In this document: positions 1-64,000 of the stretch, piece by piece
Layout: every line of letters starts with the position of its first letter
Position numbering within the stretch: the first letter of the stretch is position 1
NCBI GenBank assembly: GCA_903875045.1
Contig: CAIQUS010000017.1
Span: 1-64,000 of the forward strand
From: an uncultured Bacteroidales bacterium
Lineage (GTDB): Bacteria > Bacteroidota > Bacteroidia > Bacteroidales > FEN-979
Direction: 5' to 3'
Length of the DNA: 64,000 nt
Program-made: the position numbers and the translations under genes
The notes under the pieces: model-generated
What the model saw: only the letters and a program-made list of their open reading frames with translations
Databases searched by the model: none
What the model was told of the DNA's origin: nothing

Positions 1-128
1 ATCAGCACATCAGCACATCAGCACATCAGCACATCAGCACATCAGCACATCAGCACATCAGCACATCAGCACATCAGCACATCAGCACATCAGCACATCA
101 TCACATCATCACATTATCACATCAACCC
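1..128. repeat. Octamer tandem array: 12 perfect ATCAGCAC units (1-96), then ATCATCAC x2, ATTATCAC, ATCAACCC, all in 8-bp phase up to the ATG at 129
   Basis: Direct reading; 16 x 8 = 128 bp; may extend upstream of the window. Confidence 0.98.
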
Positions 129-2285
129 ATGACCAAAATGAAAGACGACATAATCCTCCGCGTTAAGGAAGCCCTTGTGAAGGACGTTGGCAGGGCTATT
201 GCCAGGATTGACCCGAAAGATATGGCTTCACTTGGGCTTGAGAGTGGGGATATCATTGTGATTGACGGTAAGCGGGCCACTCCGGTCAAAATCATGCCAT
301 GTTATCCGGAAGATCGGAATAAAAGTATTATTCAGATTGACGGGATTACCCGTGAAAATGCGCAAACCGGTATTGATGAAAAGGTGAAAATCAGTAAAAC
401 ACCTTGTCGGCAGGCGGCAAAAATTAAACTCAAACCCGAAATAAAAACGGGTTCGTTAAAGGCTGATGATGCCAAATACATTGGTTCCCTTATCAATGGG
501 CTCCCTGTCACAAAAGGGGATAAAGTTCGTGCAAACCTGTTTGGGTCGCGCTCTGTTGATTATACGGTCACCGGCACGCATCCTGAGGGTGTAGTACTGA
601 TCAATCCAAACACTTCGTTTCAGCTTGAATTATCCAAACAGGAAGGAGAGCGTAAAAGCAAAGTTTCCTACGAGGATATTGGTGGTTTAGGCAACCAGGT
701 TCAGCGGATCAGGGAAATGATCGAACTTCCGCTGAAATACCCGGAAATTTTCGAACGTCTGGGGGTGCAGCCACCAAAGGGCGTATTTCTGTATGGCCCG
801 CCGGGAACCGGGAAAACCCTTATCGTGAGAGCAGTAGCCCATGAAACGGATGCCTATTTCATCAATATCTCGGGTCCGGAGATCATGGGGAAATTTTATG
901 GGGAAAGTGAAGGCCGCATCAGAAAAATATTTGAAGAGGCCCAGCAACATGCACCGGCCATCATTTTTATTGATGAAATTGATGCGATTGCGCCTAAACG
1001 GGAAGATATGGGCGGCGAAAAGCAGGTGGAGAAACGTGTTGTTGCCCAACTCTTGTCGCTGATGGATGGATTGGAATCGCGGGGAAAAGTCATCGTGATC
1101 GGTGCCACCAACATTCCGAATTCAATTGACCCCGCCCTGAGAAGGCCAGGCCGTTTTGATCGTGAAATTTCGATATCCATACCCGATAAAAAGGGCCGGC
1201 TTGAAATTCTTCATATCCATACCAGGGGAATACCCCTTTCGATGGATGTCGATATGGAAAAACTGGCAGAAATCACCCATGGTTTCGTGGGTGCCGATCT
1301 GGAGGCGCTTGCAAGAGAAGCTGCCATGACTGCTTTACGGAAAATCCTTCCGCAAATCGATTTCGAGATGGCAGAAATTCCTTACGAACTTCTAATGTCG
1401 CTCGAGGTGACCATGGATAACTTCATGGATGCCATGAAAGAGGTGGAACCATCGGCCATCAGGGAAGTTTTTGTGGAAGTTCCTGATGTGAAATGGAATG
1501 ATGTTGGCGGACTGGATGATATCAAAGAGGCTTTGAAGGAAACGGTGGAATGGCCGTTGCAATATGCCGACCTGTTCAAAAAGGCCGACACCAAACCACC
1601 CAAAGGAATTATCCTCCACGGTCGGCCCGGCACAGGGAAAACATATCTGGCAAAAGCTCTTGCCAGTGAAAGCGGTGTGAATTTTATCTCTGTGAAAGGC
1701 CCTCAGATACTTAGCCGTTACATCGGTGAATCAGAAAAAGGGGTAAGGGAGCTTTTCAGGATGGCCAAGCAGGCATCACCATGTATTTTATTTCTTGATG
1801 AGATTGACAGTCTTACGCCCAGACGCAGCAACGACAGCTCGGGTTCAGGGGTTATTGAACGCGTGATCGGTCAATTTCTTACTGAAATGGATGGCATTGA
1901 AGATCTGAAAGGTGTGATCGTTCTGGCTGCCACCAACAGGATTGATCTGATTGACCCTGCATTGCTCCGTAGTGGCAGGTTCGATCTGATTTTTGAACTA
2001 CCTTTACCAGATTCAAAAACCAGAGAAAAAATATTTGGCATTCACACAAGAAATAAACCCCTGGGGAAAAAAGTTAACCTGAGTAAGCTGGCCATAAAAA
2101 CTGAAAGCATGACCGGCTCGGATATTGAATTTATTTGCCGGAAAGCCGCCATGCTGGCCATTCGTGAACTGATTGACCAAAACAAGGGAAAAACGAAAGA
2201 GATTTCCGGAGAGATATCAATTTTGGAAACCCATTTTGAAGAAGCGATCGGGCTGGTGCTGAAACAGAATGCAACAAAAAAGTAA
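129..2285 (+). CDS. CDC48/p97-type AAA+ ATPase (N-domain + two AAA modules) in gas vesicle locus
   Basis: D1 GPPGTGKT / [16 protein letters not shown]2 GRPGTGKT / [17 protein letters not shown]48-like N-domain. Confidence 0.93.
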
Positions 2286-2300
2286 AACCATCAATCAAAC

Positions 2301-2340
2301 ATCATCACATTATCACATTATCACATTATCACATTAAAAA
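2301..2340. repeat. Octamer tandem array ATCATCAC-(ATTATCAC)x3-ATTAAAAA ending 2 bp before the next ATG
   Basis: Direct reading; same unit variants as the 3' end of the 1-128 array. Confidence 0.95.
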
Positions 2341-2342
2341 GT

Positions 2343-3383
2343 ATGGCATCAAAAGGAATATATATTTATGGGATTGTCCCTAATTTTTATGGAACCACGC
2401 ATTTTCAGTCTCTCGAAAATTCCGGTGTTTACGCAATTACCTTTGAAAATATTTCTGCCATTGTTTCAGACAGGGATAGCGTGCATCTTGACTTTTTAGA
2501 CAGAGAATCTCTTGGATATTTGCTGGTTCATCATCAGGAAACGATTGAAGAACTTATGGGGAAAGGCTTTTCCATGATTATTCCTATGCGGCTTGGCACC
2601 ATTATGGGTTCTAAAGAAGAGGTTATAAAAATTCTTGCGAACGGTCATGACTTGATTATCGATACCCTGAAAAAAATTGAATATCTGACAGAAATCGACC
2701 TTGCAGTTACCTGGGCTGATTTTTCCATAACGATTAAGGAAATCGCCGGTCATCCGGAAGTCATCGCATTGAAGGAGGATATCCTGAAAAGTGGTGAACA
2801 ACTTTCGCAGGCACATCAGGTTAAAATTGGGATGCTTTTCCAGGCGAAATTGGCTGAAAAAAACAAAAAGGTTGAATTAAAAATCCTCGAGGCTTTGTCG
2901 CAACACTGCGTCCATGTGAAAATGCATGATGTCATGAACGATCAGATGATAACCAACTCGGCATTTCTGATGAACCGGAATAAAAAGGAGAAGTTTGAGG
3001 AGGTTATTGAACAGTTGGATGATGAATTCAAAGGGCTATTGAACTTTAAATTGGTTGGCCCGCTTCCATGCTATAGTTTTTATACCATTGAGGTGAAGGA
3101 ATTGAATCAGGAACAGGTATTACTGGCCAAAAAAGAGTTGGGATTGCGTGAAGAAACTACGGAATCCGACATTAAAAAAGCATACCTGGAAAAAGCCAGG
3201 CTGTTTCATCCCGACACCCAGCAAGACAATGGTGATGAAGAAAACTTTAACAGGATCAATAAAGCATACCATACAATGCTAGAATATTCTGTAGCTGCCA
3301 GGCAGTGTTCGGATGAGGAAGTAATATCCCTGGCAAAAGAAAAAATAATCCTAAATTTAACTTTGGTAAAAATAAAAGAATAA
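2343..3383 (+). CDS. GvpL/GvpF family gas vesicle protein with C-terminal DnaJ J-domain
   Basis: N-term GIYIYGIVPN and MIIPMRLGTI typical of GvpL/F; C-term ESDIKKAYLEKARLFHPDTQQ...FNRINKAYHTML with HPD motif. Confidence 0.88.
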   Translation: MASKGIYIYGIVPNFYGTTHFQSLENSGVYAITFENISAIVSDRDSVHLDFLDRESLGYLLVHHQETIEELMGKGFSMIIPMRLGTIMGSKEEVIKILANGHDLIIDTLKKIEYLTEIDLAVTWADFSITIKEIAGHPEVIALKEDILKSGEQLSQAHQVKIGMLFQAKLAEKNKKVELKILEALSQHCVHVKMHDVMNDQMITNSAFLMNRNKKEKFEEVIEQLDDEFKGLLNFKLVGPLPCYSFYTIEVKELNQEQVLLAKKELGLREETTESDIKKAYLEKARLFHPDTQQDNGDEENFNRINKAYHTMLEYSVAARQCSDEEVISLAKEKIILNLTLVKIKE

Positions 3384-3384
3384 T

Positions 3385-4158
3385 ATGCAGCGCGACGGAA
3401 AATATATTTATTGCATCATTGATTCCAATTATGATATTAATTTAGGGCCCATCGGTGTTGGTGGCCGTGGAGATCTTGTGTCAACCATTGGGTTCGATGG
3501 TTTATGCATGGTTGTGAGCGACCATCCGCTCAGCAAGTTTGTGGTCAATCCCGAAAATATGCTGGCACATCAAAAGGTAATTGAAGAGGTTATGAAGGAA
3601 TTCCGAAGCATCCTCCCCATCAGGTTTGGCACAATCGCAGCCACTCCGGATGAAATACGTAACCTTTTGAACCGCAGGTACAGCGAGTTTATGGAGTTGC
3701 TTAAACAGTTTGAAAATAAAGTGGAACTCAATGTCAGGGGAACCTGGAAAAACATGGGAATGATTTATAAGGAGATCGACAGGGAACATGTTGAACTTCA
3801 AAAAATCAGGGCAGAAATAGACAAACTTGATGAAGGGGATGAGCGAAATGCGAAGATTGGTGAGGCTGGAAAATTGGTGGAACGTGCCCTGATCGAGAAA
3901 AAAGAGGAAGAGGCGGGATTAATAGTCGATGCTTTCCGGCGATCGGTATTTGAGTATAAACACAATAAAACAAGCGGGGATGCTATGTTTATAAACACTG
4001 CATTTTTGGTCAATAGTGGCAGGGAAGTTGAATTTGACAACATCATGGCCGACCTTGGAACCAAATACCAGGATCGCAGCGACTTTGTTTATACCGCACC
4101 CTTGCCGATTTTTAATTTTATTAAATTGAAAATTTTTCCCGAAAAATGGGAATTATAA
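3385..4158 (+). CDS. GvpL/GvpF family gas vesicle protein
   Basis: GKYIYCIID..., RSILPIRFGTIA, FINTAFLV, APLPIFNFIKL. Confidence 0.9.
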   Translation: MQRDGKYIYCIIDSNYDINLGPIGVGGRGDLVSTIGFDGLCMVVSDHPLSKFVVNPENMLAHQKVIEEVMKEFRSILPIRFGTIAATPDEIRNLLNRRYSEFMELLKQFENKVELNVRGTWKNMGMIYKEIDREHVELQKIRAEIDKLDEGDERNAKIGEAGKLVERALIEKKEEEAGLIVDAFRRSVFEYKHNKTSGDAMFINTAFLVNSGREVEFDNIMADLGTKYQDRSDFVYTAPLPIFNFIKLKIFPEKWEL

Positions 4159-4177
4159 ATCGTAAATCGTAAATCTG
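4157..4177. repeat. Heptamer repeat AAATCGT (about 2.7 copies)
   Basis: aaatcgt-aaatcgt-aaatctg; overlaps the preceding stop codon. Confidence 0.85.
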
Positions 4178-4188
4178 AAAATAGCAAT

Positions 4189-4971
4189 ATGAGCAACGAA
4201 TCAGAAATTCCCAAGGAGGGAAAATATATTTATGGAATCATCAGACATGCCGGACCAATTGAATTTGGTCCCATGGGTATAGGAAAACGTGCCGACCTGG
4301 TTTATGGGATCAATTATAATGGTATCACTGCAGTTGTAAGTAATTCACCAATAATTATTTATGAAGCCCGCAGGGTTAACATGATTGCGCATGAGAAAGT
4401 TCTTGAGGAGGTGATGAAACATTTCACCGTACTACCTGTCAGGTTTTCGACCATTTCAGAACATGATGATGATTCAGGCATCCTGAAAATTCTTGAAAAG
4501 GATTATCAAAAATTTGATGACCTGTTGCAGAAAATGGATGGTAAAAAAGAATTGGGACTAAAAATACTTGCACAAGACACTGCAATATATGCAAGTATTG
4601 TTGAAAAATATGATGAAATCAGAAATTTGAGGGCAAAACTGATCAACCTTCCTGTCGATAAAACGCATTATCAACGTATGAAAATCGGGGAAATGGTTGC
4701 AGAAGCGCTTAAAAAAGAGACAGAGAATTATAAAAATGTAATCCTCGACGTTTTAAGCCCCCTGGCGGAAGATGTAAAAATAAACGACAATTTTGGGGAA
4801 ATGATGATCCTGAATGCTGCATTTCTGATAAAAAACATTAGCGAACCGGCATTTGATATCGCAGTGAACGAGCTGGATGAAAAATTTGGCAGTTTCATGA
4901 CTTTTAAATATGTTGGTACTTTGCCCCCTTATAATTTTGTGAACCTCGTAATTAACACGAAAGGGATTTAA
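4189..4971 (+). CDS. GvpL/GvpF family gas vesicle protein
   Basis: GKYIYGIIRH, FTVLPVRFSTI, LNAAFLI, GTLPPYNFVNL. Confidence 0.9.
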   Translation: MSNESEIPKEGKYIYGIIRHAGPIEFGPMGIGKRADLVYGINYNGITAVVSNSPIIIYEARRVNMIAHEKVLEEVMKHFTVLPVRFSTISEHDDDSGILKILEKDYQKFDDLLQKMDGKKELGLKILAQDTAIYASIVEKYDEIRNLRAKLINLPVDKTHYQRMKIGEMVAEALKKETENYKNVILDVLSPLAEDVKINDNFGEMMILNAAFLIKNISEPAFDIAVNELDEKFGSFMTFKYVGTLPPYNFVNLVINTKGI

Positions 4972-4972
4972 T

Positions 4973-5209
4973 ATGTTTCTAATTGATGATATTCTTCTTG
5001 CGCCATTGAAAGGGGTCATTTTTATCGGAAAGAAAATCAATGAGGTGATCGACAAGGAAATGTCGGACGAAGGCTCCATCAAAGAAAGGTTGATGAGATT
5101 GCAGCTGAAATTTGAAATGGATGAAATTGATGAGGAAGAATATGATAAACAAGAAGATGAATTACTGAAATTACTGGGAAATATAAGGGAGGAGAAGAAA
5201 AACAGGTAA
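4973..5209 (+). CDS. gvpG: Gas vesicle protein GvpG
   Basis: MFLIDDILLAPLKGVIFIGKKINE...; small, acidic, in gvp cluster. Confidence 0.9.
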   Translation: MFLIDDILLAPLKGVIFIGKKINEVIDKEMSDEGSIKERLMRLQLKFEMDEIDEEEYDKQEDELLKLLGNIREEKKNR

Positions 5210-5287
5210 CGGGTGACAGGTGGCGGGTGGCAGGTGGCGGGTGACACGTGACAGGTGACGGGTGACAGGTGACGGGTGACGGGAGGC
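5204..5287. repeat. Heptamer tandem array, consensus RGGTGAC, 12 units, largely alternating A/G at position 1
   Basis: aggtaac gggtgac aggtggc gggtggc aggtggc gggtgac acgtgac aggtgac gggtgac aggtgac gggtgac gggaggc; first unit contains the gvpG TAA. Confidence 0.97.
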
Positions 5288-5337
5288 AGATTAAAAAGTA
5301 AAGAATGTATTTATAAATAATAAAAACGGAGGGAATA

Positions 5338-5541
5338 ATGAACGCTTTTAAATGTCCGAAATGTGGCAAATTAACCGGGGGAAATGAGAAGTTTTGTGTT
5401 GAATGTGGGCAACCACTCAACGTAACCTGCCCGGAATGCGGTGAATCTTGGCGGTTTATGTTCGAATACAAGTTTTGTCCCGGTTGTGGGCATAACATGA
5501 AAAAAAGTGTGACCAGCAAATCCCAACGCGATGAGAAATAG
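5338..5541 (+). CDS. Double zinc-ribbon small protein in gas vesicle locus
   Basis: CPKCGK...CVECGQ...CPECGE...CPGCGH; SD-like ggagg upstream. Confidence 0.85.
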   Translation: MNAFKCPKCGKLTGGNEKFCVECGQPLNVTCPECGESWRFMFEYKFCPGCGHNMKKSVTSKSQRDEK

Positions 5542-5545
5542 CGTT

Positions 5546-5620
5546 CACTTGTCCACTTGCCCACTTGCCCACTTGCCCACTTGTCCACTTGCCCACTTGC
5601 CCACTTGCCCACTTGTCCAC
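5546..5620. repeat. Octamer tandem array CACTTGYC, 9 units with 32-bp higher-order period (T,C,C,C,T,C,C,C,T)
   Basis: Direct reading. Confidence 0.97.
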
Positions 5621-5648
5621 ATAAATAACGAAAAAGGAGAAATAAGAA

Positions 5649-5921
5649 ATGAGTAACATTATCGATGTAAAAAAAAATGCAGTTAAGTTCCTGAAAGAGA
5701 ATATTAACTGTTATGACGTAACCGTCGTAAAAATTGAAAAAGTGCTGGAAAGCTGGATTACTATCGCAGAGGTATATGAAGACGATTCATTTTTGAAATC
5801 GATGAACATGCCGCCAAAACAAGTACGGTTGTTCTACATGGTGAAGATGGATGAAAAACTTGAGATAACCGCCTTCGAACGACTCAACTCCTTTCAGGGA
5901 ATGGATAGTGCCAGCGAGTAA
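5649..5921 (+). CDS. GvpO-like gas vesicle protein
   Basis: Short protein with VEKVLESWITIAEVYED...VRLFYMVKMDEKLEITAFERL pattern, gvp context. Confidence 0.7.
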   Translation: MSNIIDVKKNAVKFLKENINCYDVTVVKIEKVLESWITIAEVYEDDSFLKSMNMPPKQVRLFYMVKMDEKLEITAFERLNSFQGMDSASE

Positions 5922-5983
5922 ACCTGGTAAGTTTGAACGATAGATCATCGTATGTTTTTATGCCCCATATAACACCAGTGGTA

Positions 5984-6778
5984 ATGATGAACAGTCTGAT
6001 ATATACCTATTGCTTATCAAACAGCCCCCCTGAATTCAGTGAGGATGATAAGGAGCAAGGATTAAAAAGCCTCAGGTTCGATGATTTTTTCGTGATCATT
6101 AAATATGTTTCTGAAACTGAATTTTCCGAGGAAAATCTGAAAAAGAATATTGGAGATCTTAAGTGGCTGGAAGAAAATGCACGGGACCACATCAGGGTGA
6201 TCAGTATGATCATGGAGCACAGTACTGTGATCCCATTTAATTTTGGAACAATTTATCAATCAGAAAATAATTTAAAAAAATTCATTGATGACTATTCCGA
6301 TTCACTTACCGAACATCTTATTCATCTCGAATGGAAAGAAGAATGGGCTGTTAAAATTTATTGTGATCGAAAAGTACTCAACAAACAAATTGACGAATTA
6401 AGTGAGGAAGCAGCAGCTCTTGAAATGCAGATCATGGCAAGTTCTCCCGGTAAAGCTTTTCTCCTGAAAAGAAAAAAAACCGACCTGATTGAAAATGAGA
6501 TGGACCGGCTTTGTAAAAACTACGGCCAGGATTGCTTCAATGAATGTCGAAATCTGAGTGAATCAACAAGGCTCAATAACCTGCTTCCCAAGGAGTTCAC
6601 AGGAAGAGAGGATACAATGATCCTCAATGCAACGCTACTCGTTCGCAAAGACCGGACCATAGAATTCATTTCGGTTATAAGGGGATTGAAAAACAAATAT
6701 TCCGACCATGGTTTTGATATTGAAATAACCGGGCCCTGGCCCCCGTTTAGTTTTATCTCCATGAAAGAAAAAAAATAA
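5984..6778 (+). CDS. GvpL/GvpF family gas vesicle protein (ORF open from TTG 5933; ATG 5984 or 5960 plausible)
   Basis: LIYTYCL, STVIPFNFGTIY, LNATLLV, GPWPPFSFISM. Confidence 0.85.
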   Translation: MMNSLIYTYCLSNSPPEFSEDDKEQGLKSLRFDDFFVIIKYVSETEFSEENLKKNIGDLKWLEENARDHIRVISMIMEHSTVIPFNFGTIYQSENNLKKFIDDYSDSLTEHLIHLEWKEEWAVKIYCDRKVLNKQIDELSEEAAALEMQIMASSPGKAFLLKRKKTDLIENEMDRLCKNYGQDCFNECRNLSESTRLNNLLPKEFTGREDTMILNATLLVRKDRTIEFISVIRGLKNKYSDHGFDIEITGPWPPFSFISMKEKK

Positions 6779-6996
6779 TGTACGACAACGTAATTGACCA
6801 GTCAAAAGACATCACTATCCTTGAACTACTTGACAGGGTATTGAATAAGGGAGTCATCCTTAAAGGTGATATTGTTATTTCAGTGGCAGATGTTGATCTG
6901 GTATATCTCGGGGTGAAATTAATGTTAAGTTCGGTGGAAACCATGGAGCAGTTGAAATCAGGGAATGCAATATTGCCTATAAACCCCGGTAAATAA
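6778..6996 (+). CDS. GvpA/GvpJ/GvpM/GvpS-family gas vesicle protein (accessory-type)
   Basis: LLDRVLNKGVILKGDIVISVADVDLVYLGVKLMLSSVETM; TAATG overlap with upstream gene. Confidence 0.88.
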   Translation: MYDNVIDQSKDITILELLDRVLNKGVILKGDIVISVADVDLVYLGVKLMLSSVETMEQLKSGNAILPINPGK

Positions 6997-7035
6997 TGCG
7001 ATTTGTTATAATCTGCTTATGCTGACCACCATAAA

Positions 7036-7803
7036 ATGGATTGGCTCATGGACTTGTTGATTTATGCCATATTATCTGTAAAAAATGATTCTGAAAAGCT
7101 AAATGTACTTTTAGCAGAAATGAAGGGTGTTGCCGGGGCGGATTTGGCTGCTGTTGCCTTTGAATCAACTTCGGTTGTGGTAAGTAACATTCAAAGGGCT
7201 GATTTAGCTGCAGATAGGAATACTGCCATTGAATACGCTGCAGTAATCGAAACCCTGTCACAACATTTTGCATTGCTCCCCGTGCGATTTGGCTCAGTAA
7301 TGGAATCCAAAGAAGCGATCATTTCCATGCTGGAGAAAAATCATCCCGACATTCAGAAAAATCTTATAAACGTTGAAAATAAATATGAATTCGGGATCAG
7401 GATTTTTTGTCAGCCCGAAATATTAAGGGCAGAACTTAGGGCAAAATCAGAAGCTATGTACAAAAATCTGTTGCCCCCGGCGACCGAAACCAAAAATTCT
7501 GCAACATGGGATTGGGTGAATAAAAAACTCAGAGAGCACAGACTGGAGGAATTACTTATAGCCCATGTAGATTCAGTCATTACTGATATTACAGAACAAC
7601 TTGACCGGTTGAATGCGATCAGTAAAATCAAAAAAATGGTTACACCAACTACGATCATTGATGGTGTTTTCCTCATTGATAAGGTGCTGAAAGATGAGTT
7701 GATTCATATTGCCGGTGATTTGCAAAATAAATACCACGGGCTAAACTTTATCTTGACGGGGCCATGGCCTCCATATAGCTTTGTTGATTTTACAGTAAAA
7801 TAG
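7036..7803 (+). CDS. GvpL/GvpF family gas vesicle protein
   Basis: LIYAILSV, FALLPVRFGSVM, GVFLID, GPWPPYSFVDF. Confidence 0.87.
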   Translation: MDWLMDLLIYAILSVKNDSEKLNVLLAEMKGVAGADLAAVAFESTSVVVSNIQRADLAADRNTAIEYAAVIETLSQHFALLPVRFGSVMESKEAIISMLEKNHPDIQKNLINVENKYEFGIRIFCQPEILRAELRAKSEAMYKNLLPPATETKNSATWDWVNKKLREHRLEELLIAHVDSVITDITEQLDRLNAISKIKKMVTPTTIIDGVFLIDKVLKDELIHIAGDLQNKYHGLNFILTGPWPPYSFVDFTVK

Positions 7804-7809
7804 CATAAA

Positions 7810-8154
7810 ATGAGTGAAAACAAGATTCTTTTCAATTCAGGATCATTTGATGGGCTTTCCGAGGAAATTGGAAAGTTGACGAATAGTGAGGATTCGAAGT
7901 TGAGGCTCACTCCCGATAATGCCGATTCAGGGTTGGCTAAACTTGTTCTGACGCTGGTTGAACTCATTCGTAAATTGGTTGAAAAGCAGGCCATGCGAAG
8001 AGTGGATGGTGGTACGCTGACAGATGAGGAGGTTGAACGTCTCGGTGAAACACTCATGAAACTTGAACAAAAAATGGAAGAGTTGAAAAAGCATTTTAAT
8101 CTCACCGACCGCGATTTGAATATCAATCTCGGCCCGTTGGGCGATTTAATGTAG
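7810..8154 (+). CDS. gvpK: Gas vesicle protein GvpK
   Basis: GLAKLVLTLVELIRKLVEKQAMRRVDGGTLTDEEVERLGETLMKLEQKMEEL; typical GvpK. Confidence 0.92.
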   Translation: MSENKILFNSGSFDGLSEEIGKLTNSEDSKLRLTPDNADSGLAKLVLTLVELIRKLVEKQAMRRVDGGTLTDEEVERLGETLMKLEQKMEELKKHFNLTDRDLNINLGPLGDLM

Positions 8155-8181
8155 ATTTCTGAATATCTCCGATTTTTCTTT

Positions 8182-8189
8182 TATCTTTG
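8182..8189 (+). promoter_or_regulatory. Bacteroidetes-type -7 element TATCTTTG upstream of the hybrid kinase
   Basis: Matches TAnnTTTG; no clear -33 TTTG. Confidence 0.4.
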
Positions 8190-8236
8190 GAGGGTTATTG
8201 AGTTCCCCAAACCACTGGGCGAAATACCGTTGATTC

Positions 8237-10420
8237 ATGGAAAACAGAGAAAAGATCGAGGAACACGAAGGAAGCCAAAGCCCTGTTCACTTTGCCGATA
8301 TTTTCGACATCGGCAACATTCAGCGAATACAGGATTTGTTTTCAGATGCGACTGGTGTAGCTTCAGTTATTATATCACCCGATGGCACACATTTAACCCA
8401 CCCAAGTAATTTCTGCAGGTTATTCACGGATATTATTTATAAAAGTGAAAAAGGTATATCAGACTACCTCCAATTCATAGCATTTTCCGCTCGTAACGAC
8501 TCATCCGGACTGGCTGTTGTGCCCTACATGACCGGAGGATTTCTGGGTGCCACTGTTCGCATTACAGTTGATGGAACACATTTTGCCAATTGGTTAATCG
8601 GTCAGGTTCGCAATGAAGAAATGGATGAACAGCAGATGCTCCTGTACTGTGACAATATAGGGGCAGGCAGAGATGAATTTTCAATGGCGCTGAAGGAAGT
8701 CCCGGTAATGTCAGTTCAGCAGTTTAACAAAGTGTCGCAAATGTTGAATGCATTTGCCGGCGAACTATCGGAAAAAGCCTATAATGCTTTACAACTTAAG
8801 TTACAGATCGGAGAACGTCAGAAAGCAAATGAACTGTTATTTGCACTCCAAAATGAAAGATTGTTGCTCCGTACCTTGATCGATAATATTCCTGATTCGA
8901 TATATTCCAAAGATTTGGCGTGTCGCAAAACACTTGTTAACCTGGCTGAGTTAGGTTACCTTGGAGCAAATTCAGAGGCGGAAGTTTTAGGTAAGAATGA
9001 TTTTGATTTTTATCCGAAGGAGCTCGCTGAAAAATTTTTTGCGGATGACCAGTTGGTGATGCAATCTGGTAAGCCAGTGATTAACAGGGAAGAATACGTA
9101 CTCGACGGCCAAGGTCAGAAACGATGGTTGCTATCTTCCAAACTTCCGCTCCGTGACAAGGATAACCAGATAATCGGGTTGGTTGGAATTGGCCGTGATA
9201 TTACTGAACGCAAGCAGGTTGAGGAGAAACTTGTCATCGCCAGGGAAAAAACCGAAGAAGGCAATCAGTTGAAAACAGCTTTTCTGAAAAATATTGCACA
9301 TGAAATACGGACCCCTTTCAGCGGAATACTCGGGTTCCTGTCGATCCTGCAAACGGAGGGCCTGACCGGCAATGAAAGGGACGAGTATCTCAGCATTATC
9401 AGCCAGAGTTCCAATCGGCTCATGCATACCATCAGCGATATCGTTGAAATATCGCAAATTGAAACAGGTCAGGTGAAATTAATTTTAGCCGAAACCAACA
9501 TCCAGGGCCTTTTAGATCAATTGTTTGTAAGCTTTACGCCAGAGGTCGAAAGCAAAGGGCTTCAATTAAATGTTAACAATGAGTTATCGGATAAAATAGA
9601 ACGTATATATACTGATGGTGTAAAACTTCATACCATTCTCTCTAATCTGTTGGGAAATGCTGTAAAATTTACAAAAACAGGATCAATCGATTTGAATTGT
9701 AAACTGAAAATTACAAATAATGCCGGAGATGATACAGGGCCGATCGAACCTGCAGAACTGGAGTTTACCGTAACGGATAGCGGAATTGGGATTCCTGCAT
9801 ATAAGCTAGAGCGTGTATTTGAACAGTTTATGCAGGCTGATGTGTCTAATACCAGGCAGTATGAAGGTTCAGGTTTGGGCCTTTCCATAGCAAAAGCTTA
9901 TGTGGAAATGCTCGGAGGCAGAATTTGGGTTAACAGTGAGGAAGGAATGGGAAGTGTTTTTGGTTTTACCCTGCCCATGAAGGATCGGCCAGATGAGCAA
10001 ATTGTTCATCGAAATGCCGATACAGCCAATGTTTCCGGAAGTCAGATAAAATCTCTGAAAATACTTATAGCCGAAGACGATGAGGGATCTGCTTACCTGA
10101 TTACCATGGCAGTTAAAATGTTTGGCAAAGAGGTGATAAGGGTGAAAACAGGGGTTGAAGCTGTTGAGGCTTGCCGTAACAATGCTGATATCGATTTGGT
10201 GATGATGGATATAAAAATGCCTGATATGGATGGAGATGAGGCTGCCCGACAAATCCGTCAATTTAATAAAGATGTGGTAATCATTGCACAAACAGCTTAT
10301 GCAATGACTGTTGACCGGCAAATGGCCATCGATGCCGGATGCAATGATTATATTACAAAACCTATTAAAAAAGATAATTTGGTGGTGATGGTGCATAACT
10401 ACTTTAAAAAACAGGAATAG
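8237..10420 (+). CDS. PocR-PAS hybrid sensor histidine kinase with C-terminal receiver domain
   Basis: PocR-like N-term; PAS; AFLKNIAHEIRTPFSGI (HisKA); HATPase GSGLGLSIAKAYV; REC MMDIKMPDMDGDEA. Confidence 0.9.
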   Translation: MENREKIEEHEGSQSPVHFADIFDIGNIQRIQDLFSDATGVASVIISPDGTHLTHPSNFCRLFTDIIYKSEKGISDYLQFIAFSARNDSSGLAVVPYMTGGFLGATVRITVDGTHFANWLIGQVRNEEMDEQQMLLYCDNIGAGRDEFSMALKEVPVMSVQQFNKVSQMLNAFAGELSEKAYNALQLKLQIGERQKANELLFALQNERLLLRTLIDNIPDSIYSKDLACRKTLVNLAELGYLGANSEAEVLGKNDFDFYPKELAEKFFADDQLVMQSGKPVINREEYVLDGQGQKRWLLSSKLPLRDKDNQIIGLVGIGRDITERKQVEEKLVIAREKTEEGNQLKTAFLKNIAHEIRTPFSGILGFLSILQTEGLTGNERDEYLSIISQSSNRLMHTISDIVEISQIETGQVKLILAETNIQGLLDQLFVSFTPEVESKGLQLNVNNELSDKIERIYTDGVKLHTILSNLLGNAVKFTKTGSIDLNCKLKITNNAGDDTGPIEPAELEFTVTDSGIGIPAYKLERVFEQFMQADVSNTRQYEGSGLGLSIAKAYVEMLGGRIWVNSEEGMGSVFGFTLPMKDRPDEQIVHRNADTANVSGSQIKSLKILIAEDDEGSAYLITMAVKMFGKEVIRVKTGVEAVEACRNNADIDLVMMDIKMPDMDGDEAARQIRQFNKDVVIIAQTAYAMTVDRQMAIDAGCNDYITKPIKKDNLVVMVHNYFKKQE

Positions 10421-10540
10421 GAAAAATAATGCCTCCCTTCTCATTCTTCTATTGCGATACCTTTTATGAACAGATATGAACTGGTGCTCAAACTACAAGA
10501 GGAAAGACCGGGGGAAAGGGTTCCCCATTACATATCAATA

Positions 10541-13500
10541 ATGCGCCGTTTTTTTACACTTGTCGGGTTACTCATTTGTCTGACCACAGCCTCTCAGGAA
10601 ACCAACCACTGGCCTGACCGGTTCTTCAAAGGATACATGAAATCAATAAAAGGTGGTGGGTTTCAATACCATTCCCCCCAGCCGGATGTGGTTTCTTCTT
10701 TGCTGGTTCGCTCAATTGATTCAGCCCAATATATTGAGTGGGAAACAGAACCCATCCCGGTTAATTATTCTCAAAAAGAGGTGAACCTCATCTGGATTTT
10801 TGGTATCGATGCCAATTCTGATAGCCACGCTTTCAAGGTATATGTAAATGGGAAATACTGTCTGACTTTCTCCAATCCGGTTACCTCAGAAATAAATTCA
10901 TGGCGGGTTAACGGAATCAATGGCTGCTGGTTGCTTTTCAGGACAACCATGCTTGATAAATATGGTGATTGCATGGGTTATGCACAACTCAACCTCCCTG
11001 TTTCCCTTGTTAACAGGGGTAAACCTCAGAATATCCGTATTGTTGGCGAATCAAAGGAAAGCCGCTCCTGGTATATGACTTTTGAAGCAGGGGTGACTGA
11101 AAAACTGACTATTTCACAGGTTCCGGCTCTGGTCAGGGGCGAACGCTGGAATGCCATGCCTGTATTATTCCAATTTGTTCACATTGGTGAGCCTGTAAAG
11201 GGTACACTCCAGATTGCGGGAATACCTGAAAAATCATTCACGCTCGAAACCGGCTTCAATGAAGTTGAAATGTTACTTCCTGAGGATACACCTTTAGGAG
11301 ACCATTCGGCAATGATTGCCATTCAGGGAGAGAAATCAATTAACCGGAATTTCACCATTTCACCATTTCGCCATTTCACCATCTACCTTGTTCAGCACAC
11401 CCATACCGATATTGGCTACACCCGTCCGCAAACTGAGATTCTGCCCGACCATCTGAGGTACATCGATTATGCCCTCGATTTTTGCGATCAAACCGATTCT
11501 CTTTCTGATGATGCCCGTTTCCGCTGGACCTGCGAAACATCATGGGCAATACGGGAATACCTGGAAACAAGGCCGGTATATCAGATCGAGCGTTTAAAAA
11601 AACGTGTAAACGAAGGAAGAATTGAACTTACAGGCTTGTTCCTGAACGCCTCCGATCTGGCTGATGAAACAATGATTGCAGCCACACTGCAGCCTTTACG
11701 GGCATTTCGCAAACTTGGTTTTCCTGTGAAATCAGCAATGCAAAGTGATATAAATGGCGTTCCATGGTGCCTGACCGATTATTTGCCCGGTGCCGGAATT
11801 GAATTTCTGAATATGGCTCAGAACACTCACAGGGCCGACAAACCATTCAACAAACCCACCACGTTCTGGTGGGAATCCCCCTCCGGGAACCGTATACTTG
11901 TTAACAGGCCTGAACATTACATGTGGGCCAACAGCCTGGGAATCCTAAGCAGCACCCAAACCTTCGGAAAGGCATTGTTTCAACACTTGCTTGATATTAC
12001 AGCAAAAGGATATCCGTTTGACCGCTATGCCATCCAGTTCAGCGGCTATCTCACCGATAATTCTCCTCCATCCACCACTGCATGCAAACTGGTGGAAGCA
12101 TGGGACAAGACCTACGTATGGCCAAAATTGAGGTTGGCTACCATTTCAGAGTTTATGGATTACATGAAGAAAAATCATGCACAGGAATTGCCGGTTATCC
12201 GGGGTGCCTGGCCGGATTGGTGGATGGACGGTTTTGGCTCTGCCGCCATGCAAACAGCTTATGCACGGCTGGCTCATGCCGATTATATTGCAAACGAAGG
12301 TTTAATGACCATGTCTGCAATAATGGGAGTCAAACCGAATGACCATATACGGGAATTACAGACGCAGATTACAGATGAAATTGCATTCTATGATGAACAT
12401 ACTTTCGGCGCAGCGGAAAGTATCACCGATCCGCTATGCGAGAACAGCATGGTTCAACTGGGGCAAAAAGAAGCCTACGTGTGGAGTGCCGTGAAGAAAA
12501 ACCGTATCCTTCGTGAGGAGGTGATGGGACAGGTGCAGCCCTTTATCCCGAAATCGGATGTGCCGACTATTGCCATTTTCAATACACTTAATTGGATTCG
12601 TTCGGGAAATACCATGGTGTATATTGATCATCAGATACTTCCCAAAGATAAAAAAATCCGGATCCTCGATGTTGATGGACATTCAGTGCCAATCCAATCT
12701 GTTTCTACCCGTGAGGAGGGTACCTGGTGGATGCTTAATGTACAGGATGTACCGGCGATGGGGTTTCGCGTTTATCGTATTATTGTCGACAAGGAATTGC
12801 CTGATGTCAGGAAAGATATAGCCTTCAGTGGTTTACTCGAAAATGATTATTATCGGTTGACTGTAAATGTTAATGATGGTAAAATCATCGGCTTTTATGA
12901 CAAAACATGGCAAAAAGAACTGGTAGACGATAAAGCACCCTACTCGACAGGAGAATTTATTTATGAGCGCCTTGGCAGGAATCGCGGGCAACTTGAACAG
13001 CGACGGCTTGACGAATTTTCACGCAAAACCTGGAAGGATATAAAGGTGACCGATGTTAATCATGGACCTGTCTGGCAAAGCATCACCCTTTCCGGCCGGC
13101 TGGATGAATGTGCCGATCCTTCCGGGATACGCTGTGAAATCAGGCTTTACAACCATGAGAAAAAAGTCGAATTCTTATATTCGATGAAGAAGCTTCCTGT
13201 GACTGATCCCGAAGGTGTATATGTGGCATTCCCATTCAAACTGAATCAAAGTCACCATGTTGTTGAGGTGGCCGGCGGGACCATGATCCCGGGAAAGGAA
13301 CAGATAGAAGGATCAGCCTCCGACTGGACCGGAATACAGAATTTTGTCTCCTTGCGCAACGATAGCGGACAAATTATCGTGGTTTCTCCTGAAATTCCTT
13401 TGGTTCAGCTGGGAGACATCAACCTGGGTAAGTTTTACAGGGTTGGCAATCCCGTCCAAAGCAACTCTCGGACAGAAAATTCCATTGCTCCAGGCTCATT

Positions 13501-14083
13501 TCCAAAGGTAGATGAAGGGTTGCCTTATCCGGCATCAGGGTATGTGTTTTCCTGGGTGCTGAACAACTACTGGACAACAAATTTTCTTGCAAGTCAGAAG
13601 GGGGAACTTAAATGGACCTATCAGATTTCCTCTATGCCCAATCCATCAAACACTCTTGCCACCCGTTTCGGGATGGAAAACCGAATCCCCTTTCTCTACA
13701 GGGTATTTCCCGCATCAGCCAAACCAGATTCGATTTTGCTCCCACAATCTTTTTTTTCAAGTACTGATAACCGCCTGGCGCTGATATCTGCACATCCATC
13801 TGCCAATGGTAAAGGAATCGTGCTGCAATTTCGTGAAACATCCGGACGCCCCGATTCAATCCCGGTTGAAAATCTGGCGCTGTCATCAATTACACTTGCG
13901 TCAGCTGTTGGTGCAGTTTCTGCAACGGAAGTGAATGTGCTGGAGGAGCCGATCCGTCAAATCTGGAGACAGGAGTTGCCACCCATTTCGCCCTACAATG
14001 GGTATTGGCTGACATTCAGGCCATTTGAGACAAAATTTTTGTTTCTTGAATTACCTTTCCGCCAGGGTGACGAAACGAAATAG
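10541..14083 (+). CDS. Secreted glycoside hydrolase family 38-like (alpha-mannosidase-like) protein
   Basis: Signal peptide MRRFFTLVGLLICLTTA; YLVQHTHTDIGYTRPQTE; ORF opens at 10466 but 10541 fits the signal peptide. Confidence 0.8.
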   Translation: MRRFFTLVGLLICLTTASQETNHWPDRFFKGYMKSIKGGGFQYHSPQPDVVSSLLVRSIDSAQYIEWETEPIPVNYSQKEVNLIWIFGIDANSDSHAFKVYVNGKYCLTFSNPVTSEINSWRVNGINGCWLLFRTTMLDKYGDCMGYAQLNLPVSLVNRGKPQNIRIVGESKESRSWYMTFEAGVTEKLTISQVPALVRGERWNAMPVLFQFVHIGEPVKGTLQIAGIPEKSFTLETGFNEVEMLLPEDTPLGDHSAMIAIQGEKSINRNFTISPFRHFTIYLVQHTHTDIGYTRPQTEILPDHLRYIDYALDFCDQTDSLSDDARFRWTCETSWAIREYLETRPVYQIERLKKRVNEGRIELTGLFLNASDLADETMIAATLQPLRAFRKLGFPVKSAMQSDINGVPWCLTDYLPGAGIEFLNMAQNTHRADKPFNKPTTFWWESPSGNRILVNRPEHYMWANSLGILSSTQTFGKALFQHLLDITAKGYPFDRYAIQFSGYLTDNSPPSTTACKLVEAWDKTYVWPKLRLATISEFMDYMKKNHAQELPVIRGAWPDWWMDGFGSAAMQTAYARLAHADYIANEGLMTMSAIMGVKPNDHIRELQTQITDEIAFYDEHTFGAAESITDPLCENSMVQLGQKEAYVWSAVKKNRILREEVMGQVQPFIPKSDVPTIAIFNTLNWIRSGNTMVYIDHQILPKDKKIRILDVDGHSVPIQSVSTREEGTWWMLNVQDVPAMGFRVYRIIVDKELPDVRKDIAFSGLLENDYYRLTVNVNDGKIIGFYDKTWQKELVDDKAPYSTGEFIYERLGRNRGQLEQRRLDEFSRKTWKDIKVTDVNHGPVWQSITLSGRLDECADPSGIRCEIRLYNHEKKVEFLYSMKKLPVTDPEGVYVAFPFKLNQSHHVVEVAGGTMIPGKEQIEGSASDWTGIQNFVSLRNDSGQIIVVSPEIPLVQLGDINLGKFYRVGNPVQSNSRTENSIAPGSFPKVDEGLPYPASGYVFSWVLNNYWTTNFLASQKGELKWTYQISSMPNPSNTLATRFGMENRIPFLYRVFPASAKPDSILLPQSFFSSTDNRLALISAHPSANGKGIVLQFRETSGRPDSIPVENLALSSITLASAVGAVSATEVNVLEEPIRQIWRQELPPISPYNGYWLTFRPFETKFLFLELPFRQGDETK
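11350..11381. repeat. In-CDS octamer tandem array (TTTCACCA)x4 with one TTTCGCCA variant
   Basis: tttcacca tttcacca tttcgcca tttcacca inside the GH38 ORF, encoding ..FTISPFRHFTI.. Confidence 0.95.
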
Positions 14084-14138
14084 TCAGGGTTTTAAGAAGA
14101 CCAGGGTTCCCGGCATGCCCGATTTTCCAGGTTTTCGT

Positions 14139-14249
14139 TCAGGTCCTGCAGATTTTGTACCTTTGGAAAAAAAACATGGGACTGGTCATGATTCCAATGG
14201 CACATACAACCAGGGTTAATCCCATGATTCCGAATATTGCAACTTCCAT
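14139..14249 (-). other. Possible small ORF (36 aa) for a single-TM peptide, not in the supplied ORF track
   Basis: Reads MEVAIFGIMGLTLVVCAIGIMTSPMFFFQRYKICRT*; hydrophobic core plus basic tail; no clear RBS. Confidence 0.25.
14158..14165 (+). promoter_or_regulatory. Candidate -7 element TACCTTTG upstream of carA
   Basis: Matches TAnnTTTG, about 105 bp upstream of the ATG. Confidence 0.4.
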
Positions 14250-14270
14250 TGTTAAATTGAATACGGTTTC

Positions 14271-15404
14271 ATGCCACAACTGATATTGGATGACGGAACC
14301 CGGTTTACGGGTCAATCTTTTGGAGCAAAAGTAGCAGCAGCCGGTGAAGTGGTTTTCAATACGGCCATGACCGGCTACCCCGAAAGCCTTACAGATCCTT
14401 CGTATAAAGGCCAGATACTGGTTTTAACATATCCGCTCATTGGAAATTATGGTGTACCAGGTAGCGCAATCAGGGAGCAGCTTTCAAAATATTTCGAGTC
14501 CGACCAGGTCCATATTTCGGGTTTGGTGGTGGCGAGTTATACAGCAGATTACAACCACTGGAATGCGCTGGAGAGTTTGTCCGACTGGTTAAAGGAACAT
14601 AACGTTCCCGGCATTTGCGGAATTGATACCCGCGCGGTGACCAAATTGTTGCGCGAACGGGGAACCATGCTGGGCAAACTGGTGCAAACCGATTCTTCCG
14701 AAATCGAATTGTATGATCCTAACCAGGAAAATCTTGTCAGCCTTGTGAGTTGCAGACAGCCTTTGATCTATACACGCGACAGCCTTGATACCGGAAGTGA
14801 CGGCAGCCGGATTCCAGGAAGTCAACCCGGATCAGACGATTTACGGATCATGCTGGTTGATTGCGGCGTGAAAAATAATATCATACGGTGTTTGATAAAC
14901 CTGGGTGCAACAGTGATCAGAGTGCCGTGGGACCACGATTTTACCAGAGAAGACTACGATGGGTTGGTGATTTCAAACGGCCCGGGCGACCCGCAGAAAT
15001 GTCTGCCCACCATCAGCCATTTGCAGAAGGCCATTCAGCAGGATCGGCCTGTTTTTGGGATTTGCCTGGGGAACCAGTTGCTTTCATTGGCCGGAGGCGC
15101 TACAACCTATAAATTGAAATATGGCCACCGCGGATACAATCAGCCTGTGTTACGTGTGGGTACAAACCGGGCATATATCACCTCTCAGAATCATGGCTTT
15201 GCTGTTGACGATTCAACCCTGGGGGCAGACTGGGAACCATTTTTTATCAATCTCAATGATCATACCAACGAGGGGATCCGTCACAAAACCAAACCTTTTT
15301 TCTCAACACAGTTTCATCCGGAGGCTTCCGGGGGGCCAACCGATACGCGGTTTTTATTCAACGATTTTATTGACTTGGTCAGGAATAATAAATCAGGAAG
15401 GTAA
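14271..15404 (+). CDS. carA: Carbamoyl-phosphate synthase small subunit
   Basis: FNTAMTGYPESLTDPSYKGQILVLTYPLIGNYGVP; GICLGNQLL glutaminase. Confidence 0.97.
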   Translation: MPQLILDDGTRFTGQSFGAKVAAAGEVVFNTAMTGYPESLTDPSYKGQILVLTYPLIGNYGVPGSAIREQLSKYFESDQVHISGLVVASYTADYNHWNALESLSDWLKEHNVPGICGIDTRAVTKLLRERGTMLGKLVQTDSSEIELYDPNQENLVSLVSCRQPLIYTRDSLDTGSDGSRIPGSQPGSDDLRIMLVDCGVKNNIIRCLINLGATVIRVPWDHDFTREDYDGLVISNGPGDPQKCLPTISHLQKAIQQDRPVFGICLGNQLLSLAGGATTYKLKYGHRGYNQPVLRVGTNRAYITSQNHGFAVDDSTLGADWEPFFINLNDHTNEGIRHKTKPFFSTQFHPEASGGPTDTRFLFNDFIDLVRNNKSGR

Positions 15405-18400
15405 ATGATCCACAATATCAAAAAAGTTCTCGTGCTGGGTTCCGGCGCGCTCAAAATCGGGGAGGCCGGAGAGTTTGATTATTCCGGATCACAGGCCCTG
15501 AAAGCACTGAAAGAAGAGGGAATTGTTACAATTCTTATCAACCCGAACATTGCCACCATTCAAACATCTGAAGAAATTGCCGATAAAGTTTATTTTCTCC
15601 CTGTTACACCCCAGTTTGTTGAAAAGGTTATAGAAAAGGAGCGCCCCGATGGAATTCTGCTGGCTTTCGGTGGGCAAACTGCACTGAATTGCGGTGTTGC
15701 CTTGTTTAAAGCCGGAATTCTCGAAAAACATCAGGTAAAGGTTCTCGGAACACCGGTGGAAACAATTATTAAGACCGAAGACCGGGACCTGTTTTCAAAA
15801 ATGCTCCACGACATCGAAGTTGGTACGCCAAAAAGTTTTGCTGTAACCAGTATTCCGGCTGCCGAAACTGCCGCCAGGGCAATTGGTTACCCGGTGATTA
15901 TCCGTGCCGCATATACGCTTGGCGGGCAGGGGAGTGGTTTCTGTGCAAATAAAGAAGAGCTTGAGGTGCTCGCCGCCAATGCTTTTTCCTATTCAGGTCA
16001 AATACTTGTGGAGGAATCCCTAAAAGGCTGGAAAGAGATTGAATACGAAGTGGTACGCGACCGGTACGACAACTGCATCACCGTTTGCAACATGGAAAAC
16101 TTCGATCCGCTGGGGATCCATACAGGGGAAAGTATTGTGGTTGCCCCGTCGCAAACGCTTACCAATATTGAATACTACAAGCTCCGAGAGCTTTCAATAA
16201 AGGTCATCCGCCACCTTGGCATCATTGGCGAATGCAATATCCAGTATGCACTCAACCCCGAATCGGAAGATTACCGCGTAATTGAAGTCAATGCCCGGCT
16301 TTCAAGATCTTCAGCCCTTGCTTCCAAGGCAACCGGTTATCCGCTGGCCTTCGTTGCAGCCAAACTTGCGCTGGGCTATGGATTGCATGAGCTGAAAAAT
16401 TCTGTGACCAAAGTAACCACTGCCTGTTTCGAGCCTTCCCTGGATTATATTGTTTGCAAGATTCCGCGATGGGACCTTAGTAAGTTCACCGGGGTATCAA
16501 AGCAGATTGGCTCCAGCATGAAAAGTGTGGGTGAAATCATGTCCATCGGACGTACTTTCGAAGAGGCCATTCAAAAAGGATTAAGGATGATCGGTCAGGG
16601 CATGCACGGCTTCATCGGGAACAAGGAACTCCTGGTCGAAAACATCGAACAGGAGCTTGCCAATCCAACCGATACACGCATTTTTGTCATCGCACAGGCC
16701 TTTGCCGAAGGATATTCCGTTGACCGTATCTGGAAACTGACCCGCATTGACAAATGGTTTTTATACCGGTTGAAAAATATTTATGATACCGGGCTTGTGC
16801 TGGTAGAAATCAATGAACTCGCCTCAATCCCGTATGATTTGCTCCGTGATTCAAAACGCCAGGGCTTTTCTGATTTTCAGTTAGCCCGTCTGGTTGGCAA
16901 ACACGAAAAAAATGAAATCGAGCACGATATGCTGGTCATGCGTTCGTATCGGAAATCATTGGGTATTTTGCCCAGTGTGAAAAGCATCGACACCCTTGCG
17001 GCGGAATATCCCGCACAAACAAATTACCTTTACCTTACCTACAATGGCGATGAACACGATGTGACTTTTTCAAACGACCGGTTGTCGGTGATTGTCCTCG
17101 GATCAGGCGCATACCGCATTGGCAGTTCCGTCGAATTTGACTGGTGCAGCGTAAACACATTAAACACCGTTAAATCTGCAGGTTTCAGGTCCGTGATGAT
17201 CAATTACAATCCTGAAACTGTCAGTACAGATTACGACATCTGCGACCGTCTCTATTTTGATGAACTCTCTTTTGAACGGGTCATGGACATTGTTGAATTA
17301 GAAAATCCAAAAGGTGTGGTTGTCTCCATGGGTGGACAAATTCCAAACAACCTGGCCATGAGGTTGCACAAGCAACAGGTCCCCATTCTGGGAACTTCAC
17401 CGGTTGACATTGACAATGCCGAAGACCGTCACAAGTTTTCTTCGATGCTCGACCAACTTGATATTGATCAGCCAAGGTGGCAGGAGATGACAAATCTGGA
17501 GGATATTTATGAATTTGCTGCTCAGGTTGGATTTCCCCTGCTGATCCGTCCATCTTATGTTCTTTCGGGTGCAGCCATGAATGTCGTATCGAATAATAGT
17601 GAACTTGAATATTTTTTGACCCTTGCCGCCAATGTTTCCAAGGATCATCCTGTTGTTGTTTCCGAATTTATTCAGGAGGCCAAGGAAGTCGAGATGGACG
17701 CCGTGGCGAAAAACGGTGAAATTGTTGCCTATGCCATTTCTGAGCACGTTGAATTTGCAGGGGTTCATTCCGGCGATGCCACAATTGTCTTTCCTCCTCA
17801 GAAGATCTATGTGGAAACAATCCGGAAGATCAAACGGGTGGCACGTGAAATATCACGTTCACTCAATATTTCGGGGCCGTTCAATATTCAGTTTCTGGCC
17901 AAAGATAATGATATTAAGGTGATTGAGTGTAACCTGCGGGCCTCCAGGAGTTTTCCGTTTGTTTCGAAAGTGTTGAAAATCAATTTTATCGATATTGCGA
18001 CACGGATCATGCTGGGAATTCCTTTTACCAAGCCGGACAAGTCAATGTTCGATATAGATTATATCGGGATCAAGGCACCCCAGTTTTCCTTTTCGCGCCT
18101 TCAAAAAGCCGATCCGGTGTTAGGTGTTGATATGGCCTCTACCGGCGAAGTAGGCTGCATCGGGGAATCCTTTTATGAAGCCATCCTCAAAGCCATGCTT
18201 TCTGTCGGATACAGGATCCCCCGGAAAAATATCATGATTTCTTCAGGCCCCACCAGATCAAAGACAGTGTTGCTCGAATGTTGTCATCAATTGCACCAGA
18301 AAAATTTTTCAATCTTTGCCACACCCGGAACGGCTGAATTTCTTTCCTCAAATGGCATTCCGTCTACAATTCTTCATTGGCCCGATGAAGAAGCCAGCCC

Positions 18401-18623
18401 GAATGTGCTGGAATATTTGAAGAACAGACGCATCGACTTGGTAGTCAATATCCCGAAAAATCTCTCCAAGCATGAGTTGGATAACGATTATTCGATCCGC
18501 AGGTCTGCAGTTGATTATAACATACCGTTGATCACCAATCCCAATCTTGCTGCGGCTTTCATCATGGCCTTCTGCAAAATTAAACCCGGCGAAATTGAAA
18601 TCAGAAGCTGGGATGAATATTAA
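15405..18623 (+). CDS. carB: Carbamoyl-phosphate synthase large subunit
   Basis: KVLVLGSGALKIGEAGEFDYSGSQALKAL; two ATP-grasp halves. Confidence 0.97.
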   Translation: MIHNIKKVLVLGSGALKIGEAGEFDYSGSQALKALKEEGIVTILINPNIATIQTSEEIADKVYFLPVTPQFVEKVIEKERPDGILLAFGGQTALNCGVALFKAGILEKHQVKVLGTPVETIIKTEDRDLFSKMLHDIEVGTPKSFAVTSIPAAETAARAIGYPVIIRAAYTLGGQGSGFCANKEELEVLAANAFSYSGQILVEESLKGWKEIEYEVVRDRYDNCITVCNMENFDPLGIHTGESIVVAPSQTLTNIEYYKLRELSIKVIRHLGIIGECNIQYALNPESEDYRVIEVNARLSRSSALASKATGYPLAFVAAKLALGYGLHELKNSVTKVTTACFEPSLDYIVCKIPRWDLSKFTGVSKQIGSSMKSVGEIMSIGRTFEEAIQKGLRMIGQGMHGFIGNKELLVENIEQELANPTDTRIFVIAQAFAEGYSVDRIWKLTRIDKWFLYRLKNIYDTGLVLVEINELASIPYDLLRDSKRQGFSDFQLARLVGKHEKNEIEHDMLVMRSYRKSLGILPSVKSIDTLAAEYPAQTNYLYLTYNGDEHDVTFSNDRLSVIVLGSGAYRIGSSVEFDWCSVNTLNTVKSAGFRSVMINYNPETVSTDYDICDRLYFDELSFERVMDIVELENPKGVVVSMGGQIPNNLAMRLHKQQVPILGTSPVDIDNAEDRHKFSSMLDQLDIDQPRWQEMTNLEDIYEFAAQVGFPLLIRPSYVLSGAAMNVVSNNSELEYFLTLAANVSKDHPVVVSEFIQEAKEVEMDAVAKNGEIVAYAISEHVEFAGVHSGDATIVFPPQKIYVETIRKIKRVAREISRSLNISGPFNIQFLAKDNDIKVIECNLRASRSFPFVSKVLKINFIDIATRIMLGIPFTKPDKSMFDIDYIGIKAPQFSFSRLQKADPVLGVDMASTGEVGCIGESFYEAILKAMLSVGYRIPRKNIMISSGPTRSKTVLLECCHQLHQKNFSIFATPGTAEFLSSNGIPSTILHWPDEEASPNVLEYLKNRRIDLVVNIPKNLSKHELDNDYSIRRSAVDYNIPLITNPNLAAAFIMAFCKIKPGEIEIRSWDEY

Positions 18624-18661
18624 AGTCAAAGAACCAACATTTACTGCTCAAATTCAACCAA

Positions 18662-19270
18662 ATGAAGAATCTGTATAAACTTATTTTTCCTTTCGCGATG
18701 GTGCTCATCCTGATCCTTCCATTTTCAGGGTGTGGTGTAGCAAGGCAGGCTGAGCAGGTATCAGCCCTGGCAAACTGCGAGTTTCGGATTATATCTGTTG
18801 AAAACATTAACCTTGCAGGGGTAGAACTAGAGAGTATCAAATCAGTGAGTGATCTTGGTATGGGTGATGTGGCGCGTATCCTTGCAGGGTTTACCAGTCC
18901 AACATTTCCGCTCTCACTTCAACTCAACCTGGAGGGACGAAACCCGAATACAAAAGTTGCCGGTCTTAATCAGCTCGAATGGATACTGTTCATTGACGAC
19001 ATCCAAATGACCTCGGGTTTCCTGGGAAAACCATTCTCGATTCCCGCATTGGGCTCAGCGAACATTCCGGTTGAAGTCGGGCTCGATTTAAAACAGGTGC
19101 TTTCAGGAAGATCCGCTACCGCCATGCTTAATTTCTGTATGAACCTTACCGGAGTGGGAAATACACCTACCCGTTTTAAAATCAAACTGAAACCTACTGT
19201 GATCATTGGTGGAAAAGCGCTTACCTACCCCGGATATATCACTGTAAAAACAGACTACACTTCAAAATAA
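18662..19270 (+). CDS. Putative lipoprotein, LEA type 2-like
   Basis: Lipobox-like FSGC; LEA14/WHy-like region FPLSLQLNLEGRNPNTKVAGLNQLEWILFIDD. Confidence 0.55.
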   Translation: MKNLYKLIFPFAMVLILILPFSGCGVARQAEQVSALANCEFRIISVENINLAGVELESIKSVSDLGMGDVARILAGFTSPTFPLSLQLNLEGRNPNTKVAGLNQLEWILFIDDIQMTSGFLGKPFSIPALGSANIPVEVGLDLKQVLSGRSATAMLNFCMNLTGVGNTPTRFKIKLKPTVIIGGKALTYPGYITVKTDYTSK

Positions 19271-19275
19271 TTCCC

Positions 19276-19340
19276 ACCCGTCACCCGTCACCCGTCACGC
19301 GTCACCCGTCACCCGTCACGCGTCACCCGTCACCCGTCAC
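19276..19340. repeat. Heptamer tandem array ACCCGTC with ACGCGTC variants (order A A A B A A B A A)
   Basis: Direct reading; reverse complement of GGGTGAC, the unit of the 5204-5287 array; contains the nhaD stop codon. Confidence 0.97.
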
Positions 19341-20617
19341 CCCCTAAAAACCCACACACTCAACGCCCAATAAGCAAGTGCTCCCGCAAAATAACCGATC
19401 AAAGCCCACAACGAGATCTTTTTCAGGTACCAGATAAAATCAATTTTTTCCATTCCCATAACAGCCACCCCGGCAGCAGATCCGATGATCAGTATGCTCC
19501 CACCGGTTCCGGCGCAGTAGGCAAGCATTTCCCAGAAATAATGGTCGGTGGGAAAGGTATCCTGGTACATCCCGATGGCTCCGGCAACCAGGGGCACATT
19601 GTCAACCACTGATGACAGCAGCCCGATAATCACATTGATGGCATAAAGGTTTCCGATGTGTTTATCAAGTGCATTTGCGAGCAGCGTCAGATGTCCTGCC
19701 GATTCAAGTGCTGCAACAGCGAGCAATATCCCAAGAAAGAAAAGGACACTCGGGGTGTCGACTCTGCGGATAACCCCGGCAACAGTGATCATAGGGCGAT
19801 AAGCGTCATTCTTTGCCTTGTGCATGATTTCTGTTACCACCCATAAAAGCCCGAGGCCAAGTAAAATGCCCATATATGGTGGCAGATTGGTGAGTGTTTT
19901 AAAAACCGGAACAAAGAGAAGTAACCCAATGCCCAGGAAAAATACGATTTGTTTTTCACCCGGAGTGGCTGAATTTTCAGGATCAACTGCAGGCCGTACT
20001 GATTTCCTGATTTCACCCTTCATTCTTGTGGAAAGAAGTGCAAGAGGGATTGCCATCGACAATGCGCTGGGTATGAAAGTTTTCAGTATAATATTCACCG
20101 TAGTGATATGTCCTCCGATCCATAACATAATGGTGGTAACATCACCGATCGGGCTGAAGGCTCCGCCACTGTTGGCCGCAATAATGACCATCCCGGCATA
20201 GAACCACCGTTCTTGCTTATCTCCAACCAGTTTACGTACCAATGCAACCATCACAATTGCTGTGGTCAGATTATCCAGAACCGCTGATAAAAAAAAGGTA
20301 ATGATACTGATCACCCATAAAAGTTTAACCTTGTTGGTCGTTTTAATTCTATCGGTAATGATCGAAAATCCTTCATGGGCATCAATCAATTCAACGATGG
20401 TCATGGCGCCCAGCAGGAAAAAGAGAATTTCAGAAATTTTACCAAGATCTTCCAGTAGTTTCTGTTCAAGGAACCGGTCGGGAAAGCCAAAGGCTAACAT
20501 CACCCACAGCAATACGGCGAGTAGCAAGGCGGTAGCCGATTTATTCACCTTGAGAGGATGCTCCATTGCAATGGCCGTATAGCCAAGGATAAAAACGAAA
20601 ATCATGAAATAGAACAT
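19337..20617 (-). CDS. nhaD: NhaD-type Na+/H+ antiporter
   Basis: AVLDNLTTAIVMVALVRKLV, NSGGAFSPIGDVTTIMLWIGG. Confidence 0.92.
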   Translation of the reverse strand: MFYFMIFVFILGYTAIAMEHPLKVNKSATALLLAVLLWVMLAFGFPDRFLEQKLLEDLGKISEILFFLLGAMTIVELIDAHEGFSIITDRIKTTNKVKLLWVISIITFFLSAVLDNLTTAIVMVALVRKLVGDKQERWFYAGMVIIAANSGGAFSPIGDVTTIMLWIGGHITTVNIILKTFIPSALSMAIPLALLSTRMKGEIRKSVRPAVDPENSATPGEKQIVFFLGIGLLLFVPVFKTLTNLPPYMGILLGLGLLWVVTEIMHKAKNDAYRPMITVAGVIRRVDTPSVLFFLGILLAVAALESAGHLTLLANALDKHIGNLYAINVIIGLLSSVVDNVPLVAGAIGMYQDTFPTDHYFWEMLAYCAGTGGSILIIGSAAGVAVMGMEKIDFIWYLKKISLWALIGYFAGALAYWALSVWVFRG

Positions 20618-20620
20618 CGT

Positions 20621-21256
20621 TTATTCACCAATTAAGGATGCCTCAATAATATAATCCAGTTCCGGGAATTTCTTTTTTAAATAGGCATTACCGTATATCA
20701 TCACGGAATCCTGATGATTTGCGGGTTCGAAGCCATACCCTGCGTATAATGCTTCAACAGTTTCATACCCTGAAATAATTCTTCCGACCGGAGGAAATCC
20801 ACGCAACCCATTATAATTTACCGTATCTAATTTGTAATTATCTTTCAGGTTGATGAATAATTGAGTTGTTCTGCTGCTCATGCCATCGCGGGCGTATGAT
20901 ATGGTCCATTTCAGATTTCCTGCAACAACCGGCTCATCCGGAACAGGGCGCTTGTCCCAGAAATAATTAACATCCTTTTTATTCCCAATCCCAAACTGGA
21001 CAACATAACCTGATTGAACCCTGAACAGTGCATTCTCATTGTAAAAACCGGTCATTAAAAGTTGATAGAGCCTGTCGGCCCCGTCAGGTGACCATTCCCT
21101 GGTGACTTCTATTGTGAAATTGCCTCGCGTTGTTCTGAACATGGCTTTGAAGGTTTCCGGCGATCGGGCCTTCAGCGTTGATTGATCGGGAATGATTTGT
21201 GTATGGCCCGGTTTACAAATCACCAGTAACAACAGAAGTATAAGAAACTTTTTCAT
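20621..21256 (-). CDS. Cyclophilin-type peptidyl-prolyl isomerase, secreted
   Basis: TTRGNFTIEVTREWSPDGADRLYQLLMTGFYNENALFRVQSGYVVQFG; signal peptide. Confidence 0.85.
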   Translation of the reverse strand: MKKFLILLLLLVICKPGHTQIIPDQSTLKARSPETFKAMFRTTRGNFTIEVTREWSPDGADRLYQLLMTGFYNENALFRVQSGYVVQFGIGNKKDVNYFWDKRPVPDEPVVAGNLKWTISYARDGMSSRTTQLFINLKDNYKLDTVNYNGLRGFPPVGRIISGYETVEALYAGYGFEPANHQDSVMIYGNAYLKKKFPELDYIIEASLIGE

Positions 21257-21298
21257 CGGATCCATCATGATAATTTACGTTGAAAGCCTGTTGCGACC

Positions 21299-21340
21299 CC
21301 GCCCTAAAACGCTCACTGATCAGGGAGCGCTTTAGGGCGG
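21299..21340. repeat. 42-bp near-perfect palindrome (16-bp arms, one mismatch)
   Basis: CCGCCCTAAAACGCTC-actgatcagg-GAGCGCTTTAGGGCGG; mismatch is G.U on the minus-strand transcript. Confidence 0.9.
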
Positions 21341-21381
21341 ATCGGTTAAACGGGGAGGATTGTTGTGACGAACTGAATTTC

Positions 21382-22872
21382 CTATGGATACAACTCCCTG
21401 TGACATTCGGTGCAGAAATAGGCTTTCCACTTATCCTTGATGTCGATGGGGTGCTGAAATTCCATGAGGTTGTCAATTGTAGAATATTGAATATTGCCTG
21501 TTACCCCCTGTGCAATAATGGTATGGCATAAGTTACAATCCTTGGTGATTACTTTACCTTTTTCGCTTTTATGACGTTCTGAATGACAACGGAAACATCC
21601 ATCAGATTCAAGGTGCCCGATATGGTTCAGGTATTTGTTGGCGGAGGCCCGCATATATGGAAAAACATTCAGCGAAAACTCCTTCTGGATTCCTGCAATG
21701 GCTTTGTCAATCAATGGTTTTTGAGTTTTGTAAATCGATGGATAACCCGATTTATAAAAATTGGTAATGCTGTCGCGGATATACATGAAGGCTGAATCCT
21801 TGTCGGTGAATGGGAATTTAAGGACGTTCATGGCTACCCTTTTAATATAAGGGAGTTCTTTTGGAACATCACCCGTGATCATTGCATTGTCAACATACAC
21901 CATCGGGGATTTGTAAGCATGGGATGGCCGGTTATGACAATCCATGCAATCCATAACGCGGTGTTCCAGGGTGTCAATGGCTTTTTTATCAAGCATGTTA
22001 TCAGTGTCCTGGAAAATTTGGACATCTCCGGTTTTCAGATTGGTAAATTTTACCCATGGAATGGTTTCACGATCTTTTGACGAAGCTATATATTCGATAC
22101 GTACATCTTTATTGATGTGCCAGTGAATTCCCTCAATCAACCCCATGGCGCTGTAATTCGGGCCAATACGCATCAGCAGGGAATAATTAAATTCAGTGTT
22201 GAGTGAATCGGTTAAATAAACCCTTTGTGTGCGAAGTTTCCGGGCATAGAATTTTTGAGGCCAATGGCATCGCTCACAGGTTTCACGCGCAGGACGTAAA
22301 TTCTGTATAGGAGTTTCAATGGGCTGGGGGAATTTATGGAAAAGGACCGAATACACCTGGTATAACCCCGATAATTTTGATTTCACATACCAACCTGCCC
22401 CTTCTCCAACATGACATTCTACGCAGGCAACACGGGCATGGGGTGAATGAAGATATGTGACATATTCCGGCTCCATCACCTTGTGGCAAAGTTTACCGCA
22501 GAATTCAACCGACTCGGTAAAGTTAAACGCCTCATAACTGCCCATGGCAGAGATGATCATAAATAAAAATGTAAAAATAGAGACCAAAACTAATTTCTGG
22601 CGTTGCCTGGGTACATTCATATCCAATACCGGCCAGCGGTTAGCAGGATCATGTGTTTTTTTTCGGTTGATCAGCATTCCGATCGGAATCAAAAGCAGCC
22701 CGATCACCAGAATTGTTGGAAGGACGATGTAGGTGAAAATTCCGTTATACGGGTTCTGATGGTCGGACAGTAATGCTTGAATAAATAATACAACAATCAG
22801 GATGAAGCTGTTAACCGCAAAAATGAAACCGGTAATGCTGATCCAGTTAGAGGTCGATTTAGGTAATTTCAT
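21382..22872 (-). CDS. NapC/NirT-family multiheme c-type cytochrome, membrane-anchored
   Basis: Six CXXCH (CVECH, CERCH, CMDCH, CFRCH, CNLCH, CTECH) plus one CX3CH (CGKLCHKVM); N-terminal TM segments. Confidence 0.87.
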   Translation of the reverse strand: MKLPKSTSNWISITGFIFAVNSFILIVVLFIQALLSDHQNPYNGIFTYIVLPTILVIGLLLIPIGMLINRKKTHDPANRWPVLDMNVPRQRQKLVLVSIFTFLFMIISAMGSYEAFNFTESVEFCGKLCHKVMEPEYVTYLHSPHARVACVECHVGEGAGWYVKSKLSGLYQVYSVLFHKFPQPIETPIQNLRPARETCERCHWPQKFYARKLRTQRVYLTDSLNTEFNYSLLMRIGPNYSAMGLIEGIHWHINKDVRIEYIASSKDRETIPWVKFTNLKTGDVQIFQDTDNMLDKKAIDTLEHRVMDCMDCHNRPSHAYKSPMVYVDNAMITGDVPKELPYIKRVAMNVLKFPFTDKDSAFMYIRDSITNFYKSGYPSIYKTQKPLIDKAIAGIQKEFSLNVFPYMRASANKYLNHIGHLESDGCFRCHSERHKSEKGKVITKDCNLCHTIIAQGVTGNIQYSTIDNLMEFQHPIDIKDKWKAYFCTECHRELYP

Positions 22873-23121
22873 ATCCGTTTTTATTTAGAATGTTTCTATC
22901 TAACGTCCTGTAAATGACCGGATAAAATTAATACTTATTATCAGAAATAAAAATTCTTCCATACAATTGTGAATAAATAGACAAACTTTTTAGTCAGACA
23001 GGCTTTATTTTAAGGCTGCAATAATTTTTCCTCGTGAAGTTAACCGGTCCGGGAAAATTTGTCGTACATTTATATGTTGTAAAAAAAAATATCCATCTGA
23101 TAAAAACAGGGAGGAAACAAT

Positions 23122-25248
23122 ATGAAAAGTCGTATCTCTGATGTTACAAGGAATTTATGGATTTTCTTCATGGTAACCATCTGCTTACAATCATTCTCGC
23201 AGCATCGAAGCCTGCAGGCCAGGAACGATACAATCGATCTTTATCCGAAGGTGCCATTGGTTTACGATATTCTTGCCAATGATTCCATCCCCTCGAATGA
23301 CACGATCAAAACAGTGACCATCACCATCGTAAATAGCAATGGTCTGGTAGTAGTAAAAAAAACACATGATTCCACCTGGACCTGGACATTCACCTTTACA
23401 GCCCAACATTGGGGTTTTGGAGGGGAAATCCAGGGAAAGTATATGTTGAAAACCATGTCCAATGATACGAGTTCAGCTAAAATTCTGTTCAGGATCCATG
23501 ATCGAAGCTATAGTTATCTCGACATCAATAATGTCAGTGCCAGATTTACTGCATCCGGTCTCCATTTTTTTTACGAGAATGCTGATTATGAAGTCCCGAA
23601 GGGAAGCGGTAAGACCTCCATTTTCTCAAATTCTTTCTGGATTGGCGGAAAAGACGGGCAAAACCAGCTTCATTTTGCCGGTGAACGTTATCGCCAGGGA
23701 CCAATCCCCGGACCTGCAAACACAAAACCGGACTTCTATGCAGGTCCGGTGATGGATTCGACAAAATATTCGATATACCAGGATACAATCTGGAATTATA
23801 TCTGGAATGTAAAGAAAACCGAGATCGACTATCACAGGGCACATTATGCGGAACAGGGGTATGTACCCATTCATGATATTCAGACATGGCCTGGTAACGG
23901 GGATACCGGGCTGGGACAGGCGCAGCGGCTTGCTCCGTTTTCTGACCGGAATGCTGACGGGATTTATAATCCGTTCGATGGTGATTATCCTGAGATCAGA
24001 GGCGATCAGGCTTTGTTCTTTATTTTCAATGACGACAGAGGTCCACATCTGGAATCTTTTGGAGCCAAACTGAAGGTTGAAATTCATGGGATGGCTTACG
24101 CATTCGATTTGCCGGAAGATTCGGCGCTGAAAAATACGGTCTTCCTGAATTACAAACTGTTTAACCGTTCCCAAAATAGTTATGACAGCACGCTGCTTGG
24201 CATTTTCACAGATATTGACCTGGGTTATGCCAACGATGATTATGTGGGTTGTGACGTCGAGCGAAACATGTATTTCGGCTACAACGGAACACCTGTTGAT
24301 GGAACAGGGCAGCCGAACGCTTATGGCGAGAATCCGCCAACTCAGTCAGTAACAGTTCTGGCAGGGCCCTATATGGACCCGGATAACCTTGATAATCCCC
24401 GCCATGATATGAATGGTAACCAGTTGTGTGATTTTAGTGTGAATGGATTGAATTTCGGTGATACCATCATTGATAATGAACGTTTCGGATTACAAAGATT
24501 CATGTATATCAATAATTCAGTTGCAGGGGTCCCTGCCTATATGACTGATCCTGAATATGCGCCTGAATATTATCAGTTGATGAGTGGAAAATGGAAAGAC
24601 GGCTCTTTTGTCATGTACGGTGGAAATGGCAATCTCCTTGCCGGGGGGTATGGACCAGCATGCAGATTTATGTTTCCCGGCGAATCTGACACACTGAATT
24701 GGGGATCAGGATGTATTCCCCCCAACGGACCAGTAAACTGGACAGAAGAAACGGCAGCCAATAACCCTTTCGACAGGAGGGGTGTGGGAATCACCGGGCC
24801 ATTTACTTTTAATCCCGGTGATGTTCAGGAACTGGATATTGCTTTTACCTGGGCTCGTGACTATGCAGCTCACAGCCCCTTAAGTTCACTTGCTAAGCTA
24901 AGGGCCATGACCGATATCATCAATGGAGCCTTCGCACATAACCGCCTCCCGAATGGCAATCAGTTTTACGGAATCAGTGACCAATTGAAACCCTCAGAAA
25001 TCCAGATGAACATTTATCCGAATCCCGCTTTGGATTTTGTGAATATTGACTTTGGCGGAAGATATCCCCGGGGAGGTGCCACCATCGAAATAATGGCAAG
25101 CCAGGGTAATTGTCTGAAAAAGATGCTTGTACCCGACGGTATGAAGGTGATCCATCTCGATATCCCCGAATTACCTTCCGGCCTCTATTTTATTAGGGTC
25201 ACCACTAACGTGTCCTCTATTACCAAAAAGGTTGTGGTTTTACGTTAA
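23122..25248 (+). CDS. Secreted protein with C-terminal T9SS type A sorting-like domain
   Basis: C-term MNIYPNPALDFVNIDF...LDIPELPSGLYFIRVTTNVSSITKKVVVLR. Confidence 0.87.
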   Translation: MKSRISDVTRNLWIFFMVTICLQSFSQHRSLQARNDTIDLYPKVPLVYDILANDSIPSNDTIKTVTITIVNSNGLVVVKKTHDSTWTWTFTFTAQHWGFGGEIQGKYMLKTMSNDTSSAKILFRIHDRSYSYLDINNVSARFTASGLHFFYENADYEVPKGSGKTSIFSNSFWIGGKDGQNQLHFAGERYRQGPIPGPANTKPDFYAGPVMDSTKYSIYQDTIWNYIWNVKKTEIDYHRAHYAEQGYVPIHDIQTWPGNGDTGLGQAQRLAPFSDRNADGIYNPFDGDYPEIRGDQALFFIFNDDRGPHLESFGAKLKVEIHGMAYAFDLPEDSALKNTVFLNYKLFNRSQNSYDSTLLGIFTDIDLGYANDDYVGCDVERNMYFGYNGTPVDGTGQPNAYGENPPTQSVTVLAGPYMDPDNLDNPRHDMNGNQLCDFSVNGLNFGDTIIDNERFGLQRFMYINNSVAGVPAYMTDPEYAPEYYQLMSGKWKDGSFVMYGGNGNLLAGGYGPACRFMFPGESDTLNWGSGCIPPNGPVNWTEETAANNPFDRRGVGITGPFTFNPGDVQELDIAFTWARDYAAHSPLSSLAKLRAMTDIINGAFAHNRLPNGNQFYGISDQLKPSEIQMNIYPNPALDFVNIDFGGRYPRGGATIEIMASQGNCLKKMLVPDGMKVIHLDIPELPSGLYFIRVTTNVSSITKKVVVLR

Positions 25249-25421
25249 CAATCCATTTATCCCGGTGTAAACCTTTACCCATCCTCTCTTTCCGCCTTCT
25301 CCTATAAAGGGACCGGGAAATAATTTCTTCCGTTTTGGGCAAGGATTCAGGGTGGATTCCCAAGTATTTATTTGGTATTGTTATCCCGATTTATCTCAGG
25401 TAATTGAATAATATTTTTTTG

Positions 25422-25429
25422 TACATTTG
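25422..25429 (+). promoter_or_regulatory. -7 element TACATTTG upstream of guaB
   Basis: TAnnTTTG match 21 bp upstream of ATG 25450; TTG upstream at non-ideal spacing. Confidence 0.5.
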
Positions 25430-25449
25430 CACACTTAATTTTGACGCAT

Positions 25450-26916
25450 ATGTTCCTAAATTCAGATAAATTCCGGGGTGAAGGATTGACGTATGACGAT
25501 GTATTGCTTGTTCCGGCCTATTCCGATGTGTTGCCAAGAGAGACCGATGTTTCGACCTTTTTTTCAAGAAACATAAAGCTTAACATTCCCATTGTTTCTG
25601 CAGCCATGGATACCGTGACTGAATCGCGTATGGCAATTGCCATGGCCCAGGAAGGCGGAATTGGTGTTTTGCATAAAAATATGTCTGTTGAAGACCAGGC
25701 ATTGCAGGTTCGCAAAGTCAAACGTGCTGAAAATGGCATGATCCTGCAGCCGGTTACGCTCATGGAACATGCGTTGGTGGGTGATGCCCTTGCCATGATG
25801 AAAGAGTTTAGTATCGGCGGGATACCTGTTACCAATGCAAACAACGAACTGGTTGGCATCGTTACCAACCGCGACCTTCGTTTCGAACGCGACCATCAGC
25901 GGCCTGTTACAGAGGTAATGACAAAAACTGTCATTACAATCAGTGAATTTACCGATTTTGAACAGGCCGAGGCCATCCTTCAAAAACATAAAATCGAAAA
26001 GCTTCCCGTTGTTGATAAACACAACAAACTTATCGGGCTGATTACCTATAAAGATATTCTCAAAGTGAAAGCGCGACCGAACGCATGCAAGGACAGCCTT
26101 GGGCGTTTGCGGGTTGCAGCCGGGGTTGGGGTTACAGCCGATACCCTTGACCGGGTAGGAGCCCTGGTACGTGAAAATGTAGATGCCATCGTGATAGATA
26201 CTGCCCATGGGCATTCCAGGGGGGTGATGGAAATGGCCAAACGCGTAAAAAAGGCTTTCCCGGATGTCGACCTTATTATTGGTAATATTGGAACCGGGGA
26301 AGCCGCGAAAGATTTGGCAAACATTGGCGTTGACGGGGTAAAGATCGGAATTGGACCGGGATCCATCTGTACCACACGGATCATTGCCGGAATTGGCGTT
26401 CCACAATTGTCGGCCATTTATGATGTAACAGCAGCCCTCAAAGGGAGCGGTATTCCTGCAATTGCCGATGGCGGAATCCGCTATACGGGCGATATCGTTA
26501 AAGCACTTGCCGCCGGGGCTCATTCAATTATGGCAGGATCACTTTTTGCCGGCGTGGATGAATCACCAGGCGCCACCGTTATCTTTGAAGGCCGTAAATA
26601 TAAAACATACCGGGGAATGGGTTCCATTGAAGCCATGCAACAGGGCTCGAAAGACCGCTATTTCCAGGATGTTGAAGAGGATATAAAAAAGTTGGTGCCC
26701 GAGGGAATTGTGGGTCGTGTGCCTTATAAAGGCTCATTGTCTGAGGTGATTTACCAAATGGTTGGCGGATTGAGAGCAGGCATGGGCTATACGGGTTCTC
26801 AAACCATCGAAATCCTTCAAAAGGCCAAATTTATCAAGATCAGCCCTGCCGGGATCGTTGAAAGCCACCCTCACGATGTGACCATTATCAGTGAGGCACC
26901 GAATTACAGCAGGTAA
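25450..26916 (+). CDS. guaB: IMP dehydrogenase
   Basis: [20 protein letters not shown] pair; GPGSICTTR catalytic loop. Confidence 0.98.
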
Positions 26917-26918
26917 AT

Positions 26919-26974
26919 GAAATTAGAAATTGGAAATTAGAAATTGGAAATTAGAAATTGGAAATTAGAAATTT
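26919..26974. repeat. Heptamer tandem array GAAATTR, 8 units alternating A/G at position 7
   Basis: gaaatta gaaattg gaaatta gaaattg gaaatta gaaattg gaaatta gaaattt. Confidence 0.97.
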
Positions 26975-27026
26975 AATAGTGTTTTAGTCGTTATTATATA
27001 TAATTGTCAAACAAATATCTTAAAAA

Positions 27027-29018
27027 ATGAATAGCGTGAAAGGAAAAGTTTTATTGCTTGTTATTGTACTTGTAACGTTTCTGTCGTCAACAGCCCAGGT
27101 TAGCAATGATGAAGTTCTCATGACCATTGCCGGTAAGCGGGTCTTTGTAAGTGAATTTTTAAATATCTATCAAAAAAATAATGTAAAAGGTGAGACGATC
27201 GATAAAAAATCGCTCGATGAATATCTCGATCTTTTTATCAATTTTAAACTTAAGGTTAAACAAGCCGAAGAACTTGGGCTTGACACAGTGACATCATTCA
27301 GAAATGAACTGAATGGCTATCGTGATCAGCTGGCAAAACCATACTTTACAGATGAAGCCACTCTTGACCGCCTGATAAAGGAGGCTTATGAACGCGAAAA
27401 AACAGATTTACGGGCAAGCCATATTTTTTTCCGGCTGAAGCCGGATGCCACCCCTGCCGACACTTTGGCGGCCTACAAAAACGCTGTTGCCGCCAGGGAA
27501 AAACTTTTAAAAGGTGCATCATTTGAGTCTGTTGCAGCTGAATTTTCGGAGGATCCGTCTGCTAAAGACCGTGAAGCCACACAACAGCATCCTTTTCTGA
27601 AAGGGAATAAAGGTGACCTGGGCTTTTTTGCTGTGTTTGACATGGTTTATGCCTTCGAAAACGGTGCATGGAGTACCGAGGCAGGTAAAGTTTCCAAACC
27701 TATCCGTACTGAATACGGGTATCACCTCATTAAAGTAACTGCACGTCGCCCCGCCCTTGGCAAGGTGACTGTTGCCCATCTCTTTCTGGCGATCCCCAAA
27801 AATGCAACTTCTGAGGACTCTGTCAGGGTGCAGAAACGAATCGACTCGATCTATACTAAACTGACTGGTGGTATTTCATTTGAAGATCTTGTAAAAACAT
27901 ATTCCGATGATAAGGGTTCGGCTGCAAAAGGGGGCGTACTGCCTGCTTTTGGTGTAAACCGAATGGTTCCCGAGTTTGTTGAAGCCATTTATTCGCTTAA
28001 CAATGTCGGAGATTACACAAAACCAATCCTCACCAGCTACGGCTGGCATATTGTAAAACTCATTGAACGGAAATCCCAGAAGCCTTTTGATGAAGAAAAA
28101 GTTGAATTGAAACAGCGGATCATGAAAGATAATCGTGGCGACCAAACGCGATTGGTGGTCGTTGCAAGGATCAGAAAGGAATACGGGGTTACTGAAAATC
28201 AGGAGGCAAAGAAGGCATTTTATGGTGTAGTGACCGACAGCATCTTTTTCGGGAAATGGAAATCTTCAGAGGCAGATAATCTAACAGGCATGATTTTTAA
28301 AATTGGCAATACCAACTTTCGCCAGAAAGATTTTGCCGATTACCTGGCCTCTACCCAGCGTAAACAGGAAAAACAGAATATCGGTGTCTATGTTGATAAG
28401 ATGTACGAAACTTTCCTTGATGAAAGTTTGTTGAAATGGGAAAATTCCCAGCTGGAACAAAAGTACCCGGAATTCAAAGCCCTGATGGGTGAATATCGGG
28501 ACGGTATCCTCCTTTTTGACCTGACAGATCAGAAAGTATGGTCGAAAGCCGTAAAGGATACCTTGGGATTGGCTGCCTTTTATCAGAATAATAAAAACAG
28601 CTACAAGTGGGATACCCGTCTTGATGCCAGTATTTATACCGTTAAGGATGTAAAAACGGTTCAAAAAGTTAAAAATTTTATTAAATCAGGGTTGTCTGAC
28701 AAAGATCTTCTGAAGGAGATCAATACAGATTCATTAAAAGTGCTTACGATTGAAAGTGGCAAATTTTCACGAAAAGAAAATAAACTGATCGATTCTATTC
28801 CCTGGACACCTGGTTTTTCTGCTGACATTATTGATAAGGGTACTACCGTTTTTGTAAATGTTCATAAGGTCTTGAAACCGGAAGTAAAGGAACTGAATGA
28901 CGCAAGGGGTCTTATCACGGCTGATTACCAGAATTATCTTGAAAAAGAGTGGATTGCAACCCTGAAAGCAAAGTATCCGGTTGAGGTAAACAAGTCTGTA
29001 CTTGCGAAAATAAAATAG
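27027..29018 (+). CDS. SurA/PpiC-like peptidylprolyl isomerase with two parvulin-type domains
   Basis: ASHIFFRL...FSEDPSAKDREATQ...; VAHLFLAIP...YSDDKGSAAKGGVLPAFG. Confidence 0.88.
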   Translation: MNSVKGKVLLLVIVLVTFLSSTAQVSNDEVLMTIAGKRVFVSEFLNIYQKNNVKGETIDKKSLDEYLDLFINFKLKVKQAEELGLDTVTSFRNELNGYRDQLAKPYFTDEATLDRLIKEAYEREKTDLRASHIFFRLKPDATPADTLAAYKNAVAAREKLLKGASFESVAAEFSEDPSAKDREATQQHPFLKGNKGDLGFFAVFDMVYAFENGAWSTEAGKVSKPIRTEYGYHLIKVTARRPALGKVTVAHLFLAIPKNATSEDSVRVQKRIDSIYTKLTGGISFEDLVKTYSDDKGSAAKGGVLPAFGVNRMVPEFVEAIYSLNNVGDYTKPILTSYGWHIVKLIERKSQKPFDEEKVELKQRIMKDNRGDQTRLVVVARIRKEYGVTENQEAKKAFYGVVTDSIFFGKWKSSEADNLTGMIFKIGNTNFRQKDFADYLASTQRKQEKQNIGVYVDKMYETFLDESLLKWENSQLEQKYPEFKALMGEYRDGILLFDLTDQKVWSKAVKDTLGLAAFYQNNKNSYKWDTRLDASIYTVKDVKTVQKVKNFIKSGLSDKDLLKEINTDSLKVLTIESGKFSRKENKLIDSIPWTPGFSADIIDKGTTVFVNVHKVLKPEVKELNDARGLITADYQNYLEKEWIATLKAKYPVEVNKSVLAKIK

Positions 29019-29024
29019 AACCCA

Positions 29025-29864
29025 TTGAACCGGCTACTCATCATCCTGCTGATCTTTGCTACCTCCTGCGCTACATTTTTCAAAAAAAAAAGCGAGCAGG
29101 TATTGGCCAGGGTATATGATGATTATCTTTACGAATCAGACCTGAAAGGGGTTGTTGCCCCCGGAACATTGCCCAAAGACAGTTTGCTGATCACCCGGAG
29201 TTACATTGAGAACTGGGTCCGGCAACAGCTAATCATCCAGCAGGCAGAGAAGAACCTTTCAAGTTCTCAAATGGACTTTTCGAAGCAACTCGAAAATTAT
29301 AAGAATTCGCTGACCATCTATGCTTATGAAAACGCTCTTGTCAGGCAAAATCTGGATACACTGATTACCGATGAGGAGACACAAAACTATTATGATGCCA
29401 ACCAGCAAAACTTTTTGTTAAAAGATAATATTGTCCAATTGCAATATGTAAAACTTCCTTTGAAATCAACAATGATCAAACAAGTAAAAAAATTGTTGAT
29501 TTCCGATGATCAGGATGACCGAAATAAACTGGCCGACCTGTGCGAAAAAAATGCGGCCGACTATTTTCTTGATAGTGACAACTGGTTGTTATTCAGTGAT
29601 GTGTTAAAACAAATCCCGGTTAAAACGTATAACCAGGAGGATTTTTTAAAGAACCATCGGGACCTCGATTATCAGGATTCCATGTACGTTTATCTCGTCC
29701 GCTTCAAGAATTTTAAAATTAAAGAGAGTGTTTCACCGTTGAATTTCGAAAAACAGCGCATCCGTGATATTATCCTGAACAAAAGAAAGATCGAGCTGAT
29801 CAGCCGTATGCAGGACGACATCTATACCAATGCCCAAAAGAAAAACGTTTTTGAGATATTTTAA
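29025..29864 (+). CDS. Putative lipoprotein, SurA-like without recognisable PPIase domain (TTG start)
   Basis: LLIILLIFATSCATFF lipobox; located between two SurA-like genes. Confidence 0.65.
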   Translation: MNRLLIILLIFATSCATFFKKKSEQVLARVYDDYLYESDLKGVVAPGTLPKDSLLITRSYIENWVRQQLIIQQAEKNLSSSQMDFSKQLENYKNSLTIYAYENALVRQNLDTLITDEETQNYYDANQQNFLLKDNIVQLQYVKLPLKSTMIKQVKKLLISDDQDDRNKLADLCEKNAADYFLDSDNWLLFSDVLKQIPVKTYNQEDFLKNHRDLDYQDSMYVYLVRFKNFKIKESVSPLNFEKQRIRDIILNKRKIELISRMQDDIYTNAQKKNVFEIF

Positions 29865-29889
29865 CGGAGACCGTGCCTAAACTATACCT

Positions 29890-31248
29890 ATGAAAGTCTT
29901 GCGATTTGTTCTGATTTTATTTTCGTTAACGGTTTATTTTTCAGGTTCCCTGCATGCCCAGGATCAGCGTGATACCATTATTGACGGAGTGGTTGGCATT
30001 GTTGGCGGGAACGTGATACTTAAATCGGATGTGGAGAACCAGTATTTGCAAATCCGCAGTCAGGGCAATATCCAGGGAACTGCCCCGGTGTTGAAATGTC
30101 AGATTTTCGAGAACCTCCTTTTTCAGAAACTGCTGCTTCACCAGGCTCAGGTTGACAGTATTACGGTGACCGATACCCAGGTTGAACTTGAAATGGACCG
30201 GCGGATGCGTTATTTTATTTCTCAGGCTGGTACACCCGACCGGTTAGAAGAGCATTTCGGAAAAACGCTGCTGGAAATAAAAAATGAACTTCGTGACGTG
30301 ATCAAGGAGCAAATGCTTACTGAGCAGGAACAGCAGAAAATTACCAAGGATGCCTCCATCACACCATCTGAGGTAAAAGCGTTTTATAAAAAAATCCCAA
30401 AAGACAGCATTCCGCTGATTAGTTCGGAGTTTGAGATCGGAATGATTATCAAGCAGCCCGCCATTGGCGACATTGAAAAGCAGGAAGCAAAAAATAAACT
30501 TAAGAATTTCAAGGAACGGGTTGCCAAGGGGGATGATTTCAGTACCCTGGCGGTGCTTTATTCTGAAGATCCGGGCTCGTCGAAGCAGGGTGGTGAACTT
30601 GGGATGTTCAAACGGGGCGAAATGCGTCCGGAATTTGAAGCAGCAGCGTTCAGGCTTAAACCTGGAGAAGTGTCTGAAATTGTCGAAACCGAAGATGGAT
30701 TCCATCTTATTCAGATGATTGAACGCAGGGGTGAGTATATCAATGTTCGTCACATCCTGTTACAGCCCAAGGTTTCGGCGGTTAACCTGAACAAAGCGAA
30801 AGCAACCCTCGACAGTGTTGCAGCGCTGATCATGAATAAAAAAATTACTTATGATGTTGCTGTTCTGAAATATTCTGATGATCCCGGTAAAAACAGCGGG
30901 GGCATGATGATTAACCCGGTGAGTGGCAACAGCAAATTTGAAGCCGGCCAGATTGATGCGAAAATTTTCTTTGTCATCGATAAACTAAAAACCGGAGAAG
31001 TATCTGCACCTGTTCTCATCAATGAACGAGGCAAACAGGACTATCGGATTTATTACCTCAAGGCCCGGACAAATCCGCATAAAGCAAATCTCGAAGAGGA
31101 TTATGCAAGGATACAGCAGTTAGCCCTTGAAAAGAAAAAACAGAATGTCATTGATGAATGGATCACCAATAAAATGAAGTCAACCTACATTTCCATCAAG
31201 AATGACTTCAGCAATTGTTCATTCCAGCGGAAATGGATTAAAAAATAA
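29890..31248 (+). CDS. SurA-like periplasmic peptidylprolyl isomerase
   Basis: DGVVGIVGGNVILKSDVE; FSTLAVLYSEDPGSSKQGGELGMFKRGEM; second parvulin-like domain. Confidence 0.88.
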   Translation: MKVLRFVLILFSLTVYFSGSLHAQDQRDTIIDGVVGIVGGNVILKSDVENQYLQIRSQGNIQGTAPVLKCQIFENLLFQKLLLHQAQVDSITVTDTQVELEMDRRMRYFISQAGTPDRLEEHFGKTLLEIKNELRDVIKEQMLTEQEQQKITKDASITPSEVKAFYKKIPKDSIPLISSEFEIGMIIKQPAIGDIEKQEAKNKLKNFKERVAKGDDFSTLAVLYSEDPGSSKQGGELGMFKRGEMRPEFEAAAFRLKPGEVSEIVETEDGFHLIQMIERRGEYINVRHILLQPKVSAVNLNKAKATLDSVAALIMNKKITYDVAVLKYSDDPGKNSGGMMINPVSGNSKFEAGQIDAKIFFVIDKLKTGEVSAPVLINERGKQDYRIYYLKARTNPHKANLEEDYARIQQLALEKKKQNVIDEWITNKMKSTYISIKNDFSNCSFQRKWIKK

Positions 31249-31256
31249 ATCGCAAT

Positions 31257-32234
31257 ATGATGCAGTATTCGTCAGATGTTGAAGCAGTAGATGCACTTGT
31301 TGAAAAATATAAGCTGTTAAAATCAGAAATAGCGAAGGTAATCGTCGGGCAGGATGAGGTTGTGAAAAATCTGTTGATTTCTATCTTCTGCAAGGGGCAC
31401 TGCCTGCTTGTTGGTGTTCCCGGATTGGCTAAAACGCTGATGGTAAATACGTTATCGAAAGCACTTGGTCTCAGTTATAACCGAATTCAATTCACACCTG
31501 ACCTGATGCCTTCTGACATCATTGGTACAGAAATTCTGGATGAAAATCGCCATTTCCGGTTTATCAAAGGGCCTGTTTTTGCAAACATCATCCTGGCAGA
31601 TGAGATCAACCGTACACCTCCTAAAACTCAATCGGCATTGCTCGAAGCCATGCAGGAAAAGGCAGTAACGGTTGCGGGTACGAGTTATCACCTTGTGGAA
31701 CCCTTTTTCGTTCTTGCCACCCAGAACCCCATTGAACAGGAGGGAACATATCCTTTGCCCGAAGCGCAACTCGATCGTTTTATGTTTAACATCTGGCTCG
31801 ATTATCCTTCATTTGAGGAGGAGATCAGGATTGTTAAAGCAACCACCAGTGAAAAAACGGTTACCCCTTCCATTGTATTGTCAGGAGAGGAAATTCTCTT
31901 TTTTCAGAATCTCATCCGGAAAATACCCGTGCCCGATAATGTATTTCAGTTTGCCGTCAACCTGGTATCGTCTACCCGGCCAAAGACCACCAAAGCCAAT
32001 GAATGGGCCAATGAATACCTTACATGGGGAGCAGGACCGAGGGCATCCCAGTATCTGATTCTCGGGGCGAAATGCCATGCGGTACTCAATGGTAAATACT
32101 CGCCTGATATTGAAGATGTGAGGGCAGTTGCCACCTCTGTCCTCAGGCACCGCATTGTACGAAACTATAAGGCGGAGGCTGAGGGAATAAGCGTTGAAGA
32201 TATCATCCATCACTTTTTAAAAATACTGGCATGA
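31257..32234 (+). CDS. MoxR-family AAA+ ATPase
   Basis: LLVGVPGLAKT; ILADEINRTPPKTQSALLEAMQEKAV; ATQNPIEQEGTYPLPEAQLDRF. Confidence 0.93.
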   Translation: MMQYSSDVEAVDALVEKYKLLKSEIAKVIVGQDEVVKNLLISIFCKGHCLLVGVPGLAKTLMVNTLSKALGLSYNRIQFTPDLMPSDIIGTEILDENRHFRFIKGPVFANIILADEINRTPPKTQSALLEAMQEKAVTVAGTSYHLVEPFFVLATQNPIEQEGTYPLPEAQLDRFMFNIWLDYPSFEEEIRIVKATTSEKTVTPSIVLSGEEILFFQNLIRKIPVPDNVFQFAVNLVSSTRPKTTKANEWANEYLTWGAGPRASQYLILGAKCHAVLNGKYSPDIEDVRAVATSVLRHRIVRNYKAEAEGISVEDIIHHFLKILA

Positions 32235-33217
32235 GTTTGAAAAATCTGATTCCATCCATTGTGCTTATTTCCGGTTTGTTATTGCTTACCGGACTTTCCT
32301 CCTGCAACCAGTCGGGGAGTAATAATAAAGGCCCTGACGGCGATACCCTGAAGGGAAAAATAACCCTCTCGGGGGCCTTTGCCCTCTATCCGCTGGCTGT
32401 AAAATGGGCAGAGGAATTTCAAAAGTTACATCCGAATGTAACTGTGAATGTATCTGCCGGTGGCGCAGGCAAAGGGATGACAGATGCCCTGTCTAAAATG
32501 GTTGACCTTGGTATGTATTCAAAATCTGTCAGTCCTGAGGAACAAGCCAAGGGTGCATGGTGGATTGCTGTTGCAAAGGATGCAGTTTTGCCGACTGTTA
32601 ACGCACATAATCCGGTTTTAGCTGACCTGAAGAAAAAGGGGTTGACCCGGCAAAAATTCTATGATATTTTTATCAGTGGTAGCATCAAAACGTGGGGTCA
32701 GGCTATTGGAAATAACTCCAAGGTTGAAATGCAGGCTTTTACACGATCCGATGCCTGTGGTGCAGCTGATATGTGGGCGAAATACCTGAATGGGAAAAAG
32801 CAGGAAGATCTGTTGGGGCTTGGGGTAAATGGCGATCCGGGGGTGGCAGATGCAGTAAGGCGGACACCAGAAGGAGTAGGTTATAACAATCTGGGTTTTA
32901 TATATGAAATGAGTACCCGGAAAATATATGCCGGTTTGGATGTTATTCCAATTGATCTGAATGAAAATGGCATGATAGACCCGGATGAGAATTTTTATGG
33001 AAATATGGACATGGTGATGAAGGCCATCAATGATGGAAAATACCCGTCGCCACCTGCACGTGATCTCTATTTCGTTTCGGGAGGAAAACCTTCGAACAAC
33101 CTGGTTAAACTTTTTTTGAATTGGATACTAGCCGATGGGCAAAAGTATGTCAACGAAGCCGGATATGTTACGATTAAACCTGCACAGATTGTTACAGAAT
33201 TGCAAAAGTTAGACTGA
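32231..33217 (+). CDS. pstS: PstS-like phosphate-binding lipoprotein
   Basis: Lipobox LSSC; ITLSGAFALYPLAVKWAEEF; SAGGAGKGMTDAL; followed by pstCAB. Confidence 0.85.
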   Translation: MSLKNLIPSIVLISGLLLLTGLSSCNQSGSNNKGPDGDTLKGKITLSGAFALYPLAVKWAEEFQKLHPNVTVNVSAGGAGKGMTDALSKMVDLGMYSKSVSPEEQAKGAWWIAVAKDAVLPTVNAHNPVLADLKKKGLTRQKFYDIFISGSIKTWGQAIGNNSKVEMQAFTRSDACGAADMWAKYLNGKKQEDLLGLGVNGDPGVADAVRRTPEGVGYNNLGFIYEMSTRKIYAGLDVIPIDLNENGMIDPDENFYGNMDMVMKAINDGKYPSPPARDLYFVSGGKPSNNLVKLFLNWILADGQKYVNEAGYVTIKPAQIVTELQKLD

Positions 33218-33218
33218 A

Positions 33219-34109
33219 ATGTACCTGCTTAACCGGAAACAGCGCCATGCCGTAAATTATACATGGATGATCATCAGTCTGTTGCTGGTCGCTTTTTTGC
33301 CTTTTCTCCTTTTTGTCGGACTTTACATCAAATCAGTTCTGCTTATCCATGACTATTCACTGGTTGACCTGATTTTTTCCAAAACATGGAAGCCGGCCAG
33401 CGGTCAGTTCGGGTTTTATCCCTTCATCGTTGGTTCGATATGGGTAACCCTGATAGCCATGCTCATAACCGCACCCATTTGCCTGCTGACAGCAATATAC
33501 GTTACCCAATATACGAAGAAGTACATCCTTCGGATCATGCATCCTGCCATTGATATTCTTGCCGGGCTTCCATCGGTGGTGTACGGGCTTTGGGGAATTT
33601 TGGTCATTGTTCCGTTTATTTCACGGTATCTTGGGCCATGGTTGGATATTAAAACAATGGGTTATAGTATCCTTGCCGCATCTTTTGTGCTGTCAATCAT
33701 GATCATTCCGTTTGTTTTGAACATCCTGATTGAGATTTTCAGGGCAATCCCCATGGAGTTGAAGGAAGCGGCCCTATCCCTGGGAGCCACACAATGGCAA
33801 ACAATCAAACATGTACTTGTGAAAAAAGCACTTCCCGGCATCATTGCAGCTTTTGGCTTTGGTTTGGCCCGGGCATTTGGTGAAACCATGGCTGTGCTGA
33901 TGGTGGTTGGGAATGTTGTAAGGCTGCCAAAAAGTGTGTTTGATCCCGGCTATACTTTACCTGCCCTGATTGCCAACAACTATGGGGAGATGCTGTCGAT
34001 TCCGAAATATGATGCTGCATTAATGTTTGCAGCATTGTTACTGCTGGCTGTTTCACTTTTTTTTAACCTGGTCATGCACTTTTTTATTGTGCGGTTTAAC
34101 AAATATTAG
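33219..34109 (+). CDS. pstC: Phosphate ABC transporter permease PstC
   Basis: GLPSVVYGLWGI; LKEAALSLGATQWQTIKHV; ARAFGETMAVLMVVGN. Confidence 0.9.
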   Translation: MYLLNRKQRHAVNYTWMIISLLLVAFLPFLLFVGLYIKSVLLIHDYSLVDLIFSKTWKPASGQFGFYPFIVGSIWVTLIAMLITAPICLLTAIYVTQYTKKYILRIMHPAIDILAGLPSVVYGLWGILVIVPFISRYLGPWLDIKTMGYSILAASFVLSIMIIPFVLNILIEIFRAIPMELKEAALSLGATQWQTIKHVLVKKALPGIIAAFGFGLARAFGETMAVLMVVGNVVRLPKSVFDPGYTLPALIANNYGEMLSIPKYDAALMFAALLLLAVSLFFNLVMHFFIVRFNKY

Positions 34110-34111
34110 CG

Positions 34112-34969
34112 TTGACAAGAGGACAGAAAATAGAGGAGAAAATATTCAAGATGCTGATGGCTTTTGCGACCTTCTTTATTCTTGCCATTCTCGCCATTAT
34201 CATATACAGTATTTTTGAAAAGGGGATCAGGTCAATTTCCTGGGAAATGCTGACCCAAATCCCCCAGGGAGGATATTATTATGGAAAAGGAGGGGGTATA
34301 CTGAATGCCATCCTGGGTTCGCTGGCACTTGCATCAGGTGCAACGATGCTGGCTTTCGTTATCGGGATGCCTGTTGCGCTTTATCTCAATGTTTTCCTGA
34401 TCAGGCATAAAAAAGTCATTGATATTTTCCGGTTTCTGCTTGACCTGGTTTGGGGCATCCCTTCAATTGTTTATGGCGCTTTTGGATTTTCCCTGATGAT
34501 TTTCTTTGGTCTGCAAACATCATTGCTTGCGGGGATTCTTACGGTTACACTATTTATCCTGCCCATCATGATCCGGTCGATGGATGAAATCCTGCGTACG
34601 GTACCGATTGGGCTTCAGGAGGCAGCCTATTCCCTTGGTTCCAATAAATCGGAAATTGCCTTTAAAATATTTACACGTCAATCATTTTCAGGCATCATTA
34701 CGGCAGTTTTACTTTCATTTGGTCGTGGAATTGGTGATGCAGCGGCTGTATTATTCACAGCCGGCTATACGGATCACCTTCCCAATGGCTTGCTTGAACC
34801 AGTTGCCACACTTCCGTTGTCAATTTTCTTTCAGCTTTCCTCACCGGTACCCGAGGTACAAAACCGGGCTTATGCTTCAGCATTGGTGTTGACCCTGATC
34901 ATATTAATCGTAAGTTTGTTTTCCCGGGGAGTTGGTAAACGGTATCACAAAACAAAAATCAATTTTTAG
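34112..34969 (+). CDS. pstA: Phosphate ABC transporter permease PstA
   Basis: VWGIPSIVYGAFGF; LQEAAYSLGSNKSEIAFKI; FGRGIGDAAAVLFTAG. Confidence 0.9.
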   Translation: MTRGQKIEEKIFKMLMAFATFFILAILAIIIYSIFEKGIRSISWEMLTQIPQGGYYYGKGGGILNAILGSLALASGATMLAFVIGMPVALYLNVFLIRHKKVIDIFRFLLDLVWGIPSIVYGAFGFSLMIFFGLQTSLLAGILTVTLFILPIMIRSMDEILRTVPIGLQEAAYSLGSNKSEIAFKIFTRQSFSGIITAVLLSFGRGIGDAAAVLFTAGYTDHLPNGLLEPVATLPLSIFFQLSSPVPEVQNRAYASALVLTLIILIVSLFSRGVGKRYHKTKINF

Positions 34970-34981
34970 CCTGAATATCGG

Positions 34982-35743
34982 ATGGATCAAAATACAAAAA
35001 TAGAGATCAGGGATTTAAATGTGTTTGCAGGGAAAACCCAAATTCTGAAGAATATCAACATTGATATTCCAAAAAACAAGATTACTGTTATCCTGGGTCC
35101 ATCGGGATGCGGAAAAACCACGTTACTGAAATGCCTGAACAGGCTCACGGATCTCTATCCCGAACTGAAGGTGAGTGGCAAGATCATGATCGATGACAAC
35201 AACATCCTGGCTGCAAAGGAAGATATATACAAACTCCGGCAACAAATGGGGCTGTTGTCTCAACGGCCTTATCCTTTGCCCATGACCATTTACAATAATA
35301 TTTCTTATGCATTGAAACTTAGGGGAATAAGAAACAGGAGAGAGACACATAAGCTGGTCATGCATTATTTGCAGCAAGCCAACCTCTGGGACGAGATCAG
35401 GACCCGTTTGCGTGAACCGGCATCGCGCCTGTCCATCGGTCAGCAGCAGCGGCTGTGTCTTGCCAGGGGTTTGGCTGTGAATCCGGAAATTATACTTGCC
35501 GATGAACCAACTTCAGCGCTGGATCCCATTTCAAGCCAATTCATTGAAGAGACTTTTGTAAAGCTGAAGCACGATTATACCATTGTGCTGGTAACACATG
35601 TGTTGCGGCAGGCGAAGCGTATCGCCGACAATGTTGTATTCATGTACCTTGGGGATGTAATTGAGCAGGGAAGTGTAGAGGAGGTATTCGGCAATCCAAA
35701 AATGGAAAAGACAAAACTTTATCTTGGCGGAACGTTTAATTAA
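34982..35743 (+). CDS. pstB: Phosphate ABC transporter ATP-binding protein PstB
   Basis: LGPSGCGKTTLLKCLNRL; LSIGQQQRLCLARGLAVNPEIILADEPTSALDP. Confidence 0.93.
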   Translation: MDQNTKIEIRDLNVFAGKTQILKNINIDIPKNKITVILGPSGCGKTTLLKCLNRLTDLYPELKVSGKIMIDDNNILAAKEDIYKLRQQMGLLSQRPYPLPMTIYNNISYALKLRGIRNRRETHKLVMHYLQQANLWDEIRTRLREPASRLSIGQQQRLCLARGLAVNPEIILADEPTSALDPISSQFIEETFVKLKHDYTIVLVTHVLRQAKRIADNVVFMYLGDVIEQGSVEEVFGNPKMEKTKLYLGGTFN

Positions 35744-35803
35744 ATACATTCACAGTAAAATTATCTTTATTTTTATCGCTGGAATTAATCTCCCATTTAT
35801 TGG

Positions 35804-36490
35804 ATGGATACAGAAGAAAAAATATTTGAATTGACCTTTCTGCAAAAGATCGTCCTGCTTGCACTGGATGATAAGGGCTGGTTTGGTTCGTCGGAACATA
35901 AAATTAAATTCGGGCTGGTCGGAGCAATACTTTTTGAATTACATCAACACGGCAGGATCAGGTTTGACAATGATGAAGTAGTGGTTGTCAATGCGAAATC
36001 CACAGATGATGTGATATTGGACAGGGTACTCAATCTCATCAAGACATCAAAAAAACCGCACAACCTTCGTTCCTGGATTCAACGCATTGTATATAAGAAA
36101 CTTCTTCTCAGGAAAACCGTTTTAAAACAATTGATCCAGCACAAGGTAATCGGAAGGGAAGAGTATAGTTTGATGGTGGTTTTTTATCAAACGAAGTTTC
36201 CGCTCATCGATACCGAATTAAAGCGCAAACTCAAGGAGCAGATTTGTGAAAATATCGTTTCCGGCAAATCCCTGGCTGGTCAGGAACTCATGTTGCTGGT
36301 AGTGATGAACAACTGTAAAATGGTCAGGAAAAACTTCGATGGTTATATTCAGTACATTAAGTTACGAGGCCGGATCAATGAAATTACGCAGTTTAAAAAC
36401 CCCGCAAATGAAACCGAAGAGGTGATTAAACTATTGCAAACCTCCATTTCAAGGGCAATCATGGCTTCCAACGTTTCACTTCACGTATAA
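35804..36490 (+). CDS. GPP34 (Golgi phosphoprotein 3-like) family protein
   Basis: FLQKIVLLALDDKGW...FGLVGAILFELHQHGRI...SWIQRI. Confidence 0.78.
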   Translation: MDTEEKIFELTFLQKIVLLALDDKGWFGSSEHKIKFGLVGAILFELHQHGRIRFDNDEVVVVNAKSTDDVILDRVLNLIKTSKKPHNLRSWIQRIVYKKLLLRKTVLKQLIQHKVIGREEYSLMVVFYQTKFPLIDTELKRKLKEQICENIVSGKSLAGQELMLLVVMNNCKMVRKNFDGYIQYIKLRGRINEITQFKNPANETEEVIKLLQTSISRAIMASNVSLHV

Positions 36491-37452
36491 TATTTTCCCT
36501 GCCAGGTATCCTGTCGTTCGAGTTCCTTTTCGATCAGGCGAAGAACTGCATCGTAACGGATCAAACCCCATTTGGTCGATTCCATGAAGCGTGGAGGGAC
36601 CTCACCCGAAAACCTTTCGATGACGATGGCCGGGTTAAGACGTTCAATAAACCTCACAATGAATTCAACGTAACCTTCCAGGCTGAATGGATAAAAGTCA
36701 GAAGTGCCGTTGGAAAATTCCCTGACGTTGTTAAATTCACGTTCCATTGTTGTGCCTTTTACGATTTGCAACTGATGGAATTTAACCGAATCGAGCGGCA
36801 GTGCTGAAATTGTCGTGGCGCAGGCCAGCATCTCGTCCAGGGATTCGCCGGGCAAACCAAATATAAAATGTGCGCCGGTTTTGATCCCCAATTGGTGAGT
36901 TTTTCTGATAACCTGTTCACTCAGGGAGAAATCATGCTGCCTGTTGATACGGTCCAAGGTTTTATCGTAACACGATTCCACTCCGTATTCGATCTGGATA
37001 TAATGAGTCTGTGACAATTCCTGCAAATATTCAAGTTTGGCATCATCGATGCAATCTGGTCGGGTGCCGATTACCAGACCAACAACACCGGGATAGGAGA
37101 GTGCCTCTTCGTATAATTCTTTTAACCTTGGAAGCGGCGCATAGGTATTGCTGTAGGGCTGGAAGTAAACCAGGTATTTTACTGCCTTGCGATACCGGAC
37201 CAAATGGAAACTGATGCCTTTTTCGATCTGACTGTGAAGAGGTTCTACCGGATTGCAGTAGGAGGGGTTAAAGGCATCGTTGTTGCAGTAGGTACATCCA
37301 CCAACACCTTTGGTCCCATCCCGGTTGGGACAGGTAAAACCGGCATCCACCACCACTTTCTGCATTCGTCCGCCAAAGGTTTTCCGGATATGTTCAGTGT
37401 AGGAATTAAAGCGCCGGGAGTGCCCCCAGGTAAACTGTTCGATATTCAGCAT
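36481..37452 (-). CDS. TIGR01212-family radical SAM protein (YhcC-like)
   Basis: VDAGFTCPNRDGTKGVGGCTYCNNDAFNP; ELSQTHYIQIEYGVES. Confidence 0.9.
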   Translation of the reverse strand: MLNIEQFTWGHSRRFNSYTEHIRKTFGGRMQKVVVDAGFTCPNRDGTKGVGGCTYCNNDAFNPSYCNPVEPLHSQIEKGISFHLVRYRKAVKYLVYFQPYSNTYAPLPRLKELYEEALSYPGVVGLVIGTRPDCIDDAKLEYLQELSQTHYIQIEYGVESCYDKTLDRINRQHDFSLSEQVIRKTHQLGIKTGAHFIFGLPGESLDEMLACATTISALPLDSVKFHQLQIVKGTTMEREFNNVREFSNGTSDFYPFSLEGYVEFIVRFIERLNPAIVIERFSGEVPPRFMESTKWGLIRYDAVLRLIEKELERQDTWQGKYYT

Positions 37453-37477
37453 TCGTTGATCAATATTCGGTATTCAT

Positions 37478-37509
37478 AAAAAAAACCGGCGAAGCACTTA
37501 CTTCGCCGG
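37478..37509 (-). terminator. Rho-independent terminator of the POT transporter gene
   Basis: Minus strand CCGGCGAAG-taagtg-CTTCGCCGG followed by T8. Confidence 0.93.
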
Positions 37510-37536
37510 ACAAAAACAGACACGAAAAATCCAACG

Positions 37537-39363
37537 TTATTTTGTGGCAGCCTCCAGCCTTTTCATAATCGAAAAGATGAACAATGCCGAAAGAACACAA
37601 CAAACGATAAAGATGGCCCAAAGCTGCCACAGATCTAAAACGCCCCAGAACTTGCTGCCGACAAACAGAAATTTATTTCCTACTGCGGTTGCCAGGAGCC
37701 AGCCTCCCTGCATTAATCCCTGGAAGCGGGGAGGAGCAACTTTTGATACGAAAGAGAGTCCCATCGGGCTTAAAAACAGCTCTGCAATGGTAAGAATCAG
37801 GTAGCTGCTGATTAGCCAGTAAGGTGCCACACGGGAACTGTCAGGTACCGGATTGTATTTTGTAATACCTGATGAATCAACATATTGTAATTCGTGAGGA
37901 GATATAAGACCAAGAGATGCAACCAGGATGACCATAAACCCGATGGCGGCAATAATCATCCCGATACCGATCTTCTTGGGTGCCGACGGCTCAAGATTTT
38001 TCTTGCTCAGCCAGGCAAATATCCCCATTACAGGGAATGTCAACGAAACAATGAACAACGGGTTGAACGATTGAAATACTTCCGGTGCAATGGGGTTGGT
38101 TGCATTGTAGGTAGTAATGAAATAGTAGGTCAGTCCGCCTAAAACTACGAACATCGATCCACCGATGATTCTCTGGGTGGTATTCTTCCTGAATAATAAA
38201 ACCAGGCCGGCAATAGCACCAATAAAGGCCAGTATCGACTGAAGGTTAAAGAAGATGTTGGTAAAAGGTGCAACCTCTTTAACCGTGTAATCACGGGCGA
38301 AAAATGTCAGGGTCAATCCATTTTGATGAAACGACATCCAGAAGAAAATCACCACCACAAATACCAGGATCAGCGAAGTAACCCTGGGTCTTTCGTCTTT
38401 GGTTGATACCTGGAGCATGATGGCAATAAATCCGATAAATAAGCCAACCGCAGCACCCAGCGCAGCGGCATCCTTTACGGTATTCCTGAGCAGAAAATAG
38501 AAAACAACCGACGTGGTTATCATCAATCCACCACCCAGCAAAAAGCTGACAAGGTTGGCATTGGCCTTTGGTTTATTGGCATCTCCGGCTTTTTTAACTT
38601 TGTCAACACTGGGTAAAAACTTGTTGAAAACAATGTAAACCAGCAACGATATGACCATGGCCCCGGCGGCTATTGCGAACGCGTAATTATAACCTCTTGA
38701 GAAAGCATCAATGTAGTTTTGCGCAAAAGTGCCCAGATCGGTAACCGATAATCCGGTAACTTTATCTGCCAGTTCCTGAAATTTAGTGGTATCCTGCAGC
38801 GTTCCTTTCTGATAGGCATGACACATGGCAGGAAGACTTCCATCGTGCAAGAAACCCTGGGTTTTGAGGAACCAGTTTCGAATGCCCGTCGCCACAAAAG
38901 GTGCAAAGAAAGCCCCGATGTTGATCCCCATGTAAAATATCATAAAGGCTGAATCGCGAACTTTGGAATACTTGGGATCGTCATACAACTGACCAACAAC
39001 AGCCTGTAAATTTCCTTTAAACAAACCATTGCCAAAGGCGATGGTAAACAAGCCGATAAGGGTGATTGTGAGTGGGTTGCCAGGGAGTGCCATTATGACG
39101 TACCCTAAAAACATGACGATGATACCAGCCAGAATAACCGTTTTATATTTCCGTGTGGTATCGGCTAAAATACCTCCCAGCAGGGCAAGCGCATAGATGC
39201 CAAAGTAAAACCAACTGTAATAACTACCTGCATCTTCTTCTGATAATCCGTATTTGGCCTGAAGAAATAGCACAAGAATAGCCATCATCGTGTAAAAACC
39301 AAAGCGTTCACCCATGTTGGAGAAAAACGCTACAAAAAGCCCTTTGGGATGTCCTTTAAACAT
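37537..39363 (-). CDS. POT/PTR-family peptide MFS transporter
   Basis: FFSNMGERFGFYTMMAIL...YYSWFYFGIYALALLGGILADT; start set at ATG 39363. Confidence 0.92.
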   Translation of the reverse strand: MFKGHPKGLFVAFFSNMGERFGFYTMMAILVLFLQAKYGLSEEDAGSYYSWFYFGIYALALLGGILADTTRKYKTVILAGIIVMFLGYVIMALPGNPLTITLIGLFTIAFGNGLFKGNLQAVVGQLYDDPKYSKVRDSAFMIFYMGINIGAFFAPFVATGIRNWFLKTQGFLHDGSLPAMCHAYQKGTLQDTTKFQELADKVTGLSVTDLGTFAQNYIDAFSRGYNYAFAIAAGAMVISLLVYIVFNKFLPSVDKVKKAGDANKPKANANLVSFLLGGGLMITTSVVFYFLLRNTVKDAAALGAAVGLFIGFIAIMLQVSTKDERPRVTSLILVFVVVIFFWMSFHQNGLTLTFFARDYTVKEVAPFTNIFFNLQSILAFIGAIAGLVLLFRKNTTQRIIGGSMFVVLGGLTYYFITTYNATNPIAPEVFQSFNPLFIVSLTFPVMGIFAWLSKKNLEPSAPKKIGIGMIIAAIGFMVILVASLGLISPHELQYVDSSGITKYNPVPDSSRVAPYWLISSYLILTIAELFLSPMGLSFVSKVAPPRFQGLMQGGWLLATAVGNKFLFVGSKFWGVLDLWQLWAIFIVCCVLSALFIFSIMKRLEAATK

Positions 39364-39413
39364 AAATAGTAAATTGTTAGTGAATAATCTTAGAATTAGT
39401 TGGATGTACAATG

Positions 39414-39444
39414 CAAAAATAGTCAAATTTGCATACCCTGCAAG
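39414..39444 (-). promoter_or_regulatory. Bacteroidetes promoter CTTG-N19-TATTTTTG for the POT transporter
   Basis: -7 at 39421-39414 and -33 at 39444-39441, exact N19 spacing. Confidence 0.6.
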
Positions 39445-39524
39445 CCATCATTGTTAAATACAGTTTTTACAAAAATTTTAATGGTGTTGTAATAATTTCA
39501 AGAAATCTTCGTCTCCATGCCCGT

Positions 39525-40040
39525 ATGAATCTCCAGGAATTTCAGATAAAGGTTTACCCGCTGAAAAACAAGCTATTCCGTTTTGCAAAGCGAATGCTTG
39601 ACCAAACCGAGGAGGCTGAAGATATTGTTCAGGAAGCGTTCATTAAATTATGGAATCGCCGTGATAAACTTGACGAATACCGTAGTGTTGAAGCACTCGC
39701 CATGATCACGATAAAAAATTTATGTCTCGACAAAATAAAAGCCAGGCGTTACCCTGTCGAAAGCATGGATAATCATCGGCAATTCCTGGAAAATATACCA
39801 GATGAAGTAAAATATGACCACACGGATATGATTCACAAAATTCATCAGGCGATTAAATTGTTACCCGAACAACAGCAAATGATCATTCATCTAAGGGATA
39901 TTGAAGGGTATGAATTTGAAACGATTGCTGAAATTACCGAGATGAATGAAAACGCCATTCGTGTTGCATTATCACGTGCCAGGAAACGGATTCGTGAACT
40001 GTTGACCAAACCAATAATATATGAATACCAGAGAAATTGA
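39525..40040 (+). CDS. RNA polymerase sigma-70 factor, ECF subfamily
   Basis: AEDIVQEAFIKLWNRRDKL; LLPEQQQMIIHLRDIEGYEFETIAEITEMNENAIRVALSRARKRIRE. Confidence 0.92.
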   Translation: MNLQEFQIKVYPLKNKLFRFAKRMLDQTEEAEDIVQEAFIKLWNRRDKLDEYRSVEALAMITIKNLCLDKIKARRYPVESMDNHRQFLENIPDEVKYDHTDMIHKIHQAIKLLPEQQQMIIHLRDIEGYEFETIAEITEMNENAIRVALSRARKRIRELLTKPIIYEYQRN

Positions 40041-40593
40041 AGCCTTGCTAGTGAAGTTCTATGAAGGGAAAACCAGCCTTCAGGAGGAAAAGGACCTTAC
40101 GGCTTTTTTCAGGGGAAATCATGTGCCGCCTCACCTGATTTCACATCAGCCTCTGTTCGCTTATTATCGTGATGAACAAAGACATGAGCTTAATCAGGAT
40201 GGTTTTGAGCAGAAGCTTACAGCTGTGTTGACAGCTCAACCTGCGTCTCCAGCGATAATTGTAAAGCATTCTAACCGGCTCAGGTTATCTTACATTACTG
40301 GAATTGCAGCGGGTATCCTGCTATTCATCGGTTTATTTTTTACTTTTCAGCACGAAGTATTCAAAAGAAAGCTGACTCAAACCACTCTTCCCGAAACTGA
40401 AATTGCTTATGCAGACGTGAGCAATGCACTGATGCTTGTCTCAGGTAATCTGAATAACGGCATCAAACATGCTGAGCGCTTGCAAATAGTCGATAAAGCC
40501 ATGAAAAACATGGAACGCTTCAATAAATTTTATCAAGTACAATCCATAATTATAAACCCGGACGAAATGTATCAGTCCATAAAATCAAAATAA
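40021..40593 (+). CDS. Single-pass membrane protein, candidate anti-sigma partner
   Basis: Overlaps sigma gene; one TM LSYITGIAAGILLFIGLFFTF. Confidence 0.6.
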   Translation: MNTREIEALLVKFYEGKTSLQEEKDLTAFFRGNHVPPHLISHQPLFAYYRDEQRHELNQDGFEQKLTAVLTAQPASPAIIVKHSNRLRLSYITGIAAGILLFIGLFFTFQHEVFKRKLTQTTLPETEIAYADVSNALMLVSGNLNNGIKHAERLQIVDKAMKNMERFNKFYQVQSIIINPDEMYQSIKSK

Positions 40594-40595
40594 CC

Positions 40596-41153
40596 ATGAA
40601 AAAGTTGATGTTAAGTTTAGTTTGTATCGCATTCATGATCACACCGTTCATCCTGAATGCACAGAGTCCGATCGACAAGGTGTTTGACAAATACGCCACA
40701 CAGGATGGTTTTACAACCGTAAATATTTCCAAGGAGATGTTTCAGATGCTGATGCAAATGGGGCAGGGTCAATTAAAGGATACCAGTGCCGTGGAGATTA
40801 AAAAAATGATGGAACAGCTCACAGGTCTGAAAGTGCTTACTTTTGGTTTCGATTCCACTAAAATTGTGAAGGCCGTTGCCGTGTACAATGAATTTGCAGG
40901 CGCTTTCCCGGCAAGTACATACAAGGAATTGATGACCATCAACGAAGGCAGGGAAAATATTAAATTCCTGACCAGACAGGATGCTTCAGGAAAGATCAGC
41001 GAAATGGTTATGCTGATGAAAAATAAAACGGAAGTTGCTGTGCTCAGCCTGACAGGCAATATTGATCTGTCAACGATTTCGAAACTTTCGAAAGGTATGA
41101 ACATCCATGGCATGGAAGGGTTGAGAAAAATGGGTAATCCCCATCATAAATAG
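40596..41153 (+). CDS. DUF4252-like secreted protein
   Basis: Signal peptide; PIDKVFDKYATQDGFTTVNISKEMFQMLMQ. Confidence 0.75.
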   Translation: MKKLMLSLVCIAFMITPFILNAQSPIDKVFDKYATQDGFTTVNISKEMFQMLMQMGQGQLKDTSAVEIKKMMEQLTGLKVLTFGFDSTKIVKAVAVYNEFAGAFPASTYKELMTINEGRENIKFLTRQDASGKISEMVMLMKNKTEVAVLSLTGNIDLSTISKLSKGMNIHGMEGLRKMGNPHHK

Positions 41154-41157
41154 GTCT

Positions 41158-43287
41158 TTAAAGCCTTACAAGCAGCTGAACAGTCAGTTCCCCTCGTAAA
41201 TTGCCCTTGGTGAGATCAAGGCCGGAACCTGCTTCATTCCGGTCAGAATAATAGGTGATTCCTCCCCGAAACCAGAAGTCGATTTTACGGGTGATGCCAA
41301 ACTTCATAACAAGGCAGGTTCTTAACCCACGGCCCTGATAAGCAGGAACGGAATAACCGAAGAGTACCTCAGGTTCATAAACATAGATTCTTGAAGTATA
41401 ATGAGGAACGTCGAACAGTGCAAAACGAAGAGTTGTGGTCTCCAGCCATTTGAACAGTTTGAATTGTGCTTCCTGATACAACAGATATCCCAATGGACGG
41501 TTCCTGGTTGATTCACCCGACTCTTTTATCTCAATTCTTGTTCTAAACATTATACCATTAACAGGAAGCCATTCGATACCTAACCTGTAACTTCTTGTGA
41601 GGTTGTCGCACAATTCATGGATGTTTTGACCGGGGTCAGTGGCTTCATTGCCCCGGAGATTTTTCTGATAAAACCTAAGTGTGATCTTTACATTTCCTGA
41701 GGCCTGCCATCCAAGCAACATTCCGAATTCCTGTCCGATGGTTGGCGCATCAACACGGTATTTGATCCATGGAAATGTGAAAAAATCCATGTAACCCGAT
41801 ACGGTTACCTTAGGATGAACAGCTGCATTGATTGCTGCATAAATGCCCCGCTCATTGGCATTGTTGCTGTTTTGACCAAAAGCATTGGAGAAAAGGTTCT
41901 GATAGGTTGTCTGGTAATTTCGGTAAATCACGGTTATACAAACCCTGGAATCAGGATTAAGGATCGCACCGGCAAGCCACGCGAGTCCATTGTTACTGCT
42001 TCTGCTCACTTCGCCAAAAAAGTAAAAGCCATGATACCTGATTTGCAGATCAAAACCCGTGTTCAGGTTTTGATTTCCCCGGAACCCGAACTGGTTGTAA
42101 GGATAAATTTTTGGAGCGAGCTGTGCAGAATATGCACAGTATAAACCAGTAAGGCCAATTTTAAAGCCAAACTGCTGGTTCGGGGCCATGCTGAAGTTGA
42201 TATTTCCACCGCCAACAAATTCCTTAAGTGCATTCCTTTTGGCTAGTTCCTGACCGGTGCGATGATAACCTGTCGTTGCAAAAGAGCTTATCTCAGACAC
42301 TTCCGAGGTGGTACTGTCTGCCTTAATCGATGAAGCATCACGTGGATGATATGAAGCAAATCCACTGATTTCGAAACGCTTACTTTTAATCGTGGCGGCC
42401 AATCCCCGTAAATAGGATCCTTCGCTCATGCCTGTACTGGGCCTGATGCCACCCGAGACAGAAATATTGGTTGAAAACCCCGGTACGGAGCCCAATGAAA
42501 GTCCTGATCCCATGGTAAGTCCTTGCCCGAAGGATGCTCTGAAGTTGCCGATGGTCAGGTTCTTAAGGATCCCAATGTTGCTCAGGCATAAATATACGGC
42601 ATAAAAGTCCAATCCGTTTCGCTGGGCACCCTGGAAAAACTGCTCTCCGGGGTCCTTTTCACCGGCAATTCCGATCCGGAGTTTGTCAAACCAGGTATAA
42701 TTGTATCGAAAGTAGTACCGTTGGGGACTTCCCGGGTAAAAGGAACCTGGATTGGCCGCCCGGGCAGAATCATCGGCCAGGTAGCCCGCTGATTTCGGGA
42801 ATGTTTGTTCGTAGCGTACCAGGAAATTGTGACGGCCAAACCGGAGCAGGTTTTTGGGTGACGGTGTCGGGCTGTTTGACGGGCGTGAAATCGAGATAAA
42901 TGGACTGATTTTCCGGATGAGGACCGAGTCAAATCCAGAAATGGATTGAAGTTCATAAATTGATAGGACCTCGCCATAAGTAGTAAGATACTTGATCAGG
43001 TCCTCGCGTTGTGCCGGGGTAAGGAACGGGATTTTATTCAGTTCATCTTCCTGGACGGCATTCAGGTTCACCGGCTTTTCGGAAAGTTCAATGAGATCCT
43101 CAACCAGGTTTGAGTAATCATTTTGCATTTCCAGGGCTTCAGCTGTTTTTTCGATCTGATCACCGATATGGGAAATATTTTCTGAGACCACTACTGTATC
43201 TGTTAGTTTGTTAATTTGCCCCAATGTCAACAATGGGACAACGATCAGGGTGATGAGTTCGATGTGGATAAAAATTATTGTTTTCAT
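41158..43287 (-). CDS. Helix-hairpin-helix domain protein with beta-barrel-like outer-membrane C-terminus
   Basis: VNLNAVQEDELNKIPFLTPAQREDLIKYLTTYGEVLSIYELQSISGF; long aromatic/beta-rich C-terminal part. Confidence 0.75.
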   Translation of the reverse strand: MKTIIFIHIELITLIVVPLLTLGQINKLTDTVVVSENISHIGDQIEKTAEALEMQNDYSNLVEDLIELSEKPVNLNAVQEDELNKIPFLTPAQREDLIKYLTTYGEVLSIYELQSISGFDSVLIRKISPFISISRPSNSPTPSPKNLLRFGRHNFLVRYEQTFPKSAGYLADDSARAANPGSFYPGSPQRYYFRYNYTWFDKLRIGIAGEKDPGEQFFQGAQRNGLDFYAVYLCLSNIGILKNLTIGNFRASFGQGLTMGSGLSLGSVPGFSTNISVSGGIRPSTGMSEGSYLRGLAATIKSKRFEISGFASYHPRDASSIKADSTTSEVSEISSFATTGYHRTGQELAKRNALKEFVGGGNINFSMAPNQQFGFKIGLTGLYCAYSAQLAPKIYPYNQFGFRGNQNLNTGFDLQIRYHGFYFFGEVSRSSNNGLAWLAGAILNPDSRVCITVIYRNYQTTYQNLFSNAFGQNSNNANERGIYAAINAAVHPKVTVSGYMDFFTFPWIKYRVDAPTIGQEFGMLLGWQASGNVKITLRFYQKNLRGNEATDPGQNIHELCDNLTRSYRLGIEWLPVNGIMFRTRIEIKESGESTRNRPLGYLLYQEAQFKLFKWLETTTLRFALFDVPHYTSRIYVYEPEVLFGYSVPAYQGRGLRTCLVMKFGITRKIDFWFRGGITYYSDRNEAGSGLDLTKGNLRGELTVQLLVRL

Positions 43288-43350
43288 ATCTGAGATGAGT
43301 GTTACCAGTTTTTCAAATTTTCTCGTTACATGTAGTTGTAGACCGGCAAA

Positions 43351-44169
43351 TTATTTAAATGAATAAATGATTGACCCGGAGGGGCTGAATCCAAGTGCCT
43401 GATGATATCCCGAAGCCATGTCAAATTTCAATTTTCCGAATTCAAGGCCAAAACCAAATGAAAATGACATGGGGCTTGTTGAAATTCCGATACGGGCATA
43501 AGCAGGGCGTGCAAAGTGATACTCAACACCGGCTCGAAATGCAAGTGGATTTTCCAGGTCCTTTTCTGATTCAACAGTTGTCAGAAAGTTATCGGAAAAC
43601 CGGTAGGAGAGTCCGATGCAGATGATGGATGGCAGTTGTTCCCGAGGATGAGCTGTGATTGCAACAGGAACCGGGTTGAGCACCTGAACACCGATGCTCA
43701 GGTGCTTATCTGCCTGGTACATCAAACCGATTTCGCATGACAAGAGGTTTTTATTGCCATAGTCATCCGTAATTTGGATTCGGAAATAGTCCAGCTGAAT
43801 TCCCACAGCGAAATGTTTCCCGAATTTTCGGGCATAGCTCAATCCTGCTTTGATTTCGCTGTATTGAGTGTTGCCGAACCTGCCTGCAAACAGGCCAAAG
43901 GTTCCTGCCATTGTTGGCAGGGCAAACCCAAGCTGTTCGTACATCAGCTCTTTCACCAGAAAGCGGTTTTCGAAACTGAGACCTGCGCTGATACTTTTGA
44001 GCCAGGCGGTACCTGCCTGGTTATTGGATAATGACCAGAAGTCGCACAATGCCACAGATGTTTGCCCCATGGCTTGCGACCTGGCGCCTGAGGGAGTGCG
44101 CTCCCCGAGAGTGAACGCATCCTGGATTGAGAAAATACCCAGGAGACAGATTGTGATAATATTTTTCAT
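43351..44169 (-). CDS. PorV/PorQ-like outer membrane protein, hypothetical
   Basis: Signal peptide; GARSQAMGQTSVALCDFWSLSNNQAGTAW; beta-barrel-like. Confidence 0.6.
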   Translation of the reverse strand: MKNIITICLLGIFSIQDAFTLGERTPSGARSQAMGQTSVALCDFWSLSNNQAGTAWLKSISAGLSFENRFLVKELMYEQLGFALPTMAGTFGLFAGRFGNTQYSEIKAGLSYARKFGKHFAVGIQLDYFRIQITDDYGNKNLLSCEIGLMYQADKHLSIGVQVLNPVPVAITAHPREQLPSIICIGLSYRFSDNFLTTVESEKDLENPLAFRAGVEYHFARPAYARIGISTSPMSFSFGFGLEFGKLKFDMASGYHQALGFSPSGSIIYSFK

Positions 44170-44245
44170 GTTTCCGTTTATCTGCTTAATCGGGAAAAAT
44201 GAAAAAGGTAATACATGAGGTTCACTTTTTTTAATAATTATTTTG

Positions 44246-44253
44246 TAAGTTTG
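44246..44253 (+). promoter_or_regulatory. -7 element TAAGTTTG upstream of DUF2461 gene
   Basis: TAnnTTTG match 19 bp upstream of ATG 44272. Confidence 0.5.
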
Positions 44254-44271
44254 CTTCAAAAGAATGAATTC

Positions 44272-44931
44272 ATGCAAAAAACAGTACTTGATTTTTTATC
44301 CCAACTGGAGAAAAATAATAACCGTGAATGGTTCCAGCGGAATAAACAGCAATATGATGAGGCAAAAGCAGCGGTTGAATCGTTCGTGAATTCGATGATT
44401 CCCGGTCTGGCGAAATTTGATGAAGCGGTAAAGTATGTGGAGGCAAAGGATTGCATGTTCCGCATTTTTCGCGATGTACGGTTTGCGAAGGACAAATCCC
44501 CCTATAAAATCAATATGGGCGCCTGGATTACACGTGCCGGGCGGAAAAGCCCAGGACCCGGCTACTATATACATCTTCAGCCCGGTGGATCGTTTCTTGC
44601 TGCCGGGGTGTATATGCCTGAACCCGATCAGTTAAAAAAAATCAGGAATGAGATTTATTATAACATCACGGAATTCAAATCGATTCTGAATGATAAAAAG
44701 CTTAAAAAAATCTGCAATGGCTTGTCTGACAATGATAAGGGAAAAATGGCTCCCCGCGAGTTCCCAAAGGATTTTCCGGACATCGAGTTGCTTAAATACA
44801 AGCATTATACCCTTTCCTATCCCCTGAGGGATGAAATGGTTGGATCAGAACATTTTCACGAAATAGTTCTGATGGCTTTCAGAACCATGTATCCCTTCAA
44901 TATGTTCCTAAAAAGGGCTCTTGAGGGGTAA
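44272..44931 (+). CDS. DUF2461 family protein
   Basis: LDFLSQLEKNNNREWFQRNKQQYDEAKAAVESFV; FRIFRDVRFAKDKSPYKINMGAWI. Confidence 0.9.
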   Translation: MQKTVLDFLSQLEKNNNREWFQRNKQQYDEAKAAVESFVNSMIPGLAKFDEAVKYVEAKDCMFRIFRDVRFAKDKSPYKINMGAWITRAGRKSPGPGYYIHLQPGGSFLAAGVYMPEPDQLKKIRNEIYYNITEFKSILNDKKLKKICNGLSDNDKGKMAPREFPKDFPDIELLKYKHYTLSYPLRDEMVGSEHFHEIVLMAFRTMYPFNMFLKRALEG

Positions 44932-44938
44932 ATTTGAG

Positions 44939-45598
44939 CTACGCCAGGTGTCCGATAATGGTTTGCTTACCTGTAACTTTCTGGCCCAGCTTAATATCGA
45001 GGATTGTTTCTACCGGTAATAAGAGATCCACCCTGGAACCAAATTTAATGAATCCAAGTTCATCTCCCTGAACCACCGGTTCTCCGACTTTCGGATAACA
45101 TTTGATACGGCGCGCCATGGCACCGGCAATTTGGCGCACCAGAATTCTATGGTGGTCAGCTCGCTGAATGACAGTAGTGGCGCGTTCATTTTCGAGGGAA
45201 GCCTTGGGATTGAATGCAACCATGTGTTTACCGGGATGGTAATAGTAATACACAATTTCCCCTTCTACCGGGAACCAATTGACATGTACATTGGTGGCTG
45301 ACATGAAAATGGAGACCTGGATCCTTTCATCTTTGAAATATTCAGGTTCAATGGTTCGTTCGATCACAACAATTTTCCCATCGGCGGGGCACAGGATTAC
45401 CTTATTGCCACCATTGGTTTCCCGCCTGGGTGAACGAAAAAACCGAACGATCATAATGAAAAACCAGATGCCAAGACCATACATGGTGTAATGAAACCAG
45501 TTTTGTCCAACCAGAATATCGTTCAACGCCAGCAGGGATGCTGCTACAAATAAAAAAGCGATCATGATCGTCTTATATCCTTCTCGGTGAATTGTCAT
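44939..45598 (-). CDS. psd: Phosphatidylserine decarboxylase family protein
   Basis: ILCPADGKIVVIE; MSATNVHVNWFPVEG; FIKFGSRVDLLLP. Confidence 0.92.
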   Translation of the reverse strand: MTIHREGYKTIMIAFLFVAASLLALNDILVGQNWFHYTMYGLGIWFFIMIVRFFRSPRRETNGGNKVILCPADGKIVVIERTIEPEYFKDERIQVSIFMSATNVHVNWFPVEGEIVYYYYHPGKHMVAFNPKASLENERATTVIQRADHHRILVRQIAGAMARRIKCYPKVGEPVVQGDELGFIKFGSRVDLLLPVETILDIKLGQKVTGKQTIIGHLA

Positions 45599-45603
45599 AG
45601 ATG

Positions 45604-46458
45604 TCAGATAGGTTGATGTAAAAAGAAGTACAAAAATACGAAAGGCGCTGAAATAAGCATCGTGTCAAATCGATCAAGAATGCCGCCATGCCCGGGAAGG
45701 ATTGTTCCGGAATCCTTGATGTTAAGGCTGCGTTTAAGCAATGATTCGACCAGATCGCCATGAGTGCCGAAAAACACAACGATGAAGGCCAGTACCAGCC
45801 AATCGGTCAGGGGCCTTTCAATCACCAGAAAATGAAGGCCAAATGCAGCCAAAAAGGTAACAACTGCCCCTGCAATCGCGCCTTCCCACGTTTTCTTTGG
45901 GGATATTCGTTCAAAAAGTTTGTGCTTTCCGAACTGTTTGCCAAAGAGGTAGGCCGTGGTGTCATAGATCCATGTAAAAGCAAAGTAACCCACAAGGATA
46001 ACCGGCATTCTGAGGAAATGCAGCACCTCCGGCCGGCTGAAATAGACCAGAAGCGAAAAGGGAAGTGCTATATAAAAAAAACCTAATGTAGTGGTGGCAA
46101 TGTTTATCAGCGGGTTAGGTTTATTCCGGTAGATTTCGATGACAAAGGAGATGAAGAAAAACATGATGGGGATGACACAGGAAATACCAGCAAGCCACGT
46201 TACTTCTTCTGTGCTCAGCGTCCATGGTAGCAAATAAACCAGTGTAGCCATGACATAAATCAGGAAGCCTGCAAAGGTTCCGAAATACTTTTGCGGATGG
46301 CAGTTTTCACTGGAAATAATTCCATAAAATTCCCAAAGGCCCAGGATGGTGATGACCATAAAGATGCCGGCAAAGACCCAACCACTGAACCAAAGTGCGG
46401 CAAGCAGGATCAGCACCATTGATATGCCGGTAATGGTTCGGGTCCAGAAATTACTCAT
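45604..46458 (-). CDS. cdsA: Phosphatidate cytidylyltransferase
   Basis: YDTTAYLFGKQFGKHKLFERISPKKTWEG...GDLVESLLKRSLNIKDSGTILPGHGGILDRFD. Confidence 0.95.
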   Translation of the reverse strand: MSNFWTRTITGISMVLILLAALWFSGWVFAGIFMVITILGLWEFYGIISSENCHPQKYFGTFAGFLIYVMATLVYLLPWTLSTEEVTWLAGISCVIPIMFFFISFVIEIYRNKPNPLINIATTTLGFFYIALPFSLLVYFSRPEVLHFLRMPVILVGYFAFTWIYDTTAYLFGKQFGKHKLFERISPKKTWEGAIAGAVVTFLAAFGLHFLVIERPLTDWLVLAFIVVFFGTHGDLVESLLKRSLNIKDSGTILPGHGGILDRFDTMLISAPFVFLYFFLHQPI

Positions 46459-46469
46459 CCGCAGGGGAA

Positions 46470-47123
46470 TTAATTTGAGTTTGATGTGTCATCAATTAAA
46501 AATACATAAAGATCTTTTGGTCCATGTGCACCCATCACAAGGGTCTTTTCAATATCAGCTGTTCGGCTTGGCCCTGATATCAGTGAGATCATGGACGGAT
46601 AATTGTTGCGGTACTTGTTCCTGATGCCTGATAAAGCCTGTTTTAAATCCGGGACCAATTGAGAGGTATACCCTAAAACCAGGTGAATTTCAGGATAGAC
46701 TGTTATTTTCCGGCCGGGGCTCAATCGTGTCGAAACCATCACTGTACCCAATCGGGCAATCAGGTATTCGCATCTTGTAATACCGATCCTTGCCTCCAGG
46801 ATGGCCCCGGAATGTGCTTCGAACGGAATCCCACCGGTTTTGAGAATCCTGTGCAGCAATGGATCCTGGCAGAAAAGTACTCCCCAGTCTTTTTCTACAA
46901 TAAAGGATTTCAGGTTCCCGATAAACTCATCTTCACTTTCGCAATAGACAAATTTCCCTGCAATCCTGACCAATTCTTCGGCAAAGGTAACGTCAAGTGG
47001 TTCTGTGAATTCCTGATAAACGGAGGAGTCCTGGTCAATGATCGGATAGGGTACCTCTGTCTTTTCGATCAGTGCGTCCCTTACTTTTTTCAGGATTTTT
47101 TCTCTGGCGGTGCTTTCTTCCAT
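46470..47123 (-). CDS. LUD domain protein (LutC/YkgG-like)
   Basis: ARIGITRCEYLIARLGTVMVST; ISGPSRTADIEKTLVMGAHGPKDLYVFLID. Confidence 0.85.
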   Translation of the reverse strand: MEESTAREKILKKVRDALIEKTEVPYPIIDQDSSVYQEFTEPLDVTFAEELVRIAGKFVYCESEDEFIGNLKSFIVEKDWGVLFCQDPLLHRILKTGGIPFEAHSGAILEARIGITRCEYLIARLGTVMVSTRLSPGRKITVYPEIHLVLGYTSQLVPDLKQALSGIRNKYRNNYPSMISLISGPSRTADIEKTLVMGAHGPKDLYVFLIDDTSNSN

Positions 47124-47141
47124 GCTGTGATATGGATCAGG

Positions 47142-49166
47142 TTATGATAACAATGTGGGTAATGGTGGTTTTTCCTCCTCTTTATCCCAAGGCCGTTTGC
47201 CAAAAATCATCTCCAGATCTTCCCTGAAAATGACTTCACGTTCGAGGAGCAAAGTGGCTAATTGCTCAAGTTTATCATGGTTTTCGGCAAGGATGGTTTT
47301 GGCGCGTTCATAAGCGGCTTCAACGATTTTCCGTACTTCCTGGTCAATGGTTTCCGCGGTTTTTTCGCTATAGGGTTTCTGGAAGGAATATTCGTTCTGA
47401 CCACTTGAATCATAGAAACTGATATTTCCGATCTCTTTGTTCAAACCGAAATAAACAACCATGGCATAAGCCTGTTTTGAAACTTTTTCGAGGTCGTTGA
47501 GTGCACCGGTAGATACTTTCCCAAAGATCAGTTCCTCGGAAGCACGTCCGCCCATGGCAGATGTTATTTCGTCAAACATTTGCTCGTATGTGGTTATCTG
47601 CCGTTCTTCGGGCAGGTACCAAGCCGCACCCAATGCCTTTCCGCGGGGTACGATGGTTACTTTAACCAGTGGATGTGCATATTCGAGGAGCCAGCTTGTG
47701 GTGGCATGGCCCGATTCATGATAGGCAATCACCTTTTTTTCATGAATGGAAATGATCTTGTTTCGTTTTTCCAATCCGCCGATGATGCGGTCGATGGCAT
47801 CCAGGAAATCCTGCTTTTCAATGACCGACTTGTTTTTCCTGGCAGCGATCAGTGCTGATTCATTGCAAACATTGGCGATATCGGCACCCGAGAATCCGGG
47901 TGTTTGTTTGGCCAGGAATCCAACATCGAGGCCTGGATCAAGTTTCAATGGTTTCAGGTGAACCTGGAAAATTGCTTTACGTTCTTCTAGGTCGGGAAGT
48001 TCGACATTGATCTGGCGGTCGAAGCGTCCGGCGCGCATCAGCGCACGGTCGAGGATATCAGCCCTGTTGGTGGCAGCGAGGATGATCACCCCTGCATTTG
48101 TGCCAAAACCATCCATTTCGGTGAGAAGCTGGTTCAGTGTGTTTTCACGTTCATCGTTGGCGCCTGTGATGGCATTTCGGCCGCGGGCACGACCGATGGC
48201 ATCAATTTCATCAATGAAAATGATGCAGGGAGCCTTCTCTTTTGCCTGGCGGAACAGGTCACGGACACGTGATGCTCCTACTCCGACAAACATTTCAACA
48301 AAGTCAGAGCCGGAGATGGAGAAAAAAGGAACTTTGGCTTCACCTGCGACTGCTTTTGCCAGCAGTGTTTTTCCGGTACCCGGTGGGCCAACAAGCAAAG
48401 CACCTTTGGGGATTTTGCCTCCCAGATTGGTGTATTTTGATGGATTTTTCAGAAAATCAACGATTTCCATGATCTCAACTTTGGCCTCTTCCAACCCGGC
48501 TACATCATTGAATGTGATGCTTACGCTTGTGTCTTTGTCAAAAAGGGTGGCTTTTGACTTCCCGATGTTAAAAATCTGGCCGCCCCCGCCACCGCCTTTG
48601 CTCATGAAGCGCATAATCAGGAACCATGCACCAATGAGGATAGCAGGAAGCAGGAGATACCCGAGAATATCGCCAAACACATCTTTCCGGTCGATGGCAA
48701 CCGGAGGATAAGGAAATTGTTTCTGAAATGCAATGATCTGACTGGTGGGCAAACTGTCTTTTTTCATTCGTGAAACCACACTGTCACGGGTTCCCTTCAA
48801 CAGTTCGTTAAGAACTTCCATGGATGCCACCTGATAGGTAAACTCGGGGTTTTCAGCGGAAGAGGTACCAAAACTGCGCTTGGTGAATTCTTTGTAGGAT
48901 GTATCAGATTTAATCCTGTCTTTTTTAATAAAGATTTCGGCCTTTTCCTTGTTAACGAGTACGATTTTTTCGACATCCTGCTTTGTCAGAATCTCGTCCA
49001 GTTTTGTCCAGGTTATTTCTTTAACAGGATTGTTGTAATTGAAATACTGGATGGCGATAAATCCTATAGCCAGGATCGCATAGATCCAGTAAAAATTGAA
49101 TTTTGGTCGTTTGCCTTTGGGAGGGATAAAACTACTTCCTTTTTCTGCCATTCTGTCTGATTCCAA
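47142..49166 (-). CDS. ftsH: ATP-dependent zinc metalloprotease FtsH
   Basis: [28 protein letters not shown] zinc motif. Confidence 0.97.
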
Positions 49167-49183
49167 ATAATTAGTGACTCTGT

Positions 49184-49582
49184 TTATTCGTGCGTGTCAA
49201 CCTTAATAATACGTGCATCGGCCCATAATTGCTCTATGTTGTAGAACCTGCGCCGTTCTTCCTGAAAAATGTGGATGACTACATCGAAATAGTCGATCAA
49301 AATCCATTCCGCATTTTCAAACCCCTCTTTATGACAAAGAATCAACCCGGTTTTTTTCTTTACCTCATCAACAACGTGACCGGCAATTGCTTCAACCTGG
49401 GTACGGGAACTTCCGTGACAGATGACAAATGCATCACAAACAGCGCCTTTCAACCCTGTAAAATCGAGGATAAGTGGGTTCCTGGCCTTTTTATCAGTCA
49501 TTGCTGTGGTAACCGATTCAAGTAATATTTCCCGGGGCTCTTGTTTCTTCTTTCCTGGCATGAAGGAAGGTTGGTTTACCAT
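49184..49582 (-). CDS. rsfS: Ribosome silencing factor RsfS
   Basis: DAFVICHGSSRTQVEAIAGHVVDEVKKK; ILIDYFDVVIHIFQEERRRFYNIEQLWADA. Confidence 0.95.
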   Translation of the reverse strand: MVNQPSFMPGKKKQEPREILLESVTTAMTDKKARNPLILDFTGLKGAVCDAFVICHGSSRTQVEAIAGHVVDEVKKKTGLILCHKEGFENAEWILIDYFDVVIHIFQEERRRFYNIEQLWADARIIKVDTHE

Positions 49583-49610
49583 GCAAATGTAATTAAAAAT
49601 CCGAAACCTT

Positions 49611-50321
49611 TCAGAAGTTGGGTTTCAAAGCATACGTCTTATAAAACTCAGTGATATAACCTACCGCTTCCTCGGCTGTATCAACTATTTTGAAAATTTC
49701 AAGATCTTCAGGGGTGATATTCTTTTCCATTAATACCGTTGATTTTATCCAGTCAATCAGACCTTGCCAGTAGTCACGGCCAACAAGTACGATGGGAAAA
49801 CGAACCAGTTTATGGGTTTGGATGAGGGTAATGGCTTCGGTGAGTTCATCAAGGGTGCCAAAACCACCGGGTAAGGCTATAAAACCCATGGAATAGCGCA
49901 TGAACATTGTCTTTCGGACGTAGAAGAAATTGAAGTTGATCAGTTTATTCCTGTCGATAAATGGGTTAGGATTTTGTTCAAAAGGAAGGTTGATGTTCAG
50001 TCCGACTGATTTCCCCCCTGCGAAATGGGCGCCTTTGTTGGCGGCTTCCATGATTCCCGGGCCTCCGCCGGTGATAATCCCAAACCCTGCTTTGGTCATC
50101 AGGTAGGCAATTTCTTCCGTAAGTTTGTAGTAATGGTGGTTTTCCCTGGTGCGTGCCGATCCGAAAATTGATACACATGGTCCGATCCGGCTCAATTTTT
50201 CAAACCCTTCAACCATTTCCGAGATTACCTTGAAAATTTCCCAGGTATCATAACTGATCGTTTCTGACCAGTTTTTAGGTTGAATTGATTGCTTCAGTTT
50301 TTCGATGTCATCCGTTTCCAT
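49611..50321 (-). CDS. LOG-family protein (TIGR00730-type)
   Basis: SIFGSART; GGGPGIMEAANKGA; LPGGFGTLDELTEAITLIQT. Confidence 0.93.
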   Translation of the reverse strand: METDDIEKLKQSIQPKNWSETISYDTWEIFKVISEMVEGFEKLSRIGPCVSIFGSARTRENHHYYKLTEEIAYLMTKAGFGIITGGGPGIMEAANKGAHFAGGKSVGLNINLPFEQNPNPFIDRNKLINFNFFYVRKTMFMRYSMGFIALPGGFGTLDELTEAITLIQTHKLVRFPIVLVGRDYWQGLIDWIKSTVLMEKNITPEDLEIFKIVDTAEEAVGYITEFYKTYALKPNF

Positions 50322-50371
50322 GGAAAGTATTGTTTATATTAGTCAGTTTCGGAGAAATAGCCGGTCGAATA

Positions 50372-53194
50372 TCAGGCAATTCCAAGTATTTCCTTCAGAT
50401 AAAGGGCAGTGTAGCTTGTAGGATGTTTTGCAACCTGTTCCGGTGTGCCCTGGGCAAGTATCTGGCCTCCTCTTTCGCCACCTTCGGGCCCAAGGTCGAT
50501 GATATAATCTGAAACCTTGATCACTTCCATGTTGTGTTCGATCACAAGCACGGTATTTCCTTTGGCAACAAGCTTGTTCAGTACGCACAATAACACTTTA
50601 ACATCTTCAAAATGGAGGCCGGTTGTGGGTTCGTCGAGAATATAGATTGTGTTGCCGGTATCAGTTTTTGATAGTTCAGTGGCCAGTTTGACACGTTGTG
50701 CCTCTCCGCCTGAGAGGGTGGTAGATTGTTGTCCAAGGGTGATGTATCCCAGGCCTACTTCGTTGAGCGTACTGATTTTGTGAACGATAAAAGGAATGTT
50801 CTCGAAGAAATCAACGGCCTGTTCGATGGTCATGTTCAGCACATCGTTGATAGATTTGCCTTTGTAACGTACCTCAAGAGTTTCACGGTTGTAGCGATGT
50901 CCATGGCATGTTTCACATGGTACACAAACATCAGGCAGGAAATTCATCTCTATTACCCGTAAGCCGGCCCCTTTGCATGTTTCGCACCTTCCTCCCTTTA
51001 CGTTAAAAGAGAATCGTCCGGGAAGGTAGCCTCTGATTTTTGACTCAGGTAATCCGGCAAACAGCTTCCTGATCTCATCGAACACTTTTGTGTAGGTGGC
51101 AGGATTTGAACGGGGGGTTCGGCCAATAGGAGATTGGTCTATCTCAATAACTTTGTCAACGTTTTTAATCCCTTCGACAGCCTTATATGGCAAAGGTTTC
51201 TGATCTGATTTGTAGAAATGCTGACTTAGAATCGGGTAAAGGGTTTCATTGATCAGCGATGATTTTCCACTGCCGGAGAGTCCGGTAATGCACATCAGCG
51301 TACCAAGGGGAAGTTTCAGGTCGACATTCTGCAGGTTATTCCCAGTGGCTCCAGTCAGGTAAAGGAATTTTCCATTGCCTTTGCGCCGTTCTTTTGGAAT
51401 ATTGATTTTACGTTTACCACTGAGGTAGAGGCCGGTGAGGTGTCCGTCCTGCATCACCTCCAGGGGTGTTCCCTGGGCAACAATCCGTCCGCCATGTACG
51501 CCGGCACCCGGACCGATATCAATCACAAAATCAGCGGCCATAATGGTTTCCTGGTCGTGTTCCACCACGATCACCGAATTTCCGGCATCCCGGAGGCTCC
51601 TCAGGGCATGGATCAACCGAAGATTGTCGTGCTGGTGCAAACCGATACTGGGCTCATCAAGGATGTAAAGCACGCCAACTAATTGCGATCCGATCTGGGT
51701 GGCCAGCCTGATCCGCTGGCTCTCACCGCCGGAAAGGCTCCGCGCAGTTCGGTTAAGGGTGAGATAACCGATGCCGACATCGAGCAGAAATTGGATCCTT
51801 GCCCTGATTTCACGAATTATTTCGTATGCGATTGTTCGTTTTCGTTCATCCAGCAGGGAATTGAGCTGATCGAACCACGCAGAAAGATTCACCAGATCGG
51901 TGTTGGCCAGTTCAGCAATGTTTTTGCCGCCAAGCCTGAAAAAGAGAGATTCCTTTTTTAACCTTGCACCATGGCATTCAGGGCAGGGCATTTTATTCAT
52001 AAAACTACCAACCCACTTCATGATGCCGGCAGGCGCTGCTTCGGCGTGCTGCGAATTAATGAAACTTACAATGCCTTCGAAGTTCAACGAATAGCTGGAT
52101 GACACCCCAAGGTATTCATTTTTGACCCTGAACACTTCATCAGACCCATTCAGAATAACATTGATGGCGTTTTCCGGTATTTCAGAAATGGGCGTGGTGA
52201 GTTCAAATCCGTATTTTTCACCTATCGCTTCAATTTGCTTGAAGATCCATGAGTTCTTATATTCGCCGATCGGAACGATCCCTCCCTTTTTGATGCTTTT
52301 CGACGGGTCGGGGATGATCTTGCTGATATCGATCTCTGAAATTGTTCCCAGACCATTGCATTTTGGGCAGGCACCATAAGGAGAGTTGAAGGAAAAGGAG
52401 TTGGGTTCGGGTTCTTCATACGATAAACCAGAAGTGGGGCACATGAGCAAACGGCTGAAATGACGGGCTGAACCGGTTTCATTGTCGAGTATCATGAGAA
52501 CATCCTTCCCATGGCGCATGGCCAGGGTGACCGATCCTGACAACCTTGTTTTGGATTCGGTTTTGACTTTAACCTGGTCGATCACGATTTCGACATCATG
52601 AATTTTATAACGGTCCAGCTGAAGTCCGTGTGAAATTTCCCGTACCTCCCCATCAATACGCACTTTGAGGAACCCCTGTTTGCGGATTTGCTCAAAAAGT
52701 TCCCTGTAATGTCCTTTTCGGCCTTTAACAACAGGTGCAAGCACCAAAATGTCTTTACCTGGGTAGTGTGAAAGGATCAACTCAACGATTTGTTGTTCGC
52801 TGTACCTGACCATTAATTCACCCGTAACGGAAGAGTAAGCATCAGCCGCCCGTGCAAAAAGGAGGCGCATGAAATCGTAAATCTCCGTGATGGTACCGAC
52901 AGTTGACCGGGGATTGCGGTTGGTCGATTTTTGTTCAATGGAGATTACCGGGCTCAGGCCATTGATTTTATCAACATCAGGCCGTTCGAGGTTGCCAATA
53001 AACTGACGGGCATACGCAGAAAAAGTCTCCATGTAGCGGCGCTGTCCTTCAGCGTAAATGGTGTCGAATGCCAGTGAGGACTTGCCACTTCCGCTCAGTC
53101 CGGTGAACACAACCAGTTTATGCCGGGGGATTGTGAGGTCGATGTTTTTCAGGTTGTGAACCCGCGCGCCGAATACTTCCAGATTTTCTTCCAC
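50372..53194 (-). CDS. uvrA: Excinuclease ABC subunit UvrA
   Basis: [34 protein letters not shown]; two ABC modules, zinc-binding motifs. Confidence 0.98.
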
Positions 53195-53216
53195 AATAAT
53201 CTTGAAAAACAGTTAC

Positions 53217-54218
53217 TTATTGAACTTCGTTGATTTTGAGTGTGTCGTTAAAGAATGTATCCCGGGCAGGAATTTTTTTTATCAACGATTCATAACTAAG
53301 TGCGCCATCCCTGGGTATTTTGAAGGTATAAGATTTTTTTGAACTGTTCGGCAGACTATAGTGTTTTATCCAGGGGTTCATCTCCCTGAGAATGCGGTAA
53401 TTGATAGACATTGCCCTGGCGAAGGCCGGAAGATTGCTGATACTGCTGTCAACTGTGACGAGACGTGCAGGTATCTGGGGATAAAAATCTTTTTCGCGGA
53501 GGTAAAATCCGTAACGGACAGGGTGATTGTAGACCTCTTTGATTGCCATGATGCGGAATACATATCGTGAAGTTTCGTCATTCAGGTAGAGATCGTAATA
53601 GTTGGTTACCTTTTGGGCTTCCAGAGCTCTTTCAACGCCCTCAATTCCACGGTTGTAAGATGCAGCAACGAGGGTCCAGCTTTTATAATCCTTATACGCA
53701 TCCTTGAGATAATCGCAGGCGGCCTGGGTTGCTTTTTCCATATTGTAGCGTTCATCAACTTTCTCATTGATTTCCAACCCGTATTTGATTCCGGTGGGTT
53801 TGATGAATTGCCAGTACCCCTCGGCACCGGCGGATGAAACAACGTTGACAAGGTTACTTTCTGCGACCGCCAGAAATTTGAAATCATCGGGGATGCCATT
53901 TTTCTTCAGAATGGGCTCAATTACAGGAAACCATCGGTTTGCGCGTTTGAACATCATAATAGAGCTGGAATGCATGAACGTATTAGCGAGAATTTCACGT
54001 TCAAAAGCTTCCCTGACAAAATAGGTGTCCAATGGAGCCTCTTCTCCTGCAAAACCAGCTTTGCCGGGAATTTCCGGGGCAATAACTTTCATGTGCCTGG
54101 TGAAGAGGATACGGTATTCCATTTCCCTGGTCTTCACCTCAACAATTGCACAAACAGATATCGCGCAAATCAGGAGCAAGGCAAAGCCGTAGAGGATGAA
54201 GTGTGTTTTTTTATGCAT
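53217..54218 (-). CDS. Lytic transglycosylase domain protein (MltD-like)
   Basis: LAVAESNLVNVVSSAGAEGYWQFIKPTGIKYGL; VAASYNRGIEGV. Confidence 0.88.
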   Translation of the reverse strand: MHKKTHFILYGFALLLICAISVCAIVEVKTREMEYRILFTRHMKVIAPEIPGKAGFAGEEAPLDTYFVREAFEREILANTFMHSSSIMMFKRANRWFPVIEPILKKNGIPDDFKFLAVAESNLVNVVSSAGAEGYWQFIKPTGIKYGLEINEKVDERYNMEKATQAACDYLKDAYKDYKSWTLVAASYNRGIEGVERALEAQKVTNYYDLYLNDETSRYVFRIMAIKEVYNHPVRYGFYLREKDFYPQIPARLVTVDSSISNLPAFARAMSINYRILREMNPWIKHYSLPNSSKKSYTFKIPRDGALSYESLIKKIPARDTFFNDTLKINEVQ

Positions 54219-54228
54219 GTTTTTGATT

Positions 54229-54308
54229 GGTGAAAAGGTGACCGGGTGACCGGGTGAACAGGTGAACAGGTGAACAGGTGAACAGGTGAACGGGTGAATG
54301 GGTGAACT
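54229..54308. repeat. Octamer tandem array GGTGAACA, 10 units with terminal variants
   Basis: ggtgaaaa ggtgaccg x2 ggtgaaca x4 ggtgaacg ggtgaatg ggtgaact. Confidence 0.97.
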
Positions 54309-54316
54309 AACTTTTC

Positions 54317-54340
54317 CTGTTTACCTGTTTACCCGTTTAC
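54317..54340. repeat. Octamer array CTGTTTAC x3, inverted relative to the neighbouring GGTGAACA array
   Basis: ctgtttac ctgtttac ccgtttac; complementary to the adjacent array allowing G.U pairs. Confidence 0.92.
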
Positions 54341-54343
54341 CAA

Positions 54344-54886
54344 TCAAAACGGACTGACAACATCTTTAAAACAAGGTGACACCTTATCTTTGTCTGAAAT
54401 CATCGGGTCATTTATTCCCCAATTGATTTTCAGATCGGGATCGTTCCACAGGATGCTGCCCTCAGATACTTTACTGTAGACATTGGTGCATTTGTAGAAA
54501 AAGATGGTGTCATCCTCAAGGGTCGCAAATCCATGTGCAAACCCGGGTGGAATCCAGTACATCCATTTGTTTTGTCCCGATAATACGATTGATTCCCACT
54601 TTCCATAGGTGGGCGAATCTTTTCGGATATCAACAGCGACATCAAGCACCGAGCCACGCATCACACGCACAAGTTTGCCTTGTGCAAATGGTGGGGCCTG
54701 GTAATGGAGTCCACGGAGAACACCTTTTTTAGACTTTGATTCATTGTCTTGCAGAAATGTCAGGTCCAGCCCGGCATTTAAAAATTTTTCGCGGTTAAAC
54801 GATTCGAAAAAATATCCACGGTCATCTTCAAATACAGCTGGTTTGAGGATGAGTAAACCGGCCAGGGGAGTTTCAATTATTTCCAT
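54344..54886 (-). CDS. rfbC: dTDP-4-dehydrorhamnose 3,5-epimerase
   Basis: FEDDRGYFFESFNREKF; FLQDNESKSKKGVLRGLHYQ; PPGFAHGFATLEDDTIFFYKCTNVY. Confidence 0.95.
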   Translation of the reverse strand: MEIIETPLAGLLILKPAVFEDDRGYFFESFNREKFLNAGLDLTFLQDNESKSKKGVLRGLHYQAPPFAQGKLVRVMRGSVLDVAVDIRKDSPTYGKWESIVLSGQNKWMYWIPPGFAHGFATLEDDTIFFYKCTNVYSKVSEGSILWNDPDLKINWGINDPMISDKDKVSPCFKDVVSPF

Positions 54887-54921
54887 AAAGGTTGTAAGTT
54901 GAGTTATGTTTAAATCAATGC

Positions 54922-54957
54922 CTGCATTGTTTGCATTGTATATATTGTTTGCAATGC
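54922..54957. repeat. Degenerate nonamer repeat (CTGCATTGT TTGCATTGT ATATATTGT TTGCAATGC)
   Basis: 9-bp phase kept for four units; last base overlaps the lpdA stop codon. Confidence 0.7.
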
Positions 54958-56345
54958 TATAAGTGTACACACTCCCCGTAAGCCACAGCCACAGCTTCCA
55001 TAATTGCCTCACTCATGGTAGGATGGGGATGAATTGCTTCGATGATCTCTTTGCCTGTTGTTTCAAGTTTGCGGGCAACGACCACTTCGGCGATCATTTC
55101 AGTTACATTTTCCCCGATAAAATGGGCACCAAGCCATTCACCATACTTTGCATCAAATATAACCTTGATGAAACCATCACGTGCCCCTGAAGCGGTAGCT
55201 TTTCCTGAGGCTGTAAAAGGGAATTTACCAACCAGAATGTCATACCCGGCCTCCCGGGCAGATTTTTCAGTCATGCCCACCGAGGCAATTTCCGGGTGAG
55301 TATAGGTACATCCCGGGATGTTGCCATAATCGAGTGGCTCAACATGTTTTCCGGCAATTTTTTCAACGCAGATGATCCCTTCATGAGAAGCAACATGTGC
55401 CAGTGCAGGACCTTTTACGATATCTCCAATGGCATAAAAGCCTTCCACATTGGTTTTGTAATAATCGTCCACGACCACTTTACCCCGTTCTGTGGCAATG
55501 CCAACCTCTTCGATGCCGATCCCTTCCAGATTAGTGGCAACACCTACTGCCGAAAGAACGATGTCACAGGAAATGATTTCCTCTCCTTTTTTGGTCTTAA
55601 CAGCAACCTTGCAGCCATCGCCAGTAGTATCTACTGATTCAACGGAAGCGCCCGTGAGGACTTTCATGCCGGATTTCTTAAACGAGCGTTCCAATGCTTT
55701 TGAAACCTCTTCATCTTCGATGGGCACAATATTCGGAAGTACTTCAATGAGGGTGACGCTGGTGCCGAGGGATTGATAGAAATATGCAAATTCAGACCCG
55801 ATGGCACCTGATCCAACGACAACCATTGATTGGGGTTGAACCGGTAACGTCATAGCCTCACGGTAACCAATAATCTTTTTGCCATCCTGCTTCAGATTTG
55901 GCAGTTCACGCGAGCGTGTGCCGGTTGCCAGCATGATATGGCTGGCTGAGTAGTCTGTTTTTAATCCGCCATCGTCGGTTACTTCCACGACTTTGCCCGG
56001 TTTAACCTTCCCAAATCCTTGAATATGATCTACTTTGTTTTTTTTGAGGAGGAACTGAATCCCTTTACTCATCTGGTCGGCTACATCCCGGCTGCGTTTG
56101 ATGATGGCAGAAAAATCGGCGGTTACTTCACCTGCATGAATGCCATAGTCGCCGGCATGTTTCATGTATTGGAAAACACTGGCGCTTTTAAGCAATGCTT
56201 TGGTTGGAATGCATCCCCAGTTGAGACAAATTCCACCCAATTCGGCCCGTTCAACAACGGCCACCCTGAAACCAAGCTGGGCAGCACGGATGGCGGCAAC
56301 ATATCCGCCAGGACCGCTGCCAATGACAATGATATCGTAGTTCAT
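54957..56345 (-). CDS. lpdA: Dihydrolipoyl dehydrogenase
   Basis: IVIGSGPGGYVAAIRAAQLG; GGICLNWGCIPTKALL; dimerisation HPHPTMSE. Confidence 0.96.
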   Translation of the reverse strand: MNYDIIVIGSGPGGYVAAIRAAQLGFRVAVVERAELGGICLNWGCIPTKALLKSASVFQYMKHAGDYGIHAGEVTADFSAIIKRSRDVADQMSKGIQFLLKKNKVDHIQGFGKVKPGKVVEVTDDGGLKTDYSASHIMLATGTRSRELPNLKQDGKKIIGYREAMTLPVQPQSMVVVGSGAIGSEFAYFYQSLGTSVTLIEVLPNIVPIEDEEVSKALERSFKKSGMKVLTGASVESVDTTGDGCKVAVKTKKGEEIISCDIVLSAVGVATNLEGIGIEEVGIATERGKVVVDDYYKTNVEGFYAIGDIVKGPALAHVASHEGIICVEKIAGKHVEPLDYGNIPGCTYTHPEIASVGMTEKSAREAGYDILVGKFPFTASGKATASGARDGFIKVIFDAKYGEWLGAHFIGENVTEMIAEVVVARKLETTGKEIIEAIHPHPTMSEAIMEAVAVAYGECVHL

Positions 56346-56392
56346 GATTTTCGTTTTTTTGGAATTGGCAAAGATACTAAAAAGTTAGAATA

Positions 56393-59300
56393 TTAATCCT
56401 TCACGCACCGCACCGGGAAAGCATTGCCACGGGATTGTGCATAAAAGGATACACTTGGGTTGTTGAGGTTAATACCCCTGGCAATGGCCTTATCCGGGCC
56501 AAAGCTGGTCGAAGTCCAGAACATTGTCCCGGAGAGTGGCAGTGAGGTGAAGGCCCAATAAGTGCCGTGGTAATCGATACCGCCAAGCAGCCCGTGAAAT
56601 CCAACCGTTGCCGACATGTCCTTCAAATTTGCTCCTGCCAGGCCGTTGGCATTCGGGGCAGGTATTCCCGGAACGATGTTGTCAATGAGAATTTGCCATT
56701 CGGTATCTGTCGGGATGTGCCATTCAGGGGGGCAGACCCCTTTACTGCCTGCCGCATTGGTATATTGCATGATTTCATCCCATTGATAAAATCCACCATT
56801 GATTGTACAATTTGCATCGGCAGGCGAACAATATTTCTCTGGAAGGCAATTGTCCGTTTGAGCGGTTGCATCAGGGCCGGGGATGGGTGTCCCATAATCG
56901 AGGTTCCGGGTCATCCAGCATTTTCCGCTTAACATGGCTGTCGGGTATGTCTTCCCATCGCGGACATCGGTAAGATTGTTGCCACAGTTGAAGTTGACCT
57001 GCTGTACCATCAGGCTGATGGCTGGTGTGGTTGCAGAGCATCCGTAATTGTTGGTATAGGTATACGTGATAAGGCTGCTGCCCGGCCCTGCAGTTTGAGG
57101 GTTAAATTCAAATACCCCTGGTGATGGGTTTGAAACCCCCTGACCGCTGTAAACTCCCTGTCCGGCGATAAAAGGGGAAGCTCCCGAAAGGACAATCGTT
57201 CGGGCGTTCAAAGTGGTTTTTGTATCAAAACAGGCTGTAAATAAGGGAATTGGTGAAGGGTTTACAGAAACAGGGAACGATGATGCCGAAATGCATGTGT
57301 GGGCATTGTTGGAACCGACAACATGAAGCGTGGCAGTTCCAGTGGTGAGCCATTTAATGTTTATGGTATTTGTACTTTGTCCCGTTAAAATATTTCCCAT
57401 CGCTGCCGGTGTGACAGACCATGTAAACGTACATGCCGGATCAGGGGGTGTTTGATACTGGTGTGCCTGGGTTGCACATACAATTCCGGGTGAGGCGGTA
57501 ATGGTGGTTACCGGAATTGGGGTTACTACCACGTCATAGGTGGCTGGTGCTGCAACGGTACATCCATTGGCATCTGTATAGGTTACACGAACAACATGGT
57601 TGCCAGGGATAGTCCATTGTACGAGGATGCTGCCTGTTGATGCACCTGATATAATTGTTGCCGCAGATGCAGGTGTAATGGTCCAGTTATAGTTATTCAT
57701 GGACGGCTGTGTGGAATAGGTTACCTGGGGGGCATCAAGACATACAGCGGAAAGGCCTGAGATGGCTGGAATGGGAAGAGGAACCACCTGGACGGGTAAA
57801 AAAGTTGGATTGGCAGCGGTGCATTGTGTAACAGGTTCGGAATAATTGATGCTGATGGTCTGCATTCCGGTTGTTCCCCAGGTTACAGTTGCTGTTGGAT
57901 TGGTTGGCCCGCCTCCTCCGGTGATGATGCCACCGGTCAGGTTCCAGAGGTAGTTTGCCTTCCCTGGCTGGGTTTCATAAATTTTGCCTGGAACTCCTTT
58001 GCATGACAAAGTTTCACCTGAGATGAAGGAAGGGGTTGGTAACGGATTCACTGAAACTGTTAATATGGCTGGTGCGAGTGCAGTACAAAGAGTGACCGGG
58101 TCGGTAAATAAAACACTGACGGATTGTGTCCCAACGGAAGTCCATGTTACCGTACAGGTTGAATTTGCAGGTCCTCCGCCTGATGTAATGGTTCCGCCCG
58201 ACACAACCCAGACATAATTGTTTTTACCGGGCTGGGTGGCATACACATGACCAGGTGTATTGACACACAGCGTTTGCGTGCCCGTCATAACCGGGACAGG
58301 TGTATCGATGATCGTAACACTGAGTGTTCTATTGATGGTTGATGTACATCCGGTTACAGGATTCGTAAATCTCACGCCGATGGATTGGCTCCCGGCATTC
58401 GTCCAGGTAACTGTAACTGAATCACTGGTACCCGTTCCTCCTGCAGTAATAGTTCCACCTGCTGAAACACTCCAGACGTAGTCACTCATACCTGCTTCTG
58501 TGAAATATGTGATGCCTGATGACCCTTTGCACAAAGAGGCAGGTCCGGTTAAAGTCGGTGTGACATGTACCAGCGCTGAATCATAATGGACCACTCCAAG
58601 ACAAGTATTGATGACGGAATAAACCCATGTTGAAACTGTCGGGCTGAAGGTGAGGGTATCACCATACCCCAGCACCGGGCCGGTATAGGATCCGCTGTGC
58701 CAGGAAACACCATCCGGCACGAACCGCATACTTTCGTCAACAGCTGTCCAGCTTGTTTGATTCCGGTCATTTCCATTGACGTTGGCAGTAAAAGCGATGG
58801 TGCCGTTGTTGTTGTGGACCCCTTGGGTTGCCTTGTTTTGATTATTGGCACAGGAGGGCTTATTTTGAAGATGGTTTTCAATGACTCCTCCCTGTTCCTT
58901 GAGGACAATCTGAAAACTGCCTTTGGTGGTTGCACAGCCATACATCGGGCAGTTTTTCCAATATACAACAAGTTGCCTGTCCGGTGCTGTTCCGGTAGTA
59001 TAAAAGAAAATATTGTTGATCCCTGATAACATCGGGAGCCAATCCTGCCAGGGGGCGAAGATGCAATCTTTAGGAGCAGCTGAATCGGCTGCATTGTTGG
59101 GAATTACCCGTGCCGAAAAAGTATTCCATGGGTTAGTTCCGGGTGAACGAAACCCTATCCAGCCATTTGAACCGACAAAAAATTTTGTGTAAAGCTGACT
59201 GAAAAAGCAGAAGCTGAAACCGATATCGTAGGGGCCGCCCCAGCAATCGTCTTTTCCCCCGGCAGTGGAGGCGCAATTGGTCAGGGTTGGATCAATGGGG

Positions 59301-59551
59301 GTACCTGTTGTTGTATCCATCGGGGCGTAAGGGATCACCTGGAAAGTGTAGCTGTCTGTGCCATAATCAGTACTTGTAACAACTGCCGGAACTGTTACGG
59401 AATTTCCCAGGCAGGTAGGATCGGTGAATGGCTGGATCGTGATTTGCCCATTCATCACAGATGAAATGAACAGGAAAAAAACAGAAAGAAGGATATGGCA
59501 CCGGGGTGCCAGAAAAACAGAAAGTCCGGACAATTGAATTGGAACTGGCAT
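56393..59551 (-). CDS. Large secreted protein with tandem PKD/Ig-like repeats and C-terminal FISUMP domain
   Basis: Four or more ~85-aa repeats (LCxxxPGxxYxTQPGxxNYxWxVSGGTIT...); C-term GKTYPTAMLSGKCWMTRNLDYG...FPVRCVKD. Confidence 0.85.
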   Translation of the reverse strand: MPVPIQLSGLSVFLAPRCHILLSVFFLFISSVMNGQITIQPFTDPTCLGNSVTVPAVVTSTDYGTDSYTFQVIPYAPMDTTTGTPIDPTLTNCASTAGGKDDCWGGPYDIGFSFCFFSQLYTKFFVGSNGWIGFRSPGTNPWNTFSARVIPNNAADSAAPKDCIFAPWQDWLPMLSGINNIFFYTTGTAPDRQLVVYWKNCPMYGCATTKGSFQIVLKEQGGVIENHLQNKPSCANNQNKATQGVHNNNGTIAFTANVNGNDRNQTSWTAVDESMRFVPDGVSWHSGSYTGPVLGYGDTLTFSPTVSTWVYSVINTCLGVVHYDSALVHVTPTLTGPASLCKGSSGITYFTEAGMSDYVWSVSAGGTITAGGTGTSDSVTVTWTNAGSQSIGVRFTNPVTGCTSTINRTLSVTIIDTPVPVMTGTQTLCVNTPGHVYATQPGKNNYVWVVSGGTITSGGGPANSTCTVTWTSVGTQSVSVLFTDPVTLCTALAPAILTVSVNPLPTPSFISGETLSCKGVPGKIYETQPGKANYLWNLTGGIITGGGGPTNPTATVTWGTTGMQTISINYSEPVTQCTAANPTFLPVQVVPLPIPAISGLSAVCLDAPQVTYSTQPSMNNYNWTITPASAATIISGASTGSILVQWTIPGNHVVRVTYTDANGCTVAAPATYDVVVTPIPVTTITASPGIVCATQAHQYQTPPDPACTFTWSVTPAAMGNILTGQSTNTINIKWLTTGTATLHVVGSNNAHTCISASSFPVSVNPSPIPLFTACFDTKTTLNARTIVLSGASPFIAGQGVYSGQGVSNPSPGVFEFNPQTAGPGSSLITYTYTNNYGCSATTPAISLMVQQVNFNCGNNLTDVRDGKTYPTAMLSGKCWMTRNLDYGTPIPGPDATAQTDNCLPEKYCSPADANCTINGGFYQWDEIMQYTNAAGSKGVCPPEWHIPTDTEWQILIDNIVPGIPAPNANGLAGANLKDMSATVGFHGLLGGIDYHGTYWAFTSLPLSGTMFWTSTSFGPDKAIARGINLNNPSVSFYAQSRGNAFPVRCVKD

Positions 59552-59689
59552 GATTTGATGCGAATGGATCGCAGTGACAAATTTACTCAAATATAGTGTT
59601 AAACATACAAAGCATTGAGTTTTTGTCTGAGAGAACAGTGGTGATTATTTTTTTAACGATTTTCTTTATTTTTATTGCAGCGTAAATAT

Positions 59690-59710
59690 TATATTTGTCA
59701 TAACAAATAT
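59690..59710 (+). promoter_or_regulatory. -7 element TATATTTG overlapping inverted repeat ATATTTGT-cata-ACAAATAT
   Basis: TAnnTTTG match 59690-59697; perfect 8-bp arms 59691-59698 and 59703-59710; ATG at 59720. Confidence 0.55.
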
Positions 59711-59719
59711 TTATACCCC

Positions 59720-62308
59720 ATGACCACATTTTGCAAGATTTTCTTCTACGGCATCCTCATGCTATCCGGAATTAGTTCGTTTTGTCAGGTTAGCATCAGT
59801 TCCAATGGCAGCCAGCCTGACCCTTCAGCGATGCTTGAAATTAAATCGACCAACAAAGGCTTGTTGCCACCCCGTGTGCCACTCACTGCAGTGAATGTTT
59901 CCGATCCGGTGGTATCACCTGCTGTGGGCTTACTGGTTTATAATACTGCAACTTCCGGGATATCCCCCTTCAATGTTGTTCCGGGAAATTATTATTGGAG
60001 TGGCACGCAATGGATACCAGTTTCACCGCCACAGGGCTCTGCTTCCGGAGATATGTTGTATTGGAACGGAACACAATATTTGTTGATCCCGGCCGGGTTT
60101 CCCGGGCAATCCCTTCAAATGTCAGCCTCGAATATACCTGGCTGGGTGGGCGCCGGCTTTGCCTCAGTTACTACTGCTGTCGCGTCTTCGGTCACTGCAA
60201 ATACCGCGATCAGCGGAGGAAACATAGTTTCCGGAGGAGAAGGTGTCATTACATCCAGGGGAATTTGTTATGACACCCTGCCAAATCCCACCATCGGGAA
60301 TGATACGAAGGAAAGTGGAAGCGGGACGGGAAATTTTATCAGCGGACTTACAGGGTTAACTGTGAATAAAACATATTATGTGAGGGCATTTGCCATCAAC
60401 AGCGCAGGTGTCGGTTATGGCAATGAAATCAGCTTCATAACAAGTTGTGGGTTTAATGCACCAGTAAGCATTTCTGTTGGGCCCTCTTCTAACCCCATTC
60501 CAGCCGGAACTTTTGCTGCCTTCAATGCAACACCCGTCAATGGTGGCCCAAACCCGTTTTATCAATGGAAGGTGAACGGTACCAACGTCGGGTCAAATTC
60601 TCCAACCTATTCTTATGGCCCGGTGAATGGCGACAAGGTGAAATGTATTCTCACTTCAAGTCTGGAATGCACTGCCAATAACCAGGCAACATCCAATGAG
60701 ACCACCATGGTCACGATGTCGGGAGGTGGTACTGTGACCTTGCAAAACAAAACCGCAAGTCCTGGTCAAAATGTGGCGGTGGCACTTTCGGTGACCAATT
60801 TTACCTCAATTTCTGCAATTACATTGCATATTGAATTCAATCCGGCGGTTATGAGCTATTCAGGATTTACGTTACCATCCGGGTCTCCGGGCGGAATGAA
60901 TGTCGGGGTGTTGAATGGAAATACGCTAAGTATTGCTGGTCTTTGGATGTCAGGAGTGAATTTCTCCGGCACGATGTTAACCCTGAACTTTACCTATGCA
61001 GGCATGACCTCAAGTCCTCTGAATTTTCTAGGTGATTGTGAAGTCGTTCAAGGGCTTAGCCTCATTTATCCCACCTATACCAATGGCTCAGTCAGCATGG
61101 CAACGGTTCCCGCCGAGGCCCGGATCATTCCGGCAACTGCCTTCACAGGTGGAGTTGTTTCAGTTCCGATCGAATACAGGAATTTTGCCGGAAGCGTTTC
61201 CTCCATCACCCAGAAAATACATTATGATCCATCCAAGCTGAATTTTGTGAGCCTGACAGGCTTTGGCAATCTTGCTTCCGGGACAAATTACAGTGCAAAC
61301 ACGGGCACTGGAATAATAACCATTACCTGGACCAGTATCGGAGGAAAGGAGATCAATACACTTACCACCAGCAGTAAATTTCTCCTGAATTTCGTTTATA
61401 CCGGCAGTATTGCCACCAATGTTGATTTCGTTGGAGGATGTCTGATCTCTTCCCCGGCTCCGGTAACCAACATACCGGTCACCTATTTTGGTGGCAACAT
61501 TTCCCCTGCGGCGCCAACGGCAACTGCTGTACTGGGGTCGGTTACCGGTGTTCTTCAGGACAGCGATTACGAAATTCCTTTAATTCTGAGCGGTTTTCCA
61601 GGCGGAACAATCGGTGGCACACAGGCCTTTAATCTTACCATTTTGTTTGATGAACCAAGGTTATCTTTTATGGGGATTAGCAGTCCTGCCCCGGTTGGCC
61701 TGAGTGTCAATCATCCTTCCAATGGAGTTGTCATGCTCGCTTGGTCAAATCCTGCCGGACCTGATATCAACGGAACATTTCTGAAACTGAAATTCAAATA
61801 CAACGGGATCGGTACAGCCGATGTTGCCTTTGGCAATGGTTGCGTGTTCAATACTTATAATGCAGGGGTGACTGGCACAGTACAGGTTGCTTACACCGAT
61901 GCCACGCTGGTGCCAGCATTGGCAACGGCAAACACAACAATCGCGCTCTTGGATGGCATTACGAACGGGGCTAATGTAATGATTCCGGTTAATTTCGCCG
62001 GATTACCCCCGAATGCGGGTGCTGTTGACATGGCAATACATTACGATGGCAGCAAGCTGGTTTATCTGGGTGTACAAAACAATATCTTTGGGGCTGTTGT
62101 CGGGCAAAATGCGGCTACCCACATGATCAATATTGACTGGATTGCCTCACCTGGAGTAAATATCAATGGCAAATTTATTGACCTGCTCTTTCAATATATC
62201 GGTGGCGGTGGAGGAACAACGATCAATTTTATGGATGGGTGCAGTGTTTTCAGCAGTTCATTGATTGCGATACAGACCAACTGGAACAGCGGCGGCGTCA
62301 ACCTTTAA
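59720..62308 (+). CDS. Secreted protein with four cohesin-like beta repeats
   Basis: Signal peptide; four units such as SPGQNVAVALSVTNFTSISAITLHIEFNPAVMSYSGF and GANVMIPVNFAGLPPNAGAVDMAIHYDGSKLVYLGV. Confidence 0.75.
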   Translation: MTTFCKIFFYGILMLSGISSFCQVSISSNGSQPDPSAMLEIKSTNKGLLPPRVPLTAVNVSDPVVSPAVGLLVYNTATSGISPFNVVPGNYYWSGTQWIPVSPPQGSASGDMLYWNGTQYLLIPAGFPGQSLQMSASNIPGWVGAGFASVTTAVASSVTANTAISGGNIVSGGEGVITSRGICYDTLPNPTIGNDTKESGSGTGNFISGLTGLTVNKTYYVRAFAINSAGVGYGNEISFITSCGFNAPVSISVGPSSNPIPAGTFAAFNATPVNGGPNPFYQWKVNGTNVGSNSPTYSYGPVNGDKVKCILTSSLECTANNQATSNETTMVTMSGGGTVTLQNKTASPGQNVAVALSVTNFTSISAITLHIEFNPAVMSYSGFTLPSGSPGGMNVGVLNGNTLSIAGLWMSGVNFSGTMLTLNFTYAGMTSSPLNFLGDCEVVQGLSLIYPTYTNGSVSMATVPAEARIIPATAFTGGVVSVPIEYRNFAGSVSSITQKIHYDPSKLNFVSLTGFGNLASGTNYSANTGTGIITITWTSIGGKEINTLTTSSKFLLNFVYTGSIATNVDFVGGCLISSPAPVTNIPVTYFGGNISPAAPTATAVLGSVTGVLQDSDYEIPLILSGFPGGTIGGTQAFNLTILFDEPRLSFMGISSPAPVGLSVNHPSNGVVMLAWSNPAGPDINGTFLKLKFKYNGIGTADVAFGNGCVFNTYNAGVTGTVQVAYTDATLVPALATANTTIALLDGITNGANVMIPVNFAGLPPNAGAVDMAIHYDGSKLVYLGVQNNIFGAVVGQNAATHMINIDWIASPGVNINGKFIDLLFQYIGGGGGTTINFMDGCSVFSSSLIAIQTNWNSGGVNL

Positions 62309-63233
62309 TGAGGATTATCTCGGCAACCTTTTTCTCCATTGGCATCCGGCCATCGATCCAATGAATCTTCAAACCCTGGCGTTCCATCCGTCGAAACCAG
62401 GTCATCTGTCGTTTGGCAAACTGCCGGATGGCAATATTCAGGTCAGAAAACAGGTCGGTACGGGATATTTTGCCGGTGAGGAAAAGGGTTACAAATTTAT
62501 ACTCGAGCCCGTATTTCATCAAACGTTCAGGGGTGATGCCGTCCGCAAGCAATTGTTCCACTTCGCCTATTAAACCATGTTCCAGCCGGTATTCCAGCCG
62601 TTTGCTGATGCGTGCTTTCACAAGTCCGCGGGGGTAATCAATTCCAAAAATGACAGATTTTATCGGAGGAAAAAAATCGTGTTGGAAAGTATCTATGTCC
62701 GGGGCTTCATATTCTGCCGGCAAACCTGATTTTTTCGAAGCACGGGCCACCAGGATGGCTTTCAGCAGCCTTGGCCTGTCTTCGAAATCGGTGATGTTGT
62801 GCAGGATTTTATATGATTGAAGGATTTCAATCAACTGGTCGTCTGTCTTTTCCTGAAGGATTGCCGAAAAATCCTCATCGCTTTCGGCGCGCGCAAGGCG
62901 GTACCCTTTCAGAACGGCTTCCAGGTACATCCCGGACCCTCCGCAAAGAACAGGAAGTTTATTTCTTCCGAGGATGTTTTTATATGCTTTTAAAAAGTCC
63001 TTCTGGAATTCAAAAATGTTGTATTCATATCCAGGATCAACGATATCGATCAGGTGAAAGGGAATCTGAACGCCGTTGACAAAATAATCCGCGTAATCTT
63101 TTCCAGTTCCGATGGTCATACCTCGGAATACCTGACGGGAGTCGGCGCTGATCACCTCCCCGTTAAGGTGATATGCCAGGGTGGCTGCAAGTGCAGTTTT
63201 ACCGGTTGCGGTTGGGCCGAGGATTGTTAACAA
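62298..63233 (-). CDS. miaA: tRNA dimethylallyltransferase
   Basis: ILGPTATGKTALAATLAYHLNGEVISADSRQVFRGMTIGTGK. Confidence 0.97.
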   Translation of the reverse strand: MLTILGPTATGKTALAATLAYHLNGEVISADSRQVFRGMTIGTGKDYADYFVNGVQIPFHLIDIVDPGYEYNIFEFQKDFLKAYKNILGRNKLPVLCGGSGMYLEAVLKGYRLARAESDEDFSAILQEKTDDQLIEILQSYKILHNITDFEDRPRLLKAILVARASKKSGLPAEYEAPDIDTFQHDFFPPIKSVIFGIDYPRGLVKARISKRLEYRLEHGLIGEVEQLLADGITPERLMKYGLEYKFVTLFLTGKISRTDLFSDLNIAIRQFAKRQMTWFRRMERQGLKIHWIDGRMPMEKKVAEIILIKG

Positions 63234-63243
63234 GGCAAAGTGG

Positions 63244-63278
63244 GATTTACGATTTACGATTTACGATTTACGATTTAT
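63244..63278. repeat. Heptamer tandem array GATTTAC, 5 units
   Basis: gatttac x4 then gatttat; reverse complement of AAATCGT, the unit at 4157-4177. Confidence 0.95.
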
Positions 63279-63348
63279 GAAAAAAAACTCAGATTTCCGC
63301 AGATTTAATAATTTTTCATTGCCAGGTTATGTGGTGTTGAAAAACACC

Positions 63349-63375
63349 CTGCATTGCCTGCATTGCTTGCATTAT
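63349..63375. repeat. Nonamer repeat CTGCATTGC x2 + TTGCATTAT
   Basis: 9-bp phase; overlaps the stop codon of the 63372 gene; similar unit at 54922-54957. Confidence 0.8.
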
Positions 63376-64000
63376 TTGTCAAGTTTCTCATATACAGAGT
63401 TCTGACTTTTGTACTCAGGTACCATAAGTTTCATTTTCCGGATGATATCAAAATTTGAACAGGTTGGTACCATGGCGGTTAGTTCTTCGATATCATGTCT
63501 GATTTCGGTGAGGCTAAATTCACGTACTTTGGCAGTAAGGATGAGCGGGTGGTGTGTAGGAATTGTGTTTTCTTCCACGTTGAGTAACTCTTCATACAGT
63601 TTTTCACCGGGGCGCAAGCCGGTGAATTTTATTTGAATGTCTTTACCAGGAGTGAGCCCTGAAAGTTGGATCATCTTTTTTGCAAGGTCAACGATCTTCA
63701 TTGATTTTCCCATGTCAAAAATAAAAATCTCACCACCTTTTCCGAAGGCACCGGCTTCCAGCACCAACTGGCATGCTTCAGGAATGGTCATAAAAAAGCG
63801 TGTCACCTCCGGATGGGTGATGGTGACAGGGCCACCCTTTTCGATCTGGTTTCGGAAAAGAGGGATGACCGATCCATTGGAACCCAGCACATTCCCGAAC
63901 CTTGTTGTAATGAACCGTGTATCATTGGTTTTATCCAATGCCTGCGTGTAGATTTCGGCAATGCGTTTGGAAGCACCCATCACATTGGTTGGGTTTACAG
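63372..64000 (-). CDS. Polysaccharide biosynthesis protein (CapD/FlaA1-like NDP-sugar dehydratase), N-terminus beyond window
   Basis: MGASKRIAEIYTQAL; TRFGNVLGSNGSVIPLFRNQIEKGGPVTITHPEVTRFFMTIPEA. Confidence 0.9.
   Translation of the reverse strand, partial: VNPTNVMGASKRIAEIYTQALDKTNDTRFITTRFGNVLGSNGSVIPLFRNQIEKGGPVTITHPEVTRFFMTIPEACQLVLEAGAFGKGGEIFIFDMGKSMKIVDLAKKMIQLSGLTPGKDIQIKFTGLRPGEKLYEELLNVEENTIPTHHPLILTAKVREFSLTEIRHDIEELTAMVPTCSNFDIIRKMKLMVPEYKSQNSVYEKLDK

Follow-up and report, generated by a model that had tools for sequence, protein, structure and literature searches.

A GvpF gas vesicle protein fused to a J-domain, a putative J-protein dedicated to gas vesicles

The window analyzed here, a stretch of 64,000 nucleotides from an uncultured Bacteroidales bacterium, begins with a cluster of gas vesicle (gvp) genes, all on the forward (+) strand. 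One of them, at 2343–3383 (+), is a single uninterrupted open frame of 346 codons, and its 346-residue product carries a GvpL/GvpF domain (PF06386) followed by a J-domain (PF00226), both above the Pfam cut-offs. Its immediate upstream neighbor is a CDC48/VAT-type double AAA+ ATPase (129–2285, +; CDC48_N and two AAA domains), and the contig starts only 128 bases ahead of that gene. The missing upstream part is probably on contig C127 from this genome, since that contig stops near ArsA and includes GvpN and a gene for a CxxCxGxG protein. Immediately downstream of the fusion is a GvpF paralog (3385–4158, +), followed by another (4189–4971, +), which matches Anabaena GvpF at 1.3e-24. Then come GvpG (4973–5209, +; PF05120, 1.8e-19), a double zinc ribbon protein with related proteins in 22 loci (5338–5541, +; PF12773, 1.3e-10), and a weakly matched GvpO-like protein that is conserved in 59 loci (5649–5921, +; PF05800, 9.6e-4, below cut-off). 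The run is completed by a GvpL-type paralog (5933–6778, +; NCBIfam GvpL, 78.9 bits), a GvpA-family protein of the GvpJ/M type (6778–6996, +; PF00741, 4.3e-15, with GvpM the best NCBIfam match, below cut-off), a second GvpL-type paralog (7036–7803, +; GvpL, 57.4 bits), and GvpK (7810–8154, +; PF05121, 1.3e-34). The four other GvpF/L paralogs all match PF06386 and, by Pfam profiles, none has a J-domain, as a preliminary description of this DNA had said. Short tandem repeats of 7–8 bases lie between genes, several of them between gvp genes (1–124, 2299–2336, 5202–5283, 5546–5620, and others).

The two parts of the fusion can be told apart by sequence and by predicted structure. The PF06386 match (9e-49) takes up residues 5–247 (2355–3083, +) and profile positions 1–244 of 245. 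By score this part is GvpF-like rather than GvpL-like (NCBIfam GvpF 75.8 bits vs. GvpL 44.5), with both values under the equivalog cut-offs. The protein matches the solved GvpF structure 6l5d at 2.8e-15. Against solved GvpF it reaches 59.7 bits, and the GvpL-type paralog at 5933–6778 reaches 14.3. A separate sequence match (1.1e-6) is to the solved J-domain 2cug. The J-domain extends from about residue 256 to 318 (3108–3296, +), and PF00226 covers residues 266–312 at 4.1e-11 (43.3 bits; gathering score, 27.8). An AlphaFold2 model built from 15 aligned fusions (mean pLDDT 87, pTM 0.79) contains both folds and places J-domain helices at 256–266, 274–288, and 296–321, with the HPD motif (residues 289–291; codons cat ccc gac at 3207–3215, +) between the last two. 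In Foldseek comparisons, the model aligns with 6l5d at a TMt of 0.79 and with solved J-domains at a probability of 1.00, the TMt being mostly 0.4–0.7 for single-domain structures; the E-values for the J-domain are about 0.005 and above because it covers only a small part of the chain. The preliminary description had recognized helix II, the HPD loop, and helix III, which Pfam, AlphaFold2, and Foldseek confirm, and a short helix I (about 256–266) is present too. Two of the checks it had proposed, a profile search for both domains in one protein and a structure prediction, came out in its favor. No other Pfam profile passes its cut-off, and the chain does not have the G/F linker, zinc finger, and C-terminal domains (CTDs) of a Class A DnaJ. 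The last 28 or so residues, after the J-domain, end in a further conserved strand, LTLVKIKE (residues 339–346; 3357–3380, +), modeled as a strand at 339–345 and with its V, K, I, and K columns 81%–89% conserved. A chance match to the J-domain is ruled out by the score, the fold, and the invariance of HPD; the fusion is also more than chance because a second copy exists in the same genome and orthologs exist in other phyla.

The invariance of HPD comes from an alignment of 84 complete fusions, from which one paralog (L081, where LPE replaces HPD) and two fusions that run off their contigs (L083 and L088) were left out. Across all 84, no column of the J-domain is invariant except H, P, and D. 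The column before them is Phe in 62%, and the one after is most commonly Asn or Lys (20% each). Selection of the sequences cannot explain this pattern, because the search patterns never touched the J-domain; the one exception is that L081 was set aside. Other features of a J-domain are mixed. In the numbering of E. coli DnaJ, the column that matches Y25 has Tyr in 87% of the fusions, and the one that matches F47 has Phe in 96%; the equivalent of K26, part of the basic face that contacts DnaK, is mostly Leu, and the equivalent of R36 is not kept. No clear QKRAA-like helix IV is seen in the aligned fusions. One could consider that the C-terminal domain has only a structural role, as a J-like module for dimerization or for docking to another Gvp, and no longer acts with Hsp70. 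J-like folds without Hsp70 activity exist, and the lost K26 and R36 equivalents and the lack of a clear helix IV would fit such a module. Against it stand the invariance of H, P, and D alone among the J-domain columns and the DnaKs of six gas vesicle clusters, which group as a separate clade, and we think it very unlikely. To judge from these residues, the J-domain looks functional, its activity on Hsp70 being inferred.

HPD is lost only in an odd paralog and in an isolated relic. The paralog (L081:8001-9047, +) lies in an incomplete cluster, and its genome also contains a normal copy (L050). The relic (L191:6394-7293, +) has a truncated J-domain with YPD, no longer matches PF00226, and has no other recognized gvp gene nearby; most of the fusions that turned up when 396 genomes of the phylum were scanned come from the family and genus group of its host. 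Such decay where the other cluster genes are missing would be expected if the domain is retained for gas vesicles.

The fusion is widespread and not peculiar to the genome of the window. A second gvp cluster of that genome includes another copy, with 69% identity along the whole protein, and the scan of 396 genomes found further full-length relatives. In some gvp clusters of the same phylum that scan found none; therefore, the fusion is no universal requirement. A scan of species-representative genomes, in which the best 80 of 204 related stretches were kept, placed relatives among those 80 in metagenome-assembled genomes (MAGs) of Bacteroidales, Ignavibacteria, and Chlorobiaceae; in Polaribacter filamentus and P. 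irgensii 23-P; and in Spirochaetales, Lentisphaerae, Omnitrophota, and Desantisbacteria. The titles of MAGs may be wrong; the two Polaribacter are isolates. Both domains pass the Pfam cut-offs in relatives from other phyla too. In Octadecabacter arcticus 238 (Alphaproteobacteria), the fusion is on a plasmid and is annotated merely as a GvpL/GvpF family protein, and its J-domain, at 28.0 bits, is barely over the cut-off. The gvp cluster of this plasmid (L141:6014-15204, +) has transposase genes on either side. For Pseudomonadota, only plasmids were covered. Surveys of two further phyla, centered on one Spirochaetales and one Lentisphaerae genome, found the fusion in few genomes only.

The fusion frame is under purifying selection. 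Between pairs of relatives, the dN/dS of the J part is mostly 0.07–0.25, similar to that of the GvpF part, with dS high in many pairs; the exception, the pair L041/L042, is based on few changes. The preliminary description would have been refuted by evidence of a lost stop codon, and one could likewise suppose that a GvpF gene became attached to a piece of DnaJ by read-through or an assembly error. Nothing was found in favor of such an artefact. Against it, orthologous fusions occur not only in both gvp clusters of the window's genome but also in Polaribacter and Octadecabacter isolates and in several phyla, and the frame is under selection, so that the artefact can be set aside with next to no doubt.

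The history of the fusion was read from a tree of 128 GvpF/L proteins that used only about the first 260 residues, and therefore the J-domain does not contribute to it. All 32 sampled fusions, the relic L191 included, make up one group, which requires one change (SH-aLRT 95). The branches of Octadecabacter and of L028 are long, and therefore their exact places are less sure. As far as these sequences go, the fusion arose once in the sampled tree; several separate fusion events, the other history considered, are unsupported, given the one change and with the place of Octadecabacter less sure.

The company the fusion keeps is conserved as well. It sits in a gvp cluster, flanked by GvpF, GvpG, GvpK, and GvpA-family genes, and the gene order is conserved: in 52 of 59 loci the gene directly upstream of the fusion encodes the CDC48-type ATPase, and in 59 of 62 there is a GvpF/L gene no more than 60 bp downstream. 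Of 56 clusters, 52 contain Hsp20 and 54 contain ArsA. Upstream of GvpN, 29 of 48 loci have a stand-alone protein with CxxCxGxG repeats; the one in L099 matches the central domain of DnaJ (PF00684, 2.7e-9). Both gvp clusters of the window's genome have one (L189:7905-8213, −, and L204:3646-3957, −). The fusion thus holds a conserved place in the operon among other chaperone-like proteins. These neighbors can also be read differently. The J-domain could recruit Hsp70, together with the CDC48-type ATPase, mainly to dismantle or recycle failed or collapsed vesicles and aggregated GvpA and not to assemble new ones. An unfoldase so regularly next door and the frequency of Hsp20 speak for such a role, as does the aggregation and proteotoxicity of GvpA noted in passages of PMC11445434. 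The fusion gene is located among assembly genes, however, and GvpF is thought to bind monomeric GvpA ahead of its entry into the shell (selected passages of PMC9501494). Dismantling as the main task therefore seems unlikely, if not to be dismissed.

Six gvp clusters in five genomes encode a DnaK beside or among the gvp genes (L063, L085, L089, L093, L100, and L193, the last being the second such cluster of the L093 genome). The proteins are 595–601 residues long. The hosts include P. irgensii, in which the gene lies between a GvpF/L gene and gvpK, and P. filamentus, and both Polaribacter genomes have a separate housekeeping-type DnaK too. The gvp-linked DnaKs, from distantly related hosts, form one clade (100/99), distinct from housekeeping DnaK. 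In the tree, this clade sits next to housekeeping DnaKs from the window's genome and G412, not next to those from Polaribacter. The simplest reading of this tree is a duplication in the lineage of the window's-genome and G412 DnaKs, which would have been followed by transfer with the cluster. The gvp-linked DnaKs lack the acidic tail of housekeeping DnaKs, and all of them keep the RIINEPT or RIVNEPT stretch, whose arginine makes the contact with HPD in E. coli DnaK. A DnaK in the cluster is a minority trait, seen by a strict count in 4 of the 46 loci with enough downstream sequence, plus L100. No private DnaK was found in the window's genome, which has a single full-length one, on contig C176, and therefore its fusion would use that DnaK.

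Taken together, the favored reading is that the fusion is a J-protein dedicated to gas vesicles, in which the GvpF-type domain holds GvpA-family subunits and the J-domain brings DnaK. In the absence of biochemistry, we put its probability at about three in four. Passages of PMC9501494 and PMC11445434 describe the GvpF of other organisms as a binding partner, and proposed chaperone, of GvpA, and their GvpL as an assembly platform that contacts other Gvps. By analogy, the GvpF-type domain would bind the hydrophobic shell subunits of the GvpA family, or the assembly complex around them, and its union with a J-domain would bring DnaK to these subunits. The J-domain would stimulate DnaK through the HPD loop, and Hsp70 may then take over or release aggregation-prone subunits at the sites of vesicle nucleation and growth. 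The partner would be the housekeeping DnaK here and, in some relatives, the dedicated DnaK paralog of the gvp cluster. The binding and stimulation of Hsp70, the binding of GvpA, the client, and the step served (assembly as opposed to turnover) are all inferences. Counting against a J-protein that recruits DnaK are the rarity of in-cluster DnaK, the loss of the K26 and R36 equivalents, and the lack of a full-length fusion relative in some clusters. The preliminary description had suggested that the fusion ties a gas vesicle component to Hsp70 recruitment; this idea is supported, and the invariance of HPD and the monophyly of the gvp-linked DnaKs strengthen it, with stimulation still undemonstrated.

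Compared to known systems, the N-terminal 250 residues are those of a GvpF/GvpL protein (PF06386; solved as 4qsg and 6l5d) in predicted fold and in position in a gvp cluster, but the chains of solved GvpF have only 250–253 residues, to which the fusion adds the J-domain and the terminal LVKIK strand. Its plan is that of class C (DNAJC-type) J-proteins, in which a J-domain with HPD shares the chain with an unrelated domain that presumably determines the client. An example of this type is HscB, which is specific for the iron-sulfur scaffold. The fusion differs from such examples in that the partner domain is GvpF, the J-domain is C-terminal, and the Hsp70 activity is unmeasured. A Class A DnaJ combines J-domain, G/F linker, CxxCxGxG zinc finger, and CTDs; a gvp cluster with the zinc-finger gene has two of these parts, but on separate polypeptides and with no CTD seen, and their joint action is conjectural. 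It is possible, though we would not wager on it, that the fusion and the zinc-finger protein act as a split DnaJ and, with a private DnaK in some clusters, make up an Hsp70 machine that loads GvpA-family subunits into the shell; the same reading would have the private DnaK spread with the gvp cluster.

The gas vesicle cluster of P. irgensii 23-P is of the same type, with ArsA, Hsp20, and several L/F genes, and the occurrence of Hsp20 and ArsA genes with gas vesicles, those of P. irgensii included, was already noted in 2010 (PMC2963123). The passages seen of that paper do not mention the J-domain or the in-cluster DnaK. The preliminary description knew of no account of the fusion, and none of either the fusion or the gvp-linked DnaK was found in the open-access literature searched (titles, abstracts, and selected passages, with subscription journals mostly outside). 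On the best reading, what is new is a second, gvp-linked clade of DnaK and a J-protein devoted to a new client system, for which biochemistry is absent. How the extremely hydrophobic shell subunits stay soluble and get delivered is an open question, according to passages of PMC11445434. The fusion, with the clusters' own DnaK, is a concrete candidate for an energy-driven chaperone that a single point mutation in HPD can test, and the private Hsp70 of some clusters makes Hsp70-assisted vesicle assembly directly testable. There may also be a bearing on what limits the heterologous production of gas vesicles, a question of importance for acoustic reporter genes.

A protein of about 227 residues with no Pfam match recurs at the ends of gvp clusters (L055:10432-11112, +, and relatives). 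In L063, L089, and L093, its relatives just precede the DnaK gene.
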